Shown piece after piece: positions 1 through 42,678 of a stretch of 42,678 bases of DNA. Positions within the stretch are counted from its first letter, which is position 1, and each line of letters begins with the position of its first letter. The translations under genes and the position numbers were made by a program. The DNA comes from a virus: IMG/VR virus record IMGVR_UViG_3300017971_000442, positions 1-42,678 of that record, one strand, 5' to 3'. The notes beneath the pieces were generated by a model, which was given only the letters and a program-made list of their open reading frames with translations, made no database searches and had not been told where the DNA came from.

Positions 1-1127
1 TGGAAAGTATAAGCAGTCTTACGATCACTATTGCCTTGCTTATCAATGAAACCAATCTTATTCAGATCATCAGGAAAGAAGTAACCACCCCAAGTACCTT
101 GGGCACCCTTGTCCCAGTCGTTGTGTATCCGCATGAAATTGTTAGCAGCGGGGCCATAGAAGTTATCCTCGAACGTCTCCCAGTTAGTGTTGTCACCACC
201 ACCAGTACCAAAGAGGAGGAGGATTCCGGTAGTATAGATACCGTCCTTTAGTGTAGGAAGAGTGGAGGCTAGAGTAGCAGCTAGGTTCGGCCACTTACCA
301 GCTTCTTCCATTAGGATGAGGGTTGCATCCTTACCACGAAGTGCATCAGGATTATCTCTACAAGTAGATGAAATAATCTGACTCTTATAACCCTTTTCTA
401 TTTCAACACCATCAAGTACAAGCTTATATGCATCTTTCTGGTGGTCAATTCTATCAATAGTTTTACGACGTCTCCAACTAGTAAATTCGTTGTAGAAGTC
501 CACATACTTGTCCACCATAGCAGTAGTACCTTCCGGATAAAGGTAGGCACTATCATATGCTCCAATAACAGATATACTATCAGGCTCTCTCTTAAAACGA
601 TTTGCTGCAACAGCCGCATTCTTGTATGAGAAACCTTTACGACGGGCTTTGCCTACAATAACATGCTTACCACCATATATGTCATCAGGATGGACTGTTA
701 CCATCATCTGAAGCTTCTCGATGTACTTTTTACTAGCTCCCCATCTGGCAATATCTAATATATGGAAGTAGTCATAGTCACCATCCCAAAAGTCAGGAAA
801 GGTTACAATCTTCTTTCCCGCCCGTTGGTTCATGTTCTTCATCTCCTTACGACTAACCAGACCTTCATAGTTCTGATTAGCAGTAAGCTTGATCTGACTA
901 AAGTTTAGATAGTTATAATGATCTCCAGTAATTCTGACCCCACCAACACTATATCCCTGTATACACCTCCGCTCTTGCTCCTTCCAGTAGGTCTGGTACT
1001 CAGAATAGGGATCACGGGATACTGGGGCATTAGTATAGTATCCATACTTCTCGAATGTACGAGCTTCTTCACGAAAGACCTCACTGTTAATCCATATACC
1101 ATCAGGATTTCTTATATCATGATTCAT
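1..1127 (-). CDS. terL: Terminase large subunit (partial, runs off left edge)
   Basis: Reading leftward from the ATG at 1127 gives an open frame to the window edge, about 375 codons, so the C-terminal nuclease domain is outside the window. The packaging ATPase of tailed phages pumps DNA into the prohead. The visible part has a basic GKARRKGFSYKNA segment near residues 154-166, in the place of the Walker A loop, and a clear Walker B, ATLILMEEAGKWPN, near residues 270-283. A DNPDALRGK segment precedes it, a pattern familiar from TerL proteins. The start ATG directly follows the stop of the upstream gene (TAG-ATG), suggesting coupled translation. Family call is confident; the exact start is supported by that junction. 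Confidence 0.9.
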   Translation of the reverse strand, partial: MNHDIRNPDGIWINSEVFREEARTFEKYGYYTNAPVSRDPYSEYQTYWKEQERRCIQGYSVGGVRITGDHYNYLNFSQIKLTANQNYEGLVSRKEMKNMNQRAGKKIVTFPDFWDGDYDYFHILDIARWGASKKYIEKLQMMVTVHPDDIYGGKHVIVGKARRKGFSYKNAAVAANRFKREPDSISVIGAYDSAYLYPEGTTAMVDKYVDFYNEFTSWRRRKTIDRIDHQKDAYKLVLDGVEIEKGYKSQIISSTCRDNPDALRGKDATLILMEEAGKWPNLAATLASTLPTLKDGIYTTGILLLFGTGGGDNTNWETFEDNFYGPAANNFMRIHNDWDKGAQGTWGGYFFPDDLNKIGFIDKQGNSDRKTAYTF

Positions 1128-1415
1128 CTATGACATTGATTTTAAACCCATATCGTTGTCCCGCTTATATCGTTGGATCTTGTCAGCTATCTGCTTTGGT
1201 GAACCAAGTACTGTAACGAGACTACCGTTATAGTAATGAATAATAGTTTTAGGCCGAGGATCATCACCAAACCACTGTCCACTATCGTTATTCTCTTCAA
1301 GAGCTTGAATAGCATGTACAGGGTCTTGCACAATATAGGAAGTAACCTCAGTAGGACCGTATGTTTTGTCAGCCCTCTGTGCTCGTGATATCCTCTCTAG
1401 CTTTAACATAGTCAT
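1128..1415 (-). CDS. Hypothetical protein directly upstream of terL
   Basis: A 95-residue protein if it starts at the ATG at 1415; an earlier in-frame ATG at 1448 would add 11 residues but lies deeper in the preceding gene. No family was recognised. It is mixed charged and polar with no membrane segment, and ends immediately before the terminase start. The 47-bp overlap with the preceding gene is long for this phage but still typical of a packed late operon. Position between a possible small terminase gene and terL suggests, but does not show, a packaging role. Confidence 0.6.
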   Translation of the reverse strand: MTMLKLERISRAQRADKTYGPTEVTSYIVQDPVHAIQALEENNDSGQWFGDDPRPKTIIHYYNGSLVTVLGSPKQIADKIQRYKRDNDMGLKSMS

Positions 1416-2004
1416 TATAAGTTTTACGATCTGGATCTTCAAAAACATTTTTAACTCCCCCTCCTTTCATACGACCTCCGCTTGCGCCAAGTCGTAGAGC
1501 TTCAATCATCTCTTCAAGGTTGTTCTTAATCTGCTTAACTTCTTTCAGTGCCCTAAGCACCTCCGTCGGTCTATAAAGGAAATTACCTTTACTATCCCGC
1601 TTATCATAATCAACATTCTCAAAATATGTTATAGTTGCATTTGCAGCAGCATAGGCTGAACGAAGTAGACGAACATCGGTTTCCTGATCCATGAACCAGC
1701 GATAAACCTCTATCGCTTCCTTCACCTTCTTGTCAGGCTTCCAATCTGTCAGCTTCAACCGCTCTCTTACCTCAGCATCTCGATCATCCCATTGTGTGTC
1801 CAATGGATACTTCTCGATTGCCCATGACTTGTAGTGTACCATGTAGTGTACGTACAGGAACTCCTGTAGTACGTTTGATTCGGCTTTTGCCGCACTAACA
1901 CCTCCGCGTCTCTGACGTGCGAAGAGTTCCTTAAACTCCGGCAGACACTTGGCCTCCTTGTTTGGAACGGGCCGCCCGTTCTCGTCTTCGATAACTAGAT
2001 CCAT
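1369..2004 (-). CDS. Hypothetical protein, possible small terminase subunit
   Basis: A 211-residue, mostly helical and charged protein. The central part (about residues 100-175) is rich in alpha-helix-forming residues and ends in a KQIKNNLEEMIEALRLG stretch, compatible with an oligomerisation helix. A glycine-rich turn (GASGGRMKGGG) follows. The gene lies two positions upstream of terL in the same operon, where small terminase subunits often lie. That position is the only functional argument; no helix-turn-helix was clearly seen. It overlaps the previous gene by 74 bp in another frame, which may be real overlap or a sign that the upstream gene's end is altered. Confidence 0.7.
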   Translation of the reverse strand: MDLVIEDENGRPVPNKEAKCLPEFKELFARQRRGGVSAAKAESNVLQEFLYVHYMVHYKSWAIEKYPLDTQWDDRDAEVRERLKLTDWKPDKKVKEAIEVYRWFMDQETDVRLLRSAYAAANATITYFENVDYDKRDSKGNFLYRPTEVLRALKEVKQIKNNLEEMIEALRLGASGGRMKGGGVKNVFEDPDRKTYNDYVKAREDITSTEG

Positions 2005-2152
2005 TCTTATTACGCTTTACAAACTTACCAATATATGGTAGCCTAACTGGATCTTCACCTTCTTCCATCTGTGTCTGGACTTCTCTGAAGAAATGTTCGA
2101 CTATTCTTTTCTCAATACTTTCATGCACCAGGTGCTCTACGTGCTTTACCAT
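1931..2152 (-). CDS. Small hypothetical protein with long overlap
   Basis: A 73-residue protein, rich in E, H and R. It contains PVRLPYIGKFVKRNKNG near residues 35-51, a turn-and-strand segment of a kind seen in short phage proteins. The last 24 residues are encoded entirely inside the next gene in another frame and are unusually Arg/Gln/Gly-rich, so the natural end of the protein may have been nearer residue 50. It starts 32 bp inside the preceding gene. Function is unknown. Confidence 0.55.
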   Translation of the reverse strand: MVKHVEHLVHESIEKRIVEHFFREVQTQMEEGEDPVRLPYIGKFVKRNKNGSSYRRRERAARSKQGGQVSAGV

Positions 2153-2315
2153 AGTTTACCAACTTAAACTCAAGGCGGTACTTCTCACCTTCCATGTTCG
2201 CTATATTATACATAAGAATGAGTTTCTCCTGCCGTGCGAACGCTCGTGCCCAATCTATCAGGTACATTACCTCCTGCATCGTATCGAAGATCTCATTAGT
2301 ACGTATTTGTGTCAT
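2121..2315 (-). CDS. Small hypothetical protein
   Basis: A 64-residue protein starting at the ATG at 2315. An upstream in-frame ATG at 2351 lies inside the terminator hairpin of the preceding gene and is an unlikely start. The leader between has an A/T-rich stretch (TATTATATATAATAG, minus strand) that could hold a -10 element, so this gene may begin a new transcript that continues to terL. No domain was recognised; the protein is predicted soluble, with a basic C-terminus (YGKARRAPGA). Confidence 0.6.
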   Translation of the reverse strand: MTQIRTNEIFDTMQEVMYLIDWARAFARQEKLILMYNIANMEGEKYRLEFKLVNYGKARRAPGA

Positions 2316-2338
2316 ACACCTATTATATATAATAGTAA

Positions 2339-2362
2339 CGAAAAAAGCCACATTAAGTGGCT
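2339..2362 (-). terminator. Intrinsic terminator, leftward
   Basis: On the minus strand AGCCAC-TTAAT-GTGGCT forms a 6-bp hairpin followed by a run of six T. The hairpin overlaps the stop codon of the zinc-ribbon gene. It should end or attenuate the leftward transcript before the last genes of the block. Confidence 0.75.
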
Positions 2363-2625
2363 ATAAATTTTGTATAATTACAAGTAACACATCTAGTAGC
2401 AGTCCTACCACTAGCCATTCGTATTCGCTCATGAGTTGTGGGGCCTGCGCACTTCCCGCAATAGTGGTAGAGGTCTTTAGCTCTAGTCACTATATATCTC
2501 TCCTTTAGTGTAACACTAGGAGGTAGTTGTTCAGCGTTATCTTTCAAAGCGCGGATCAGCCTCTTATGTCGAGGCTGATCTTGTTTGCGCTTGATAACTT
2601 TATTCAAGAGAGATGTCCTTGCCAT
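2353..2625 (-). CDS. Small zinc-ribbon protein
   Basis: A 90-residue protein with a basic N-terminal half and a C-terminal zinc ribbon. Four cysteines, C56-x2-C59 and C79-x2-C82, are spaced as in treble-clef or ribbon folds. Such small proteins in phages often bind nucleic acid or host RNA polymerase, but nothing here picks between these. It overlaps the end of the upstream GroES-like gene by 26 bp. Its stop codon lies inside a terminator hairpin, so it is the last gene before a transcription stop. Confidence 0.7.
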   Translation of the reverse strand: MARTSLLNKVIKRKQDQPRHKRLIRALKDNAEQLPPSVTLKERYIVTRAKDLYHYCGKCAGPTTHERIRMASGRTATRCVTCNYTKFIAT

Positions 2626-3043
2626 CGCTACCTACGATTCCAAGAGTATTCTTTCTTAACTGTTCCTTATTCTCAGCAGCTTTTTCCTTAGCCTTGTCAG
2701 CGCGCTCCTGCACTTCTTTCTTGTAGGCTTCCAGATCAAACCCATCCGGAGCAAACCCACATACATCTTCCGCACGGTTAAGCGAGTAGAAATGGCCTTT
2801 AATGTTGACCACACTAATATCACTATACGGTGCGAGATATACATAAGTACCAACGGTGATTCCAAGATCTTCTGCATACCGACTAGTTGCTACTACGCGA
2901 TACGCCACTTCTGGCTTGGCATCCTCAAGTACTTGGGCTATCCCATCTTTGAGTAAGATTAGACCTCCTTTAGTAACTTCCTCCTTCTCCAGGTCTAACA
3001 GGATGAAGGGATTAATAGGTTTATAATTCAGGTTTGTGTCCAT
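2600..3043 (-). CDS. GroES-like co-chaperonin
   Basis: A 147-residue protein starting at the ATG at 3043, 23 bp inside the previous gene; an ATG at 3079 is possible but less likely. The first 98 residues follow the GroES layout: NPFILLDLE strand at 11-19, an E-E-V-T-K-G-G-L-I-L segment matching the mobile loop region (21-30), a V-V-A-T strand, TVGTYVYLAPYS (63-74) in place of the usual VKVGDRVLY, and a final YSLNRAEDV corresponding to the strand that ends GroES. A charged helical tail (about 104-130) is added. By analogy with T4 gp31 it may let the host GroEL fold a phage protein such as the capsid. Identity rests on pattern, not a search. Confidence 0.7.
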   Translation of the reverse strand: MDTNLNYKPINPFILLDLEKEEVTKGGLILLKDGIAQVLEDAKPEVAYRVVATSRYAEDLGITVGTYVYLAPYSDISVVNIKGHFYSLNRAEDVCGFAPDGFDLEAYKKEVQERADKAKEKAAENKEQLRKNTLGIVGSDGKDISLE

Positions 3044-3461
3044 CAGGTATTGATTTAAGAAGTTGTTCAGTAGCTTCAATAATCTGGTCGTCTATCTTCC
3101 GCAACGCTTCTTCGACCTCGCTATCGTCACCAGTAAAGTACATCGTATTATACATATTGTAGAGAAAATTCTGTCTCAGAGAATGTACTGAAATAACGTT
3201 AAGGAGCTGATGCCAAACCACCCCTGTAGGAACTACGGTTGTCACACCGCCTGCAAGCGTGTAGAGCAGACCCCGCACCTCATATAAGTTTTTGAGATGG
3301 ATTGTATCCGCTACGAACTTCATGTGTTCCTTTTTAACAGGTGGTTCAGCACGACGCGTCTCAACGGTAGTCTTTCCTTTCACCTCCTCTAACGTCACTT
3401 GCTTAACACGAGGACGTGGTTCAACCTTCTCTGTACTTTTCCTTGCACTATTGAACGCCAT
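3021..3461 (-). CDS. Hypothetical protein
   Basis: A 146-residue protein. The start at 3461 is chosen because its A is also the last base of the upstream stop (TAATG), the coupling seen elsewhere in this block; ORF extension upstream to 3521 is less likely. The N-terminal 45 residues are basic and proline-rich; the C-terminal half has helical segments and an acidic end. No domain was recognised. Located between a membrane protein and the GroES-like gene. Confidence 0.65.
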   Translation of the reverse strand: MAFNSARKSTEKVEPRPRVKQVTLEEVKGKTTVETRRAEPPVKKEHMKFVADTIHLKNLYEVRGLLYTLAGGVTTVVPTGVVWHQLLNVISVHSLRQNFLYNMYNTMYFTGDDSEVEEALRKIDDQIIEATEQLLKSIPDGHKPEL

Positions 3462-3922
3462 TAGAGAACTAGTATTAATGATATGAGATACAGCATTCCA
3501 CCAATTGAAGCAATACGCCACCTAGCTGTCCAGCTCAAGTTGATCTTAGCTGTACTCGTATTACTAGGATTAGCTTTAAAACCGGCAGGATAAGGTAACG
3601 CGGCTCCATCTTCATTAGCAATCCTATTACGCGCCATGTAGTACGACCCATTATGTATAAATGAGTACGTAAACACTAACGGCAACAGTACGATTGCCAT
3701 AAGTATAGGAGTACCAGTAAAGGCTCCCACACCACCAGCTACGAAGCCGAACAATAAGATTGCGGCTCGCATAGCAACTAACATAACATGCTCGTTCTTA
3801 CGAATACCTTTATCATAAGAATCGGCTCCTTGTCTCGCCCATATAAGAGCGTCGTTTTCGCCCATTAACCACCAGATAGCATTACCTAGTATAAACAGAC
3901 TGATCATTAGAAAAACATCCAT
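3461..3922 (-). CDS. Multi-pass membrane protein
   Basis: A 153-residue protein with about four hydrophobic segments: residues 3-19, 46-68, 71-88 and 141-153. The loop around residues 22-45 is charged. No family was recognised. It lies in the leftward operon, separated by 2 bp from a 50-residue gene upstream and coupled to the next gene by TAATG. Role in the inner membrane is likely, function unknown. Confidence 0.7.
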   Translation of the reverse strand: MDVFLMISLFILGNAIWWLMGENDALIWARQGADSYDKGIRKNEHVMLVAMRAAILLFGFVAGGVGAFTGTPILMAIVLLPLVFTYSFIHNGSYYMARNRIANEDGAALPYPAGFKANPSNTSTAKINLSWTARWRIASIGGMLYLISLILVL

Positions 3923-3924
3923 AA

Positions 3925-4077
3925 CTATTTACTATATCGTTTTCTTGGTTCACCATCAAATAAAGGAGTGTACTTTATAGTAAGACGATTACCGTTACTA
4001 TATTGAGCACTACTACCCCAGTACTTACCATCTTTAGTAAAGATGTACCAAATGCAGAGAGCGTGTTTTACTTCCAT
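3925..4077 (-). CDS. Small hypothetical protein (50 residues)
   Basis: A short frame that fills the otherwise empty 145 bp between two genes. It starts with ATG at 4077, 10 bp inside the previous gene, and stops at 3925 just before the next start. The protein has an aromatic N-terminal half (CIWYIFTKDGKYWGSS) and a basic end, and reads as a coherent beta-rich peptide. Position, spacing and overlap match the rest of the operon. Function is unknown. Confidence 0.6.
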   Translation of the reverse strand: MEVKHALCIWYIFTKDGKYWGSSAQYSNGNRLTIKYTPLFDGEPRKRYSK

Positions 4078-4388
4078 TCTATTCCAAGTTTATCACAACG
4101 TTCCTTTAAAGCCTCAAGACCAGCACTACCGCATACTACCTCCCATCCGTCTCCTTCACTAGTCATTACTGCTCTAAACGCATCATCATCAAGTGCTAGA
4201 AAGAAGGCCACTCCCCAGACCTGGATCTTTGGGGGTGGTCGGTTGAGTATATCGTCTACGAGTTCCTCAAAGATCTCGTCTAATATCTCCCTAGTTAGCT
4301 TCGGATACACTTTATTATCCTTCGCTATCTGAGCCATCAAACCTTTACCATAAGGTACATTAGCTTCATCCTCTATCCCCAGTGCCAT
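4068..4388 (-). CDS. Hypothetical protein
   Basis: A 106-residue acidic protein starting at ATG 4388, inside the last 23 bp of the upstream gene; an earlier start at 4457 would overlap far more. It has helical segments and a DDDAFRAVM / EGDGWEVVCG region that looks like a small alpha/beta domain. No family was recognised. Confidence 0.6.
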   Translation of the reverse strand: MALGIEDEANVPYGKGLMAQIAKDNKVYPKLTREILDEIFEELVDDILNRPPPKIQVWGVAFFLALDDDAFRAVMTSEGDGWEVVCGSAGLEALKERCDKLGIEWK

Positions 4389-4725
4389 ACCAGATTGTAT
4401 TTTCAATACGTTCAAACAATTCCTGTGCTTTTTCATCAAACTTAGGAAGAGCCGCATGCCACATCTCTATTAGTTCAGCAGCAGAATATATCTTCCTAAG
4501 ATGATCAAGTTCATCATCACAAGAGAGGAATAGACGACCAAGCTTTTTACCATTTACTTCTAAGGTCGGACCAATAATAACCCTCTCTTTTTTGATCTCT
4601 TCATGATCATGTTCACAAATTGGGGCATGTGCACCAGTAGTCCTCTCGACCATGTGACCACATACATCACATACATATGTACCAATGACCGGCCCCTTAT
4701 CACGACGTCTAGCTACTAATCTCAT
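4366..4725 (-). CDS. Zinc-binding hypothetical protein
   Basis: A 119-residue protein. The start at 4725 forms TAATG with the upstream stop; a start at 4737 is also possible. The N-terminus has a C19-x2-C22 knuckle (YVCDVCGHM) followed by ICEHDHEE (C37, H39, H41), a likely zinc site, after a basic stretch. The rest is helical and acidic. It could be a nucleic-acid or protein-binding adaptor; nothing more specific is visible. Confidence 0.65.
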   Translation of the reverse strand: MRLVARRRDKGPVIGTYVCDVCGHMVERTTGAHAPICEHDHEEIKKERVIIGPTLEVNGKKLGRLFLSCDDELDHLRKIYSAAELIEMWHAALPKFDEKAQELFERIENTIWYGTGDRG

Positions 4726-4952
4726 TATAGTTCCCATTTGTTTCTTCCACTAGCTTGATCTAACATCTGTAATGCTTCTGCGAGCTTCCTCACGTCTGGA
4801 TCTTTGAATTGACCGTAGTTCTTTATGTTCTCCTTCTTGATCACATTCAATACTAAAAGACGTGCAGCCTCAATAACCTCAACGTAACCAACTGGTACAC
4901 GAACAGGTTCAAAACCTTCATATATAGGTACATGATCATCCTTCGGTACCAT
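4725..4952 (-). CDS. Small hypothetical protein
   Basis: A 75-residue protein with a proline-rich N-terminal part (residues 1-22) and one or two helices after it (EVIEAARLLVLNVIKKE, then VRKLAEALQMLD). Its start lies 17 bp inside the preceding hydrolase gene and its end is coupled to the zinc protein gene. No family was recognised. Confidence 0.6.
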   Translation of the reverse strand: MVPKDDHVPIYEGFEPVRVPVGYVEVIEAARLLVLNVIKKENIKNYGQFKDPDVRKLAEALQMLDQASGRNKWEL

Positions 4953-5505
4953 AATTATGATCTAGTTCTATAACATCAAAATCAATACGACTTAGTAATT
5001 CTGCAGTATGGATCTTGTACCAATCCTTAAACATAAACTTCCATACCCAGGCTGCAAACTCCGAGCAGTATAGCTTCTTGATTGCTTTATCACCTTTGGG
5101 GCCTATCCATAGTATACCAAGTGTAAGAATATGTATAGCTTGCGTAAGAAGTGCCCAGAAATCATAAGGTGTACCTACAGCATCAAGCATCTTCTTACGA
5201 TCTCCTGGTAAAAGCTCAGCACCGATAGGTCGTATAACCATCCACTCTTTCCTCCCGTAACCTGTCCATACTTCATACCGCCTCATGGTTAAACCTTTAG
5301 CAACAGCATCTATAACATAGGGCACACCAGTAGTGCTTACATAAATAACACCACTATGATTCCATCTGGCCCACATACGTTTCCGTACGTCTAACCATTG
5401 AAAGATGCGAATCATCAGTGACAAGTACGTGAGAGGCTTGTTCCATCGGAATTTAGTATGCTCTATTACTATGTCACCAGTTTTAAGTTCTTTAAAATTC
5501 ATCAT
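4936..5505 (-). CDS. Permuted papain-fold (YiiX/NlpC-P60-like) hydrolase
   Basis: A 189-residue protein with the order of motifs of circularly permuted NlpC/P60 enzymes: a GDIVIEHTKFRW strand (10-21), the catalytic histidine in WNHSGVIYV (H50), a VIDA acidic position (64-67), then the catalytic cysteine near the C-terminus in LYCSEFAAWVW (C147). The family includes peptidases, amidases and acyl hydrolases of cell-envelope or lipid substrates. No signal peptide is obvious, though residues 24-38 and 121-134 are hydrophobic. ATGA overlap couples it to the preceding gene. It lies far from the lysis cassette, so a role in entry, envelope modification or modification of a host protein is as likely as lysis. 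Confidence 0.7.
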   Translation of the reverse strand: MMNFKELKTGDIVIEHTKFRWNKPLTYLSLMIRIFQWLDVRKRMWARWNHSGVIYVSTTGVPYVIDAVAKGLTMRRYEVWTGYGRKEWMVIRPIGAELLPGDRKKMLDAVGTPYDFWALLTQAIHILTLGILWIGPKGDKAIKKLYCSEFAAWVWKFMFKDWYKIHTAELLSRIDFDVIELDHNYGTEG

Positions 5506-5687
5506 GATCTCTTTTTCTTAGGGTTACAATAACTACATAATACAGGAGGAGCAGGCTGCGGATCAGCTTCATGCTCACCAAGCACTTCTATCCGCTTCAT
5601 AAACTTCATGAACTCGTCATGTTCGAGCTTGTTGAAGTAATACATCTTTTCGTTGATGCGTACAGGTATCTTAGGTTCTAAACTCAT
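5502..5687 (-). CDS. Small hypothetical protein
   Basis: A 61-residue protein; the ATG at 5687 overlaps the upstream TGA (ATGA), which decides the start. It has a charged helical centre and ends in a C-x2-C (LCSYCNPKKKRS) with a lysine tail. No family was recognised. Confidence 0.6.
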   Translation of the reverse strand: MSLEPKIPVRINEKMYYFNKLEHDEFMKFMKRIEVLGEHEADPQPAPPVLCSYCNPKKKRS

Positions 5688-5932
5688 TTCCATATACTTA
5701 ACCACCGTACACCAAATGACAGCAAACCAATCCATACTATGTTAATAGTGAACAGGCTGGTTACAATGTCCATACCTACTTTCCAGTTTGCCATGAGAAA
5801 GACTATTCCTATTGCAAACAGTAGTAAACCTATTCCTAATTGGAATAGCAACTGGTTCTTTTTAAATCCGGCACTCACCATGAGGAGGCCAGTCGAGACG
5901 CAGACAACTGCAACAATTAAATAAAGTATCAT
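5684..5932 (-). CDS. Small membrane protein, three predicted segments
   Basis: An 82-residue, strongly hydrophobic protein with segments near residues 3-21, 29-48 and 57-74. It contains few charged residues (K24-K25, K51). Short multi-pass proteins like this act as holins or modulators of the host membrane, but this one is far from the endolysin gene. It overlaps the neighbours on both sides by 4 bp. Confidence 0.65.
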   Translation of the reverse strand: MILYLIVAVVCVSTGLLMVSAGFKKNQLLFQLGIGLLLFAIGIVFLMANWKVGMDIVTSLFTINIVWIGLLSFGVRWLSIWK

Positions 5933-6354
5933 ATCAATCTTTCATTAAATAGTTCACCAGTATGTTGTGTGTTCTCTTGATTCCGAGACACGTGAGGATT
6001 AGGTACGTTGGTACCATTAAGAGTACGACCTGCCCCACCTCTTATATCATAAACTACAAGTTGGTCACCTATAAGGGCAACACGTGTAGTAGGATTATCC
6101 AGCATCTGACCCATTAGTTCAGTATCTGGAACCTCAGCTGACATCGTAAAAGGTTCTGCTATCTTGGCCAACCTTTTATTATTACGTATCTTCTCAAGGT
6201 CTATTTCGTTACGTAGTTGTCGAATCTCTTCTTCAAGGTCAGCAATTTTACAAAAGACTTCTTCAATGTCTTTAACACGTACGAGAGCACGACCACCTCC
6301 TGCTTTTTCTATCAGGTGCAGTACCTGTCGGTTAATATAATCATCATTTCCCAT
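5929..6354 (-). CDS. Coiled-coil hypothetical protein
   Basis: A 141-residue protein with a heptad-like helical stretch from about residue 27 to 63 (VKDIEEVF, DLEEEIRQLRNEIDLEKIR), followed by a strand-rich region (RVALIGDQLVVYDIRGG) and a polar tail. It could form oligomers. No family was recognised. It is separated from the preceding gene by 33 bp, a rare gap in this block. Confidence 0.65.
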   Translation of the reverse strand: MGNDDYINRQVLHLIEKAGGGRALVRVKDIEEVFCKIADLEEEIRQLRNEIDLEKIRNNKRLAKIAEPFTMSAEVPDTELMGQMLDNPTTRVALIGDQLVVYDIRGGAGRTLNGTNVPNPHVSRNQENTQHTGELFNERLI

Positions 6355-6387
6355 TTATACCAATTAATTTTTCAATCTCTTTAAAAT

Positions 6388-6735
6388 TCATAACGCATTA
6401 AATCCAATAATACCCTTTATTTGTCTTTCACTCATTCTTGATTCCCCCTTGCATGAGCAACGGAAATGTAACCCATCTATTACGTCATCAAACTGGATGA
6501 TGTTGTTTGTCCAGACATTCTGTATCTTCAGCATCTTACAATACTGTAGAAACTGCGTAAATATGGGTTCCGGTAGGATAATGTGAACACCTAGTGGTGT
6601 CGTGGGTTCTCCTGTAACAGGGCTAATTCTAGCATCAGTCTTGTACGACTCTAAGTGCTCTAGCAGTTTATAACCAGTACTATACTCCGTTATTTCCAGC
6701 TTCGGGACTTTGCTTGACAATAGATTCTCCGGCAT
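6388..6735 (-). CDS. Hypothetical protein
   Basis: A 115-residue protein; ATG at 6735 is the first ATG of the frame and lies 56 bp inside the preceding gene. It includes a strand-rich centre (GVHIILPEPIF) and a C-terminal CSCKGESRMSERQ segment with two cysteines. No family was recognised. Confidence 0.6.
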   Translation of the reverse strand: MPENLLSSKVPKLEITEYSTGYKLLEHLESYKTDARISPVTGEPTTPLGVHIILPEPIFTQFLQYCKMLKIQNVWTNNIIQFDDVIDGLHFRCSCKGESRMSERQIKGIIGFNAL

Positions 6736-6979
6736 CACAAATTGGGTTATTAGTTCTTATTAAACAAGGATCTTCATTAATACCACGATATACCTTATAG
6801 GCTCTATCGGTATTGATATCTACGATACGAAATTCAGTCTTAGTGCCTAATGCACCACGTCTGGCATTGTTCGTCTCCAGGTTGAGCACATTCGTCAAGG
6901 CCCACTCTTTATCACCATAGTACACTTCTGTAGGTAGTACTTCACCATCCACTATTAGGACTAGCCTCAAATTCGGCAT
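6680..6979 (-). CDS. Hypothetical protein
   Basis: A 99-residue protein if it begins at ATG 6979, one base after the upstream stop; ATG 7006 would add nine residues and is a real alternative. It starts with a beta hairpin pattern (NLRLVLIVDGEVLPTEVYYG). The C-terminal part carries two cysteines (C-L-I, I-C-D). No family was recognised. Confidence 0.55.
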   Translation of the reverse strand: MPNLRLVLIVDGEVLPTEVYYGDKEWALTNVLNLETNNARRGALGTKTEFRIVDINTDRAYKVYRGINEDPCLIRTNNPICDAGESIVKQSPEAGNNGV

Positions 6980-6980
6980 C

Positions 6981-7304
6981 CTAAACAAAGGAATTAACTG
7001 CTTCATCAGGTTTTGTACGTTTGTCAATAGTTTCGTTAAATTCTCTCTGACCATACGCATCAATAGCGCGGCTGATAAGACGTTCTGTATCACGTCCCCA
7101 AATCTTAAAGATCACACGGTTCACGTAATGATCGTACACCTCCACTAGGAAGGGTTCCTTCAACTTCTCGGATGCAAACAAATGGTCGGAATCTTTCAGC
7201 AACGCTGTGTAACGCTTCATCTTCTTGACTTTCTTCTGCGCGTTCTTCACTGGTGGCTGTGCCTTACTGACCTTCGCTTGCTTGAGCATCTGCTTTAAAC
7301 TCAT
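6981..7304 (-). CDS. Hypothetical basic protein
   Basis: A 107-residue protein with a very lysine-rich N-terminus (residues 4-31) and an alpha/beta C-terminal part. The basic region suggests nucleic-acid contact. ATG overlaps the upstream stop by 4 bp, so it is translated with the winged-helix gene. Function is unknown. Confidence 0.65.
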   Translation of the reverse strand: MSLKQMLKQAKVSKAQPPVKNAQKKVKKMKRYTALLKDSDHLFASEKLKEPFLVEVYDHYVNRVIFKIWGRDTERLISRAIDAYGQREFNETIDKRTKPDEAVNSFV

Positions 7305-7618
7305 CTCTTATGTATTCTCTGTATATTAAGACCTACTAAATTAACCTTATACACCCCTCTGGCTGTTCCAGTGGGACGTGTTATAAAACGATGTTCGTAA
7401 AGACGACTAATATATCTCTTTACTGTTATCGTACTGATACCTAAAGCCTGACTTATTGCTTCACGATTGGGTATATCATTATGCCATATATCACCATTCG
7501 CTTGCAATAGGATCATCTTTAAGACCTGTGCGGACTGAGGGCCGGCTCTTGTAGCAACCTCAAAAATATCGTACCGTCCTAGAGGCATTAGTCGGAGAGT
7601 AACTCGCTTGCTTTCCAT
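7301..7618 (-). CDS. Winged-helix DNA-binding protein, first gene of leftward block
   Basis: A 105-residue protein. Residues 51-90 form a winged helix-turn-helix: a short helix (NREAISQALG), a turn, the recognition helix (ISTITVKRYISRLYEHRFI) and a wing (RPTGTARGVYKVN). The fold is shared by phage regulators and replication initiators. It lies at the divergent control region with an iteron-like array about 80 bp upstream, so it may bind those repeats as regulator or initiator; that link is inference. A promoter-like sequence sits 25-40 bp upstream of the start. Confidence 0.75.
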   Translation of the reverse strand: MESKRVTLRLMPLGRYDIFEVATRAGPQSAQVLKMILLQANGDIWHNDIPNREAISQALGISTITVKRYISRLYEHRFITRPTGTARGVYKVNLVGLNIQRIHKR

Positions 7619-7640
7619 TTGCTATACTTAAACATACTGC

Positions 7641-7660
7641 AATATACAAAGGTCTTACTC
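7641..7660 (-). promoter_or_regulatory. Leftward promoter candidate (TTTGTATATT)
   Basis: On the minus strand GACCTTTGTATATTGCAG lies just upstream of the winged-helix gene. The TTGTATATT core also occurs upstream of genes at 27221 and 41721. No good -35 hexamer is visible 17 bp upstream (TAGGAA), so a phage or Bacteroidota-type sigma requirement is possible. Confidence 0.5.
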
Positions 7661-7698
7661 CATTTCCTAATTAGTAACGAAAATAATGTAGAAAATAT

Positions 7699-7813
7699 TT
7701 GGTTCAATATTTAGCTCCTAAAAATGGTTCAAGATGTTGGTCTTAGAGAGTACCGTCCTGTTGGTCTTTGGAGTACCAAGATATTGGTCTTTAGAAGGCA
7801 CAGGATGTTGAAC
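7699..7813. repeat. Iteron-like repeat array in the divergent control region
   Basis: GGTTCAA occurs at 7701 and 7726. TTGGTCTT occurs at 7737, 7761 and 7784, spaced 24 and 23 bp, within a longer half-conserved unit ending in GTACC for the first two. An inverted copy of the first motif, TTGAACC, follows at 7807. The roughly two-helical-turn spacing is that of sites bound on one face of DNA by an initiator or regulator. The array may be the replication origin or the operator of the adjacent winged-helix protein. Confidence 0.65.
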
Positions 7814-7834
7814 CAGGAATCGACCTTAACTTCT

Positions 7835-7858
7835 TCTCTGTCAGAGAGTTAACCCTCT
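7835..7858. promoter_or_regulatory. Two overlapping palindromes, candidate operator
   Basis: TCTCTG-T-CAGAGA (7835-7847) is a perfect odd palindrome. It overlaps AGAGAGTTAACCCTCT (7843-7858), a palindrome with one mismatched pair centred on GTTAAC. They lie just upstream of the proposed rightward promoter, where a repressor or activator could act. Confidence 0.45.
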
Positions 7859-7873
7859 ATCCCCCTATAAAAG

Positions 7874-7902
7874 TTACACATATAGAAATAATATTCCATA
7901 TT
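7874..7902 (+). promoter_or_regulatory. Rightward early promoter candidate
   Basis: TTACAC (7874-7879), 17 bp, then CATATT (7897-7902). Spacing matches the other promoter candidates here. Transcription would begin near 7909, right at the first helix of the structured region, before the rightward gene block. Confidence 0.4.
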
Positions 7903-7904
7903 AT

Positions 7905-8305
7905 ACTTATGAACCACGAAGTCGGATCAATTAGTATTCCCATCATGGGTAACTTTACTACCCGCTTACCTTCGTGGGTAACTGTATCACTAGGTGCTCC
8001 CCTGCTAGGTAGCCTATCGTCATGGCCCGATAGGGATGCTAAGTGTGTAATAGCAACGAGTTACCCTTACTATGATACAAGATACGGGTGATATTGCCCT
8101 TACTTTGTTACACGTGTCGTATAGGGTGGTCATAGAAAAGACGGTACCTCTATATATGCTGATAATAGACCCCCGGGTGGTATATATGCTGATTTTTCAT
8201 GGCCATAGAAATTTTGGTAGTGTTTTTACGGACGTGGGAACCACCTTAAAGAACCGACCCCTCCGAAAGGAAGAGGGTTCATACCCCCGTGGTCTTACTT
8301 TAACT
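7905..8305 (+). ncRNA. Structured RNA candidate A, about 400 nt
   Basis: This stretch has no convincing gene; two short frames (7909-8091 and 8072-8323) have unlikely composition. It is dense in complementary segments on the plus strand: CCACGAAG 7914 / CTTCGTGG 7970; inside it GGGTA 7947 / TACCC 7959; GGGTAACT 7976 / AGTTACCC 8059 enclosing the hairpins CCTATCG 8013 / CGATAGG 8028 and TGCTA 8037 / TAGCA 8051; CCCTTAC 8097 / GTATAGGG 8119; GTGG 8234 / CCAC 8241; and GAACC 8251 / GGTTC 8276 with an inner TCC-GAAA-GGA tetraloop hairpin. It lies between the promoter candidate and the first rightward gene. It could be a free RNA, a long regulatory leader, or origin DNA that folds when single-stranded. 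Confidence 0.55.
8151..8193. repeat. Two 13-bp direct repeats, 30 bp apart
   Basis: TATATATGCTGAT occurs at 8151-8163 and 8181-8193, exactly 30 bp from start to start, separated by AATAGACCCCCGGGTGG. They lie inside structured region A and could be protein-binding sites or melting elements of an origin. Confidence 0.55.
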
Positions 8306-8319
8306 AAAATAATTATCTT

Positions 8320-8619
8320 ATGAGCTTTTCAGAATTATTCAAAGGTTCAGCTAAAATGGCTGACGTAAAAGATCTTGAAATCGGCGATGCTGCTGATGGC
8401 ATATTGACTTCAGTATGGACGAACAGCGACGCGTCGCATTTCTTCGGGTCTGTCACCGTTGGTGACAAAAAAGTACGTGGTATCATAGGTTCTGTTGAAG
8501 ACTATGATGCTGAGACACTTGCCGATAAGATCGGTACAACAGTCGAAGCGGAGTATCGCGGCACGTACACGGATGATAATGATAACGAGCGTCCATCTTG
8601 GGCACTTCGTGGCATCTAA
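8320..8619 (+). CDS. Small acidic protein, first gene of rightward block
   Basis: A 99-residue acidic protein (many D and E) with a strand pattern resembling a small beta barrel: GDAADGILTSVW, ASHFFGSVTVGDKKVRGIIG, then TVEAEYRGTY. An OB-like fold is possible but not shown. The A/T-rich leader (AACTAAAATAATTATCTT) has no Shine-Dalgarno sequence, as is usual in Bacteroidota. A strong terminator follows four bases after the stop, so this gene and structured region A may form a single transcript. First position behind the control region suggests early and abundant expression. Confidence 0.75.
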   Translation: MSFSELFKGSAKMADVKDLEIGDAADGILTSVWTNSDASHFFGSVTVGDKKVRGIIGSVEDYDAETLADKIGTTVEAEYRGTYTDDNDNERPSWALRGI

Positions 8620-8622
8620 ACT

Positions 8623-8648
8623 AAGGGAGCTTCGCTCCCTTTTATTTA
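8623..8648 (+). terminator. Intrinsic terminator
   Basis: AAGGGAGC-TTC-GCTCCCTT followed by TTATTTAT. An 8-bp stem directly after the stop of the first rightward gene. Confidence 0.85.
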
Positions 8649-8649
8649 T

Positions 8650-8715
8650 ATGAGATTTAATGTCAATCGGTTGTCTGGCACACCACATACACTTACAACT
8701 TTTTTAATGAGGTGA
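8650..8715 (+). CDS. Possible 21-residue peptide
   Basis: ATG at 8650 to TGA at 8713, directly behind the terminator. Its leader would be the terminator tail, so expression would need read-through. Composition is unremarkable. Listed only because no other content is visible between the terminator and RNA B. Confidence 0.15.
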   Translation: MRFNVNRLSGTPHTLTTFLMR

Positions 8716-8757
8716 ACAGTCAAACGATTGTACTTTAGGTATACTTACTATAAATAT

Positions 8758-8820
8758 ATGTACTACAATCCAGATGGTACTATTAATGTTACTGGTGATC
8801 GCAGTTGGGACGCTAAGTAA
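8758..8820 (+). CDS. Possible 20-residue leader peptide
   Basis: ATG 8758 to TAA 8818, encoding a polar peptide beginning MYYNPDGTINVTGD. It occupies the 5' arm and loop of the main hairpin of RNA B. If translated, ribosomes would open the hairpin, giving an attenuator-like arrangement before the terminator at 8871. Evidence for translation is only the open frame and an A/T-rich leader. Confidence 0.25.
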   Translation: MYYNPDGTINVTGDRSWDAK

Positions 8821-8870
8821 CTAATAGTACTTGATATAGATGTGACACATCTAACGATGCACATCGACTC

Positions 8871-8905
8871 AAGCAGGTGAAGTATAGTAACCTGCTTGTT
8901 TTACT
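8871..8905 (+). terminator. Intrinsic terminator of RNA B
   Basis: AAGCAGGT, 11-nt loop, ACCTGCTT, then GTTTTACTTTG. It separates RNA B from the membrane protein gene that starts at 8931 and makes the GTG at 8877 an unlikely start for that gene. Confidence 0.8.
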
Positions 8906-8930
8906 TTGTATCTCACTAACTAACATACAT

Positions 8931-9311
8931 ATGATACATGAAAAATGGTTTGCTATAATCGCAGCAGCTGCTTTTATAGCTCTTGTTACAATCCTTGGTA
9001 CTCAATGTGAAAGCAGGAGTGGCAAGCTTTCTAAAGCTCAAGCAATGGAGGGTGTTACACACCGAGCTGAATTTGGTGTCAGTGATTATACATTGCATCT
9101 TGATGATACTATTATTGGTCATGAGAACATACTTGGTATGTCTCAAAATGAAGAGATGATAGTATTGATCAAGCAAGAAGACAGTGTCGAGTACACATGT
9201 ACTTTATTTGATGATGAGTTTACTGCTGTTTATCACATACCACGTCATGGTAATCCTGTGCTTGCAGCGTGTATTGCTCATGTTCCTGTTGAGTGGCATA
9301 AGACAGAGTAA
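8931..9311 (+). CDS. Small membrane-anchored or secreted protein
   Basis: A 126-residue protein starting at ATG 8931; an upstream GTG at 8877 lies in the terminator hairpin. Residues 5-23 are hydrophobic (WFAIIAAAAFIALVTILG) and are followed by T-Q-C, so it may be a signal anchor or lipoprotein signal (L-G-T-Q-C is a poor lipobox). The remaining roughly 100 residues look like a periplasmic beta-rich domain (YTLHLDDTIIGHENILGM, VEYTCTLFDDEFTAVYH). Function is unknown. The leader CTCACTAACTAACATACAT resembles that before 9925. Confidence 0.65.
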   Translation: MIHEKWFAIIAAAAFIALVTILGTQCESRSGKLSKAQAMEGVTHRAEFGVSDYTLHLDDTIIGHENILGMSQNEEMIVLIKQEDSVEYTCTLFDDEFTAVYHIPRHGNPVLAACIAHVPVEWHKTE

Positions 9312-9330
9312 CTTTAATAACCACAACCTA

Positions 9331-9444
9331 ATGTTACTCTTCTTTATTGCCTACAGCTTGCTAGGCTTGCTGTGGATGAGTGCATCTGTTCTTGATGCAC
9401 CTTATGGAATTGAAACTCCAAATGGTTTAATCATAATCAAATGA
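9331..9444 (+). CDS. Small membrane peptide (37 residues)
   Basis: ATG 9331 to the stop at 9442, encoding one hydrophobic segment (residues 1-18) and a short polar tail ending PNGLIIIK. It follows the previous gene by 19 bp. A longer frame from 9184 would overlap that gene almost fully and is rejected. Likely inner-membrane, single pass. Confidence 0.45.
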   Translation: MLLFFIAYSLLGLLWMSASVLDAPYGIETPNGLIIIK

Positions 9445-9448
9445 AAAC

Positions 9449-9565
9449 ATGGAAACTCTAAAGAAAGTGCGTGTTGGTAAGGAGTTACGCAAGAAGCAGA
9501 TTGAAATAATCCTAGTCATTTCTACGATGCTCGGATTATTTAGCCTTGCGGTAGCTCAACTATAA
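9449..9565 (+). CDS. Small membrane peptide (38 residues)
   Basis: ATG 9449 to TAA 9563. A basic N-terminus (VRVGKELRKKQ, residues 7-17) precedes one hydrophobic segment (IEIILVISTMLGLFSLAVAQ, residues 18-37). The basic side should stay cytoplasmic. It starts four bases after the previous stop. Together with the two genes before it, this forms a run of small membrane proteins. Its 3' end may contain a promoter for RNA C (TTGCGG 9546, TATGAT 9570). Confidence 0.5.
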   Translation: METLKKVRVGKELRKKQIEIILVISTMLGLFSLAVAQL

Positions 9566-9579
9566 ATTATATGATGAAA

Positions 9580-9897
9580 ATGATCAGCGATACTTTAACT
9601 AGTATCGCTGGTTTCACCGTCGAATGATCACCTCAACGTGGTGACGGTGTCTAGTAGCCCATTACGCGGTGAAGCTAACGATCATAAGGGAAAAGGATGT
9701 CTATCAGTTAGTGATAATTCCGTACTAAAAGCACTAACGATACTAGCCTTACCGCTAGACAGGATCTAGTGAGTAGACTAATAACTATGCAAGCGTATAC
9801 GCTGTTAGTCATAGTAAGTCGCTGTTTGATCAGCAGAGATGTAAGCAAGGTGACACATGGTCGGACATGATGTGAGACATCCTTTCCCTTTTACTTT
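9580..9897 (+). ncRNA. Structured RNA candidate C, about 320 nt
   Basis: A gene-free 360-bp gap with strong base pairing on the plus strand. A perfect 9-bp hairpin, CAGCGATAC 9585 / GTATCGCTG 9602, is followed by CACCG 9615 / CGGTG 9645 enclosing TCACC 9628 / GGTGA 9640. Then AAGGGAAAAGGATGTCT (9686-9702) pairs with AGACATCCTTTCCCTT (9875-9890), 16 pairs with one bulged A, enclosing 172 nt. Inside are GTTAGTG 9707 / CACTAAC 9732, CTAGC 9743 / GCTAG 9754, GACTAA 9776 / TTAGTC 9805 with AGCG-TATA-CGCT within, GCTG 9821 / CAGC 9831, and CACAT 9854 / ATGTG 9870. TTTACTTTG follows the closing helix, as at a terminator. It does not match a group I intron, tRNA or tmRNA that I can recognise. Confidence 0.65.
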
Positions 9898-9924
9898 GAA
9901 ACTTTCACTAACATACAATATACT

Positions 9925-10119
9925 ATGAAAGAGTTCAGACTATATACTAGAGACGATGGTGCTACGTGTCACATTAAGTATGCTGATCAATTGGCACCTA
10001 GTGTAATTTACAAATGTACTGCTCCTGCTACTCATGTCATTGGTAAGGGCAGACTACGTTGTAAAGAGCACTTCGAGAAATGGTTGAAAAAACAATCACG
10101 TAAACATAATACACTATGA
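9925..10119 (+). CDS. Small zinc-binding protein
   Basis: A 64-residue basic protein with C31-x5-H37-x8-C46-x2-H49 (KCTAPATHVIGKGRLRCKEH), a pattern seen in small phage proteins that contain a C-x-x-P-A-T-H element and probably bind zinc. The C-terminus is lysine-rich. The start follows the leader CACTAACATACAATATACT after RNA C. The stop overlaps the next ATG by 4 bp. It may bind nucleic acid or a host protein; neither is shown. Confidence 0.65.
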   Translation: MKEFRLYTRDDGATCHIKYADQLAPSVIYKCTAPATHVIGKGRLRCKEHFEKWLKKQSRKHNTL

Positions 10120-10427
10120 GTAGATTTCATATTCAATTAGACGAACATAGATCAATGTCTTATGGTTATGATCGTCCACTTCAAGGATACTTCATTCAGA
10201 TATATGATGAACGATATGCTTGGAAAGAAGAGAATACACCAGAAGAAAATGAGGCAGCGGAAGCTGTTGATTGGACTGGTGAAGGTGAGGTAGAGAGTTA
10301 TGCTACTAATAATATGCTTCTTGCAAAGAAGGTTGTTAGTCGTAGCAGGATACTTGAGATACTTGAGGAGAATGGTGTTCCAGAAGATCACCTACATCAA
10401 GTGGCTCTTGATCTACCAATCGTATAA
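10116..10427 (+). CDS. Hypothetical acidic protein
   Basis: A 103-residue acidic protein with a strand-rich N-terminus (YGYDRPLQGYFIQIYDER) and a helical end (RSRILEILEENGVPEDHLHQVALDLP). It overlaps the zinc protein gene by 4 bp, so both are made together. No family was recognised. Confidence 0.65.
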   Translation: MSRFHIQLDEHRSMSYGYDRPLQGYFIQIYDERYAWKEENTPEENEAAEAVDWTGEGEVESYATNNMLLAKKVVSRSRILEILEENGVPEDHLHQVALDLPIV

Positions 10428-10433
10428 GAAAAC

Positions 10434-10504
10434 AGGAGTGATGTGCCTGCTGGCAGTACCGCAATTATTTCCATAATGCCTGATGGCCAGTCGCCTTCAC
10501 TCCT
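10434..10504 (+). ncRNA. Structured RNA candidate D, about 70 nt rod
   Basis: AGGAGTGA 10434-10441 pairs with TCACTCCT 10497-10504 (8 bp). Inside, CTGGC 10450 pairs with GCCAG 10486, and at the tip GCAATTAT 10461 pairs with ATAATGC 10473 around a TTCC loop, with one bulged A. The order gives a single bent rod. No T-run follows, so it is not a terminator. The next gene starts 31 nt downstream, so this may be a 5'-UTR element controlling it. Confidence 0.5.
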
Positions 10505-10535
10505 TAACAAAGAAACTAACTTAAACAAATATACT

Positions 10536-10784
10536 ATGGGAACATTTAAAGAAATGCTACTTCAACATCCAGATGTTGAATATGTCACAATACCATCTAA
10601 AACAGATGCGGACTTCCAGAAGGTGCTGAACCAATGGAAGCATGATTATTACTTTGTCCTCCTTGATCACCATTGGTATCGAGGTAAAGATGATAAGCTG
10701 TTTCATGGAGCACTCGTTGCTCGTGTTTCTAGAGAGATTGCTTATAGTTTAATTGATCTTGAACATAGATTACTTAATTCTTAA
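10536..10784 (+). CDS. Hypothetical protein
   Basis: An 82-residue protein from ATG 10536. The upstream start of the frame at 10443 lies in structured element D and is rejected. The leader AACTTAAACAAATATACT matches others in this region. It shows an alternating helix-strand pattern (FKEMLLQHPDVEYVTIP, YYFVLLDHHWYR) and no known motif. Confidence 0.6.
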   Translation: MGTFKEMLLQHPDVEYVTIPSKTDADFQKVLNQWKHDYYFVLLDHHWYRGKDDKLFHGALVARVSREIAYSLIDLEHRLLNS

Positions 10785-10788
10785 CGTC

Positions 10789-11064
10789 ATGGAAGATTAT
10801 TATGAAGATTATTATGAAGAAGATCTGGACGAGTGTCATGCTCCCCCTTTAGATGATCCTGATGATCCTTATCATGCTGAAAATAAAGCTCATTTTCAAG
10901 AGCTTGATTTTATTGATGGTAAGCGGAATGTTTATGATCGTGAGTATGATCTTGTACGCGATCCGAAACATACGAATGATGGTATCCAATTTGATCACAA
11001 CTTGCTGATTATTATTGGTATTATAATTTTGGGCATACTGATTGGTATGGCCGGTAATGTCTAA
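10789..11064 (+). CDS. Acidic tail-anchored membrane protein
   Basis: A 91-residue protein; ATG at 10789 follows the previous stop by four bases. The first 65 residues are very acidic and tyrosine-rich with a repeated YYED-like start. The last 22 residues are hydrophobic (LLIIIGIIILGILIGMAG), so the protein is probably anchored by its C-terminus with the acidic part in the cytoplasm. No family was recognised. Confidence 0.6.
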   Translation: MEDYYEDYYEEDLDECHAPPLDDPDDPYHAENKAHFQELDFIDGKRNVYDREYDLVRDPKHTNDGIQFDHNLLIIIGIIILGILIGMAGNV

Positions 11065-11081
11065 CTAAAACAAATAAACTA

Positions 11082-11414
11082 ATGAAACGATTCCTGATTG
11101 CTTTAAGCATCCTGTCTATCTTATTGATAGCAGGATGCCTCAATTACACCTTTGGTCAACAAACTCGCTTTGGTAAAAGCGGTACAATTGGTCGTGGTGT
11201 TTACTCATGTCCTACTTACACTGGTCACGATCCATTCTTTGCAAAGAAAGTAAAGATACGTGGTTCAAAGAGTGTAAGAGAGATAAGAAAGATTGAGCGT
11301 AAACGAGACAAGTCACCTTACTGGTACAAGACTCGTGCTCAAATGATTGCTGAAAAGATATTGCCCTGGAATTGGGGTGATCGAAACCGCAGAAGAAATG
11401 TATGCAGAAGGTGA
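11082..11414 (+). CDS. Lipoprotein with basic mature domain
   Basis: A 110-residue protein with a classic lipoprotein signal: basic start, hydrophobic core and lipobox L-I-A-G-C at C19. The mature part is strongly basic (KKVKIRGSKSVREIRKIERKR), unusual for an exported protein, with three more cysteines. It is probably attached to the periplasmic face of a membrane. Possible roles include exclusion of other phages, as for some prophage lipoproteins, but this is a guess from location and type only. Confidence 0.65.
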   Translation: MKRFLIALSILSILLIAGCLNYTFGQQTRFGKSGTIGRGVYSCPTYTGHDPFFAKKVKIRGSKSVREIRKIERKRDKSPYWYKTRAQMIAEKILPWNWGDRNRRRNVCRR

Positions 11415-11631
11415 TGAAAGTGGATGGAAGAAGTGGACAGGTCATCTACGACCTTGTCCACTTGTTTTTTGTCTCAGACTTAAACGTGGCTGGAGAGTAC
11501 ATTTTAAACAACAAGATGACTTAGCTTATGCTGATTATTATAATCAGCGTGGAGAGTTAATCTTGTTAGTTCACTTAAAGATGAACTTAATTAAAGTTGA
11601 TCAACAATTTACCGATTTTATACTTAACTAA
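11401..11631 (+). CDS. Uncertain small protein spanning a terminator hairpin
   Basis: A 76-residue frame from ATG 11401 that overlaps the lipoprotein gene by 14 bp. Its residues 11-21 are encoded by a very strong hairpin followed by six T (11431-11470), so the message would usually end inside the gene. The part after the hairpin (DDLAYADYYNQRGELILLVHLK) has the composition of a real protein, but has no ATG of its own before residue 60. Either a non-ATG start is used, the terminator is read through, or the gene is decaying. Confidence 0.35.
   Translation, partial: YAEGDESGWKKWTGHLRPCPLVFCLRLKRGWRVHFKQQDDLAYADYYNQRGELILLVHLKMNLIKVDQQFTDFILN
11431..11470 (+). terminator. Strong intrinsic terminator
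   Basis: AAGTGGACA-GGTC, loop ATCTAC, GACC-T-TGTCCACTT, then GTTTTTTG: 13 pairs with one bulge. It follows the lipoprotein gene by 17 bp and should close that operon. Confidence 0.85.
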
Positions 11632-11638
11632 TGAAACA

Positions 11639-12001
11639 ATGAACAAGATTCAATTGATTGTACTAAGTGTACTCACGGTAGGCTTTGGGCTTACCTTGTA
11701 CGGTGTTGTAGTCGATAGCAGTGTATTCACGCTGTCAGGTGCTACAGTAATGTTCGGAACCATGCTATGGTTCTTGCTGACAATGATAGGCGGTGAGGAT
11801 AAGTCACAGTTTGTAACTCAATACCATCTTCTATCAGTGTTGGAACAGCTTGCTGAAACAGATAAGCTGATAATAGATCGAGTAGATGCTCATCATAAGG
11901 TTCTTGAGCTTCATACAAAGGCTCTTGAGGTGCTTGGTGACAAAGTATTTCCTGTCAAATCTAAAGATTTTACTGATGCACTTCGTAGGTCACAAAATTA
12001 G
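11639..12001 (+). CDS. Membrane protein with coiled C-terminus
   Basis: A 120-residue protein from ATG 11639. Two hydrophobic segments (about 4-24 and 30-49) are followed by a soluble helical tail (SVLEQLAETDKLIIDRVDAHH, then LELHTKALEVLGDKV). The layout is that of an inner-membrane hairpin with a cytoplasmic coiled domain. Its end overlaps the next gene by 26 bp. Family unknown. Confidence 0.65.
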   Translation: MNKIQLIVLSVLTVGFGLTLYGVVVDSSVFTLSGATVMFGTMLWFLLTMIGGEDKSQFVTQYHLLSVLEQLAETDKLIIDRVDAHHKVLELHTKALEVLGDKVFPVKSKDFTDALRRSQN

Positions 12002-12869
12002 TCTGATTGTATTGGCACTAGTTGTGCTGATTATGCCAGCTTGTCTAACAGACAAAGAAGAAGTTGAAGTATATGTAGGTGAAGGATACTATCGTGCCAT
12101 TAATATTGATTTTGATGGTGCTACTAGTTATTCACCTATCGCATACATACAACCGATTAGTACGTATAACCTACGTAATGCGCGTGTTGCTGGAGATTCT
12201 GTTCTAGAACTAGTTGACAAAATAGTAACTGATTGTTTCACTCTTGAAACACACAGATGCTATGATGGACCAATTGGTGCTACAACACTTAACGCTCTTG
12301 GTGGTAAGTTTGGATTTAACTTAATCTGGAATGATGATTGTGATGTTACTGATATTACAGTAATCAAGAATGAATTATCTTCCAAGCGATATCCTAATCC
12401 GTTCTCTACCTATGAGTTTAATGTAGGCACATTCTGGACAGAAGGATCAGTCTTCGATAAAGATGATATTTATACATCTCCTTATCGAGAACCTGATACA
12501 GGTATAATCTGGATACCAGAGCTGTACGATCCAAGCGAACCAACATACAACTGGAAGTTTTGGCTTTCAATCAATGGTAAAACTTACAAGCTTGAGACGC
12601 AAATACGTTTCGATAATAATACTCTTATTCCAGAGGATGCGAAATGTACAGCATTTGCGTTGCCTGTTACTTGGATATCTGTTGATGTAACACGTAGTGG
12701 TTATTGTAATTTGTTCACATTTACTGTTGCAGAGCAGATTGATGTGAACTATTATGAGATTCAGTTTTCAACTGATGCTGTTGAGTGGGAGACTGTCGGA
12801 ATGGTAGCTCCTCTTGATTTTGATAAAGGAACTTATACTTATGACTTTGAACATTGTAACAATGAGTGA
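11976..12869 (+). CDS. Surface lipoprotein with Bacteroidota-type C-terminal domain
   Basis: A 297-residue protein from ATG 11976. A hydrophobic signal ends in M-P-A-C (C23), a weak but usable lipobox. K-E-E at residues 27-29, just after the cysteine, resembles the K-(D/E)2 lipoprotein export signal that sends Flavobacteriia lipoproteins to the cell surface. Residues 40-225 are beta-rich and contain several paired cysteines. The last 70 residues (LPVTWISVDV near 230, then VNYYEIQFSTDAVEWETVG) closely resemble the fibronectin-like domain that precedes sorting tails in Bacteroidota secreted proteins; no sorting tail follows. It may have been acquired from a host and may alter the surface of infected cells. 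Confidence 0.7.
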   Translation: MHFVGHKISLIVLALVVLIMPACLTDKEEVEVYVGEGYYRAINIDFDGATSYSPIAYIQPISTYNLRNARVAGDSVLELVDKIVTDCFTLETHRCYDGPIGATTLNALGGKFGFNLIWNDDCDVTDITVIKNELSSKRYPNPFSTYEFNVGTFWTEGSVFDKDDIYTSPYREPDTGIIWIPELYDPSEPTYNWKFWLSINGKTYKLETQIRFDNNTLIPEDAKCTAFALPVTWISVDVTRSGYCNLFTFTVAEQIDVNYYEIQFSTDAVEWETVGMVAPLDFDKGTYTYDFEHCNNE

Positions 12870-13467
12870 AAAGAAAAATGAATTAGCAACAAAACATGTT
12901 ACTGTAATTGGTGGTACTCTCATTAACCTACGAGATGCGGATACTTTTGGTGAAGCAATCGGCGATCTTTTTGTAGAGTTTGCTGATGCACCTGCATTTG
13001 ATGCATGGTCACTAGATGTACATGAGCAAATCGTGGAAGGTAATTCACCTCATGATGGTAGAATCTCTGATCTACTATTAGAAGGTTTAAATATTGCCAT
13101 GAAAGAGGGTGTTACTGAAGTGACTCCTCAATTCGTTGTTCATATAAGCCTGGCTATTGGTAGAATGTTACAGTCTGCTGCTAGTAGGCGACACGAACGC
13201 ATGGAAGAACTCATGAACGAAAGCATGGGAGAACTCAATGACAAGATGAAAGACTTAATGGAACATCTACATTTGGGTGAAACTACTCCGGAAGAGTGCC
13301 ATGATTGTGAACATTATGATGAGTGTACCAGCCCTTTAAAGGCTGATAAGAGCGAGATAGCGGAGTACAAGGGACAGATGGAAGTGGACGATGATCTTGC
13401 TACTCTGATTAAGGAAGTGCAGGATGAGATTAAGAAAGAGTTGAATGGTGATGATGAGGAGCCTTAA
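12862..13467 (+). CDS. Acidic helical protein with a cysteine/histidine site
   Basis: A 201-residue protein; ATG 12862 overlaps the preceding TGA. It is strongly acidic. Residues 110-155 form a long helix (RRHERMEELMNESMGELNDK), followed by ECHDCEHYDEC, a compact C/H cluster that could bind zinc, then an acidic helical tail. No family was recognised. A GNRA-capped terminator follows. Confidence 0.65.
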   Translation: MSEKKNELATKHVTVIGGTLINLRDADTFGEAIGDLFVEFADAPAFDAWSLDVHEQIVEGNSPHDGRISDLLLEGLNIAMKEGVTEVTPQFVVHISLAIGRMLQSAASRRHERMEELMNESMGELNDKMKDLMEHLHLGETTPEECHDCEHYDECTSPLKADKSEIAEYKGQMEVDDDLATLIKEVQDEIKKELNGDDEEP

Positions 13468-13486
13468 ATAGGCTGGAACCAAGTTG

Positions 13487-13518
13487 GGGGGCAAGGAAAC
13501 TTGCTCCCTTCTTTTATT
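13487..13518 (+). terminator. Intrinsic terminator
   Basis: GGGGGCAAG-GAAA-CTTGCTCCC then TTCTTTTATT; 9 pairs, one of them G-T, capped by a GAAA tetraloop. It belongs to the group of similar terminators at 15608, 27873 and 28819. Confidence 0.85.
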
Positions 13519-13597
13519 ATATGTAGTAATGTAGCCAATGACGGTCACAAGCCCGTATAAAATACAGAGTGATACATATGAACTTAATTAAAATACA

Positions 13598-14263
13598 ATG
13601 CGTAAATTTGTCTTAACATTAAGCGTGTTGATCATGATGGTCAACACTGCTTACGTGAGTCCCCACGAAAGCGGGACAGATGATGGCGTTCGTGTTGGTG
13701 ATACTAGAAATGGTTGGCAAAAGTTTGTTGATCGTATTAAGTATGGCCAAGATGATGCTGAGTACAAGCGGTTCAATCCTATCTATGCCTTTAAGAAGGA
13801 GATAAAGATGATGGGAATGCACCGTGATAAGGTTCGCAAGAAAGCTAAACGACTAGCTCGTAGATTTAATGGTCGTTATGCTGAAGGCGAAGGCTTTAAG
13901 GGCGTCTACTATATATTTGTAGAGTGGACAATGCCAGACACTAAAGGTTATTTAAGATACCACCGGAACTATTACTATTTCAAAGGTGGGCCATTCTTAG
14001 ATGGCTATCAGTATGTTACTGGTGAAGAGGAGCTATACAGCTTGATCTTAAAGAGTTGTGAGATTGCTGCCAAAGGTGGTAGTCAGGAGTGTAAACGTGT
14101 AAAACCTCATAGATATCTTATTAGTAGGTTTGACATTGCAAACTTGTACACGTTTCACAATCCGATTGACCATGTATTTGTATCATTCGGTGCAGAACAT
14201 GATCCTGCTGGTATTAAACCAGATCGTTTTCAAATGAGTGTTTATCGTCAAGAATTAATGTAA
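13598..14263 (+). CDS. Secreted hypothetical protein
   Basis: A 221-residue protein with an N-terminal signal peptide (basic start, hydrophobic residues 4-19, likely cut near A18). The mature part is basic around residues 60-95 (helix with many K and R) and then alpha/beta (GVYYIFVEWTMPDT, YHRNYYYFKGG). Two cysteines in the mature part could form a disulfide. The stop overlaps the next ATG (TAATG). Function is unknown; export to the periplasm is likely. Confidence 0.65.
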   Translation: MRKFVLTLSVLIMMVNTAYVSPHESGTDDGVRVGDTRNGWQKFVDRIKYGQDDAEYKRFNPIYAFKKEIKMMGMHRDKVRKKAKRLARRFNGRYAEGEGFKGVYYIFVEWTMPDTKGYLRYHRNYYYFKGGPFLDGYQYVTGEEELYSLILKSCEIAAKGGSQECKRVKPHRYLISRFDIANLYTFHNPIDHVFVSFGAEHDPAGIKPDRFQMSVYRQELM

Positions 14264-14487
14264 TGGATGATATAACAGCGCGGGAACTTCTTGCTTTTAT
14301 AAGTAAGAATCTACAGATGCCTCACTTTGGTTTGTATCCTCCAGAGGATGCTCATAGAATGGCGACTGTTAATGCCTTGCGTCTTATTGATAAGATTGCA
14401 GAGATGCGTGGTCTTGACTATGAGACTAACGGAAAAGAGTTTAATCAAATAATTGAAACATTCGAACATGGCGAAGAGAAAAGCTAA
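14263..14487 (+). CDS. Small hypothetical protein
   Basis: A 74-residue helical acidic protein coupled to the gene before it by TAATG. It contains a helix pair (ITARELLAFISKNLQM, then HRMATVNALRLIDKIAEMRG). No family was recognised. Confidence 0.6.
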   Translation: MDDITARELLAFISKNLQMPHFGLYPPEDAHRMATVNALRLIDKIAEMRGLDYETNGKEFNQIIETFEHGEEKS

Positions 14488-14971
14488 AGGTGGCTACAAC
14501 CAATCACGACCTACTGAACGTAAGCGTGGTAAAATGAGCAGACGTGTACGTGACCCCAGATGTGATGAGGTTGCTACCGTAAGAGGATTTGTCAACAAGC
14601 TCCAACAGGGTAGGCTACGTACTGGTGGAAATCAAATGTCAAAGCGATTGCTCAATGATATGATTCACTCCAAGAAGAAATCAGCCTTTAAAGATGATCC
14701 TACTGGACATACCAATGCGGATTTGAATCGGTGTTCCGAATCATCCCGGCTTAAACTTGCTATTCGTGTAGCGTCTACTTATAAAAGACGTGGTGCAAGG
14801 GAGATCTATGGTATGCCAAAGGATGCTTGGAGACGAATGGTCAAACGTGCAAAGCGAGGTGCTCAAGAGGTACATGGTAAAACACAACCATCTGCCAAAG
14901 AGAAGCGCCTTCAAAAGATTACTGGTCTACCCTATAGCCAGGTAAGAGAAATGATAGCAGCGCAGAAGTAA
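14468..14971 (+). CDS. Highly basic protein
   Basis: A 167-residue protein from ATG 14468, overlapping the previous gene by 20 bp. It is extremely rich in lysine and arginine (over a quarter of residues), with motifs such as KRKAKGGYNQ and YKRRGAREIYGM. It probably binds DNA or RNA. An HVx or histone-like family was not recognised. Followed by 65 bp of A-rich leader for the next gene. Confidence 0.6.
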   Translation: MAKRKAKGGYNQSRPTERKRGKMSRRVRDPRCDEVATVRGFVNKLQQGRLRTGGNQMSKRLLNDMIHSKKKSAFKDDPTGHTNADLNRCSESSRLKLAIRVASTYKRRGAREIYGMPKDAWRRMVKRAKRGAQEVHGKTQPSAKEKRLQKITGLPYSQVREMIAAQK

Positions 14972-15036
14972 GTGGAAGAGGTGCTGTAAACTATACTCCA
15001 ATTAAAACAAGTATTAACGGAAAAAATCGTAGAAAA

Positions 15037-15576
15037 ATGGAAAGTCGTTTATTGATTGTAACTGGAATATCGGATGAAAAGACCGATAAGAATGGAATGC
15101 CTTATGTAACCGTATCGGTTAGTCAGCCATCTCGTAAGAGAATTACTGACGAGGCAACAGGTGAGTCTTACATTGTTAAGACAAAAGCTCGAAGTACTGC
15201 ATTTAATGCGTGGAAACATAGCTATTTGGAAGTTGCTGGTATTGCCAAGGATCTTGGGAAAGAGATCGAAGCACTCAAGCCTAACGAGTATGCTGATGCC
15301 AAGCCTGATTTCGCTTATACCCTTGAAGAAGGTGACCGCGTAGAAGGCGACATCATCACTCGGGAAGTCGAGCCTTATTCAATCGTGAATGAGGAGACTG
15401 GTGAAGAGCGTGAGGTTGATACCTACAGTTGTGCTGTTCTCGGTAACACATCCGATGCTTCTTTTAAGAACCTCATTAAGCAGACCTTTAACAGGAATGG
15501 TCATGAGGTACTGGAAGGTGCTGTCGATGATGCTGTTATCGCAACTAAAACACGTGAGAACGTATTTCAGGACTAA
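15037..15576 (+). CDS. Hypothetical protein, possibly OB-fold
   Basis: A 179-residue acidic protein. It opens with strand-turn-strand segments (ESRLLIVTGISDEKTDKNG, MPYVTVSVSQ) and has a second beta region (YTLEEGDRVEGDIITREVEPYSI). The pattern could be an OB fold, as in proteins that bind single strands, but no binding signature is seen. It has its own A-rich leader and a terminator 32 bp after the stop, so it may be transcribed alone and strongly. Confidence 0.6.
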   Translation: MESRLLIVTGISDEKTDKNGMPYVTVSVSQPSRKRITDEATGESYIVKTKARSTAFNAWKHSYLEVAGIAKDLGKEIEALKPNEYADAKPDFAYTLEEGDRVEGDIITREVEPYSIVNEETGEEREVDTYSCAVLGNTSDASFKNLIKQTFNRNGHEVLEGAVDDAVIATKTRENVFQD

Positions 15577-15607
15577 ATAGTCCATCTGGAGGATAGTTTA
15601 ATCATGA

Positions 15608-15640
15608 AAGCAGGGGGAGAGATCCCCTTGCTTTTACTTA
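15608..15640 (+). terminator. Intrinsic terminator
   Basis: AAGCA-G-GGGGA, loop GAGA, TCCCC-T-TGCTT then TTACTTATTTATT. A long stem with a GNRA loop. Confidence 0.85.
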
Positions 15641-15659
15641 TTTATTAATAGAAGAAATC

Positions 15660-16124
15660 ATGAAAGAAGAATTAATATCATTTGAAACAGCTTTACTGGC
15701 TAGGAAGAAGGGATTCCGGTTCACTAGTTATCGTAAGGCAGGGTATCTTACTCATGACTACTACAAGCATCCGGAAGGAAGTTTTGTTGAAAGAGATGAT
15801 GAAGGCGATATCTTTACTGAACCACAATGGAGATCATCTATAGTTAATGGTCAAAGATCTAAACTTAGAATGAGTCATCTATTAAATGATCGTATTGTTT
15901 ATGCTTTTACTCAATCACTAGTACAACGGTGGCTAAGAGAAGAACATGATATTCATGTATGGGTACAACCTAACTATATAAGGCGTGATGGTAAACAAAC
16001 TTACTCTTATTACGTTACAGGAAGTCCCCCCTCACAAAGAATATCTAATGCAGTACAAATTGGTACTTACGAAGAAGCATTGGAACAAGGTCTTATTAAA
16101 GGTCTTAAATTAATAGAATTATGA
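15660..16124 (+). CDS. Hypothetical protein of a type common in Bacteroidota phages
   Basis: A 154-residue protein. From memory, the pattern of an N-terminal FETALLARKKGF, a central TQSLVQRWLREEHDIHVWV and a C-terminal TYEEALEQGLIKGLKL recurs in hypothetical proteins of Bacteroidota phages and prophages. This is recollection, not a search. The function of the family is unknown to me. The next gene overlaps by 4 bp. Confidence 0.7.
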   Translation: MKEELISFETALLARKKGFRFTSYRKAGYLTHDYYKHPEGSFVERDDEGDIFTEPQWRSSIVNGQRSKLRMSHLLNDRIVYAFTQSLVQRWLREEHDIHVWVQPNYIRRDGKQTYSYYVTGSPPSQRISNAVQIGTYEEALEQGLIKGLKLIEL

Positions 16125-16519
16125 AAGAAGCCGAATACAAGAGAAGTGAACTTTGGTATAATCGTAAAACCAAAGAGAAAGAACCTATTCCTGAGATGAC
16201 ACCTGCTCAATTAAGCATTAAGATTCGTATTACAGGTCGTCGTATTCGAGATCACAAAGCAAAGCTGGATAAAATATATGATCTCCGAAGATCCCTGATT
16301 CGAACAATGGTAAAGAAAGGGAATCGAATAAAGACATTGGAAGAGCTACAATCCCACAGCAGCTTTATTATTACCGGGCCTGCTGTAACAGGTTCACCTG
16401 GTGCTGTCATCAATTATCCTACAGTTGTTGAACATGGTATTGATATTGATGACTATCTTGAGAAAGGTTACTTCATTAAGTTTGAAGAAATATCCGAAGA
16501 TGATGAAGACAATCTCTAA
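16121..16519 (+). CDS. Hypothetical protein
   Basis: A 132-residue protein with a basic helical first half (residues 30-70, LSIKIRITGRRIRDHKAKLDK) and a beta/acidic second half ending EEISEDDEDNL. ATG overlaps the preceding stop by 4 bp. No family was recognised. A weak CTCC/GGAG hairpin follows but lacks a T-run. Confidence 0.6.
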   Translation: MKEAEYKRSELWYNRKTKEKEPIPEMTPAQLSIKIRITGRRIRDHKAKLDKIYDLRRSLIRTMVKKGNRIKTLEELQSHSSFIITGPAVTGSPGAVINYPTVVEHGIDIDDYLEKGYFIKFEEISEDDEDNL

Positions 16520-16589
16520 AGAAAGGGTATATAGAATCTAGCTCCACTCCTTAGAGGGCGGAGGACTTGGACAAGCAAGAGTTGGTCAC

Positions 16590-16618
16590 TTGCATTTGTC
16601 ATAGGAATTGTGTATATT
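16590..16618 (+). promoter_or_regulatory. Promoter candidate (TTGCAT-17-TATATT)
   Basis: TTGCAT 16590-16595, 17 bp, TATATT 16613-16618. The spacer shares GTCATA with the promoter at 27128, where both hexamers and spacing also match. The two sequences align over about 29 bp, so they likely use the same polymerase form. Confidence 0.6.
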
Positions 16619-16636
16619 ACTGGATTCCACAAAGAT

Positions 16637-16744
16637 ATGTTTAAGTTAGATCAGGAACCCCTGCTGATGAAGGTGTTAATACCGAGGTATCTGCTATCGA
16701 ATAGGGCGGGGGAACTACACCAAATGTTTATATTATGGAAGTAA
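16637..16744 (+). CDS. Possible 35-residue peptide
   Basis: ATG 16637 to TAA 16742, starting about 12 nt after the expected transcription start of the promoter at 16590. It overlaps the next gene's start by 10 bp, so it could be a leader peptide. Composition (MFKLDQEPLLMKVLIPRY start) is plausible but the frame is too short to be sure. Confidence 0.25.
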   Translation: MFKLDQEPLLMKVLIPRYLLSNRAGELHQMFILWK

Positions 16745-17004
16745 CAAGTGCCAATCTACCAACTATTGGCGTAGCGTTAATGGTGGTAGTAACATTAGTA
16801 CTCGTAATGGTCGGATGGATTAAGGCTTATCGTTTAAGCTGTCAGGAGAACTACCTGATTAAGAAGAAGGGTAAGTTGAAACGTCCGGAGTTTGGTATTG
16901 CTGTAACGGCTATGAGGGAGGAAGAGTTGCGGAAAGCACTGGTACTCGCTGAGTCACCTAGTGATAAGGAGCTGTTACAACGTCTGCTAAAGAAACGCAG
17001 ATAA
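16735..17004 (+). CDS. Single-pass membrane protein
   Basis: An 89-residue protein with one hydrophobic segment (residues 9-30) and a basic cytoplasmic tail (KKKGKLKRPEFG near 43-54, helical end RRLLKKRR-like). Its downstream border is a bidirectional terminator. No family was recognised. Confidence 0.6.
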   Translation: MEVTSANLPTIGVALMVVVTLVLVMVGWIKAYRLSCQENYLIKKKGKLKRPEFGIAVTAMREEELRKALVLAESPSDKELLQRLLKKRR

Positions 17005-17016
17005 TAGAAAAAGGGT

Positions 17017-17053
17017 AGGGGTTATGATACTGTTATAACCCCTGCTCTTATTT
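17017..17053. terminator. Bidirectional terminator between convergent genes
   Basis: AGGGGTTAT (17017-17025) pairs with ATAACCCCT (17035-17043). Rightward it is followed by GCTCTTATTTTC, leftward by ACCCTTTTTC. It lies between the rightward gene ending at 17004 and the leftward gene ending at 17022, which it partly overlaps. Confidence 0.75.
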
Positions 17054-17186
17054 TCATAATGGCGAGGCGCACTTCGTCAGCCTTAGAAAGAGGTGCAATA
17101 GAAGCACTTGATTTAACCGCACCACTAGTCGTTTGCTTGAAAGCAGTTTGATCTGCAATGAAGGCTCTTTTTGATACGATAGTCAT
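17022..17186 (-). CDS. Small leftward gene inside the rightward block (54 residues)
   Basis: ATG 17186 to TAA 17022 on the minus strand, 54 residues, starting MTIVSKRAFIADQTAFK and otherwise rich in A, S and T with basic residues. It is the only good leftward frame between 8.3 and 38 kb and fills a gap with no rightward gene. The bidirectional terminator at its end supports real convergent transcription. A/T-rich DNA between its start and the polymerase gene could hold divergent promoters. Function is unknown. Confidence 0.5.
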   Translation of the reverse strand: MTIVSKRAFIADQTAFKQTTSGAVKSSASIAPLSKADEVRLAIMKIRAGVITVS

Positions 17187-17231
17187 GAGTGAAATTGTTT
17201 AGTTCCTAATTATATATACGTAAAGATAAGC

Positions 17232-19418
17232 ATGATTGTTTTCATAAGCAAGAAAAACTATGAAAAAGTTTCATTCGCTAATCATGGTATTGAAGTAGCA
17301 AGCACACTTGATCCCCTAATCAAATTCTTACAGGGTCAACGAGAAGTAGGCTTCGATACCGAGGCTAGTAGCCTTGATGCTTATGAGGCCAGTCCGTTGC
17401 TCTGTCAGTTCGGAAACACGGATATTCAGTACGTTTTAGACGCCACATCGTACGATCTCAAAGAGATTGAACCCTACCTATCAGGTACGATCCTGATAGG
17501 CCACAACCTAAAGTATGATTATAAGATACTAAAGGTACAGGGGGTAACATTTAGAAACATGTACGATACTATGATCGCGGAAGAGATCATAACCAATGGC
17601 AGTGGACTTCGAGTTGGTCTTGATGCAGTTGTTCAAAGACGACTTGATCTACCTCCACTTGCTAAAGATGTTCGGGAGACTTTTGCAGGTCACCCACCAG
17701 AGAAATTATTTTCACCGAAGCAAATCTTATACGCAGCCGAAGATACTCAGCATTTGATTCCCTTAAAAGAGAAACAGATGATTTTCATTGAGAAATATGG
17801 CTACCACAGAGATTTGTATGAAATAGAGTTCCCACTAATACCGATTATTGGTGATGCTGAACTTGAAGGTTTTAAAATTGATGAAGATGAGTGGAGGAAA
17901 CTCATTAAGGAGAACCAAGATCTTGCTGACAAGCAGGTAGGTATTATGACACAGTATCTTATTGATCTCCAGGGTACATATCCTGGTCTCAAAAGATTAC
18001 GTCTTAATCCAGATGCTAAAACACAGCGCATGGAGCAGCTCAACATGTTTGGCGATCCTATGTTAATCACCTCGAAGAATAAGTCAGTAATGAACTTCAA
18101 TAGTGGTGATCAACTTCGTAGTGTATTTGAGGCTACTGGTAACCCTATTCCTACAATCAAGAAGAAAGACCCCAAGCTCGGTAAGAAGGTGACAAAGGTA
18201 TCTTTTGGTGAGGATGCTCTTATTCAATGGCAAATTTCAAATCCTAACAGTAAGCTATATGAATTTATTGATGAACTCATTAAGTATAAGAAAGCTCTCA
18301 AAGCTGTTAGTAGCTTCGGGGAACGGTTCCTCTATTCGACATTACGGAGGAAGGGTGCGAAGGCTCAAAGGGGATATAAGAGTCCGTATACTGGAAAAGT
18401 ACATACTATTTATCGCCAGTGTGGTACGGATACCACTCGTATGGCAAGTGGTGATGCTGACAACGGATACTATAACTCTCAGAACATACCTAAAGACAAA
18501 AGAGTTAGGCAAGCTTTTATTGCTGATCCTGGTTATGTCATCTCTACGTGTGACCTTAGTGGAGCAGAACTCCGAATCGCCGCTAGTTTATCTGGTGATA
18601 AAAGGCTCATTGAGCTTATGCGTGGTGACGATTTACATTCACCTATTGCTACCTTTTGTTATAATAGGGTGCTGGATTATATTGTAACGAATATGAACGA
18701 GACGAGAGCGGAGAAGGAGATCTATGACCTCCTCAAAGCAGATCCTCGTTTACTCAATATTACAGAGGTTGAGGCTAATGCAATATCTCATGAACGACTT
18801 GCTTATTATCTTGATAACAAGGAGTTTCAAATTACTGACAAGACTGCTTATGACATTCGTACTAAGTATAAGAACGTAAACTTTGGTCTTATATACGGTG
18901 CTAGTGCTGAGCGAATCATGGAGATATTGGGCGTTGCTAAAGCTTTTGCTACAATCATTGAGCAGGGGATGCGAGAGTATCTTCCGGACTTGTTTCGATT
19001 CCTAGACATGAATAGCCAGATGGGTGTTCAGAATGGATATGTACGTTTCAATACGATTAATGGTGGAAGACACTGGTTTAAAGAAGCATTGGATCATTTC
19101 AATGCTGGTACTGACATTCCTTTTAATATCAAAGGTGATATTGAAAGAGCGTGTAAGAATTATCCTATTCAAGGTACTCAAGGTCACATGATCAAGGAAG
19201 CAACTGTAAGGTATTTCTACGATTATGTGTATCCTAACAATTATGATGTTCGCATGAAGTTGCAGGTGCATGATGAATTGGTTATTATGCACAGGCTAGA
19301 AGAGCTTGAACATGGTGAGGTGTTAAAAGAGTACATGAATAAGTATGCTAACAAATATCTAAGTCATGGATTAACTATGGACGCGTCATTACAGACGTTA
19401 CCTTATTGGACTAAATAA
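17232..19418 (+). CDS. polA: Family A DNA polymerase with 3'-5' exonuclease
   Basis: A 728-residue replicative polymerase. The N-terminal exonuclease has FDTEASSLD (D42, E44), GHNLKYDYKIL (90-100, D96) and YAAEDTQ (D171). The polymerase domain has T-D-T-T-R (399-403), motif A CDLSGAELRI (D441), motif B with KYKNVNFGLIYG (F551, Y555) and motif C QVHDEL (H680, D681, E682). There is no 5'-nuclease domain, as usual in phages. The distance from motif A to motif B is about 114 residues, roughly 50 more than in E. coli Pol I, because of an insert near 477-540. It heads a long operon of replication genes; ligase and helicases follow. Confidence 0.97.
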   Translation: MIVFISKKNYEKVSFANHGIEVASTLDPLIKFLQGQREVGFDTEASSLDAYEASPLLCQFGNTDIQYVLDATSYDLKEIEPYLSGTILIGHNLKYDYKILKVQGVTFRNMYDTMIAEEIITNGSGLRVGLDAVVQRRLDLPPLAKDVRETFAGHPPEKLFSPKQILYAAEDTQHLIPLKEKQMIFIEKYGYHRDLYEIEFPLIPIIGDAELEGFKIDEDEWRKLIKENQDLADKQVGIMTQYLIDLQGTYPGLKRLRLNPDAKTQRMEQLNMFGDPMLITSKNKSVMNFNSGDQLRSVFEATGNPIPTIKKKDPKLGKKVTKVSFGEDALIQWQISNPNSKLYEFIDELIKYKKALKAVSSFGERFLYSTLRRKGAKAQRGYKSPYTGKVHTIYRQCGTDTTRMASGDADNGYYNSQNIPKDKRVRQAFIADPGYVISTCDLSGAELRIAASLSGDKRLIELMRGDDLHSPIATFCYNRVLDYIVTNMNETRAEKEIYDLLKADPRLLNITEVEANAISHERLAYYLDNKEFQITDKTAYDIRTKYKNVNFGLIYGASAERIMEILGVAKAFATIIEQGMREYLPDLFRFLDMNSQMGVQNGYVRFNTINGGRHWFKEALDHFNAGTDIPFNIKGDIERACKNYPIQGTQGHMIKEATVRYFYDYVYPNNYDVRMKLQVHDELVIMHRLEELEHGEVLKEYMNKYANKYLSHGLTMDASLQTLPYWTK

Positions 19419-19426
19419 AGCTAATT

Positions 19427-19888
19427 ATGAACTATGTGGAAACCGAGGAGTTTCAGAAGAAATATCCTCACTACGTACCTGCTCCATGGAGCAGTAAAAG
19501 ACCGAACGTCCGGATACTCAGAGTAATGGGACGGATCAATCAACAACCTGGTGATCAAAAGATGGGTCAAGCAATGAGACGCAAACAAGAGGCTCTTAAT
19601 GTTATTGCTACTCAAAAGAAGGCGTATGTTAAACGCTTTCATAAGATGCTGGAAGCAAAAGGTTGGATCGTTAGAGGGTATCTCGATGTTGATGGTATCC
19701 TATCTGGTAAGTGGAAAACCTTGCTCGTTAAACCCGCTAAGGGAGTGACTGAGAGAGTTGTCAAGAACAGATTATCTAGTGCTGGTTATTTTCATGACCA
19801 TAAAGCACTTAATGTTCACCGATATGTTTTATGTAGACCTCTTACACCAAGAGAGCTTGATAAGGCTATCGAAAAATACGATCTATAA
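19427..19888 (+). CDS. Hypothetical protein
   Basis: A 153-residue basic protein between polymerase and ligase genes. It has helical basic segments (QAMRRKQEALNVIATQKKAYVKRFHKMLEAKGW) and a short beta region (GYLDVDGILSGKWKTLLV). Likely a nucleic-acid-associated protein by charge and neighbours; no family recognised. TAATG couples it to the next gene. Confidence 0.65.
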   Translation: MNYVETEEFQKKYPHYVPAPWSSKRPNVRILRVMGRINQQPGDQKMGQAMRRKQEALNVIATQKKAYVKRFHKMLEAKGWIVRGYLDVDGILSGKWKTLLVKPAKGVTERVVKNRLSSAGYFHDHKALNVHRYVLCRPLTPRELDKAIEKYDL

Positions 19889-20193
19889 TGGCTATTAAGA
19901 AAGCAGACCTGCTCCGTCTCAAGAAGCTGGAGGCAGAGAAGATCAAGAAACAGCGTGCCGAGAAGGCCAAACAGAAGTCTGATAAAGCCAAGCAACGTAA
20001 GGAGAAGAAGGTAACCCCTAAGAAGAAAACTGCTATTACGTATAAAGTTGGGCCTAGTCATTCACGCCAGACGCGGATTAAGAAATGTACCATATGTAAT
20101 GGTAATCCTCCGTTGGTGCCGTTTGAACTCGATGATTTCAAAGGTGATCGATGCGAAATTTGTTTTGAAGTTGTTAATTATAAACCGAAGTAA
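19888..20193 (+). CDS. Lysine-rich protein with C-terminal zinc ribbon
   Basis: A 101-residue protein. Residues 1-50 are a highly charged lysine-rich helix (R/K-A-E-K repeats); the C-terminal half has C67-x2-C70 and C89-x2-C92, a treble-clef or ribbon zinc site. It lies directly before ligase. A DNA- or RNA-binding accessory role is probable from these two features but not proved. Confidence 0.65.
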   Translation: MAIKKADLLRLKKLEAEKIKKQRAEKAKQKSDKAKQRKEKKVTPKKKTAITYKVGPSHSRQTRIKKCTICNGNPPLVPFELDDFKGDRCEICFEVVNYKPK

Positions 20194-20194
20194 A

Positions 20195-21430
20195 ATGAGT
20201 GGTGTACATGCATACCGTAACGCTCTCTATGCTCTTGATAAGGCAGGGCGTGTACGAATATGGAGACAAACATTGTTTGTTGGAGCAGTGGACGAGAATG
20301 ATAAGAATGTTAATCTCGTTATTGAAAGCGGGCTGGTAGATGGCAAGCTGACCCGTAAGGACAAGAAGATTAAAGCTCGTGGTAAGAAAGATCCGGAGCA
20401 AGTTGGTCTTATGGAAGCTAATAAGAATGTTAAGGATAAGTTGAACAAAGAGGGTTATAAGACCCACGATATGCTCGTACAAAGAGCACATGATGTTAAC
20501 TATCCTTATGCGCTTCCAGATAAGATTTACACGATCATGGATAAGTTGGTAGAATACCCTACTAATGAGAACTGGCATCCTTTACCAATGCTTGCCAAAA
20601 AGGTTGATGACAAAAAGATTGCTGGCCCATTAATGATTCAAAGGAAGTATGATGGTGTTAGATGTCTCTCGACGATTGATGATGCTGGTAGGGTAATCAT
20701 GGTGTCTCGTGGTGGTCTTTACTACCAGATTCCACATATTGCTGAAGATCTAATTAGAATCTTTACGCAACATGATCTACATGGTAAGGGTATTTGGTTG
20801 GATGGTGAGCTGTATAAACACGGTATACCATTTGCTGATATATCTGGTGCTGCTCGAACTGCTCGAAGTGGTGGTGATCTCTTTGAAGAGAAAAAGTCGT
20901 TCCTAGAATATCATGTATATGACCTACTGGACACGACAAATTTATTCATGCCGTTCAGAGATAGATATTATTATCTTGATCAGTACGTACCTAGTGCCAG
21001 TAGTGGCTCTAAGACTAGATTGGTCGAAACCTATGCTGTTCGAGGTATGGATGATGTCAAGCCCTATCATGAGCAATTTGTTGAAGAAGGTTATGAAGGT
21101 ACTATTATAAGGTATGGTGATGGAGTGTATGAGCCTGGTTATCGTAGTGTATCTTTACTGAAGTATAAGAACTTCTTTGAGGGTGAGTTTACTATCGTTG
21201 GTATGGAATACGATCCTAACGATATATCTACCTTTAGGTTCTTACTGGAAACAGAAGATGGTCAAACATTTGGTTGTCGTCCAGTTGGTACACATGATTT
21301 GTGGCAGGAATATGCTGACAATTATCTTACTAAATGTGATGGTAAGCTGGCTACAGTTCGTTACCTTAACCTTAGTGTTAATGGTCTACCTGAGAAAGCC
21401 AATGTTAAAGCTATTCGTGATTATGAATGA
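20195..21430 (+). CDS. ATP-dependent DNA ligase
   Basis: A 411-residue ligase sealing nicks in phage DNA. ATG 20195 is the natural start; the frame is open further upstream but overlaps the zinc protein. The nucleotidyltransferase motifs are all present: KYDGVR (K151 is the adenylated lysine), SRGG (171-174), LDGELY (202-207), EGYEGTIIR (298-306) and LLKYKNF (321-327). The first 90 residues (LYALDKAGRVRIWRQ, then a basic segment) resemble a WGR-like domain found fused to some phage ligases. The C-terminal OB domain is about residues 328-411. Confidence 0.95.
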   Translation: MSGVHAYRNALYALDKAGRVRIWRQTLFVGAVDENDKNVNLVIESGLVDGKLTRKDKKIKARGKKDPEQVGLMEANKNVKDKLNKEGYKTHDMLVQRAHDVNYPYALPDKIYTIMDKLVEYPTNENWHPLPMLAKKVDDKKIAGPLMIQRKYDGVRCLSTIDDAGRVIMVSRGGLYYQIPHIAEDLIRIFTQHDLHGKGIWLDGELYKHGIPFADISGAARTARSGGDLFEEKKSFLEYHVYDLLDTTNLFMPFRDRYYYLDQYVPSASSGSKTRLVETYAVRGMDDVKPYHEQFVEEGYEGTIIRYGDGVYEPGYRSVSLLKYKNFFEGEFTIVGMEYDPNDISTFRFLLETEDGQTFGCRPVGTHDLWQEYADNYLTKCDGKLATVRYLNLSVNGLPEKANVKAIRDYE

Positions 21431-21431
21431 G

Positions 21432-21698
21432 ATGAAATTCTATTGTGCTACACTAGTCAAGATGGATTCGGTGGAAGATCCGGTGTATCCTCTTGAGAAG
21501 CAGCATAGTCAACCTGGTACTGTATTTGAAGGTATGTTTCATCAACTTCCAGAAGTCGGCAGACATTTTCTGTTTGCTAGAGAAGGGAAGTTCGGTAAAC
21601 TATTACAGACATCTATGGTACAGAAGATTGAAAGTGCTAATGATGACGTGGTGACGTTTCACACGTATAATTCGATTTACAAACTAATGATTAAGTGA
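21432..21698 (+). CDS. Small hypothetical protein
   Basis: An 88-residue protein from ATG 21432, one base after the ligase stop; ATG 21423 is an alternative. The second half (VGRHFLFAREGKF, TSMVQKIESANDDVVTFHTYNSIYKL) is a beta-rich module of a kind recurring in small phage proteins, as I recall. Function unknown. Confidence 0.6.
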   Translation: MKFYCATLVKMDSVEDPVYPLEKQHSQPGTVFEGMFHQLPEVGRHFLFAREGKFGKLLQTSMVQKIESANDDVVTFHTYNSIYKLMIK

Positions 21699-22021
21699 TG
21701 AAAAAGATCAGATGGGGAGCGGATAAGTCTCCACAAGAACCAACTAAAACTCATGTTGGTAATGCTGATCCAGCTCCTCCGAAGGAAAAGCCTATGCTGC
21801 GACCGGAGCATAAGAAGCAAATCGAGGATAACTGGCTCTCAATAGCAAAGGATCTTACTCATATGGGTAAGCCTATTACTCCTGGTACAAAGACGTATCG
21901 GAGACTTCAACGATTGTATTTTGCCGGTGCATTTAATACTCTTAATGCATGTGGTATTCGTCAACCGCCCAATTGGATGATTGGGATGATGGGTGATCGT
22001 GATTGTATAACTCTTGATTAA
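21698..22021 (+). CDS. Hypothetical protein
   Basis: A 107-residue protein; ATG 21698 shares its A with the previous TGA. A proline-rich N-terminus is followed by helices with a conserved-looking TKTYRRLQRLYFAGAFNTL segment. No family was recognised. Confidence 0.6.
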   Translation: MKKIRWGADKSPQEPTKTHVGNADPAPPKEKPMLRPEHKKQIEDNWLSIAKDLTHMGKPITPGTKTYRRLQRLYFAGAFNTLNACGIRQPPNWMIGMMGDRDCITLD

Positions 22022-22025
22022 CAAA

Positions 22026-22736
22026 ATGATGGTAGAAAGTTATTTGAACAAGGAACTCTCGGATGTCACATTCGAGACAGAGAAGCTCGATGAATGGAGA
22101 CAAAAGATGGAGGAGCTAGGATTAACTAAACAGCTTGAACTAGCTAAAGGTAGTCTTAGTCCTGTACCTTATCCGTTCATGAATGAGCACATGCTAAGGG
22201 TATGTGAAACACTATGTCCTACAAAGACAACTCTCGAAGAGTTCTCAGCTATACCGCTTCCTCTCGAAGCTTTGAATGATGTAGCGTTATCAATAAAAGA
22301 GGACTATTTTGATGAACTTGAAATATGGTGGGATAATGAATCACCTGATCCTTTTATAATCGGTATTCGTGGAGAGCGTTATTATGCCTATGAGAAAGGT
22401 ACTTATAATCATCTTAAAAATGCTGAAGGTAGAGACATGACTTTCAAAACTAAGCAAATGGCTCTAGATCATCTTGAAGCTGTAGGTATTGATGATAAGT
22501 ACACTGTGTCAAGAAAAGATAACCGTGACTTAAATCGGTACATGGTTGCTCGTTTTGGTGATGAGCTGAAACCATGGAATGAGCTAGTAGAACTTGCGAT
22601 TGAAAGGTTTACTAAGAATACAACGATGGATCTTCGTGACAAGATTGATAAGCTTCAACATAAGTTGGACAAGATCGTGAACAACGCGGAGATGTACATC
22701 ATGGGTAAGAAGAACCGATATGAAGTAACAGACTGA
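22026..22736 (+). CDS. Hypothetical protein
   Basis: A 236-residue protein from ATG 22026 (22029 also possible). It is acidic and mixed alpha/beta, with a central beta region (DPFIIGIRGERYYAYEKGTYNH) and a C-terminal helix (MDLRDKIDKLQHKLDKIVNNAE) of coiled-coil character. It lies between ligase and the SF2 helicase, so a role in replication is plausible, but no motif shows one. Confidence 0.6.
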   Translation: MMVESYLNKELSDVTFETEKLDEWRQKMEELGLTKQLELAKGSLSPVPYPFMNEHMLRVCETLCPTKTTLEEFSAIPLPLEALNDVALSIKEDYFDELEIWWDNESPDPFIIGIRGERYYAYEKGTYNHLKNAEGRDMTFKTKQMALDHLEAVGIDDKYTVSRKDNRDLNRYMVARFGDELKPWNELVELAIERFTKNTTMDLRDKIDKLQHKLDKIVNNAEMYIMGKKNRYEVTD

Positions 22737-23065
22737 TGAAAATCCATGTACCAGAAGAATTTCAGATCTTCCTAGAAAATGCTGAAAACATAGTTAGTGA
22801 GTATGAAGATGCGGATGGTTTACCCGATTTATATCGGGTGACATCCGATCTTGCTAAGTTTCAGTACTATCTTAGAGGAAGACTACATGAACTCGAAGCT
22901 GTTGTAGAGAGTCTTAAAGGTGTCGAGATTGACATTATAGATGAACTACATGCAGAATATGCAAATAAGGTCAAGGCGATTAGTAGCCTGATAATAACCT
23001 GCTCGAATTTATCTAATCTTGTACACGATGCTGTCAATCCAGGATATCTATCGGAAGAAGGATGA
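22736..23065 (+). CDS. Helical hypothetical protein
   Basis: A 109-residue acidic, mostly helical protein (FQIFLENAENIVSEYED, YYLRGRLHELEAVVESLKGVE). Start overlaps the preceding TGA by 1 bp; its end overlaps the helicase gene by 38 bp. It could be a small partner of the helicase, based on the overlap alone. Confidence 0.6.
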   Translation: MKIHVPEEFQIFLENAENIVSEYEDADGLPDLYRVTSDLAKFQYYLRGRLHELEAVVESLKGVEIDIIDELHAEYANKVKAISSLIITCSNLSNLVHDAVNPGYLSEEG

Positions 23066-24572
23066 GTTGCAAAGTAGTGCTTTTAAGACTTGGGTCGAAG
23101 CTGGTGCTCGTGGCGTTTTTGTATGGGCCACTGGTGTTGGTAAAACTCGTCTTGCGACGCATTATGCAATTCCCCGGATGAACGAAAAGGCTCCCGGTTT
23201 GACAACTAATGTTGTAATACCTAAAACTTTTCTCAAGGAAGCTTGGGAGGGTACAGGTAGACAGAAAGGTTATATTCAGCAAGAAGGACTCAAAGACGTC
23301 GAGGCTTGGGTAGTGAACAGCTACGTGAAGCAACGTCATGCTAATTCGCTGTTAGTGCTGGACGAAATCCACCGATACAGCAACGAGGAGACTGCTCAGT
23401 TCCGCAGAGTACTTGACGTTACGAAAGCTCCTTATGTACTAGGTTTAACGGCAACCTTAACCAAAGAGCAAGAGAAATTCCTAGCTGCCAGAGGCATACC
23501 TGTCCTTGGCACTATTACAACTAGGGATGCTGAAGCTATGGGACTTATTAGTCCATATAAGGTTTACAATATACCAGTACAGTTATCAGATACCGATCGA
23601 CAACTTGAACGTGAAATACATGATCAATTCGTGCATTTCGCTAGTAAGTTTAATCGTGACCGGGATCTTGCATTCGAGTGTGCTAGTTCCATTAATCCCA
23701 GATGGAACCCTTTGACAGAACAGTGGTATGATCCACCTGCTGCAAAGTATGCACGAGATATGGGATGGAACGGTATTCCACTGGAAGAAGCAGTGCAGAA
23801 TTACAGGCATAGAAAAGCGGCTCCTCGCGGAGCAAGAGGTGCTATATCTATCTGGGAAGATGAACACGATGATTTCGAGTTTACTCCTAGTAAGATTAAT
23901 TATTATGCACAACGCTATATTAAGTTTATGAACGCAAGGCAGGATTTCCTGCATACTGCTGTCAATAAGTTAGAGATGGTACAGAAGATCGTGAACCAGT
24001 TTCCCGATAAGAAGATCATTGTGTTCAGTCAGCGAACTATATTTGCTGATCGTATAACTAATATGCTTGGAAACCGTGCCCGTAGCTATCACTCAAATCT
24101 TGAGTCTAGTATAATGTATGATGATAAAGGTGCGGTCATCACATATAAGAGTGGTGCTAAGAAAGGTCAGCCTAAGATGTTCGGAGTAAAGTCCTTGAAG
24201 GATCAAATACTCTCCGACTTTAGGGCAGGCAAGTTTAATGTTCTTAGTACAGCTCTTGCACTAGATGAAGGATTTGATGTTGAGGGTATTGATATGGCTA
24301 TCATTGCTAGTGCTACTAGTAAGGATCGTCAGAACACACAACGTATTGGTAGAGCGATTCGTGCTCAAGAAGGCAAAGTAGCTGTTATCGTCAATCTGTT
24401 CGTTCCGGACAGTCAAGATGTTACATGGCTGGAGAGCCGACAAAAGTATGATAAGCCTGCCAGATTAATTAAGGACGTAACTGAAATCAATTTTGATCAT
24501 GAGGAAGGTAGAGTTATTGCAACTAAAACTCAAGCTGGCAAATCTGGTAACAAAAGGATTGCTAAGTTTTGA
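23028..24572 (+). CDS. SF2 DNA helicase (UvsW/DEAD-like)
   Basis: A 514-residue helicase from ATG 23028. Motif I ATGVGKT is at residues 34-40, motif II LDEIH at 111-115 and motif III GLTATL at 139-144. A second RecA-like lobe has KKIIVFSQR (motif IV area), STALALDEGFDVEGIDMAI (motif V) and NTQRIGRAIRA (motif VI). This is the architecture of helicases such as T4 UvsW that act on branched DNA. A long insert between lobes (about residues 185-310) is not typical and has no known domain. It sits in the replication operon. Confidence 0.92.
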   Translation: MLSIQDIYRKKDELQSSAFKTWVEAGARGVFVWATGVGKTRLATHYAIPRMNEKAPGLTTNVVIPKTFLKEAWEGTGRQKGYIQQEGLKDVEAWVVNSYVKQRHANSLLVLDEIHRYSNEETAQFRRVLDVTKAPYVLGLTATLTKEQEKFLAARGIPVLGTITTRDAEAMGLISPYKVYNIPVQLSDTDRQLEREIHDQFVHFASKFNRDRDLAFECASSINPRWNPLTEQWYDPPAAKYARDMGWNGIPLEEAVQNYRHRKAAPRGARGAISIWEDEHDDFEFTPSKINYYAQRYIKFMNARQDFLHTAVNKLEMVQKIVNQFPDKKIIVFSQRTIFADRITNMLGNRARSYHSNLESSIMYDDKGAVITYKSGAKKGQPKMFGVKSLKDQILSDFRAGKFNVLSTALALDEGFDVEGIDMAIIASATSKDRQNTQRIGRAIRAQEGKVAVIVNLFVPDSQDVTWLESRQKYDKPARLIKDVTEINFDHEEGRVIATKTQAGKSGNKRIAKF

Positions 24573-24732
24573 GACTCCTGATGACGAACTATTAGAAACG
24601 TACCGAAACTATTATACGAACAATTTGAATACGGACGAAGAAATACGAACAATGTATGAAGAACTGTATTATGATAACTATGCAAGGCGTGTAGGTCATG
24701 GTGCAGTAGTTGAATTTCCTGAAGATTATTAA
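24499..24732 (+). CDS. Small acidic protein
   Basis: The C-terminal part (TPDDELLETYRNYYTNNLNTD onward) is an acidic helical peptide that reads as real coding sequence. The start is uncertain: ATG 24499 overlaps the helicase by 74 bp, while TTG 24558 overlaps by 15 bp. TTG starts are rare in this type of phage. Function unknown. Confidence 0.5.
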   Translation: MRKVELLQLKLKLANLVTKGLLSFETPDDELLETYRNYYTNNLNTDEEIRTMYEELYYDNYARRVGHGAVVEFPEDY

Positions 24733-24736
24733 GATT

Positions 24737-25306
24737 ATGTTCGTAGACTTCGACAGATACGTCAAGTATCTTGGGGATCATAAAATGACTCCCGCACAAT
24801 TTGCTTTTTGTTGGATGCTTCACTTTAGGGACATGAAGAACTTTAACCTCTATCAAGAGAAGGTCGGCCCGTTTTATGCGGAGGAGATAGAAGACCTGAT
24901 AGAGCGTGATTATGTTCTGAATACTTTCCCTGGAAGTGATAATTTTAGGATGGCTAGTCTCTCAGTTACTGGAAAGTTTGCTGATGAGATATTGATCATG
25001 GATGAGATGGAAGCTCTCGATGAACTCATAGCAGTCTATCCGAAATACTTCTTCATTGAACGCAAGCGGATATTTACAACTGCTTGTGATCTTGATACTC
25101 TCGCTAGAGTCTATGCTCGCATTATCAATAAAGATAAGATACTCCACAAGATGATAGTGGAGCGAACGAAAAAGGCGGCGGACATGATGGAGAGAGGTGA
25201 GGTAACTCATATGAAGATAGATAAGTATATCAAAGGACGTGTATGGAAGTCCATACCGACTGATGAAGATTTAGCTGATGATGACCTAATTGACATACGT
25301 GGATGA
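24737..25306 (+). CDS. Hypothetical protein, possible replication accessory
   Basis: A 189-residue protein from ATG 24737. The first 80 residues look like a small helical DNA-binding-type domain (MTPAQFAFCWMLHFRDMKNFNLYQ, then EEIEDLIERDYV), and the rest is helical. It is coupled to the DnaB-like gene (ATG four bases before its stop), so it may assist helicase loading; that is inference from position. Confidence 0.55.
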   Translation: MFVDFDRYVKYLGDHKMTPAQFAFCWMLHFRDMKNFNLYQEKVGPFYAEEIEDLIERDYVLNTFPGSDNFRMASLSVTGKFADEILIMDEMEALDELIAVYPKYFFIERKRIFTTACDLDTLARVYARIINKDKILHKMIVERTKKAADMMERGEVTHMKIDKYIKGRVWKSIPTDEDLADDDLIDIRG

Positions 25307-26442
25307 AAGCATCAGAACTAATATTGGATGAAGTTGATAAGGGACTTGCAGGTGCGTATGATGGTATTAGGGTACAGAGTATGCCCATGCTGTCAGAAGA
25401 TCTCGGTGGAATACAGCCGGGTCGATATGATCTAATCGGTGGTAACACTGGTACAGGTAAGACTGCTTTCGTAGACTGGTTCTACATACTAGCACCTCTT
25501 GCTGAACTGTATCGTGAAGATACAGATGAAGACTTTGACCTGAATGTACTCTACTTCTCGATGGAGATACCGATGAAACGGAAGTTAGCTAAGTGGATGT
25601 GTTTATGGCTATATATTAAATATGGTATAGTTATGGACTTCAAACAGTTGCTCTCTTTCAATAAGAAGAGGTTAGATCCTGAGATATACAACCTAGTGAG
25701 AATGGAGTTGCCGTTCTTTGACTGGATCTTGGATAAAGTACACTTCATTGAAGGTACTCGTAATCCGATCTCGATAAAAATCTATGTAGATAATTTTGCT
25801 GAAGATAACGGCAAGAAGATTTACTATGATTCTAAGAATCCGGATAAGAAGTTATACCAATGGTCAGATGTTGAAGGACGGAAGGACGTGATGAACTGGC
25901 GTGCGAAGTACGTGCCGAATGATGAGAAGAAGATAGTGCAGGTGGTGACAGACCATATTGGACTCATGCGGACGATGAAAGATCACAATAAGAAGGCCAC
26001 GCTAGATGTACACTCGGCCAACTGTGTCGAGTATCGCAACCTTTACAACTATTCTCCTATTAATGTTAGTCAGTTTAATCGGGATTTGGCTGACATCCAA
26101 CGCAAGAAGCACGCAGAATTGACGCCTCAGATAGAGGACTTTAAGGAGACGGGTAACACGCAAGAAGATGCGGACACCGTAATAGCTCTCTTTAATCCGG
26201 CTAGGTATAATCTACCTAGTTATAGAAGGTGGCAAGTAACGCGTCTACGGAATCGGTTCCGATCACTCACCGTACTAAAGAATAGGAACGGCGAGGATAA
26301 TATGATGTTCGGAATGCGGTTCATAGGAGAAAATGGTCACTTTGCAGAGCTTCCGTCTGGCCAAGCTATGGCTGACAATGCAAGGTACTATGACGTAGCA
26401 ATGGACTTGGAAAACAGAATAATTCCTAGATTAGATGGCTGA
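25303..26442 (+). CDS. DnaB-like replicative helicase (SF4)
   Basis: A 379-residue helicase of the RecA-like SF4 family. Walker A GGNTGTGKT is at residues 46-54; FSMEIPMKRKLAKW (about 86-100) matches the motif after the H1a region; Walker B is VVTDHIGL near 213-220; QFNRDLADIQ contains the H4-type Q/R; KETGNTQEDADTVI near 283-296 corresponds to the conserved ADxV segment. There is no N-terminal DnaB collar domain: the protein begins at the ATPase, unlike cellular DnaB. It unwinds the fork ahead of polymerase with the primase encoded at 28861. Confidence 0.9.
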   Translation: MKASELILDEVDKGLAGAYDGIRVQSMPMLSEDLGGIQPGRYDLIGGNTGTGKTAFVDWFYILAPLAELYREDTDEDFDLNVLYFSMEIPMKRKLAKWMCLWLYIKYGIVMDFKQLLSFNKKRLDPEIYNLVRMELPFFDWILDKVHFIEGTRNPISIKIYVDNFAEDNGKKIYYDSKNPDKKLYQWSDVEGRKDVMNWRAKYVPNDEKKIVQVVTDHIGLMRTMKDHNKKATLDVHSANCVEYRNLYNYSPINVSQFNRDLADIQRKKHAELTPQIEDFKETGNTQEDADTVIALFNPARYNLPSYRRWQVTRLRNRFRSLTVLKNRNGEDNMMFGMRFIGENGHFAELPSGQAMADNARYYDVAMDLENRIIPRLDG

Positions 26443-27127
26443 AGTATTATTTATTTATGGCCCAAGTGGCCACGGCAAATCGACTGGAGCACGAACGCTC
26501 CCACCAGAAGATACTGTTTATATAAATGCTGACAGAAAGGATCTCCCTTGGAGAGGTGCTAGAAAGCAGTATAAGACAGTCCCTGGTGCTAATGGCTATC
26601 CTGATTTTGATAAGAGTAATTATTATGAACCTTCGCAAGCTACATCTGTCCGAGCGATTATTGATCACTTTAAGAATGATCCGCGTCAGTACATAGTGTA
26701 CGACACGTTCACTCACCTGTTGATCAACAACTTTGTGGAACGAATAAAAGAGAAGTCATGGGATAAGTTCAATGATTTCGCAAAGGACACAAAGGACATC
26801 TTGGACATGTTGCGAGACCTACCCGATGGAAAGAGGGTAGTTGTGTTGGGTCATAATTTTACAGATTACGATTCAGGTGGTAACAAAGTGGATAAGGTAC
26901 GAACGATTGGTAAGTTACTCGATGAGAAGATCGAGATACCGTCGATGTTTACTGTCGTACTATACCCCTTTGTTAACCGAAAGAAGGATGAAGCAGAGTA
27001 TGGTGTCTATACTCAAAGTAATGGTACTAACTTTGCTAAAAGTCCTATGGGTATGTTTGAGTATCAAGAACCTAATGATTACCTTGCTCTATTCGAGAAA
27101 ATGCACTCGTATTATGAGGGCGATTAG
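26435..27127 (+). CDS. RecA-fold ATPase (AAA_24/Sak4-like)
   Basis: A 230-residue P-loop ATPase with GPSGHGKS at residues 9-16 and IVYDT (Walker B) at 87-91. VVVLGHNF near 132-139 is the strand expected after Walker B. This small single-domain RecA-like architecture is that of phage nucleotide-binding proteins such as Sak4, a single-strand annealing recombinase, though the sequence alone does not prove annealing activity. It overlaps the helicase gene by 8 bp and is the last gene of the operon. Confidence 0.85.
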   Translation: MAEVLFIYGPSGHGKSTGARTLPPEDTVYINADRKDLPWRGARKQYKTVPGANGYPDFDKSNYYEPSQATSVRAIIDHFKNDPRQYIVYDTFTHLLINNFVERIKEKSWDKFNDFAKDTKDILDMLRDLPDGKRVVVLGHNFTDYDSGGNKVDKVRTIGKLLDEKIEIPSMFTVVLYPFVNRKKDEAEYGVYTQSNGTNFAKSPMGMFEYQEPNDYLALFEKMHSYYEGD

Positions 27128-27156
27128 TTGCAAAAGTCATAAGGTCTTTGTATATT
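27128..27156 (+). promoter_or_regulatory. Promoter candidate (TTGCAA-17-TATATT)
   Basis: TTGCAA 27128-27133, 17 bp, TATATT 27151-27156. The -35 overlaps the end of the preceding gene, and transcription would start near 27163, before the 27221 start. Same hexamers and spacing as at 16590, with GTCATA shared in the spacer. Confidence 0.7.
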
Positions 27157-27220
27157 AGTACCACAATTCAAGCAGTAAACAATTCAATTTTCTAATAACT
27201 AAATTTTAATTACTAGTAGT

Positions 27221-27850
27221 ATGTTAAATCTGAAAGCCGCTAAGGTTCAAACCAAGAAGTACGTCAGAGACGTCGTGAATGTTAAGAGAGGACAAGACTT
27301 CGACTTCAAGTATAGGTCGTACTGGTCTAATCAAGGTGCACAAAAGGCAGAAGAAGCAGGTGAAGAATTTACTCCTTCGTTGCGCCACGAGTTTCGTATC
27401 TCTGATGAATGGTTTGAGAAGCTTGGTCTTGTTGATCACTCTATGACTCACCTTGAAATTCCTGGTGAAGACGGAGAGACAATCGGTGCGGTAGCGTTGG
27501 CTATCCTGCCGGAAGGTGACGATCTTGCAACATTCTTCGTACAGAAGGAGCGCAAGGACGGAACCAAGCTGGAAAAGAACCCGAACTTTACTGGTTCTTA
27601 TCTGGAAGGTGCTTTAGCTGAAGCTGGTATTATCATCGTTCCCGTTGAGGAAGGCGATGAAATCATCAATGAGGAGAACATTGGTGTCAACCAGAAACTG
27701 ACGCTTGAGTATGCTTGCGATGTAGCCTCTATCGTTGAAGGTAGTGAAGACTACATGGAAGAGGTTAAGAAGGGTATTCCTATCTACGAAGTTGTTGTAG
27801 ATGATAAGGATTACGAAACTGATGAAGAAGCAGCCGACGACGCTGAATAA
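27221..27850 (+). CDS. Hypothetical acidic protein in the SSB transcript
   Basis: A 209-residue acidic protein (many E and D, acidic tail ETDEEAADDAE). It begins with an alpha/beta domain with a strand pair (KKYVRDVVNVKRGQDFDFK) and a central region (DDLATFFVQKERKDG). The acidic tail suggests a partner of DNA-binding proteins or DNA mimicry. It is transcribed from its own promoter and followed by a terminator, so expression is likely high. No family was recognised. Confidence 0.6.
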   Translation: MLNLKAAKVQTKKYVRDVVNVKRGQDFDFKYRSYWSNQGAQKAEEAGEEFTPSLRHEFRISDEWFEKLGLVDHSMTHLEIPGEDGETIGAVALAILPEGDDLATFFVQKERKDGTKLEKNPNFTGSYLEGALAEAGIIIVPVEEGDEIINEENIGVNQKLTLEYACDVASIVEGSEDYMEEVKKGIPIYEVVVDDKDYETDEEAADDAE

Positions 27851-27872
27851 GAACCGCATCAAAACCTATTAT

Positions 27873-27905
27873 CAAGGGGGGCAAACCTGCTCCCCTTGTT
27901 TTATC
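27873..27905 (+). terminator. Intrinsic terminator
   Basis: CAAGGGG-G-GCA, loop AACC, TGC-T-CCCCTTG then TTTTATCT. Eleven pairs including one G-T. Confidence 0.85.
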
Positions 27906-27940
27906 TCTAAAATTATTTACTAACAATTTAATACGTACAA

Positions 27941-28798
27941 ATGGCGTTTAATAGTGGAAATAGTTCTGATGAACAAGTAATTGTAACCAGAAAACTTTAC
28001 ACTGGCCTCGCTGATTTTCGTATTGCCGCTGTTAATCCTACTCAGAAACAAGCTGAAAAGCTAGGGATTAACATGACTAAGGAGCCTACTTATCTTGGTA
28101 AAGATAAAGAAGGTAATCCTCAATGTCGTGTTGACTTCTGGCTCAAGGAAAAGACGGGTTTGATCCCGTTGACCAAGATCAGCTTCTTCTTGAATAGCAA
28201 GGCAGCGTTCTCTGAAAAGAGTGGCAAGACGATGTTCATTAACAAGGCAGGTGAAACTGGTTGGGGACTCAGTCTGGATGATCTATCTAATGATTCAAAG
28301 ATGGATTGGTTCAATACTGATGGTGCACGTGAGGCTCTAAGAGGTGAAGGCGAACTTACTGACTTTATAAAAGCATTCTTGAATATTAATCCAAGAGAAG
28401 AAGGTCTGGAAGCTCGTTTTGAGACTGTTGACAAGATGGCATCTAAAGGTGACATCAAGGAACTTAGAGACATCGTGAACGAATGGGAAGGAAACGAGAT
28501 CCGATTGCTATGTGGAGTTAAGGAAAGTGATGGTAATTACTACCAAGACTTCTTCTTCGGTTACTTTGGTCGACCAAGTGTTACTGGTTACAAAGGATGG
28601 AAGAAAGCAATTAGTAATGATTTCAGTGGTATCGAGAATGAGAGGTATGCCAAAGTTGCTTTTGGTAACTCACTCGAACTAACAGAGTTCATTGAATCTG
28701 CCGACGTAGGAGGACCGAGTAGTGATGGTATTACTGCTCCGGGTACTGTTCCACAAGGACAGCCCAATCCTGCTGCTAAGGATGATGTACCATTTTAG
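27941..28798 (+). CDS. Single-stranded DNA-binding protein (gp32-like size)
   Basis: A 285-residue protein. Identity is from context and its tail: the last 30 residues are flexible (GGPSSDG, GTVPQGQPNPAAK) and end K-D-D-V-P-F, a near copy of the acidic tip of bacterial SSB (D-D-x-P-F) that recruits repair and replication proteins. The core is mixed with beta segments (CRVDFWLKEKTGLIPLTKISF, IRLLCGVKESDGNYYQDFFFG) compatible with an OB fold. It is placed between the polymerase operon and the primase, and it has its own terminator. The core is not a clear match to bacterial SSB. Confidence 0.8.
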   Translation: MAFNSGNSSDEQVIVTRKLYTGLADFRIAAVNPTQKQAEKLGINMTKEPTYLGKDKEGNPQCRVDFWLKEKTGLIPLTKISFFLNSKAAFSEKSGKTMFINKAGETGWGLSLDDLSNDSKMDWFNTDGAREALRGEGELTDFIKAFLNINPREEGLEARFETVDKMASKGDIKELRDIVNEWEGNEIRLLCGVKESDGNYYQDFFFGYFGRPSVTGYKGWKKAISNDFSGIENERYAKVAFGNSLELTEFIESADVGGPSSDGITAPGTVPQGQPNPAAKDDVPF

Positions 28799-28818
28799 CG
28801 GATACCCGCTGATGTTTT

Positions 28819-28848
28819 GGGAGGGCAGCAATGCTCTCCCTTCTTTTA
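28819..28848 (+). terminator. Intrinsic terminator
   Basis: GGGAG-G-GCA, loop GCAA, TGC-T-CTCCC then TTCTTTTAAT. Nearly the same plan as the terminator at 27873. Confidence 0.85.
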
Positions 28849-28860
28849 ATCAATAATACT

Positions 28861-29889
28861 ATGTCGTTTAAGCGAGGTCTTGTTTTAACAAAGGAGGCTA
28901 TCTTAGACAGGGTGCGCGAGGAGGATATATTTGCTCGCTACTTCATGCCTGTTGAATACGACGTCGATCTTCGTAACCCTTGGAGAGATGATGAAGATCC
29001 CGGATGTCGTTTTTATATCCACAAACATACAGGTCGTATTCGATTCAAAGACTTTAGTCACGGTCACAACTGGGATTGTTTTGACGTTGCTCAAATTGAA
29101 TCGGAGACGGAGAACTTCCAAGAGACGTTACGTGTCATTGCAGTTGATTTCAAATTGATTAGTGGTGACTCCATGACACCACCTCTTAGCGGATCACAAA
29201 ACCAAGCTAATGAGAGACGGGTGCCAGTGAGGAAGTACATCTATGTAGAAGGATGGAATACTTACTATACGTGGGATCAGTTGCGATACTGGGAACGTTA
29301 TCATGTTACTGGTAGAGAACTGGAATCAATGCACGTGTACAACTTTAAAAGGTGTACCATAGTTGAAGTCTACGAAGATGGTGAAGAAGTAAAGAAACCT
29401 CTATACTCTAGTCGAGATGAGCTGAAGTTTGCTTACTACTTTGGTAACAAGGAATGGAAGATTTACTATCCAGAGCGTTCTAAAGGTGACGTTCGTTTTA
29501 TTCAGGTTGATGGTGGCTTAATGCAGGGTTGGGAATACCTGCCCTCTAAGGGTGATCGAGTAATTATTACGAAGTCGTATAAGGACGTTGTTTGTTTGCG
29601 TGGTATTGGTGTACCTGCTATTGCTCCACAGTCTGAAAATATTGTTGTTCCCAAAGGCATTGTTACTGGTCTAGAGGCCCGCTTTGATCATGTCTATATC
29701 TTATATGATAATGATCTACCTGGTCTTAAAGCCGCAGCAAACAATGTAATTGCACATCCAAATCTTATCCCTCTAGTCTTTGCTGGAGAAGAACCTAAGG
29801 ATTATTCCGACAATGTTGAAAAGCACGGTAAGACTAAGATGAGGGATGTAATGTATAAAATGTTTAAATATCATGAAGGTGAAAAATGA
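28861..29889 (+). CDS. DnaG-type primase with TOPRIM domain
   Basis: A 342-residue primase from ATG 28861; the upstream start at 28831 lies in the terminator. The N-terminal part (about 45-80) looks like a reduced zinc-binding domain: C49, H54, H56, H67, H69, C73. TOPRIM is at about 228-295: VIITKSYKDVVCLRGIGVPA, then VYILYDNDLPGLKAA (D-N-D). The Glu expected before the Y-x-D of TOPRIM (E-G-Y-x-D) is replaced (T-K-S-Y-K-D), which may be a phage-specific variant or affect catalysis. It works with the DnaB-like helicase to start Okazaki fragments. Confidence 0.85.
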   Translation: MSFKRGLVLTKEAILDRVREEDIFARYFMPVEYDVDLRNPWRDDEDPGCRFYIHKHTGRIRFKDFSHGHNWDCFDVAQIESETENFQETLRVIAVDFKLISGDSMTPPLSGSQNQANERRVPVRKYIYVEGWNTYYTWDQLRYWERYHVTGRELESMHVYNFKRCTIVEVYEDGEEVKKPLYSSRDELKFAYYFGNKEWKIYYPERSKGDVRFIQVDGGLMQGWEYLPSKGDRVIITKSYKDVVCLRGIGVPAIAPQSENIVVPKGIVTGLEARFDHVYILYDNDLPGLKAAANNVIAHPNLIPLVFAGEEPKDYSDNVEKHGKTKMRDVMYKMFKYHEGEK

Positions 29890-30233
29890 CGCGAGGAGTA
29901 TATCAACTAAAAAATCTGAAAGATGGATACGTCTATATTGGAAGCTCAAATCACATCGAAGCAAGAGTGTATGATCACTTTGAAGAGCTTCGAGGAAGGG
30001 TGCATTATAATAAGAGGCTACAGCGTGCCTTTAATGACGCTGAAAGATATTTCATTTGGGGAGTTATTAAATCGTTTGATGACACAGCCTCACGTGATGA
30101 AATCTACGCCTTTGAGCAAGAAGTGATGGACTATACGCTAAAGAAGTATAACATCCTCTTGAACGCTACTGATCATCTACTTGATGATTTATCGAAACGG
30201 GAAAGAACACGACAATTAAGATTGAAATTATGA
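29886..30233 (+). CDS. GIY-YIG endonuclease
   Basis: A 115-residue nuclease. G4-V-Y (GIY position), YVYIGSS at 15-21 (YIG), the catalytic R27 in IEARVYDH, N42 after an H-Y, and E77/E79 in YAFEQEV fit the domain. No DNA-binding module follows, so this is the small single-domain form seen in homing nucleases and in phage nucleases. It overlaps the primase gene by 4 bp and is in one operon with recombination genes. No intron is evident nearby, so it is more likely part of DNA processing than a mobile element. Confidence 0.85.
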   Translation: MTRGVYQLKNLKDGYVYIGSSNHIEARVYDHFEELRGRVHYNKRLQRAFNDAERYFIWGVIKSFDDTASRDEIYAFEQEVMDYTLKKYNILLNATDHLLDDLSKRERTRQLRLKL

Positions 30234-30460
30234 GTACTTTAACATTAGGAATAAGTGGCCTCGTGCTAACTATAGCTGGATATGTATTTCTGGCACTGGA
30301 TCTCGTACTGTTTGGATTAGTGATACTAACACTAGGTGGTGTTTGTTTAAGTGTAACAATAATTCAAACAGTGGGGTGGTCGCGTAAGCGTGAGTTACAA
30401 TACTGGGATCATTTAGATCCAGGAAATCAAGATAAAGATAACGAATTTAATCATGAATAA
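30230..30460 (+). CDS. Small membrane protein
   Basis: A 76-residue protein with two hydrophobic segments (about 4-24 and 27-47) and a basic then acidic cytoplasmic tail (WSRKRELQYWDHLD). It overlaps the GIY-YIG gene by 4 bp, an odd neighbour for a membrane protein. Function unknown. Confidence 0.65.
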   Translation: MSTLTLGISGLVLTIAGYVFLALDLVLFGLVILTLGGVCLSVTIIQTVGWSRKRELQYWDHLDPGNQDKDNEFNHE

Positions 30461-31115
30461 CTATGTCAAGATGAAACCCGAGGACTTCGGGTTGCGCTCC
30501 GTAGAAGAAATGTACTTTCGCCTCTGGCTCGAAGATCTGAAGCGAGAGGGCTTCGTGATAGACTACGACTACGAGAATAAGGACTGGGAACTATCTCCGA
30601 AATATACCTCTGTTGTTGAAGAACGTCTTAAAACGAAGGTCAAGCGAAATGAGCGGACGCTTATCCAGGCGCACTCATATGGGTGTGATTTTACTATCTA
30701 CTGGTCAGATAAGGCACGATATTATTTCTTTGAGATCCTGTTTGAGACACAGATGAATAAGAATGTACCCTTCTTTGCACACTATCATTCATATATGGGT
30801 AAAGAAGATATAGTCTCGTATGTGGAAGTCAAACCACAATTTGATCAGAATAACATGGAGAGGGAGTTTCGGATCAATCAGAAGTGGGTGTTGGACGCTT
30901 GGGGTGATTATGTTAATCTTATTAAACCTGTAGGTAGTAGTACCTGTTTGTTTGCTAAGACGTTCACACCAGACCGCTATAAACTTACTGATAGTAGTCT
31001 TAAACCTAGAAAGATTAAGCATGCAACAAAAACACTCCTTGAGTACCTCAAAGTTGTCGAAATACAGGCCCAAAAAGGCCGCTGGTATGCCGATAAATTA
31101 CGAGGTCAAATTTGA
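30453..31115 (+). CDS. PD-(D/E)XK-type nuclease, possibly a junction endonuclease
   Basis: A 220-residue protein. D79 in YGCDFTIYW and E125-V-K127 in SYVEVKPQF are spaced and placed as in PD-(D/E)XK nucleases, with an E-rich SVEEMYFRLWLEDL helix (16-30) before. This resembles DUF1064-type phage endonucleases and T7 endonuclease I in logic. The C-terminal part (EFRINQKWVLDAWG, LFAKTF) continues the core sheet. It overlaps neighbours on both sides. Resolution of branched DNA is inferred, not shown. Confidence 0.7.
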   Translation: MNNYVKMKPEDFGLRSVEEMYFRLWLEDLKREGFVIDYDYENKDWELSPKYTSVVEERLKTKVKRNERTLIQAHSYGCDFTIYWSDKARYYFFEILFETQMNKNVPFFAHYHSYMGKEDIVSYVEVKPQFDQNNMEREFRINQKWVLDAWGDYVNLIKPVGSSTCLFAKTFTPDRYKLTDSSLKPRKIKHATKTLLEYLKVVEIQAQKGRWYADKLRGQI

Positions 31116-31365
31116 CAAGCTATACTTTAAGATAGCGGAAGTAGCGGAGATGTTTGATCAGCCTACCTCAACAATACGGTATTGGTCAAATCGCTTTCAC
31201 TTGTTTATCAAACGTAACGGTCGTAACGATAGAAGATATTCTCAACAGAATATTGAAGAGTTAAGAGTGATCGACTGGTTGCTGAATGATGTAGGCTTCA
31301 CGATAATGGGGGCCAAACAGTATATCCGAATACATGGGTACAAAATTAAACCTAATTTAATATGA
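31087..31365 (+). CDS. MerR-like DNA-binding protein
   Basis: A 92-residue protein from ATG 31087. LYFKIAEVAEMFDQPTSTI is a MerR-type helix-turn-helix; the wing follows with R-Y-W-x-N-R-F and RRYSQQNIEELRVIDWLL, and GFTIMGAKQYI completes the domain. The pattern is very like the MerR-family regulators common in Bacteroidota. No effector domain follows. It could regulate phage genes or act as a replication/excision-type accessory (Xis-like). Confidence 0.8.
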   Translation: MPINYEVKFDKLYFKIAEVAEMFDQPTSTIRYWSNRFHLFIKRNGRNDRRYSQQNIEELRVIDWLLNDVGFTIMGAKQYIRIHGYKIKPNLI

Positions 31366-32303
31366 TTCGTAACAAGTATTTTGATGTTGGTAATGCTACC
31401 GACATTGTAGTATCGAACTCAGCGATGAGTAAAATTAACCCTGATGAGGGTGGTAGTCCTATTCGTTTCCTAAGATATATGGACGAGAAGGATGAACGTA
31501 AGGATACAAAATCTATTACAACAGGTAAGCTTATTCATTATTGGATGGAAGACCCTGATGAATTTGTAATCCTTGAAACTCCAAAACCTGGTGGTATGCT
31601 AGGTGATATTTGTGACTACATACTTAAAACGCGAGAAGAAGATCCTAAGTTTAGCTTTACTGATAAAGCTAACATGGAACAAGCAGCACTCGTTGTAGGG
31701 TATGGCCAGAGTTGGAAATCTGAGACACGTCTTGCTAAGATTGAAGATGGGTGTTGGTTATACATCCAGGAGATGATCGATGCAGAAGATGCTATTGGTG
31801 TCTCAGTTCAAGACAAAGAGGCTCTTGAACAAATGCAGGATAGTATTATGTCCAATCGTGCTGCACGTGAGCTTATTGATGCTCAGGGTGAAAATGAGAA
31901 AGCTATCTACTGGGTAGATAAGAAAACGGGCTTAAAGTGTAAAGCACTTATTGACAAGCAGATTGGTGACACTTATATTGATCTGAAATCAACTGGTATG
32001 CCAATCAGTAAGTTTCTTGGTGGACGTTATGCAGTAAGAGATGGTGATAATGAGCTGATTTATCGAGCTAGTGCTGGTTCGTTCCAGAACTTTCGATACT
32101 ATCGACAGATGGGATTCTATGGCAAAGGTATCTATGAAACGGGTGGCCGGGATATGCATTGCAAGATGATCGTCGTGGAAACGAAGCCACCATTCGAGAG
32201 TAGAGTATTTACAATCCAGAAACAATGGCTAGAGTTCGGACTAAACGAAGCAAGAGACCTGTTACACCTGATCCAAAAGATCAAGAGCGACCAGAAGTTT
32301 TAG
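31362..32303 (+). CDS. RecE/RecB-like PD-(D/E)XK exonuclease
   Basis: A 313-residue nuclease resembling the DUF3799/RecE nuclease family. GKLIHYWM (55-62) is the conserved start of the core, D198 lies in KCKALIDKQI, D207-x-K209 in YIDLKST forms the catalytic site, and YYRQMGFYGKGIY (246-258) is the Q-x-x-x-Y-type motif. It degrades double-stranded ends to give single strands for annealing. With the Sak4-like ATPase it could form a recombination pair. MerR gene overlap is 4 bp. Confidence 0.85.
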   Translation: MIRNKYFDVGNATDIVVSNSAMSKINPDEGGSPIRFLRYMDEKDERKDTKSITTGKLIHYWMEDPDEFVILETPKPGGMLGDICDYILKTREEDPKFSFTDKANMEQAALVVGYGQSWKSETRLAKIEDGCWLYIQEMIDAEDAIGVSVQDKEALEQMQDSIMSNRAARELIDAQGENEKAIYWVDKKTGLKCKALIDKQIGDTYIDLKSTGMPISKFLGGRYAVRDGDNELIYRASAGSFQNFRYYRQMGFYGKGIYETGGRDMHCKMIVVETKPPFESRVFTIQKQWLEFGLNEARDLLHLIQKIKSDQKF

Positions 32304-32515
32304 TAACAAAGTGGTACAAAGATGAACGAGGAAGATACTTTCAAACGGGAGAAAATCCTATCATCGTTAATACTCGCCCTACTTATCTTGGTATATCTAG
32401 GGTGGGTACTGTTCAAAGCGGGCTGAAAGAAATTACTGAAATAGAATTTCATGAAGTCGTATTTAAAGTTGGTAAAGAACTAGGATTATGGAAGATAACG
32501 GTCAAAGCGCAGTAG
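32225..32515 (+). CDS. Small basic hypothetical protein
   Basis: A 96-residue protein, basic at the start (VRTKRSKRPVTPDPKD) and beta-like later (YLGISRVGTVQSG, EITEIEFHEVVFKVG). It overlaps the nuclease by 79 bp, and there is no later ATG in frame before the nuclease ends, so a long overlap is needed if it is real. Codon pattern in the second half supports it. Confidence 0.5.
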   Translation: MARVRTKRSKRPVTPDPKDQERPEVLVTKWYKDERGRYFQTGENPIIVNTRPTYLGISRVGTVQSGLKEITEIEFHEVVFKVGKELGLWKITVKAQ

Positions 32516-32835
32516 ATAATATTGTGAAGTATAACAAGGACATCATAGCTATCCGTAAATCTATACGTGAACTTCAAGGTGAGCTACATGAGATACATCG
32601 TAGAATACATCATGAGCAAGAGTACTTTGAGACTCACGAGATCAAACGGAGACAGTCTGAGATAGCCATGCTTCGCGAAGAACTTGCTATTGCGGAAACA
32701 GAACGCGATACCGCCGTGTTAATGAATAAGGAACAAGGCAAGCAGCAGAAGCTAGACTTCCTGCAAGCCAAGCTGTCCGAGCGGAACCGGTTAATTAGTG
32801 AACTTCAACAAAAACTAAGGGAATATGAAAAATAG
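32488..32835 (+). CDS. Coiled-coil protein
   Basis: A 115-residue protein that is almost entirely one charged helix with heptad spacing (AIRKSIRELQGELHEIHRR, then REELAIAETERDTAVLM and NRLISELQQKLREYE). It is probably a dimeric rod. It overlaps genes on both sides. Its partner is unknown. Confidence 0.65.
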   Translation: MEDNGQSAVDNIVKYNKDIIAIRKSIRELQGELHEIHRRIHHEQEYFETHEIKRRQSEIAMLREELAIAETERDTAVLMNKEQGKQQKLDFLQAKLSERNRLISELQQKLREYEK

Positions 32836-33337
32836 TGATGTACGCCAGTTTCAATCTGGTCTTAATCAAGTAGGTGGCGTTAAAGGTCTTAAATTTGCCT
32901 ATGCCGTTGCAAAAAACAAAAAGCGAGTTCAGTCCTATATGCAAGCGCATATAGCTGAACGTAATAAAGCCATCGACATGGACGCTTTCTCTAGACTTGC
33001 AAGGGATAGAGAAGAACGTCGTGCGGCACTTGCTGAAGAACTCGCCATGAAGGATGAGAATGGTAAGGCCGTAACATGGAAGCCAGAGGGAAGTAGCCAG
33101 GAGCACTTCAAGTTTGAGAACATGGAGGAAGCTATGGAAACGATGACTACCATCCTGAACGATGAGTTTGCAGACTTCAATAAGATGCAAGACGAACTTA
33201 AGAAGTTTGATGATGAATGGGAAGAGAAAGAAGCTACGCTGGACATACACATGGTCAGCGAGAAGGATCTTTCCGAAGAACTGACAGCTAATCAAATCGA
33301 GGGCGTGTCATGGATGATAGCCGGCTTCAACAGCTAG
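32825..33337 (+). CDS. Helical charged protein
   Basis: A 170-residue charged, helical protein. Residues 47-70 are a rich R/E helix (AFSRLARDREERRAALAEEL); residues 102-138 form another (ETMTTILNDEFADFNKMQ). Its end overlaps the UDG gene by 28 bp. No family was recognised. Confidence 0.6.
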   Translation: MKNSDVRQFQSGLNQVGGVKGLKFAYAVAKNKKRVQSYMQAHIAERNKAIDMDAFSRLARDREERRAALAEELAMKDENGKAVTWKPEGSSQEHFKFENMEEAMETMTTILNDEFADFNKMQDELKKFDDEWEEKEATLDIHMVSEKDLSEELTANQIEGVSWMIAGFNS

Positions 33338-34029
33338 ATCTTTTTAATGAATCTAGTGCTCAACTGAATAACTTCGAGAAAGCCTTACTGAAGTACATGG
33401 GAGCCGAATGGTTCCCATTGCTTCGTAAGGAAACGAATAGTGAATGGTTTTACCAACTTGCCCTTACTGTTGCAGCGGAACGTAAGAGATCAATCGTACA
33501 TCCACCACAAGGTGCTGTATTCGAGGCTCTTAAACGTACACCGTTTTCAAAAGTCAAGGTTGTGATTATAGGTCAAGATCCGTACCACGATGGACGGGCT
33601 ACGGGCCTAGCGTTTGCTAACAAACCTGACGGTAAGATCAATCCCTCACTTAGGTTTATTCTCGACGCATCGGGTTGTACTGATCCAACTCTTTCAGCTT
33701 GGGCTGACCAGGGTGTCCTCTTACTTAATCGGGTATTGACAGTAAGGCATAGGGCATCCCGCAGTCATCAAGCTATTGGTTGGGAGAAGTTTACTGATGC
33801 AGTAATTGATATATTGAATGCTCACCCTCTAAGGATAGGCTATTTACTCTGGGGTCGAGATGCGGGTACTCTCGGAAAGAAGATTGATTCGAAGAAGCAC
33901 ATGCTGATCAAAACCGAACATCCTGCTGCTGCTGCATACGCTGGTCGTGAGTGGCACTTTCAAGACTGCTTTAATGTAGTTAATGAGTTTCTCGAACGTC
34001 ATGATAGAGAACCTGTTGTATGGGGATAG
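33310..34029 (+). CDS. ung: Uracil-DNA glycosylase
   Basis: A 239-residue family 1 UDG removing uracil from DNA. GQDPYH is at residues 88-93 (catalytic D90), WADQGVLLLN at 131-140, and the catalytic His lies in TEHPAAAAY (H204). The usual HPSPLS motif is replaced by HPAAAA, so the serine and the leucine that pushes uracil out are missing; a similar HPAA variant is known, as I recall, from poxvirus UDG, where the protein also acts as a polymerase processivity factor. It ends a long replication operon, before a terminator. Confidence 0.93.
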   Translation: MDDSRLQQLDLFNESSAQLNNFEKALLKYMGAEWFPLLRKETNSEWFYQLALTVAAERKRSIVHPPQGAVFEALKRTPFSKVKVVIIGQDPYHDGRATGLAFANKPDGKINPSLRFILDASGCTDPTLSAWADQGVLLLNRVLTVRHRASRSHQAIGWEKFTDAVIDILNAHPLRIGYLLWGRDAGTLGKKIDSKKHMLIKTEHPAAAAYAGREWHFQDCFNVVNEFLERHDREPVVWG

Positions 34030-34056
34030 CATTAGCTGTGTGACGTTTTAGACAAT

Positions 34057-34094
34057 AATCCCTGTGAGAGAAATTTCGCAGGGATTTTGTTTTC
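34057..34094 (+). terminator. Intrinsic terminator
   Basis: AATCCCTG 34057-34064 pairs with CAGGGATT 34079-34086, loop of 14 nt, then TTGTTTTC. It closes the replication operon after the UDG gene. Confidence 0.8.
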
Positions 34095-34114
34095 TCAGAA
34101 AATTAATGTATCTT
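34087..34114 (+). promoter_or_regulatory. Promoter candidate (TTGTTT-16-TATCTT)
   Basis: TTGTTT 34087-34092, overlapping the terminator tail, 16 bp, TATCTT 34109-34114. It would start the next transcript about 12 nt before ATG 34132. Confidence 0.4.
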
Positions 34115-34131
34115 ATAGAAAATTAAATATT

Positions 34132-34872
34132 ATGGAACTTAGTTTAGAACAAGCCTTAGATTCTAAGGTGTACGTGAAAAATGACTCGGTGGTGTATAAG
34201 TCGCCCCGTCATTATTTTGAACCTTTTCTGGAAAAGGTTGAGCCACTTGCGGAAAGTTGGCGTGTGAGAACTTCGGGAGCGATCTCCAATGCAGAAGAAG
34301 ATGGTGAGAAGAATACTGCTTATGGAAGGATTGCTATTGAAGCAAAGCTGCCACAATTTAGCTCAAGTATTAGTGGTGGTACTATTGGCATGGTGTATGC
34401 GTTGGACACTCAAAAGCCCATCGTGAAAGCCTTTGCTGGTCAGAACGTATCTCTTTGTATGAACCTCTGTATATTCGGAGCTGATGACTATATTCAGCAA
34501 GATCTCTTAGCGGGTCTTGATAGGATCTATGCAGAAGTGACAAAGATGAGTGAGCGTGCTGAAAAAACTCTTGGTGAGTTTATGGCAGTATACGAGCAGA
34601 TGAATGACAGGATGCTGACTGTTCCTGAGATTGAGGAAACTTTCGGTCGTCTTATCCGTTTATCAAAACCTAATAAATTCAATACTGGTTTGATAATCAA
34701 CGCTGCAAATATGGTGTTTAATGAGTCGTCACGATATGCTATCTCTGGAGATACCATGTCACAGTGGCAACTTTACAATGCGGTTACTGATGGTATTACC
34801 AATAAGGTAGACATCTTTGATCAGCCTACTAAGACGGTAATCTTGAATAAGATCTTTTTGGACCAAAACTGA
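34132..34872 (+). CDS. DUF932-like protein
   Basis: A 246-residue protein from ATG 34132 (the frame's TTG at 34087 lies in the terminator). It resembles DUF932 phage and plasmid proteins: central FGADDYIQQDLLAGLDRIYAEV-type helices and a C-terminal TMSQWQLYNAVTDGIT, the W-x-x-Y-N-A-x-T motif of that family. The biochemical role of the family is not established; some members are near recombination or anti-restriction genes. It seems to have its own promoter and probably leads a transcript of 34.1-38 kb. Confidence 0.7.
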   Translation: MELSLEQALDSKVYVKNDSVVYKSPRHYFEPFLEKVEPLAESWRVRTSGAISNAEEDGEKNTAYGRIAIEAKLPQFSSSISGGTIGMVYALDTQKPIVKAFAGQNVSLCMNLCIFGADDYIQQDLLAGLDRIYAEVTKMSERAEKTLGEFMAVYEQMNDRMLTVPEIEETFGRLIRLSKPNKFNTGLIINAANMVFNESSRYAISGDTMSQWQLYNAVTDGITNKVDIFDQPTKTVILNKIFLDQN

Positions 34873-34879
34873 TATAGTT

Positions 34880-35131
34880 ATGCCTCGTAATGAAGAAGAA
34901 GGTTTTGAAGTTACTATTCGTCATTGGAATCTTAGATTTGGTCATCAATGGGATGCGGAACAGAGATTTCGTACAAGTATGTCTAGTCTGCCAACTGATG
35001 AGTTTTTAAACCGCGTATTACACACTTTCGCTGCTGTCCTTGAGCTAGAGTATAGAGATGTACTGAATATGCTAAGGGATGAAATTGTGGCGATGGATGA
35101 ATCTGATGATCTAAACACTAACGAATCATGA
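34880..35131 (+). CDS. Small acidic protein
   Basis: An 83-residue protein with a basic-aromatic start (VTIRHWNLRFGHQWDAEQRF) and an acidic helical end (YRDVLNMLRDEIVAMDESDD). Starts 7 bp after the DUF932-like gene; overlaps the next gene by 4 bp. No family was recognised. Confidence 0.65.
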   Translation: MPRNEEEGFEVTIRHWNLRFGHQWDAEQRFRTSMSSLPTDEFLNRVLHTFAAVLELEYRDVLNMLRDEIVAMDESDDLNTNES

Positions 35132-35772
35132 ACCATTTATTAGAGAAAGTAGAGGAGTTCCATAAAGTATTTGGTGCTCCAACAGGGCCAGGCAACGGTA
35201 GCCTGGCTCTTGATCGTAAGCAGCTACGAATAAAATTAATATTCGAGGAGCTGAAAGAGCTTGCTGAAGCAATGGGAGTTGAAGGTACATTTTTTGAGTT
35301 ATGTGCTGATGCCGTAATTGAGAATTGTAAAAAAGATCCAGATAATTGGAGTCGAGATAACAACTGGATTGATCCTGTTGCTACTCTTGATGCTGAATGT
35401 GATCTACAAGTAGTACTATCGGGCACTATCATTGAAAATGGTCATGCTGAAATCTTTGATGAAGCTTTTGCTGAAGTTCATCGTAGTAATATGAGTAAGT
35501 CTCTTATTATTCCTGATCTAGGAACTGGTCTTGATGTAGCTCAAAAGCGAGCAAATAATCATGTAAAAAAGCTCGAGGAGGAGAAGGGTGTTCCAGTAAT
35601 ACTAGCTGGACATTGGGGAGATGCAAGTCCTAAAGGTATTAATGATCCTAGTCGCTTCATCTTCCTTAGAGAAAGTGATAAGAAGGTACTGAAAGGGCCG
35701 GACTTCAAGGAACCGAGGCTAGAACAATTTCTTAACGATAAAGATGATGAAGAAAGCGAAGAAAGCGAATAG
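35128..35772 (+). CDS. MazG-like nucleotide pyrophosphohydrolase
   Basis: A 214-residue all-alpha pyrophosphohydrolase. The metal site is E40-E41-x2-E44 (RIKLIFEELKELAEAM) with E90/D92 in LDAECDLQVVLSG. The family (MazG, dUTPase-like, HisE) splits NTPs or dNTPs to the monophosphate. HRSNMSK near 118-124 is the helical end common in phage members. In a phage it may remove dUTP or other nucleotides, or lower alarmone-type signals; the substrate cannot be told. The C-terminal 60 residues are an added acidic tail. Confidence 0.85.
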   Translation: MNHLLEKVEEFHKVFGAPTGPGNGSLALDRKQLRIKLIFEELKELAEAMGVEGTFFELCADAVIENCKKDPDNWSRDNNWIDPVATLDAECDLQVVLSGTIIENGHAEIFDEAFAEVHRSNMSKSLIIPDLGTGLDVAQKRANNHVKKLEEEKGVPVILAGHWGDASPKGINDPSRFIFLRESDKKVLKGPDFKEPRLEQFLNDKDDEESEESE

Positions 35773-35998
35773 AGGCCATCGTGTTTGGATTGAGGGCGGT
35801 AAACTTGTTAGACTACATGGTAGTATAGCAAATGGTTCGATTTCTCTCATGAACCTTCTTAACCTGGATAATAAATATGGATTCTTATCTGATGCTGATC
35901 GAGGAAAAGCGGAAGTTGCTCTCAAGACGATGAGGGATCTATCGGAAACAAGCAAACGTGAGAAGTGGTGGTCGGTAATGAAGCCCTTAGTAAAATGA
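35744..35998 (+). CDS. Small basic protein
   Basis: An 84-residue basic protein (KKAKKANRGHRVWIEGGKLVR at the start) that overlaps the MazG-like gene by 29 bp. ATG 35744 or 35747 may be used. The rest has a helical end (ALKTMRDLSETSKREKW). Family unknown. Confidence 0.55.
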   Translation: MMKKAKKANRGHRVWIEGGKLVRLHGSIANGSISLMNLLNLDNKYGFLSDADRGKAEVALKTMRDLSETSKREKWWSVMKPLVK

Positions 35999-36573
35999 AA
36001 CTCTTTCAGCTATACCAAAGAAAGGTTAAGCCTGATGGGGATGCTGCTGATTACCACCGATTCTTAGTGAGTATGGGAATAGAAGGTACTCCTATAACTC
36101 AGAGAGATTTCGACCGCAGAAAGGAACAGCTCCGACAACTACAGGATTGGCTACTTACTAAACCCGATAAAGGTGGTAAGGCACAAGCTGATCGGTGGCG
36201 TCGAGAGCAGTACATGAAGAACTTGTGGAGGTGGAAGATAGGCATGGACGAGAAGCACGAATGGGATTGGCGAGGTCTTGAAAAGGCTGACGATCTTCTA
36301 AAGGATAACTTTTACTATCCTTTCATAGAGCTGATGGAAAATAGGATGAAGATGGGTGCGTTTAGATACGGCCCTCTTTTCCGTCAGAATCTAAAGAACT
36401 ATGATACCGCAGTGAACGCTAGAAGACGAATCGAGCGTTATATACGTACTCGAAATAAAGAATGTTTAGTAGATGCTGCTAATATGTTAATGATAGAGTT
36501 TGCCAGACCTTCACGAAAAGGTACTTACTTTAGTAGTGAAGATGATGGTGAACATGCAATTGAAAAAGTATGA
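35995..36573 (+). CDS. Helical protein with an H-x-x-R-rich core
   Basis: A 192-residue basic, helical protein; ATG 35995 overlaps the previous TGA (ATGA) and is preferred over GTG 35965. The C-terminal part RRIERYIRTRNKECLVDAANMLMIEFARP has the look of a conserved phage family that accompanies nucleotide metabolism genes, from memory only. It lies next to the MazG-like gene. Confidence 0.6.
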   Translation: MKLFQLYQRKVKPDGDAADYHRFLVSMGIEGTPITQRDFDRRKEQLRQLQDWLLTKPDKGGKAQADRWRREQYMKNLWRWKIGMDEKHEWDWRGLEKADDLLKDNFYYPFIELMENRMKMGAFRYGPLFRQNLKNYDTAVNARRRIERYIRTRNKECLVDAANMLMIEFARPSRKGTYFSSEDDGEHAIEKV

Positions 36574-36983
36574 AAAAATATAGTATTAGTAATGCACATT
36601 ATGAGCGTAGGTGTCATCCGGAAACGTGTTGTTGCTCAACTGATCTTGTGGTTGTTGAACATAAAGTTGATCAATATAGGCAACCCTATACTTCTATAGT
36701 TCAAGGCGTTAAAACAGTTGAAGAAGGTGAGGCTCTTATTGCTAAGTTGGAAGGAAAAGGTAAAACCGAAACTATTTATGGTTATGCTGTTGGTCATATA
36801 CGTCAAGAAGATGGTACTCCTTTAATGATTGTCAAAGAGTGCGACAAGAGGACTTATGAGGAACAGTTCCGGATCAACTGGCAAACAGCCTATAAGTACG
36901 AGTGTACACCTGAACAGGCGAAAGAGATACGCCGTAGTATTAAAGAAGGTCTTAAATTATTAAAGCAAAAGAATGATGCTTGA
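36570..36983 (+). CDS. Cysteine-containing hypothetical protein
   Basis: A 137-residue protein with a cysteine cluster near the N-terminus (RRCHPETCCCSTDL, C15 and C20-22) that could bind metal, a beta region (VVEHKVDQYRQPYTSIVQG) and a helical basic C-terminus. ATG overlaps the preceding stop by 4 bp. No family was recognised. Confidence 0.6.
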   Translation: MKKYSISNAHYERRCHPETCCCSTDLVVVEHKVDQYRQPYTSIVQGVKTVEEGEALIAKLEGKGKTETIYGYAVGHIRQEDGTPLMIVKECDKRTYEEQFRINWQTAYKYECTPEQAKEIRRSIKEGLKLLKQKNDA

Positions 36984-37344
36984 TTTCATAATAACGTTGA
37001 TCCTACTAGCGATAGTAGGGTTCATTCAGAACATGGCTTTTACAGCCGTTAGTCGGAGTAGAAATGCTGGTGATCCGGTATATCATAGAAAGACAGCTTG
37101 GTTGTCTAACTCGATATGGTTCGTCTGCAACTTCTACATCTTATTTGGAACAATGTTGAAGAACATTACTGAAGGTAATCACGTGCAGTCAATCTTAGTC
37201 TTGATCGTATACGCTCTTGCAACAGCAGAGGGTAGTACGTTCATGATGAAGTTGAAGCTAGGGATGGTTAAGTTCCCAAAGTGGTTGCACTTCATAGAGA
37301 AGCACATTGTTGAAAGTGGTAAACGTAAAGTTGGTGAACGATGA
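36973..37344 (+). CDS. Membrane protein
   Basis: A 123-residue protein with three hydrophobic segments (about 3-25, 43-62 and 70-90) and a basic tail. ATG 36973 overlaps the previous gene by 11 bp. No family was recognised. Inner membrane location likely. Confidence 0.65.
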   Translation: MMLDFIITLILLAIVGFIQNMAFTAVSRSRNAGDPVYHRKTAWLSNSIWFVCNFYILFGTMLKNITEGNHVQSILVLIVYALATAEGSTFMMKLKLGMVKFPKWLHFIEKHIVESGKRKVGER

Positions 37345-37541
37345 ATCAGTTACTAGATAGAATAATTGAATATGAGGATGGAGAGATGCACGAAGGACAG
37401 AAGCGTGATTTCTTCGCTGATCTCATTCAGACAGGTGACGCTTGGAGACTCCAAGGTCACTATCAGCGTACAGCAGAAGCGTATATTGATGCTGGTATTA
37501 TTTCAAAAGATGGTGTTGTACTTGAAGATACTGATGGCTGA
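37341..37541 (+). CDS. Small phage protein of a recurrent type
   Basis: A 66-residue acidic helical protein. The pattern QKRDFFADLIQTGDAWRLQGHYQRTAEAYI-like (residues 20-49, in parts FFADLIQTGDAW and LQGHYQRTAEAYIDAG) is one I associate with a widespread short phage protein of unknown function. ATGA overlap with the previous gene. Confidence 0.7.
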   Translation: MNQLLDRIIEYEDGEMHEGQKRDFFADLIQTGDAWRLQGHYQRTAEAYIDAGIISKDGVVLEDTDG

Positions 37542-37999
37542 TGAAAATTAAATTTCCTACATGGGTGGCACGGGTAATCCTCGTGCTATCCATTTTATTG
37601 GCAGGGCTGGCATTGGTGGGCGTCGCACAACCAAACCCTGATAGTATTAATGCAGACGAAAAGATGGTTGAAGGTTACATTACTCAGAGCGTACACATTA
37701 AATACCATTGTGACAAGAAGGTAGGTCGTGAGATCGAGAAGCAAGCAATTGGTACTTTTTGGATACGTGGTAATGTGCTGCACTTCCAGGGTAAGCAGTA
37801 CCACATTGCGTATTGGGCACGTCCTGATATAAGCAATACGTTTTACTTCACTATTGTTGAACCTCGACAGTATAACTTAAAACGTGCTCAAACAGTTGTC
37901 TTTGAGAGAACTAATCGAAAGCATGGTTGGATTAAGTTTACTGAACATTGGGGACAAGGACGTAGTGATGTCATGGTGTATTACCTAAATTTCAAGTGA
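37541..37999 (+). CDS. Membrane-anchored exported protein
   Basis: A 152-residue protein with one N-terminal hydrophobic segment (residues 10-30, VILVLSILLAGLALVGVA) and a soluble beta-rich domain (VEGYITQSVHIKYHC, IGTFWIRGNVLHFQG). It is probably anchored in the inner membrane with its domain in the periplasm. ATG shares a base with the preceding TGA. Last gene of the rightward block. Confidence 0.65.
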   Translation: MKIKFPTWVARVILVLSILLAGLALVGVAQPNPDSINADEKMVEGYITQSVHIKYHCDKKVGREIEKQAIGTFWIRGNVLHFQGKQYHIAYWARPDISNTFYFTIVEPRQYNLKRAQTVVFERTNRKHGWIKFTEHWGQGRSDVMVYYLNFK

Positions 38000-38120
38000 T
38001 ACCGGTAGGCTTAGTTTTTGTTGGACACGTCTTTTGAGAATGCGCCATTAATCTGAAAATTGATGTGTCAGGCGAGATAACGACGGTGGAACAAGGATAG
38101 TCAGAGTCGAGAAGCTATTA

Positions 38121-38150
38121 AAAAGGAGGCCCTAGTAGCCTCCTTTTCTT
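38121..38150. terminator. Bidirectional terminator between convergent blocks
   Basis: AAAAGGAGGC 38121-38130 pairs with GCCTCCTTTT 38138-38147, loop CCTAGTA, with T-runs on both sides. It separates the rightward block from the leftward lysis block. Positions 38000-38120 contain no gene I can support. Confidence 0.85.
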
Positions 38151-38172
38151 ATATTAGCGGGTAGAGCCAGAG

Positions 38173-39705
38173 CTACACGTATCCACCTCGTACTCGTCCT
38201 TCTGTTACTGCTTTGTTGAAGTTAGCGGGCAAAGTATCGTAATTTACAGAGCGCAGACCAAACTCACTTGACCATAAGTACGAAGTACTTCCGACATACC
38301 GCTTATAATTCTGCTCATGCTCCCACTCTTCTATCGGCACCATTGCTCGTAAGTACCTATACACAAGAGCTTCCCTATCTTCACTAATAAACGTCATCTG
38401 CTTCTCTCGATGCTGATGTCCAAGATGCCACTCGTGAAAGGTAGTATCACTCCACCACTCCTTACATTCTTTCTGCATACTTTGATGTAGATTCCCACCA
38501 CTCTTATCATTATGAGTCATTCCGATAAGAACCTCTCCAAACTTATGATACTTTCTTTGTTCCCACAGATTATTAACAAACACATTAGGATTACTTGCAT
38601 AAACAGCTTCAAAGTGATCACCAAGTGTGAATGTCTTTTCCGGATCATGATTACCATATATAAATGGTATATAAACAGGAGCTATTTGTGACAGACGTTG
38701 TATCGTCCAGTCATACAGCTTTCGTGCTCGTATGTAGACGTATTGCCAATCATGATCTAATCGTTGAGGTGTTCCTTTCCTGGTCATAGGATAAGGATAA
38801 TGAATATCAGTAGTCAGAATATCATGCCCAAACGGTATTAAGATTTCCGTAATGTTCTTATCAGCATGTAACTGAATATGATACTCAATTGCTTTCTTAT
38901 AATTATCCTCACTCACCTTAGTACCGAAGATGTATTCCTGTTTAGCTGCATCAAAGTACCATCGACCTAAGTGAACATCATACAAACCTAGCTCCAGCAT
39001 GAACTTCTCCTTCTCCATATCATGCATGATGTTGTACGGAAAGTTTTGTACGACCGGAGCCATCTCCTTCAAATCCTTCATCAACTCAATCTTGTACTTG
39101 TTCCATCCCTTGATCTTAAAACGAGGTTGGAATCGAACGTACACATAGAATCCCTTGTTTGCTAACTGCATAGGTTTCTCCACCTTGAACGTCTTCCCGT
39201 CCTTATCCGTCACCACATCAGCAATCTTCATACTGGTTGTCCAGTAGTTATCTTTCACCTTCCAATCAGCAACTTCCCACTCATCCATGTCTACTCCCAG
39301 CTTCCTTATAAACGCGTTGAGGATGTCCTCTTTACCATACTGGTCTATAAGTTCATCCTCAGTTATTGTACCTTGTCCTTCAGCGGTAGTACCATTCTTA
39401 GCAATCTTCATCTCCGTATCTCCACCCCCCTTTTTACGTGAGGTATCAAAATCTTCCCACACGTCTACCAGTTGGGGGTTCTTGTCAATGTATTTAAGAG
39501 CAACCGCAAGATACCGTTTGAAGTTAATCCATTTCGTATCAAGATCATACTTATCAATAATATACTCTGCAATACGTTGTGCTCCGGCACTTCGGTTATA
39601 CTCTCTTAAATACTCCAAGACATCTGAAAAGTACTTATGATACTTCTCGTGTCGTTGTAGATCCGCCATTACAACAGACGGATCGGGTTTTCTCTTTGCT
39701 GCCAT
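38173..39705 (-). CDS. Calcineurin-like metallophosphoesterase
   Basis: A 510-residue protein with the metallophosphoesterase core in its C-terminal half: DVH (D243, H245), GHD (293-295), GNHD (351-354), THND (397-400) and GHQHRE (429-434). The fold holds two metals and hydrolyses phosphodiesters in nucleic acids or small molecules. Residues 1-230 are an extra N-terminal part, first basic and helical, then beta-rich, without a known domain. It has the spacing of phage enzymes of this type, which are common but poorly characterised. Last gene of the leftward lysis block. Confidence 0.88.
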   Translation of the reverse strand: MAAKRKPDPSVVMADLQRHEKYHKYFSDVLEYLREYNRSAGAQRIAEYIIDKYDLDTKWINFKRYLAVALKYIDKNPQLVDVWEDFDTSRKKGGGDTEMKIAKNGTTAEGQGTITEDELIDQYGKEDILNAFIRKLGVDMDEWEVADWKVKDNYWTTSMKIADVVTDKDGKTFKVEKPMQLANKGFYVYVRFQPRFKIKGWNKYKIELMKDLKEMAPVVQNFPYNIMHDMEKEKFMLELGLYDVHLGRWYFDAAKQEYIFGTKVSEDNYKKAIEYHIQLHADKNITEILIPFGHDILTTDIHYPYPMTRKGTPQRLDHDWQYVYIRARKLYDWTIQRLSQIAPVYIPFIYGNHDPEKTFTLGDHFEAVYASNPNVFVNNLWEQRKYHKFGEVLIGMTHNDKSGGNLHQSMQKECKEWWSDTTFHEWHLGHQHREKQMTFISEDREALVYRYLRAMVPIEEWEHEQNYKRYVGSTSYLWSSEFGLRSVNYDTLPANFNKAVTEGRVRGGYV

Positions 39706-39720
39706 ATCTCTATCATTACG

Positions 39721-40458
39721 TTAAAACGGTAGTAATCCTTTAAAGCCAACCTTCACGACCATTACTATGATCAGGACTACTATCAATATTATTGCTACCA
39801 ACCGGATGTGCTTCTTGACCCACTTCTGCATCTCGTTGATAGTAACATTAAAAACTTGCTTTTCATATTCATACGATACGACCTTGACGGCTTGTTCTCG
39901 TGACCTGTGAGCATAGATAATACCGTCTTTGATGCCAACGGTCAATGAATCAAGAACGTCGAAATTCGTGCCGTTTATGCTTATTGTCAACGTATCTACA
40001 TGGGTATATGCTGTATCCTTATATGCCGTTACAAGACCATCTTTAGTAGTATTAATTGCTTCTAAGAGATCCCGCACTCTCGCCTTAGCTATCTCTAGCT
40101 TAGCCGCATCCAGTATTCTACCCTCTTGTAGCATCGTTATTAGCGTATCCAACTCAGTCTTCATTAACACATACTCATTCAACAGGCTATCAACCTTTGC
40201 ACTATCCCTCACTACCTCTATCTCTATAGTGTCTATCCTACCGGGCAGGTAGACCGTGTCTTGAATCGTGTCTTTCATGACGTTGCTTAAATGCGGATGC
40301 ATCTTTAGCATGTTGTCAATAGCAATGACATGTTTCTCAAGACGTTTTTTAGCACGGATAGAGGATGAGGGCGGACGCAAGGGGATGCATGACCCGATAA
40401 GGATTGTGACAAGACTAAGGAGTAGGAAACTCTTCGTCAGCTTTTTCACTTCGTTCAT
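39721..40458 (-). CDS. Candidate u-spanin (lipoprotein with C-terminal membrane segment)
   Basis: A 245-residue protein with an N-terminal lipoprotein signal (hydrophobic 11-21, lipobox I-G-S-C, C24), a long charged helical and coiled middle (SLLNEYVLMKTELDTLITML, LEIAKARVRDLLEAI) and a C-terminal membrane segment (LVAIILIVVLIIVMVV, near 219-235). A protein held in the outer membrane by lipid and in the inner membrane by a helix is the plan of unimolecular spanins that fuse the two membranes at lysis. It lies beside the holin-like and endolysin genes and overlaps the former by 44 bp. It is long for a u-spanin. Confidence 0.75.
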   Translation of the reverse strand: MNEVKKLTKSFLLLSLVTILIGSCIPLRPPSSSIRAKKRLEKHVIAIDNMLKMHPHLSNVMKDTIQDTVYLPGRIDTIEIEVVRDSAKVDSLLNEYVLMKTELDTLITMLQEGRILDAAKLEIAKARVRDLLEAINTTKDGLVTAYKDTAYTHVDTLTISINGTNFDVLDSLTVGIKDGIIYAHRSREQAVKVVSYEYEKQVFNVTINEMQKWVKKHIRLVAIILIVVLIIVMVVKVGFKGLLPF

Positions 40459-40765
40459 TTTTAGGTGGACTAGATTTTATAAACTTGCTTACATCACCCC
40501 ACTGTTTAATACCAGCTAGACCACTAAGACCCATGATCAAAAAGAGGTATATGGTTTCGGAAAAGTACGTCCACTCGTGATCTCGGAACGCATCTCTTCC
40601 TACCATGAAGATAAGCAGTAAGATAAGTGTGACTTGGCCCATCTCCCGCAGGTTAATACCGTCTTCTTTAATGGCCTTCCACAAAAAGAGAAGGTATGTC
40701 CCCGCTACTAGCATAGCGAGGACATTAAGCAGCAAACCGAGAAGCGTGGAGAAAGGAGTCGTCAT
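40415..40765 (-). CDS. Holin-like membrane protein
   Basis: A 116-residue protein with three hydrophobic segments (about 4-30, 43-56 and 70-86) and a charged, basic C-terminal tail (KSSPPKNERSEKADE). Three segments and a short charged tail directly after the endolysin gene fit a class I holin, which triggers lysis. Family not recognised, so the role rests on topology and position. Confidence 0.7.
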   Translation of the reverse strand: MTTPFSTLLGLLLNVLAMLVAGTYLLFLWKAIKEDGINLREMGQVTLILLLIFMVGRDAFRDHEWTYFSETIYLFLIMGLSGLAGIKQWGDVSKFIKSSPPKNERSEKADEEFPTP

Positions 40766-41277
40766 ACCTTACGAGGTTGTATAAAACCCTTAATTCTTAA
40801 ACCATTTCCTGTATTCCAAGCAAACGAACGAGTTTTCTTTAAAACAGCAAGACCTTCGCGCTCTCCTTTGTAGTTCGTGTTGCCTTCAACAGTTGTCATA
40901 AGATCAGGCTGTACATCAGTAACGATACCAGCATGACCCATCCAAGTAGGTTTATTGTCTTTCCATCGTTGCCAGATTACCACTGAACCTGCAACGGGTG
41001 TTTCACCAGTGACCCAGCTACTACGTCTAAAGTTATTATACGTAGCAACAGCACCTGCACTAAACAACTGGTCAAGCTCCCTTACTATCTTAGAATCATG
41101 TGTAAAAGCAAGCTTCCACACAAGTTCTGTAAAGTAAGCACACCAAGCTTGGCCTTTCTCCCAACCTACAGCATCCATCAGCTCTTGGAACTCTCCGTCC
41201 TTAAATCCGAGGTTCCCGCTAATTTCTTCTTGGCCTACGAAGCCAAGAGCAGTGTATACTATACTATCATTTATCAT
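40762..41277 (-). CDS. CHAP-domain endolysin
   Basis: A 171-residue peptidoglycan hydrolase. The cysteine C46 in GQAWCAYFTELVW, H115 in MGHAGIVTDV and E131/N133 in VEGNTN form the CHAP triad. There is no signal peptide, so it needs a holin. There is no separate cell-wall binding domain, usual for Gram-negative hosts. It overlaps genes on both sides by 4 bp and is the centre of the lysis cassette. Confidence 0.92.
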   Translation of the reverse strand: MINDSIVYTALGFVGQEEISGNLGFKDGEFQELMDAVGWEKGQAWCAYFTELVWKLAFTHDSKIVRELDQLFSAGAVATYNNFRRSSWVTGETPVAGSVVIWQRWKDNKPTWMGHAGIVTDVQPDLMTTVEGNTNYKGEREGLAVLKKTRSFAWNTGNGLRIKGFIQPRKV

Positions 41278-41591
41278 CGTTTCTGATAATACTTTTCAAC
41301 CCAATCTCTAGTATTCTCAATAGCTTCTATTACTTCGGAACGTGTGATATGATCTTTGTTCTCCGATTCTAAAGATGTAATACGCTCTTTCCACATATCC
41401 GCTTCTACGTTATGTGATGTAATACGTTCATTATTCACAGCTTGCTGTATTAACACCGCATCAAGTTTGTCGTTCATACTTTGGAAGTTACTAATCAGTA
41501 ATGCTCCAATCACGGAAAGAACTGACAGTAGGAAAGTGTTGATCCATTTCAACCAATCCTGTTTAAGGTTAATGCTATTATCTTCTGACAT
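41274..41591 (-). CDS. Single-pass membrane protein with coiled tail
   Basis: A 105-residue protein with one hydrophobic segment (residues 15-36, WINTFLLSVLSVIGALLIS) and a charged coiled tail (MNDKLDAVLIQQAV, KERITSLESENKD). Location before the endolysin gene makes it a second holin or antiholin candidate. It overlaps the next gene by 4 bp. Confidence 0.65.
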   Translation of the reverse strand: MSEDNSINLKQDWLKWINTFLLSVLSVIGALLISNFQSMNDKLDAVLIQQAVNNERITSHNVEADMWKERITSLESENKDHITRSEVIEAIENTRDWVEKYYQKR

Positions 41592-41721
41592 CTTCTGTTA
41601 GCTTAATTTCTGTAAAACCTAATTCTTTAACACGCTTTCTAATCTCTGAGAGTTCTTCTACCTTTGCTTGTGGTACGTTGCTAATAACTTGCTTATCCTT
41701 CAACAGCTTTTTATCTTTCAT
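41578..41721 (-). CDS. Small basic protein (47 residues), first gene of lysis operon
   Basis: ATG 41721 to TAA 41578 on the minus strand, 47 residues, lysine-rich (KDKKLLKDKQ near the start, then VEELSEIRKRVKELG). It lies behind the promoter at 41745 and overlaps the next gene by 14 bp. Spacing and composition support a real gene. Function is unknown. Confidence 0.6.
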   Translation of the reverse strand: MKDKKLLKDKQVISNVPQAKVEELSEIRKRVKELGFTEIKLTEDVRR

Positions 41722-41744
41722 ATACTTATAACTGTCTGACTATC

Positions 41745-41772
41745 AATATACAATAATTTACAACAAAAACAA
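41745..41772 (-). promoter_or_regulatory. Leftward promoter candidate of the lysis block
   Basis: On the minus strand TTGTTT (41772-41767), 16 bp, TATATT (41750-41745), within ATTGTATATTG. Same TTGTATATT core as at 7641 and 27148. It follows the terminator of the structural gene. Confidence 0.6.
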
Positions 41773-41804
41773 GATAAAAGTGCGGAAGTTATCTCCCGCA
41801 CTTT
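41770..41804 (-). terminator. Intrinsic terminator, leftward
   Basis: On the minus strand AAAGTGCGG, a 10-nt loop, CCGCACTTT, then TATCTTGTTTTT. It follows the stop of the structural protein by 10 bp. Confidence 0.85.
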
Positions 41805-41813
41805 AAGTAAGAC

Positions 41814-42678
41814 TTAGACTAACTCAGCAGCCAATACTGGATCCCAAGTAGTACCATCAGCATTAAGGGTAAACCGTGAACCATCAGTCTCATTAGTCCA
41901 CATACAGCCAATACCAAATCCATCCGCCGCACCTACGGCTCCAGGATCACCAGCTTGTGACCATGAGAAAATTGGGAAAAGGATTTGCCAACTAGCACCA
42001 CCTAGCGAGGCATCAGCACAATACCATAGAGCACCGTAATTACCATCTCTCGCAAGTGAACCTTTTACAAAACCTTTTGATTCATCTTCACCAGGATCTG
42101 TTGGATTTATCTGCACACCAAGTGCTTCACCAGTATACGGAACACTAATAACCTCCCATACGGCAGCACCATTTGTAGAGTCCCTACAGATGTAGGTATT
42201 AGTAAATGGAGCAAGTGAAGTATCCGTCCATGTTGATCCCTCAATATAACCACCAGCAAAATCCTCGCTCGCACTAGGAATACCTGTCGTAACTACATGA
42301 TTGGGAACTGCTTGCCAAATAGCAGCATCTTCAGTAGGATCAATACAAACAAATACAATACCACCAGCAGTAAGCCACTGCGATCCATACCAGTAACCTT
42401 GAGATGAATCATTTGTACTAGTAGGAGCAGAACTTGAGGGAGTATCCTGAACTTTACACGCTTGATGACCACTACTATTAAAGCTACCAGCTTCAACAAT
42501 ATTGGCACTATCTGCATTACATCCTTGCAGAAGTATTTCTGCCGTGGTTTCACCGCTAGCTACAATAGATCTAGTTTGTACTCCATACATATGAATTTTA
42601 GTAGTTGCCCTAATACCAATGCCGCCCGTACCACCAGAATACTGAAAGACAAATCCACTTGCCCACGCTTTTCCGGAA
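41814..42678 (-). CDS. Structural or fibre protein with repeats (partial, runs off right edge)
   Basis: An open frame of 287 codons continuing past the right edge; the ATG at 42590 is internal, as the frame is open before it. After a Ser/Thr-rich linker it contains four diverged units of about 40 residues, each with G-(Y/F)-x-x-G-S/C, a W and a late A-(A/S)-x-W: GYWYGSQWL, GGYIEGSTW, KGFVKGSLA and DGFGIGCMW begin the units. The second to last element of each is an I/L-rich strand. Repeats of this kind occur in phage fibres or head decoration proteins. The last unit ends the protein. A terminator follows. Confidence 0.7.
   Translation of the reverse strand, partial: SGKAWASGFVFQYSGGTGGIGIRATTKIHMYGVQTRSIVASGETTAEILLQGCNADSANIVEAGSFNSSGHQACKVQDTPSSSAPTSTNDSSQGYWYGSQWLTAGGIVFVCIDPTEDAAIWQAVPNHVVTTGIPSASEDFAGGYIEGSTWTDTSLAPFTNTYICRDSTNGAAVWEVISVPYTGEALGVQINPTDPGEDESKGFVKGSLARDGNYGALWYCADASLGGASWQILFPIFSWSQAGDPGAVGAADGFGIGCMWTNETDGSRFTLNADGTTWDPVLAAELV

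Follow-up and report, generated by a model that had tools for sequence, protein, structure and literature searches.

In phage T7, RNase III processing hairpins and terminators lie between the early genes, and in phage N4 hairpins act as promoters for the virion polymerase. To our knowledge, nearly all early genes of the crAss-like phages are of unknown function. In this group, crAss001 expresses its early module within 10 minutes and as an operon, and the virion polymerase of phi14:2 transcribes an operon similar to this module (PMC8375218). The crAss001 early operon includes a gap of 905 nt that is free of genes, with an interrupted tRNA next to a TROVE (Ro60-like) gene, and its early gap holds a cluster of four TTACTTCAA copies. 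HDV-like theta ribozymes occur in Bacteroidota phages (PMC10879173).

The window analysed here, the whole 42,678-bp IMG/VR record IMGVR_UViG_3300017971_000442, is part of a crAss-like phage; two further IMG/VR records are ~100% identical over the region, and the combined length of the phage comes to at least 93.7 kb. The nearest annotated relatives of its DNA polymerase I (17232-19418) are from crAss-like phages of the Steigviridae, with ~25% identity. The leftward block contains a 5331-aa ORF, with neighbours of 1231-1489 aa on either side, at the position where crAss-like phages carry the giant virion RNA polymerase. The rightward early block starts past a divergent gap (7619-7905) with three TTGGTCTT repeats at 7737, 7761 and 7784 (spacing ~23 nt), and the wHTH gene on the other side of this gap showed weak HTH matches. 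The non-coding share is 34% in the early block (7619-13000) versus 0.6% in the structural block. As in crAss001 and in the distant relatives G004, G055 and G058, a divergent gap is followed by a gene-sparse block of small orphan genes separated by long gaps, upstream of replication genes with DNA polymerase I, whereas the gap sequences are not similar to theirs. As in T7, stable hairpins follow one another between small early genes of what would be one polycistronic transcript; unlike in T7, the structures are mutually dissimilar, one of them exceeds 300 nt, and their processing is something that we infer. The features of the region are the following:

7619-7905, no strand assigned: divergent gap separating the leftward wHTH gene (7301-7618, minus strand) from the rightward early block
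7905-8310, plus strand: stretch 1, gene-poor, structure not significant (z -1.36), possibly two atypical small ORFs
8320-8619, plus strand: early gene, 99 aa, gene-typical codon score, no known family
8623-8641, plus strand: intrinsic terminator 3' of the 99-aa gene, 8-bp stem, then T-run
8758-8820, plus strand: possible 20-aa leader ORF, MYYNPDGTINVTGDRSWDAK, opening stretch 2, from translation only
8774-8908, plus strand: stretch 2, with a 16-bp hairpin at 8776-8831, a second hairpin and a terminator-like hairpin at 8870-8898 with TTTTACTTTG
8931-9311, plus strand: early gene, 126 aa, from its codon score, no family
9571-9627, plus strand: possible 18-aa leader ORF, MMKMISDTLTSIAGFTVE, opening stretch 3, from translation only
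9580-9685, plus strand: stretch 3, 5' domain, predicted three-way junction, alternative HDV-like pseudoknot at 9615-9685
9686-9891, plus strand: stretch 3, 3' domain, multibranched fold with long closing helix AAGGGAAAAGGATGTCT / AGACATCCTTTCCCTT, then TTTTACTTTG
9898-9924, plus strand: leader of the next gene, Shine-Dalgarno-free, GAAACTTTCACTAACATACAATATACT, from the sequence
9925-10119, plus strand: early gene, 64 aa, ORF call and codon score
10116-10427, plus strand: early gene, 103 aa, ORF call and codon score
10434-10505, plus strand: stretch 4, single long interrupted intercistronic hairpin, -27.6 kcal/mol, without T-run, z -4.27
10536-10784, plus strand: early gene, 82 aa, ORF call and codon score

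The sequence-only reading had proposed four structured, gene-poor stretches, each ending 15-31 nt before a small gene. All four were found where it had placed them (with limits of 8758-8905 for stretch 2), the genes at 8320, 8931, 9925 and 10536 starting 15, 25, 27 and 31 nt beyond the stretch ends. Stretches 2-4 are without typical coding sequence. Stretch 1 is covered from end to end by ORFs 7909-8091 (60 aa) and 8072-8323 (83 aa), the second of which overlaps the start of the next gene as ATGA; their codon scores of -0.06 and -0.05 are borderline on a scale where genes are mostly above 0.055 and spurious ORFs mostly below -0.057.

We compared the folding of the transcribed (plus) strand with that of exact dinucleotide shuffles, with 16-200 shuffles per test and a corresponding noise in z. 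Stretch 2 (8740-8910) gave a z of -3.16, with 1 of 200 shuffles as good, stretch 3 (9566-9900) a z of -5.88 (0/100) and stretch 4 (10425-10512) a z of -4.27 (0/200); the 3' domain of stretch 3 alone (about 9684-9893) still reached -5.25 (0/200). Against equal-length random windows of the same phage, whose mean z by the same measure is -0.4 to -0.9, stretches 2, 3 and 4 rank 6/150, 0/70 and 1/200. The proposed structure is thus supported for these three, but not for stretch 1 (7905-8310), which is not shown to be structured since its z is -1.36 and 12 of 100 shuffles fold equally well. The description of the stretches as full of complementary segments was not borne out, helices of at least 8 bp in stretches 1-3 being no more numerous than in shuffles; it is the arrangement of the helices that is unusual, not their number. 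Rfam 15, which had been suggested as a check together with folding, returned no match at gathering score in the whole window; at relaxed thresholds the best score was at most 24.4 bits and only a weak HDV match came up. Rfam lends no support to a riboswitch or to a group I or group II intron, and a tRNA/tmRNA search of the window found none.

No close phage record was found by blastn, and the early proteins had no homologue in phages by tblastn. The 99-aa protein gave no Pfam match, only sub-threshold PHROG matches, no phage homologue and no match in bacterial and archaeal genomes; for the 126-aa protein neither a family nor a phage homologue was found. In IMG/VR, the polymerase, two early proteins, the major capsid protein and the terminase retrieved only identical copies or relatives too distant to be of use for the early region. 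The records sharing the stretches are all ~100% identical to one another, and the phage and IMG/VR collections searched yielded no diverged version of the early block. This absence of a diverged homologue of any stretch is a point against the cis-acting reading given below.

The distant relatives (DNA polymerase identity 30-38%) share the layout, in which a gene-sparse early operon comes after a divergent promoter gap, and in G004, G055 and G058 the gene order is the same as in this phage. G004 (polymerase 30%) has early gaps of 782, 297, 360, 198 and 688 nt, with z of -3.4, -3.3, -4.1 and -4.6 for some of them; G055 (polymerase 36-38%, capsid 52%) has gaps of up to 1145 nt, one with a z of -7.1 and most not significant; and several early gaps of G058 reach z values down to -5.1. 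None of these early-gap sequences is similar to those of this phage. Genes in these relatives were called with a simple script based on codon usage, and atypical small genes may therefore be concealed in some of the gaps. Across 65 related contigs, z averages -2.4 over the 136 co-directional gaps of at least 180 nt (35% at or below -3, 9% at or below -5), compared with -1.55 for matched coding windows (18% at or below -3). Structure within the gaps is common yet variable in the lineage. As at least three relatives show this layout although their sequence is not conserved, the gene-sparse early block is a trait of the lineage, and the serial set of elements is typical of it rather than unique because related long gaps often fold equally well. 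For the same reasons we do not retain the earlier view of this region as the best candidate for an undescribed system. The closest relative by capsid (L142, 69% identity, 14.2 kb) has a sequence that stops short of the early block.

We lean, with slightly better than even confidence, towards the stretches being intercistronic, mostly cis-acting RNA of a polycistronic early transcript. This reading draws on the folding of stretches 2-4 beyond shuffles and most random windows, on the terminator-like hairpin at 8870-8898 together with the intrinsic terminator at 8623-8641, and on the lack of a host-type promoter in the early gaps (see below). It is further supported by the same gene-sparse block after a divergent gap in G004, G055 and G058, by the frequency of structured co-directional gaps in related contigs, by a gene leader that also occurs without an element, and by the crAss001 early operon and the virion-polymerase transcription of phi14:2, with the 5331-aa ORF in the matching place. 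We infer co-transcription, termination and processing as follows. The early transcript would run rightward from the divergent gap; in stretch 2, the hairpin at 8870-8898 could cause partial termination (attenuation) ahead of the 126-aa gene; at the long interrupted hairpin of stretch 4, whose stem has a size that would suit RNase III processing, host RNase III or other nucleases may cut the mRNA, or the hairpin may protect it. Stretch 3 (9580-9685 and 9686-9891) would probably have the same role, or be excised as a stable by-product RNA, and the sequence 3' of each element would be a Shine-Dalgarno-free leader belonging to the gene. If so, the stretches are RNA for the ordinary control and processing of an early operon, and the gain is comparative: the lineage repeatedly shows an early block that is poor in genes and has long gaps of variable structure.

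Two of the stretches had been described as ending in terminator-like hairpins followed by T-rich sequence. This description fits stretch 2, where the hairpin at 8870-8898 is compact (9-bp stem, 11-nt loop, then TTTTACTTT), but not stretch 3 (9566-9900), which has no compact hairpin and where the T-run follows an arm pairing ~170 nt upstream; neither is on the terminator-scan list, from which the hairpin of stretch 2 was excluded by its 11-nt loop. That the T-run of stretch 3 comes after a long-range helix and not a compact terminator hairpin, and that this stretch exceeds the size and stability needed by a terminator or a processing hairpin, are observations against the cis-acting reading.

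The CACTAAC..ATACA shared by the leaders after these two ends is real and can be read directly in the sequence. In both cases it is preceded by a copy of TTTTACTTTG lying directly 3' of the structured stretch, and these copies, at 8899 and 9889, are the only ones on both strands of the 93.7 kb; a scan for the pattern TTTTACTTTG..CACTAACnnACA matched only the same phage and one unrelated coding sequence. The T-rich part of the TTTTACTTTG region fits a terminator tail and the remainder a Shine-Dalgarno-free leader. A leader of the form CTAAC..AAACAAATA.ACTA(A)TG is also present at 11061-11084 (repeat D2), before the gene at 11082 and without any RNA element, and a similar one precedes the gene at 10536. 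The starts do lack Shine-Dalgarno sites, as had been claimed, but this is no mark of special control, because such sites are missing generally in the phage (a Shine-Dalgarno-like site is present at 4 of 96 gene starts) and starts free of them are normal in Bacteroidota (PMC9723704).

The combination of a hairpin and TTTTACTTTG could also be an early promoter, for the virion polymerase in an N4-like manner or for host sigma-A through a -7 box TAnnTTTG, in which case the structured stretches would be upstream of start sites and would matter as DNA. The two TTTTACTTTG copies stand at similar distance ahead of two gene leaders, and the crAss001 early gap has its four clustered TTACTTCAA copies. 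The shorter TTACTTTG, with 8 copies on both strands of the 93.7 kb of which 3 are in the early region under study, also follows a small hairpin at 8086-8099 and is one base away from TAnnTTTG (box according to PMC9723704). However, the early gaps contain no -33 / -7 pair of the full Bacteroidota sigma-A promoter TTG-N17-21-TAnnTTTG, the -33 element being absent, and the genes after stretches 2-4 are consequently without a recognisable promoter of their own. At the corresponding positions, G004, G055 and G058 also lack the motif, most early genes are not preceded by it, and a T-run after a terminator accounts for most of TTTTACTTTG. We consider such a promoter very unlikely.

Stretches 2 and 3 might alternatively be attenuator leaders: readthrough or termination ahead of the next gene would depend on a ligand or on whether a short ORF at their 5' end (20 aa at 8758 in stretch 2, 18 aa at 9571 in stretch 3) is translated. 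Both open with short ORFs that begin with TATATG-type starts, stretch 2 ends in a terminator-like manner, and helices within 9580-9685 are alternative and exclude each other. These ORFs are, however, below the length needed for codon statistics, in a sequence where ATGs are frequent; no clear antiterminator emerged beyond chance helix counts, and Rfam gave no known riboswitch, which leaves this mechanism distinctly unlikely.

Among the stretches, only stretch 3 is a reasonable candidate for a free RNA. It has no coding signal, no shuffle equals its z (-5.25 for 9684-9893, -5.88 for 9566-9900), a long helix is predicted to join the 5' and 3' ends of its 3' domain, and the crAss001 gap with its interrupted tRNA beside TROVE indicates that RNA genes occur in such regions. 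A free, stable early non-coding RNA at ~9571-9898, trans-acting on functions of the host or the phage and possibly joined by stretches 2 and 4 as smaller companions, is nevertheless rather unlikely: no promoter was found in the early gaps, no Rfam family matched, no homologue turned up in phages or, beyond identical copies, in IMG/VR, no TROVE protein is detectable in the phage, and ~9% of the gaps in related contigs fold equally well. The broader version, in which the recurrent block would be a cluster of fast-evolving host-acting RNA genes made by the injected virion polymerase, and free early RNAs would come from stretch 3 and perhaps also from 2 and 4, we judge unlikely. Should stretch 3 turn out to be a free RNA, an abundant group of phages would have an RNA effector among its early products. 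A TROVE/Y-RNA reading was prompted by crAss001, the structured RNA within an early operon being a likeness to Y RNA / Ro60 (TROVE) particles. It was rejected for this phage: TROVE (PF05731) was without a match in its three records (93.7 kb) even at E values up to 10, so unlike those particles the phage is without a detectable TROVE gene, and unlike in crAss001 its early region is without TROVE and tRNA-like elements.

The 5' domain of stretch 3 is predicted to form a junction with an ATGATC/GATCAT closing helix, a 9-bp hairpin at 9587-9609 and a long hairpin at 9610-9675. The weak match to the HDV-like family RF02682 lies at 9615-9685, with 17.5 bits for a family threshold of 44. This segment resembles the theta ribozymes in its nested double-pseudoknot order (7-bp P1, P2, P3, C in J4/2), with P1 CACCGTC/GACGGTG, P3 ACC/GGT, J4/2 GCTAAC and, in register, P2 ATGATC/GATCAT, which the Rfam model does not score. 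A strict scan for the topology found one occurrence in 187 kb, at 9615, and with CNAA in J4/2 it appeared 2 times in 959 one-strand shuffles, a rarity that sets an upper bound on the significance because the pattern was written with the candidate already known. Unlike theta ribozymes, the segment has neither G1 nor P1.1 and no adjoining tRNA or tmRNA: base 9615, at the would-be cleavage site, is C instead of G, and L3 (TCAACGT) with the TC after P1' cannot give two pairs. The competing hairpin is predicted to be more stable than the pseudoknot. Membership in the HDV-like ribozymes was therefore rejected on the C at base 1, the impossible P1.1 and the noise-level score, and a ribozyme cutting the early transcript at 9614/9615 is highly improbable. 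Among 49 related records the same model gave 18.3 and 17.0 bits in two, and 28.9 bits for a genuine example (L120). The L120 ribozyme has G1 with a G-U first pair, P1.1 (L3 TCCACGC, GGG after P1') and P2, and its position coincides with the 3' end of a phage tmRNA.

An HDV-like, theta-type ribozyme lies directly against the 3' end of a tmRNA gene in a crAss-like relative (L120), at the following location:

L120:1501-1907, minus strand: tmRNA with HDV-like theta-type ribozyme (record IMGVR_UViG_3300031994_000081)

The ribozyme scored 28.9 bits, with helices P1 (GGAGCAC/GTGCTCT) and P2 (TAAACT/AGTTTA) and a possible P1.1, and the tmRNA carries the tag DNTIQFVPDYSRAEVRLAA. The theta ribozymes covered in the main text of PMC10879173 are tRNA-associated, with tmRNA unmentioned there, and the tmRNA-linked element may be an unreported use of these ribozymes. 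tmRNA genes were also found in two other crAss-like relatives, L029 (16101-16421) and L141 (3457-3793).

In crAss001, a gene-free gap adjoins the early gene coding for a TROVE (Ro60-like) protein:

MH675552 (crAss001) 95965-96869, L108:22966-23870: gene-free gap of 905 nt, directly downstream of the TROVE gene

Y-RNA-like partners of the TROVE protein could possibly be encoded in this gap. It also holds a tRNA split by about 70 nt, and all four copies of minus-strand TTACTTCAA in the crAss001 genome.

The gene-poor stretch that opens the early block of the window (7905-8310) is tiled by open reading frames:

7909-8323: two overlapping ORFs, of 60 and 83 aa

The second, of 83 aa, overlaps the start of the following gene as ATGA, and the codon scores of both are borderline between those of genes and of spurious ORFs. 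Upstream, inside the divergent gap, TTGGTCTT occurs three times with a spacing of about 23 nt (7737-7791), adjoining a wHTH gene (7301-7618, minus strand); these repeats are possible operators of that regulator.

The top short-window folding signal within the window is a very strong, long hairpin, GGGTAGGGGTTATGATACTGTTATAACCCCTGCTC (17010-17053), just ahead of a short convergent ORF. Two intergenic gaps in related contigs, L087:4912-5211 and L091:7390-7617, gave extreme folding z of -14 and -11, respectively; both consist of long, nearly perfect hairpins with T-runs behind them and are probably terminators.
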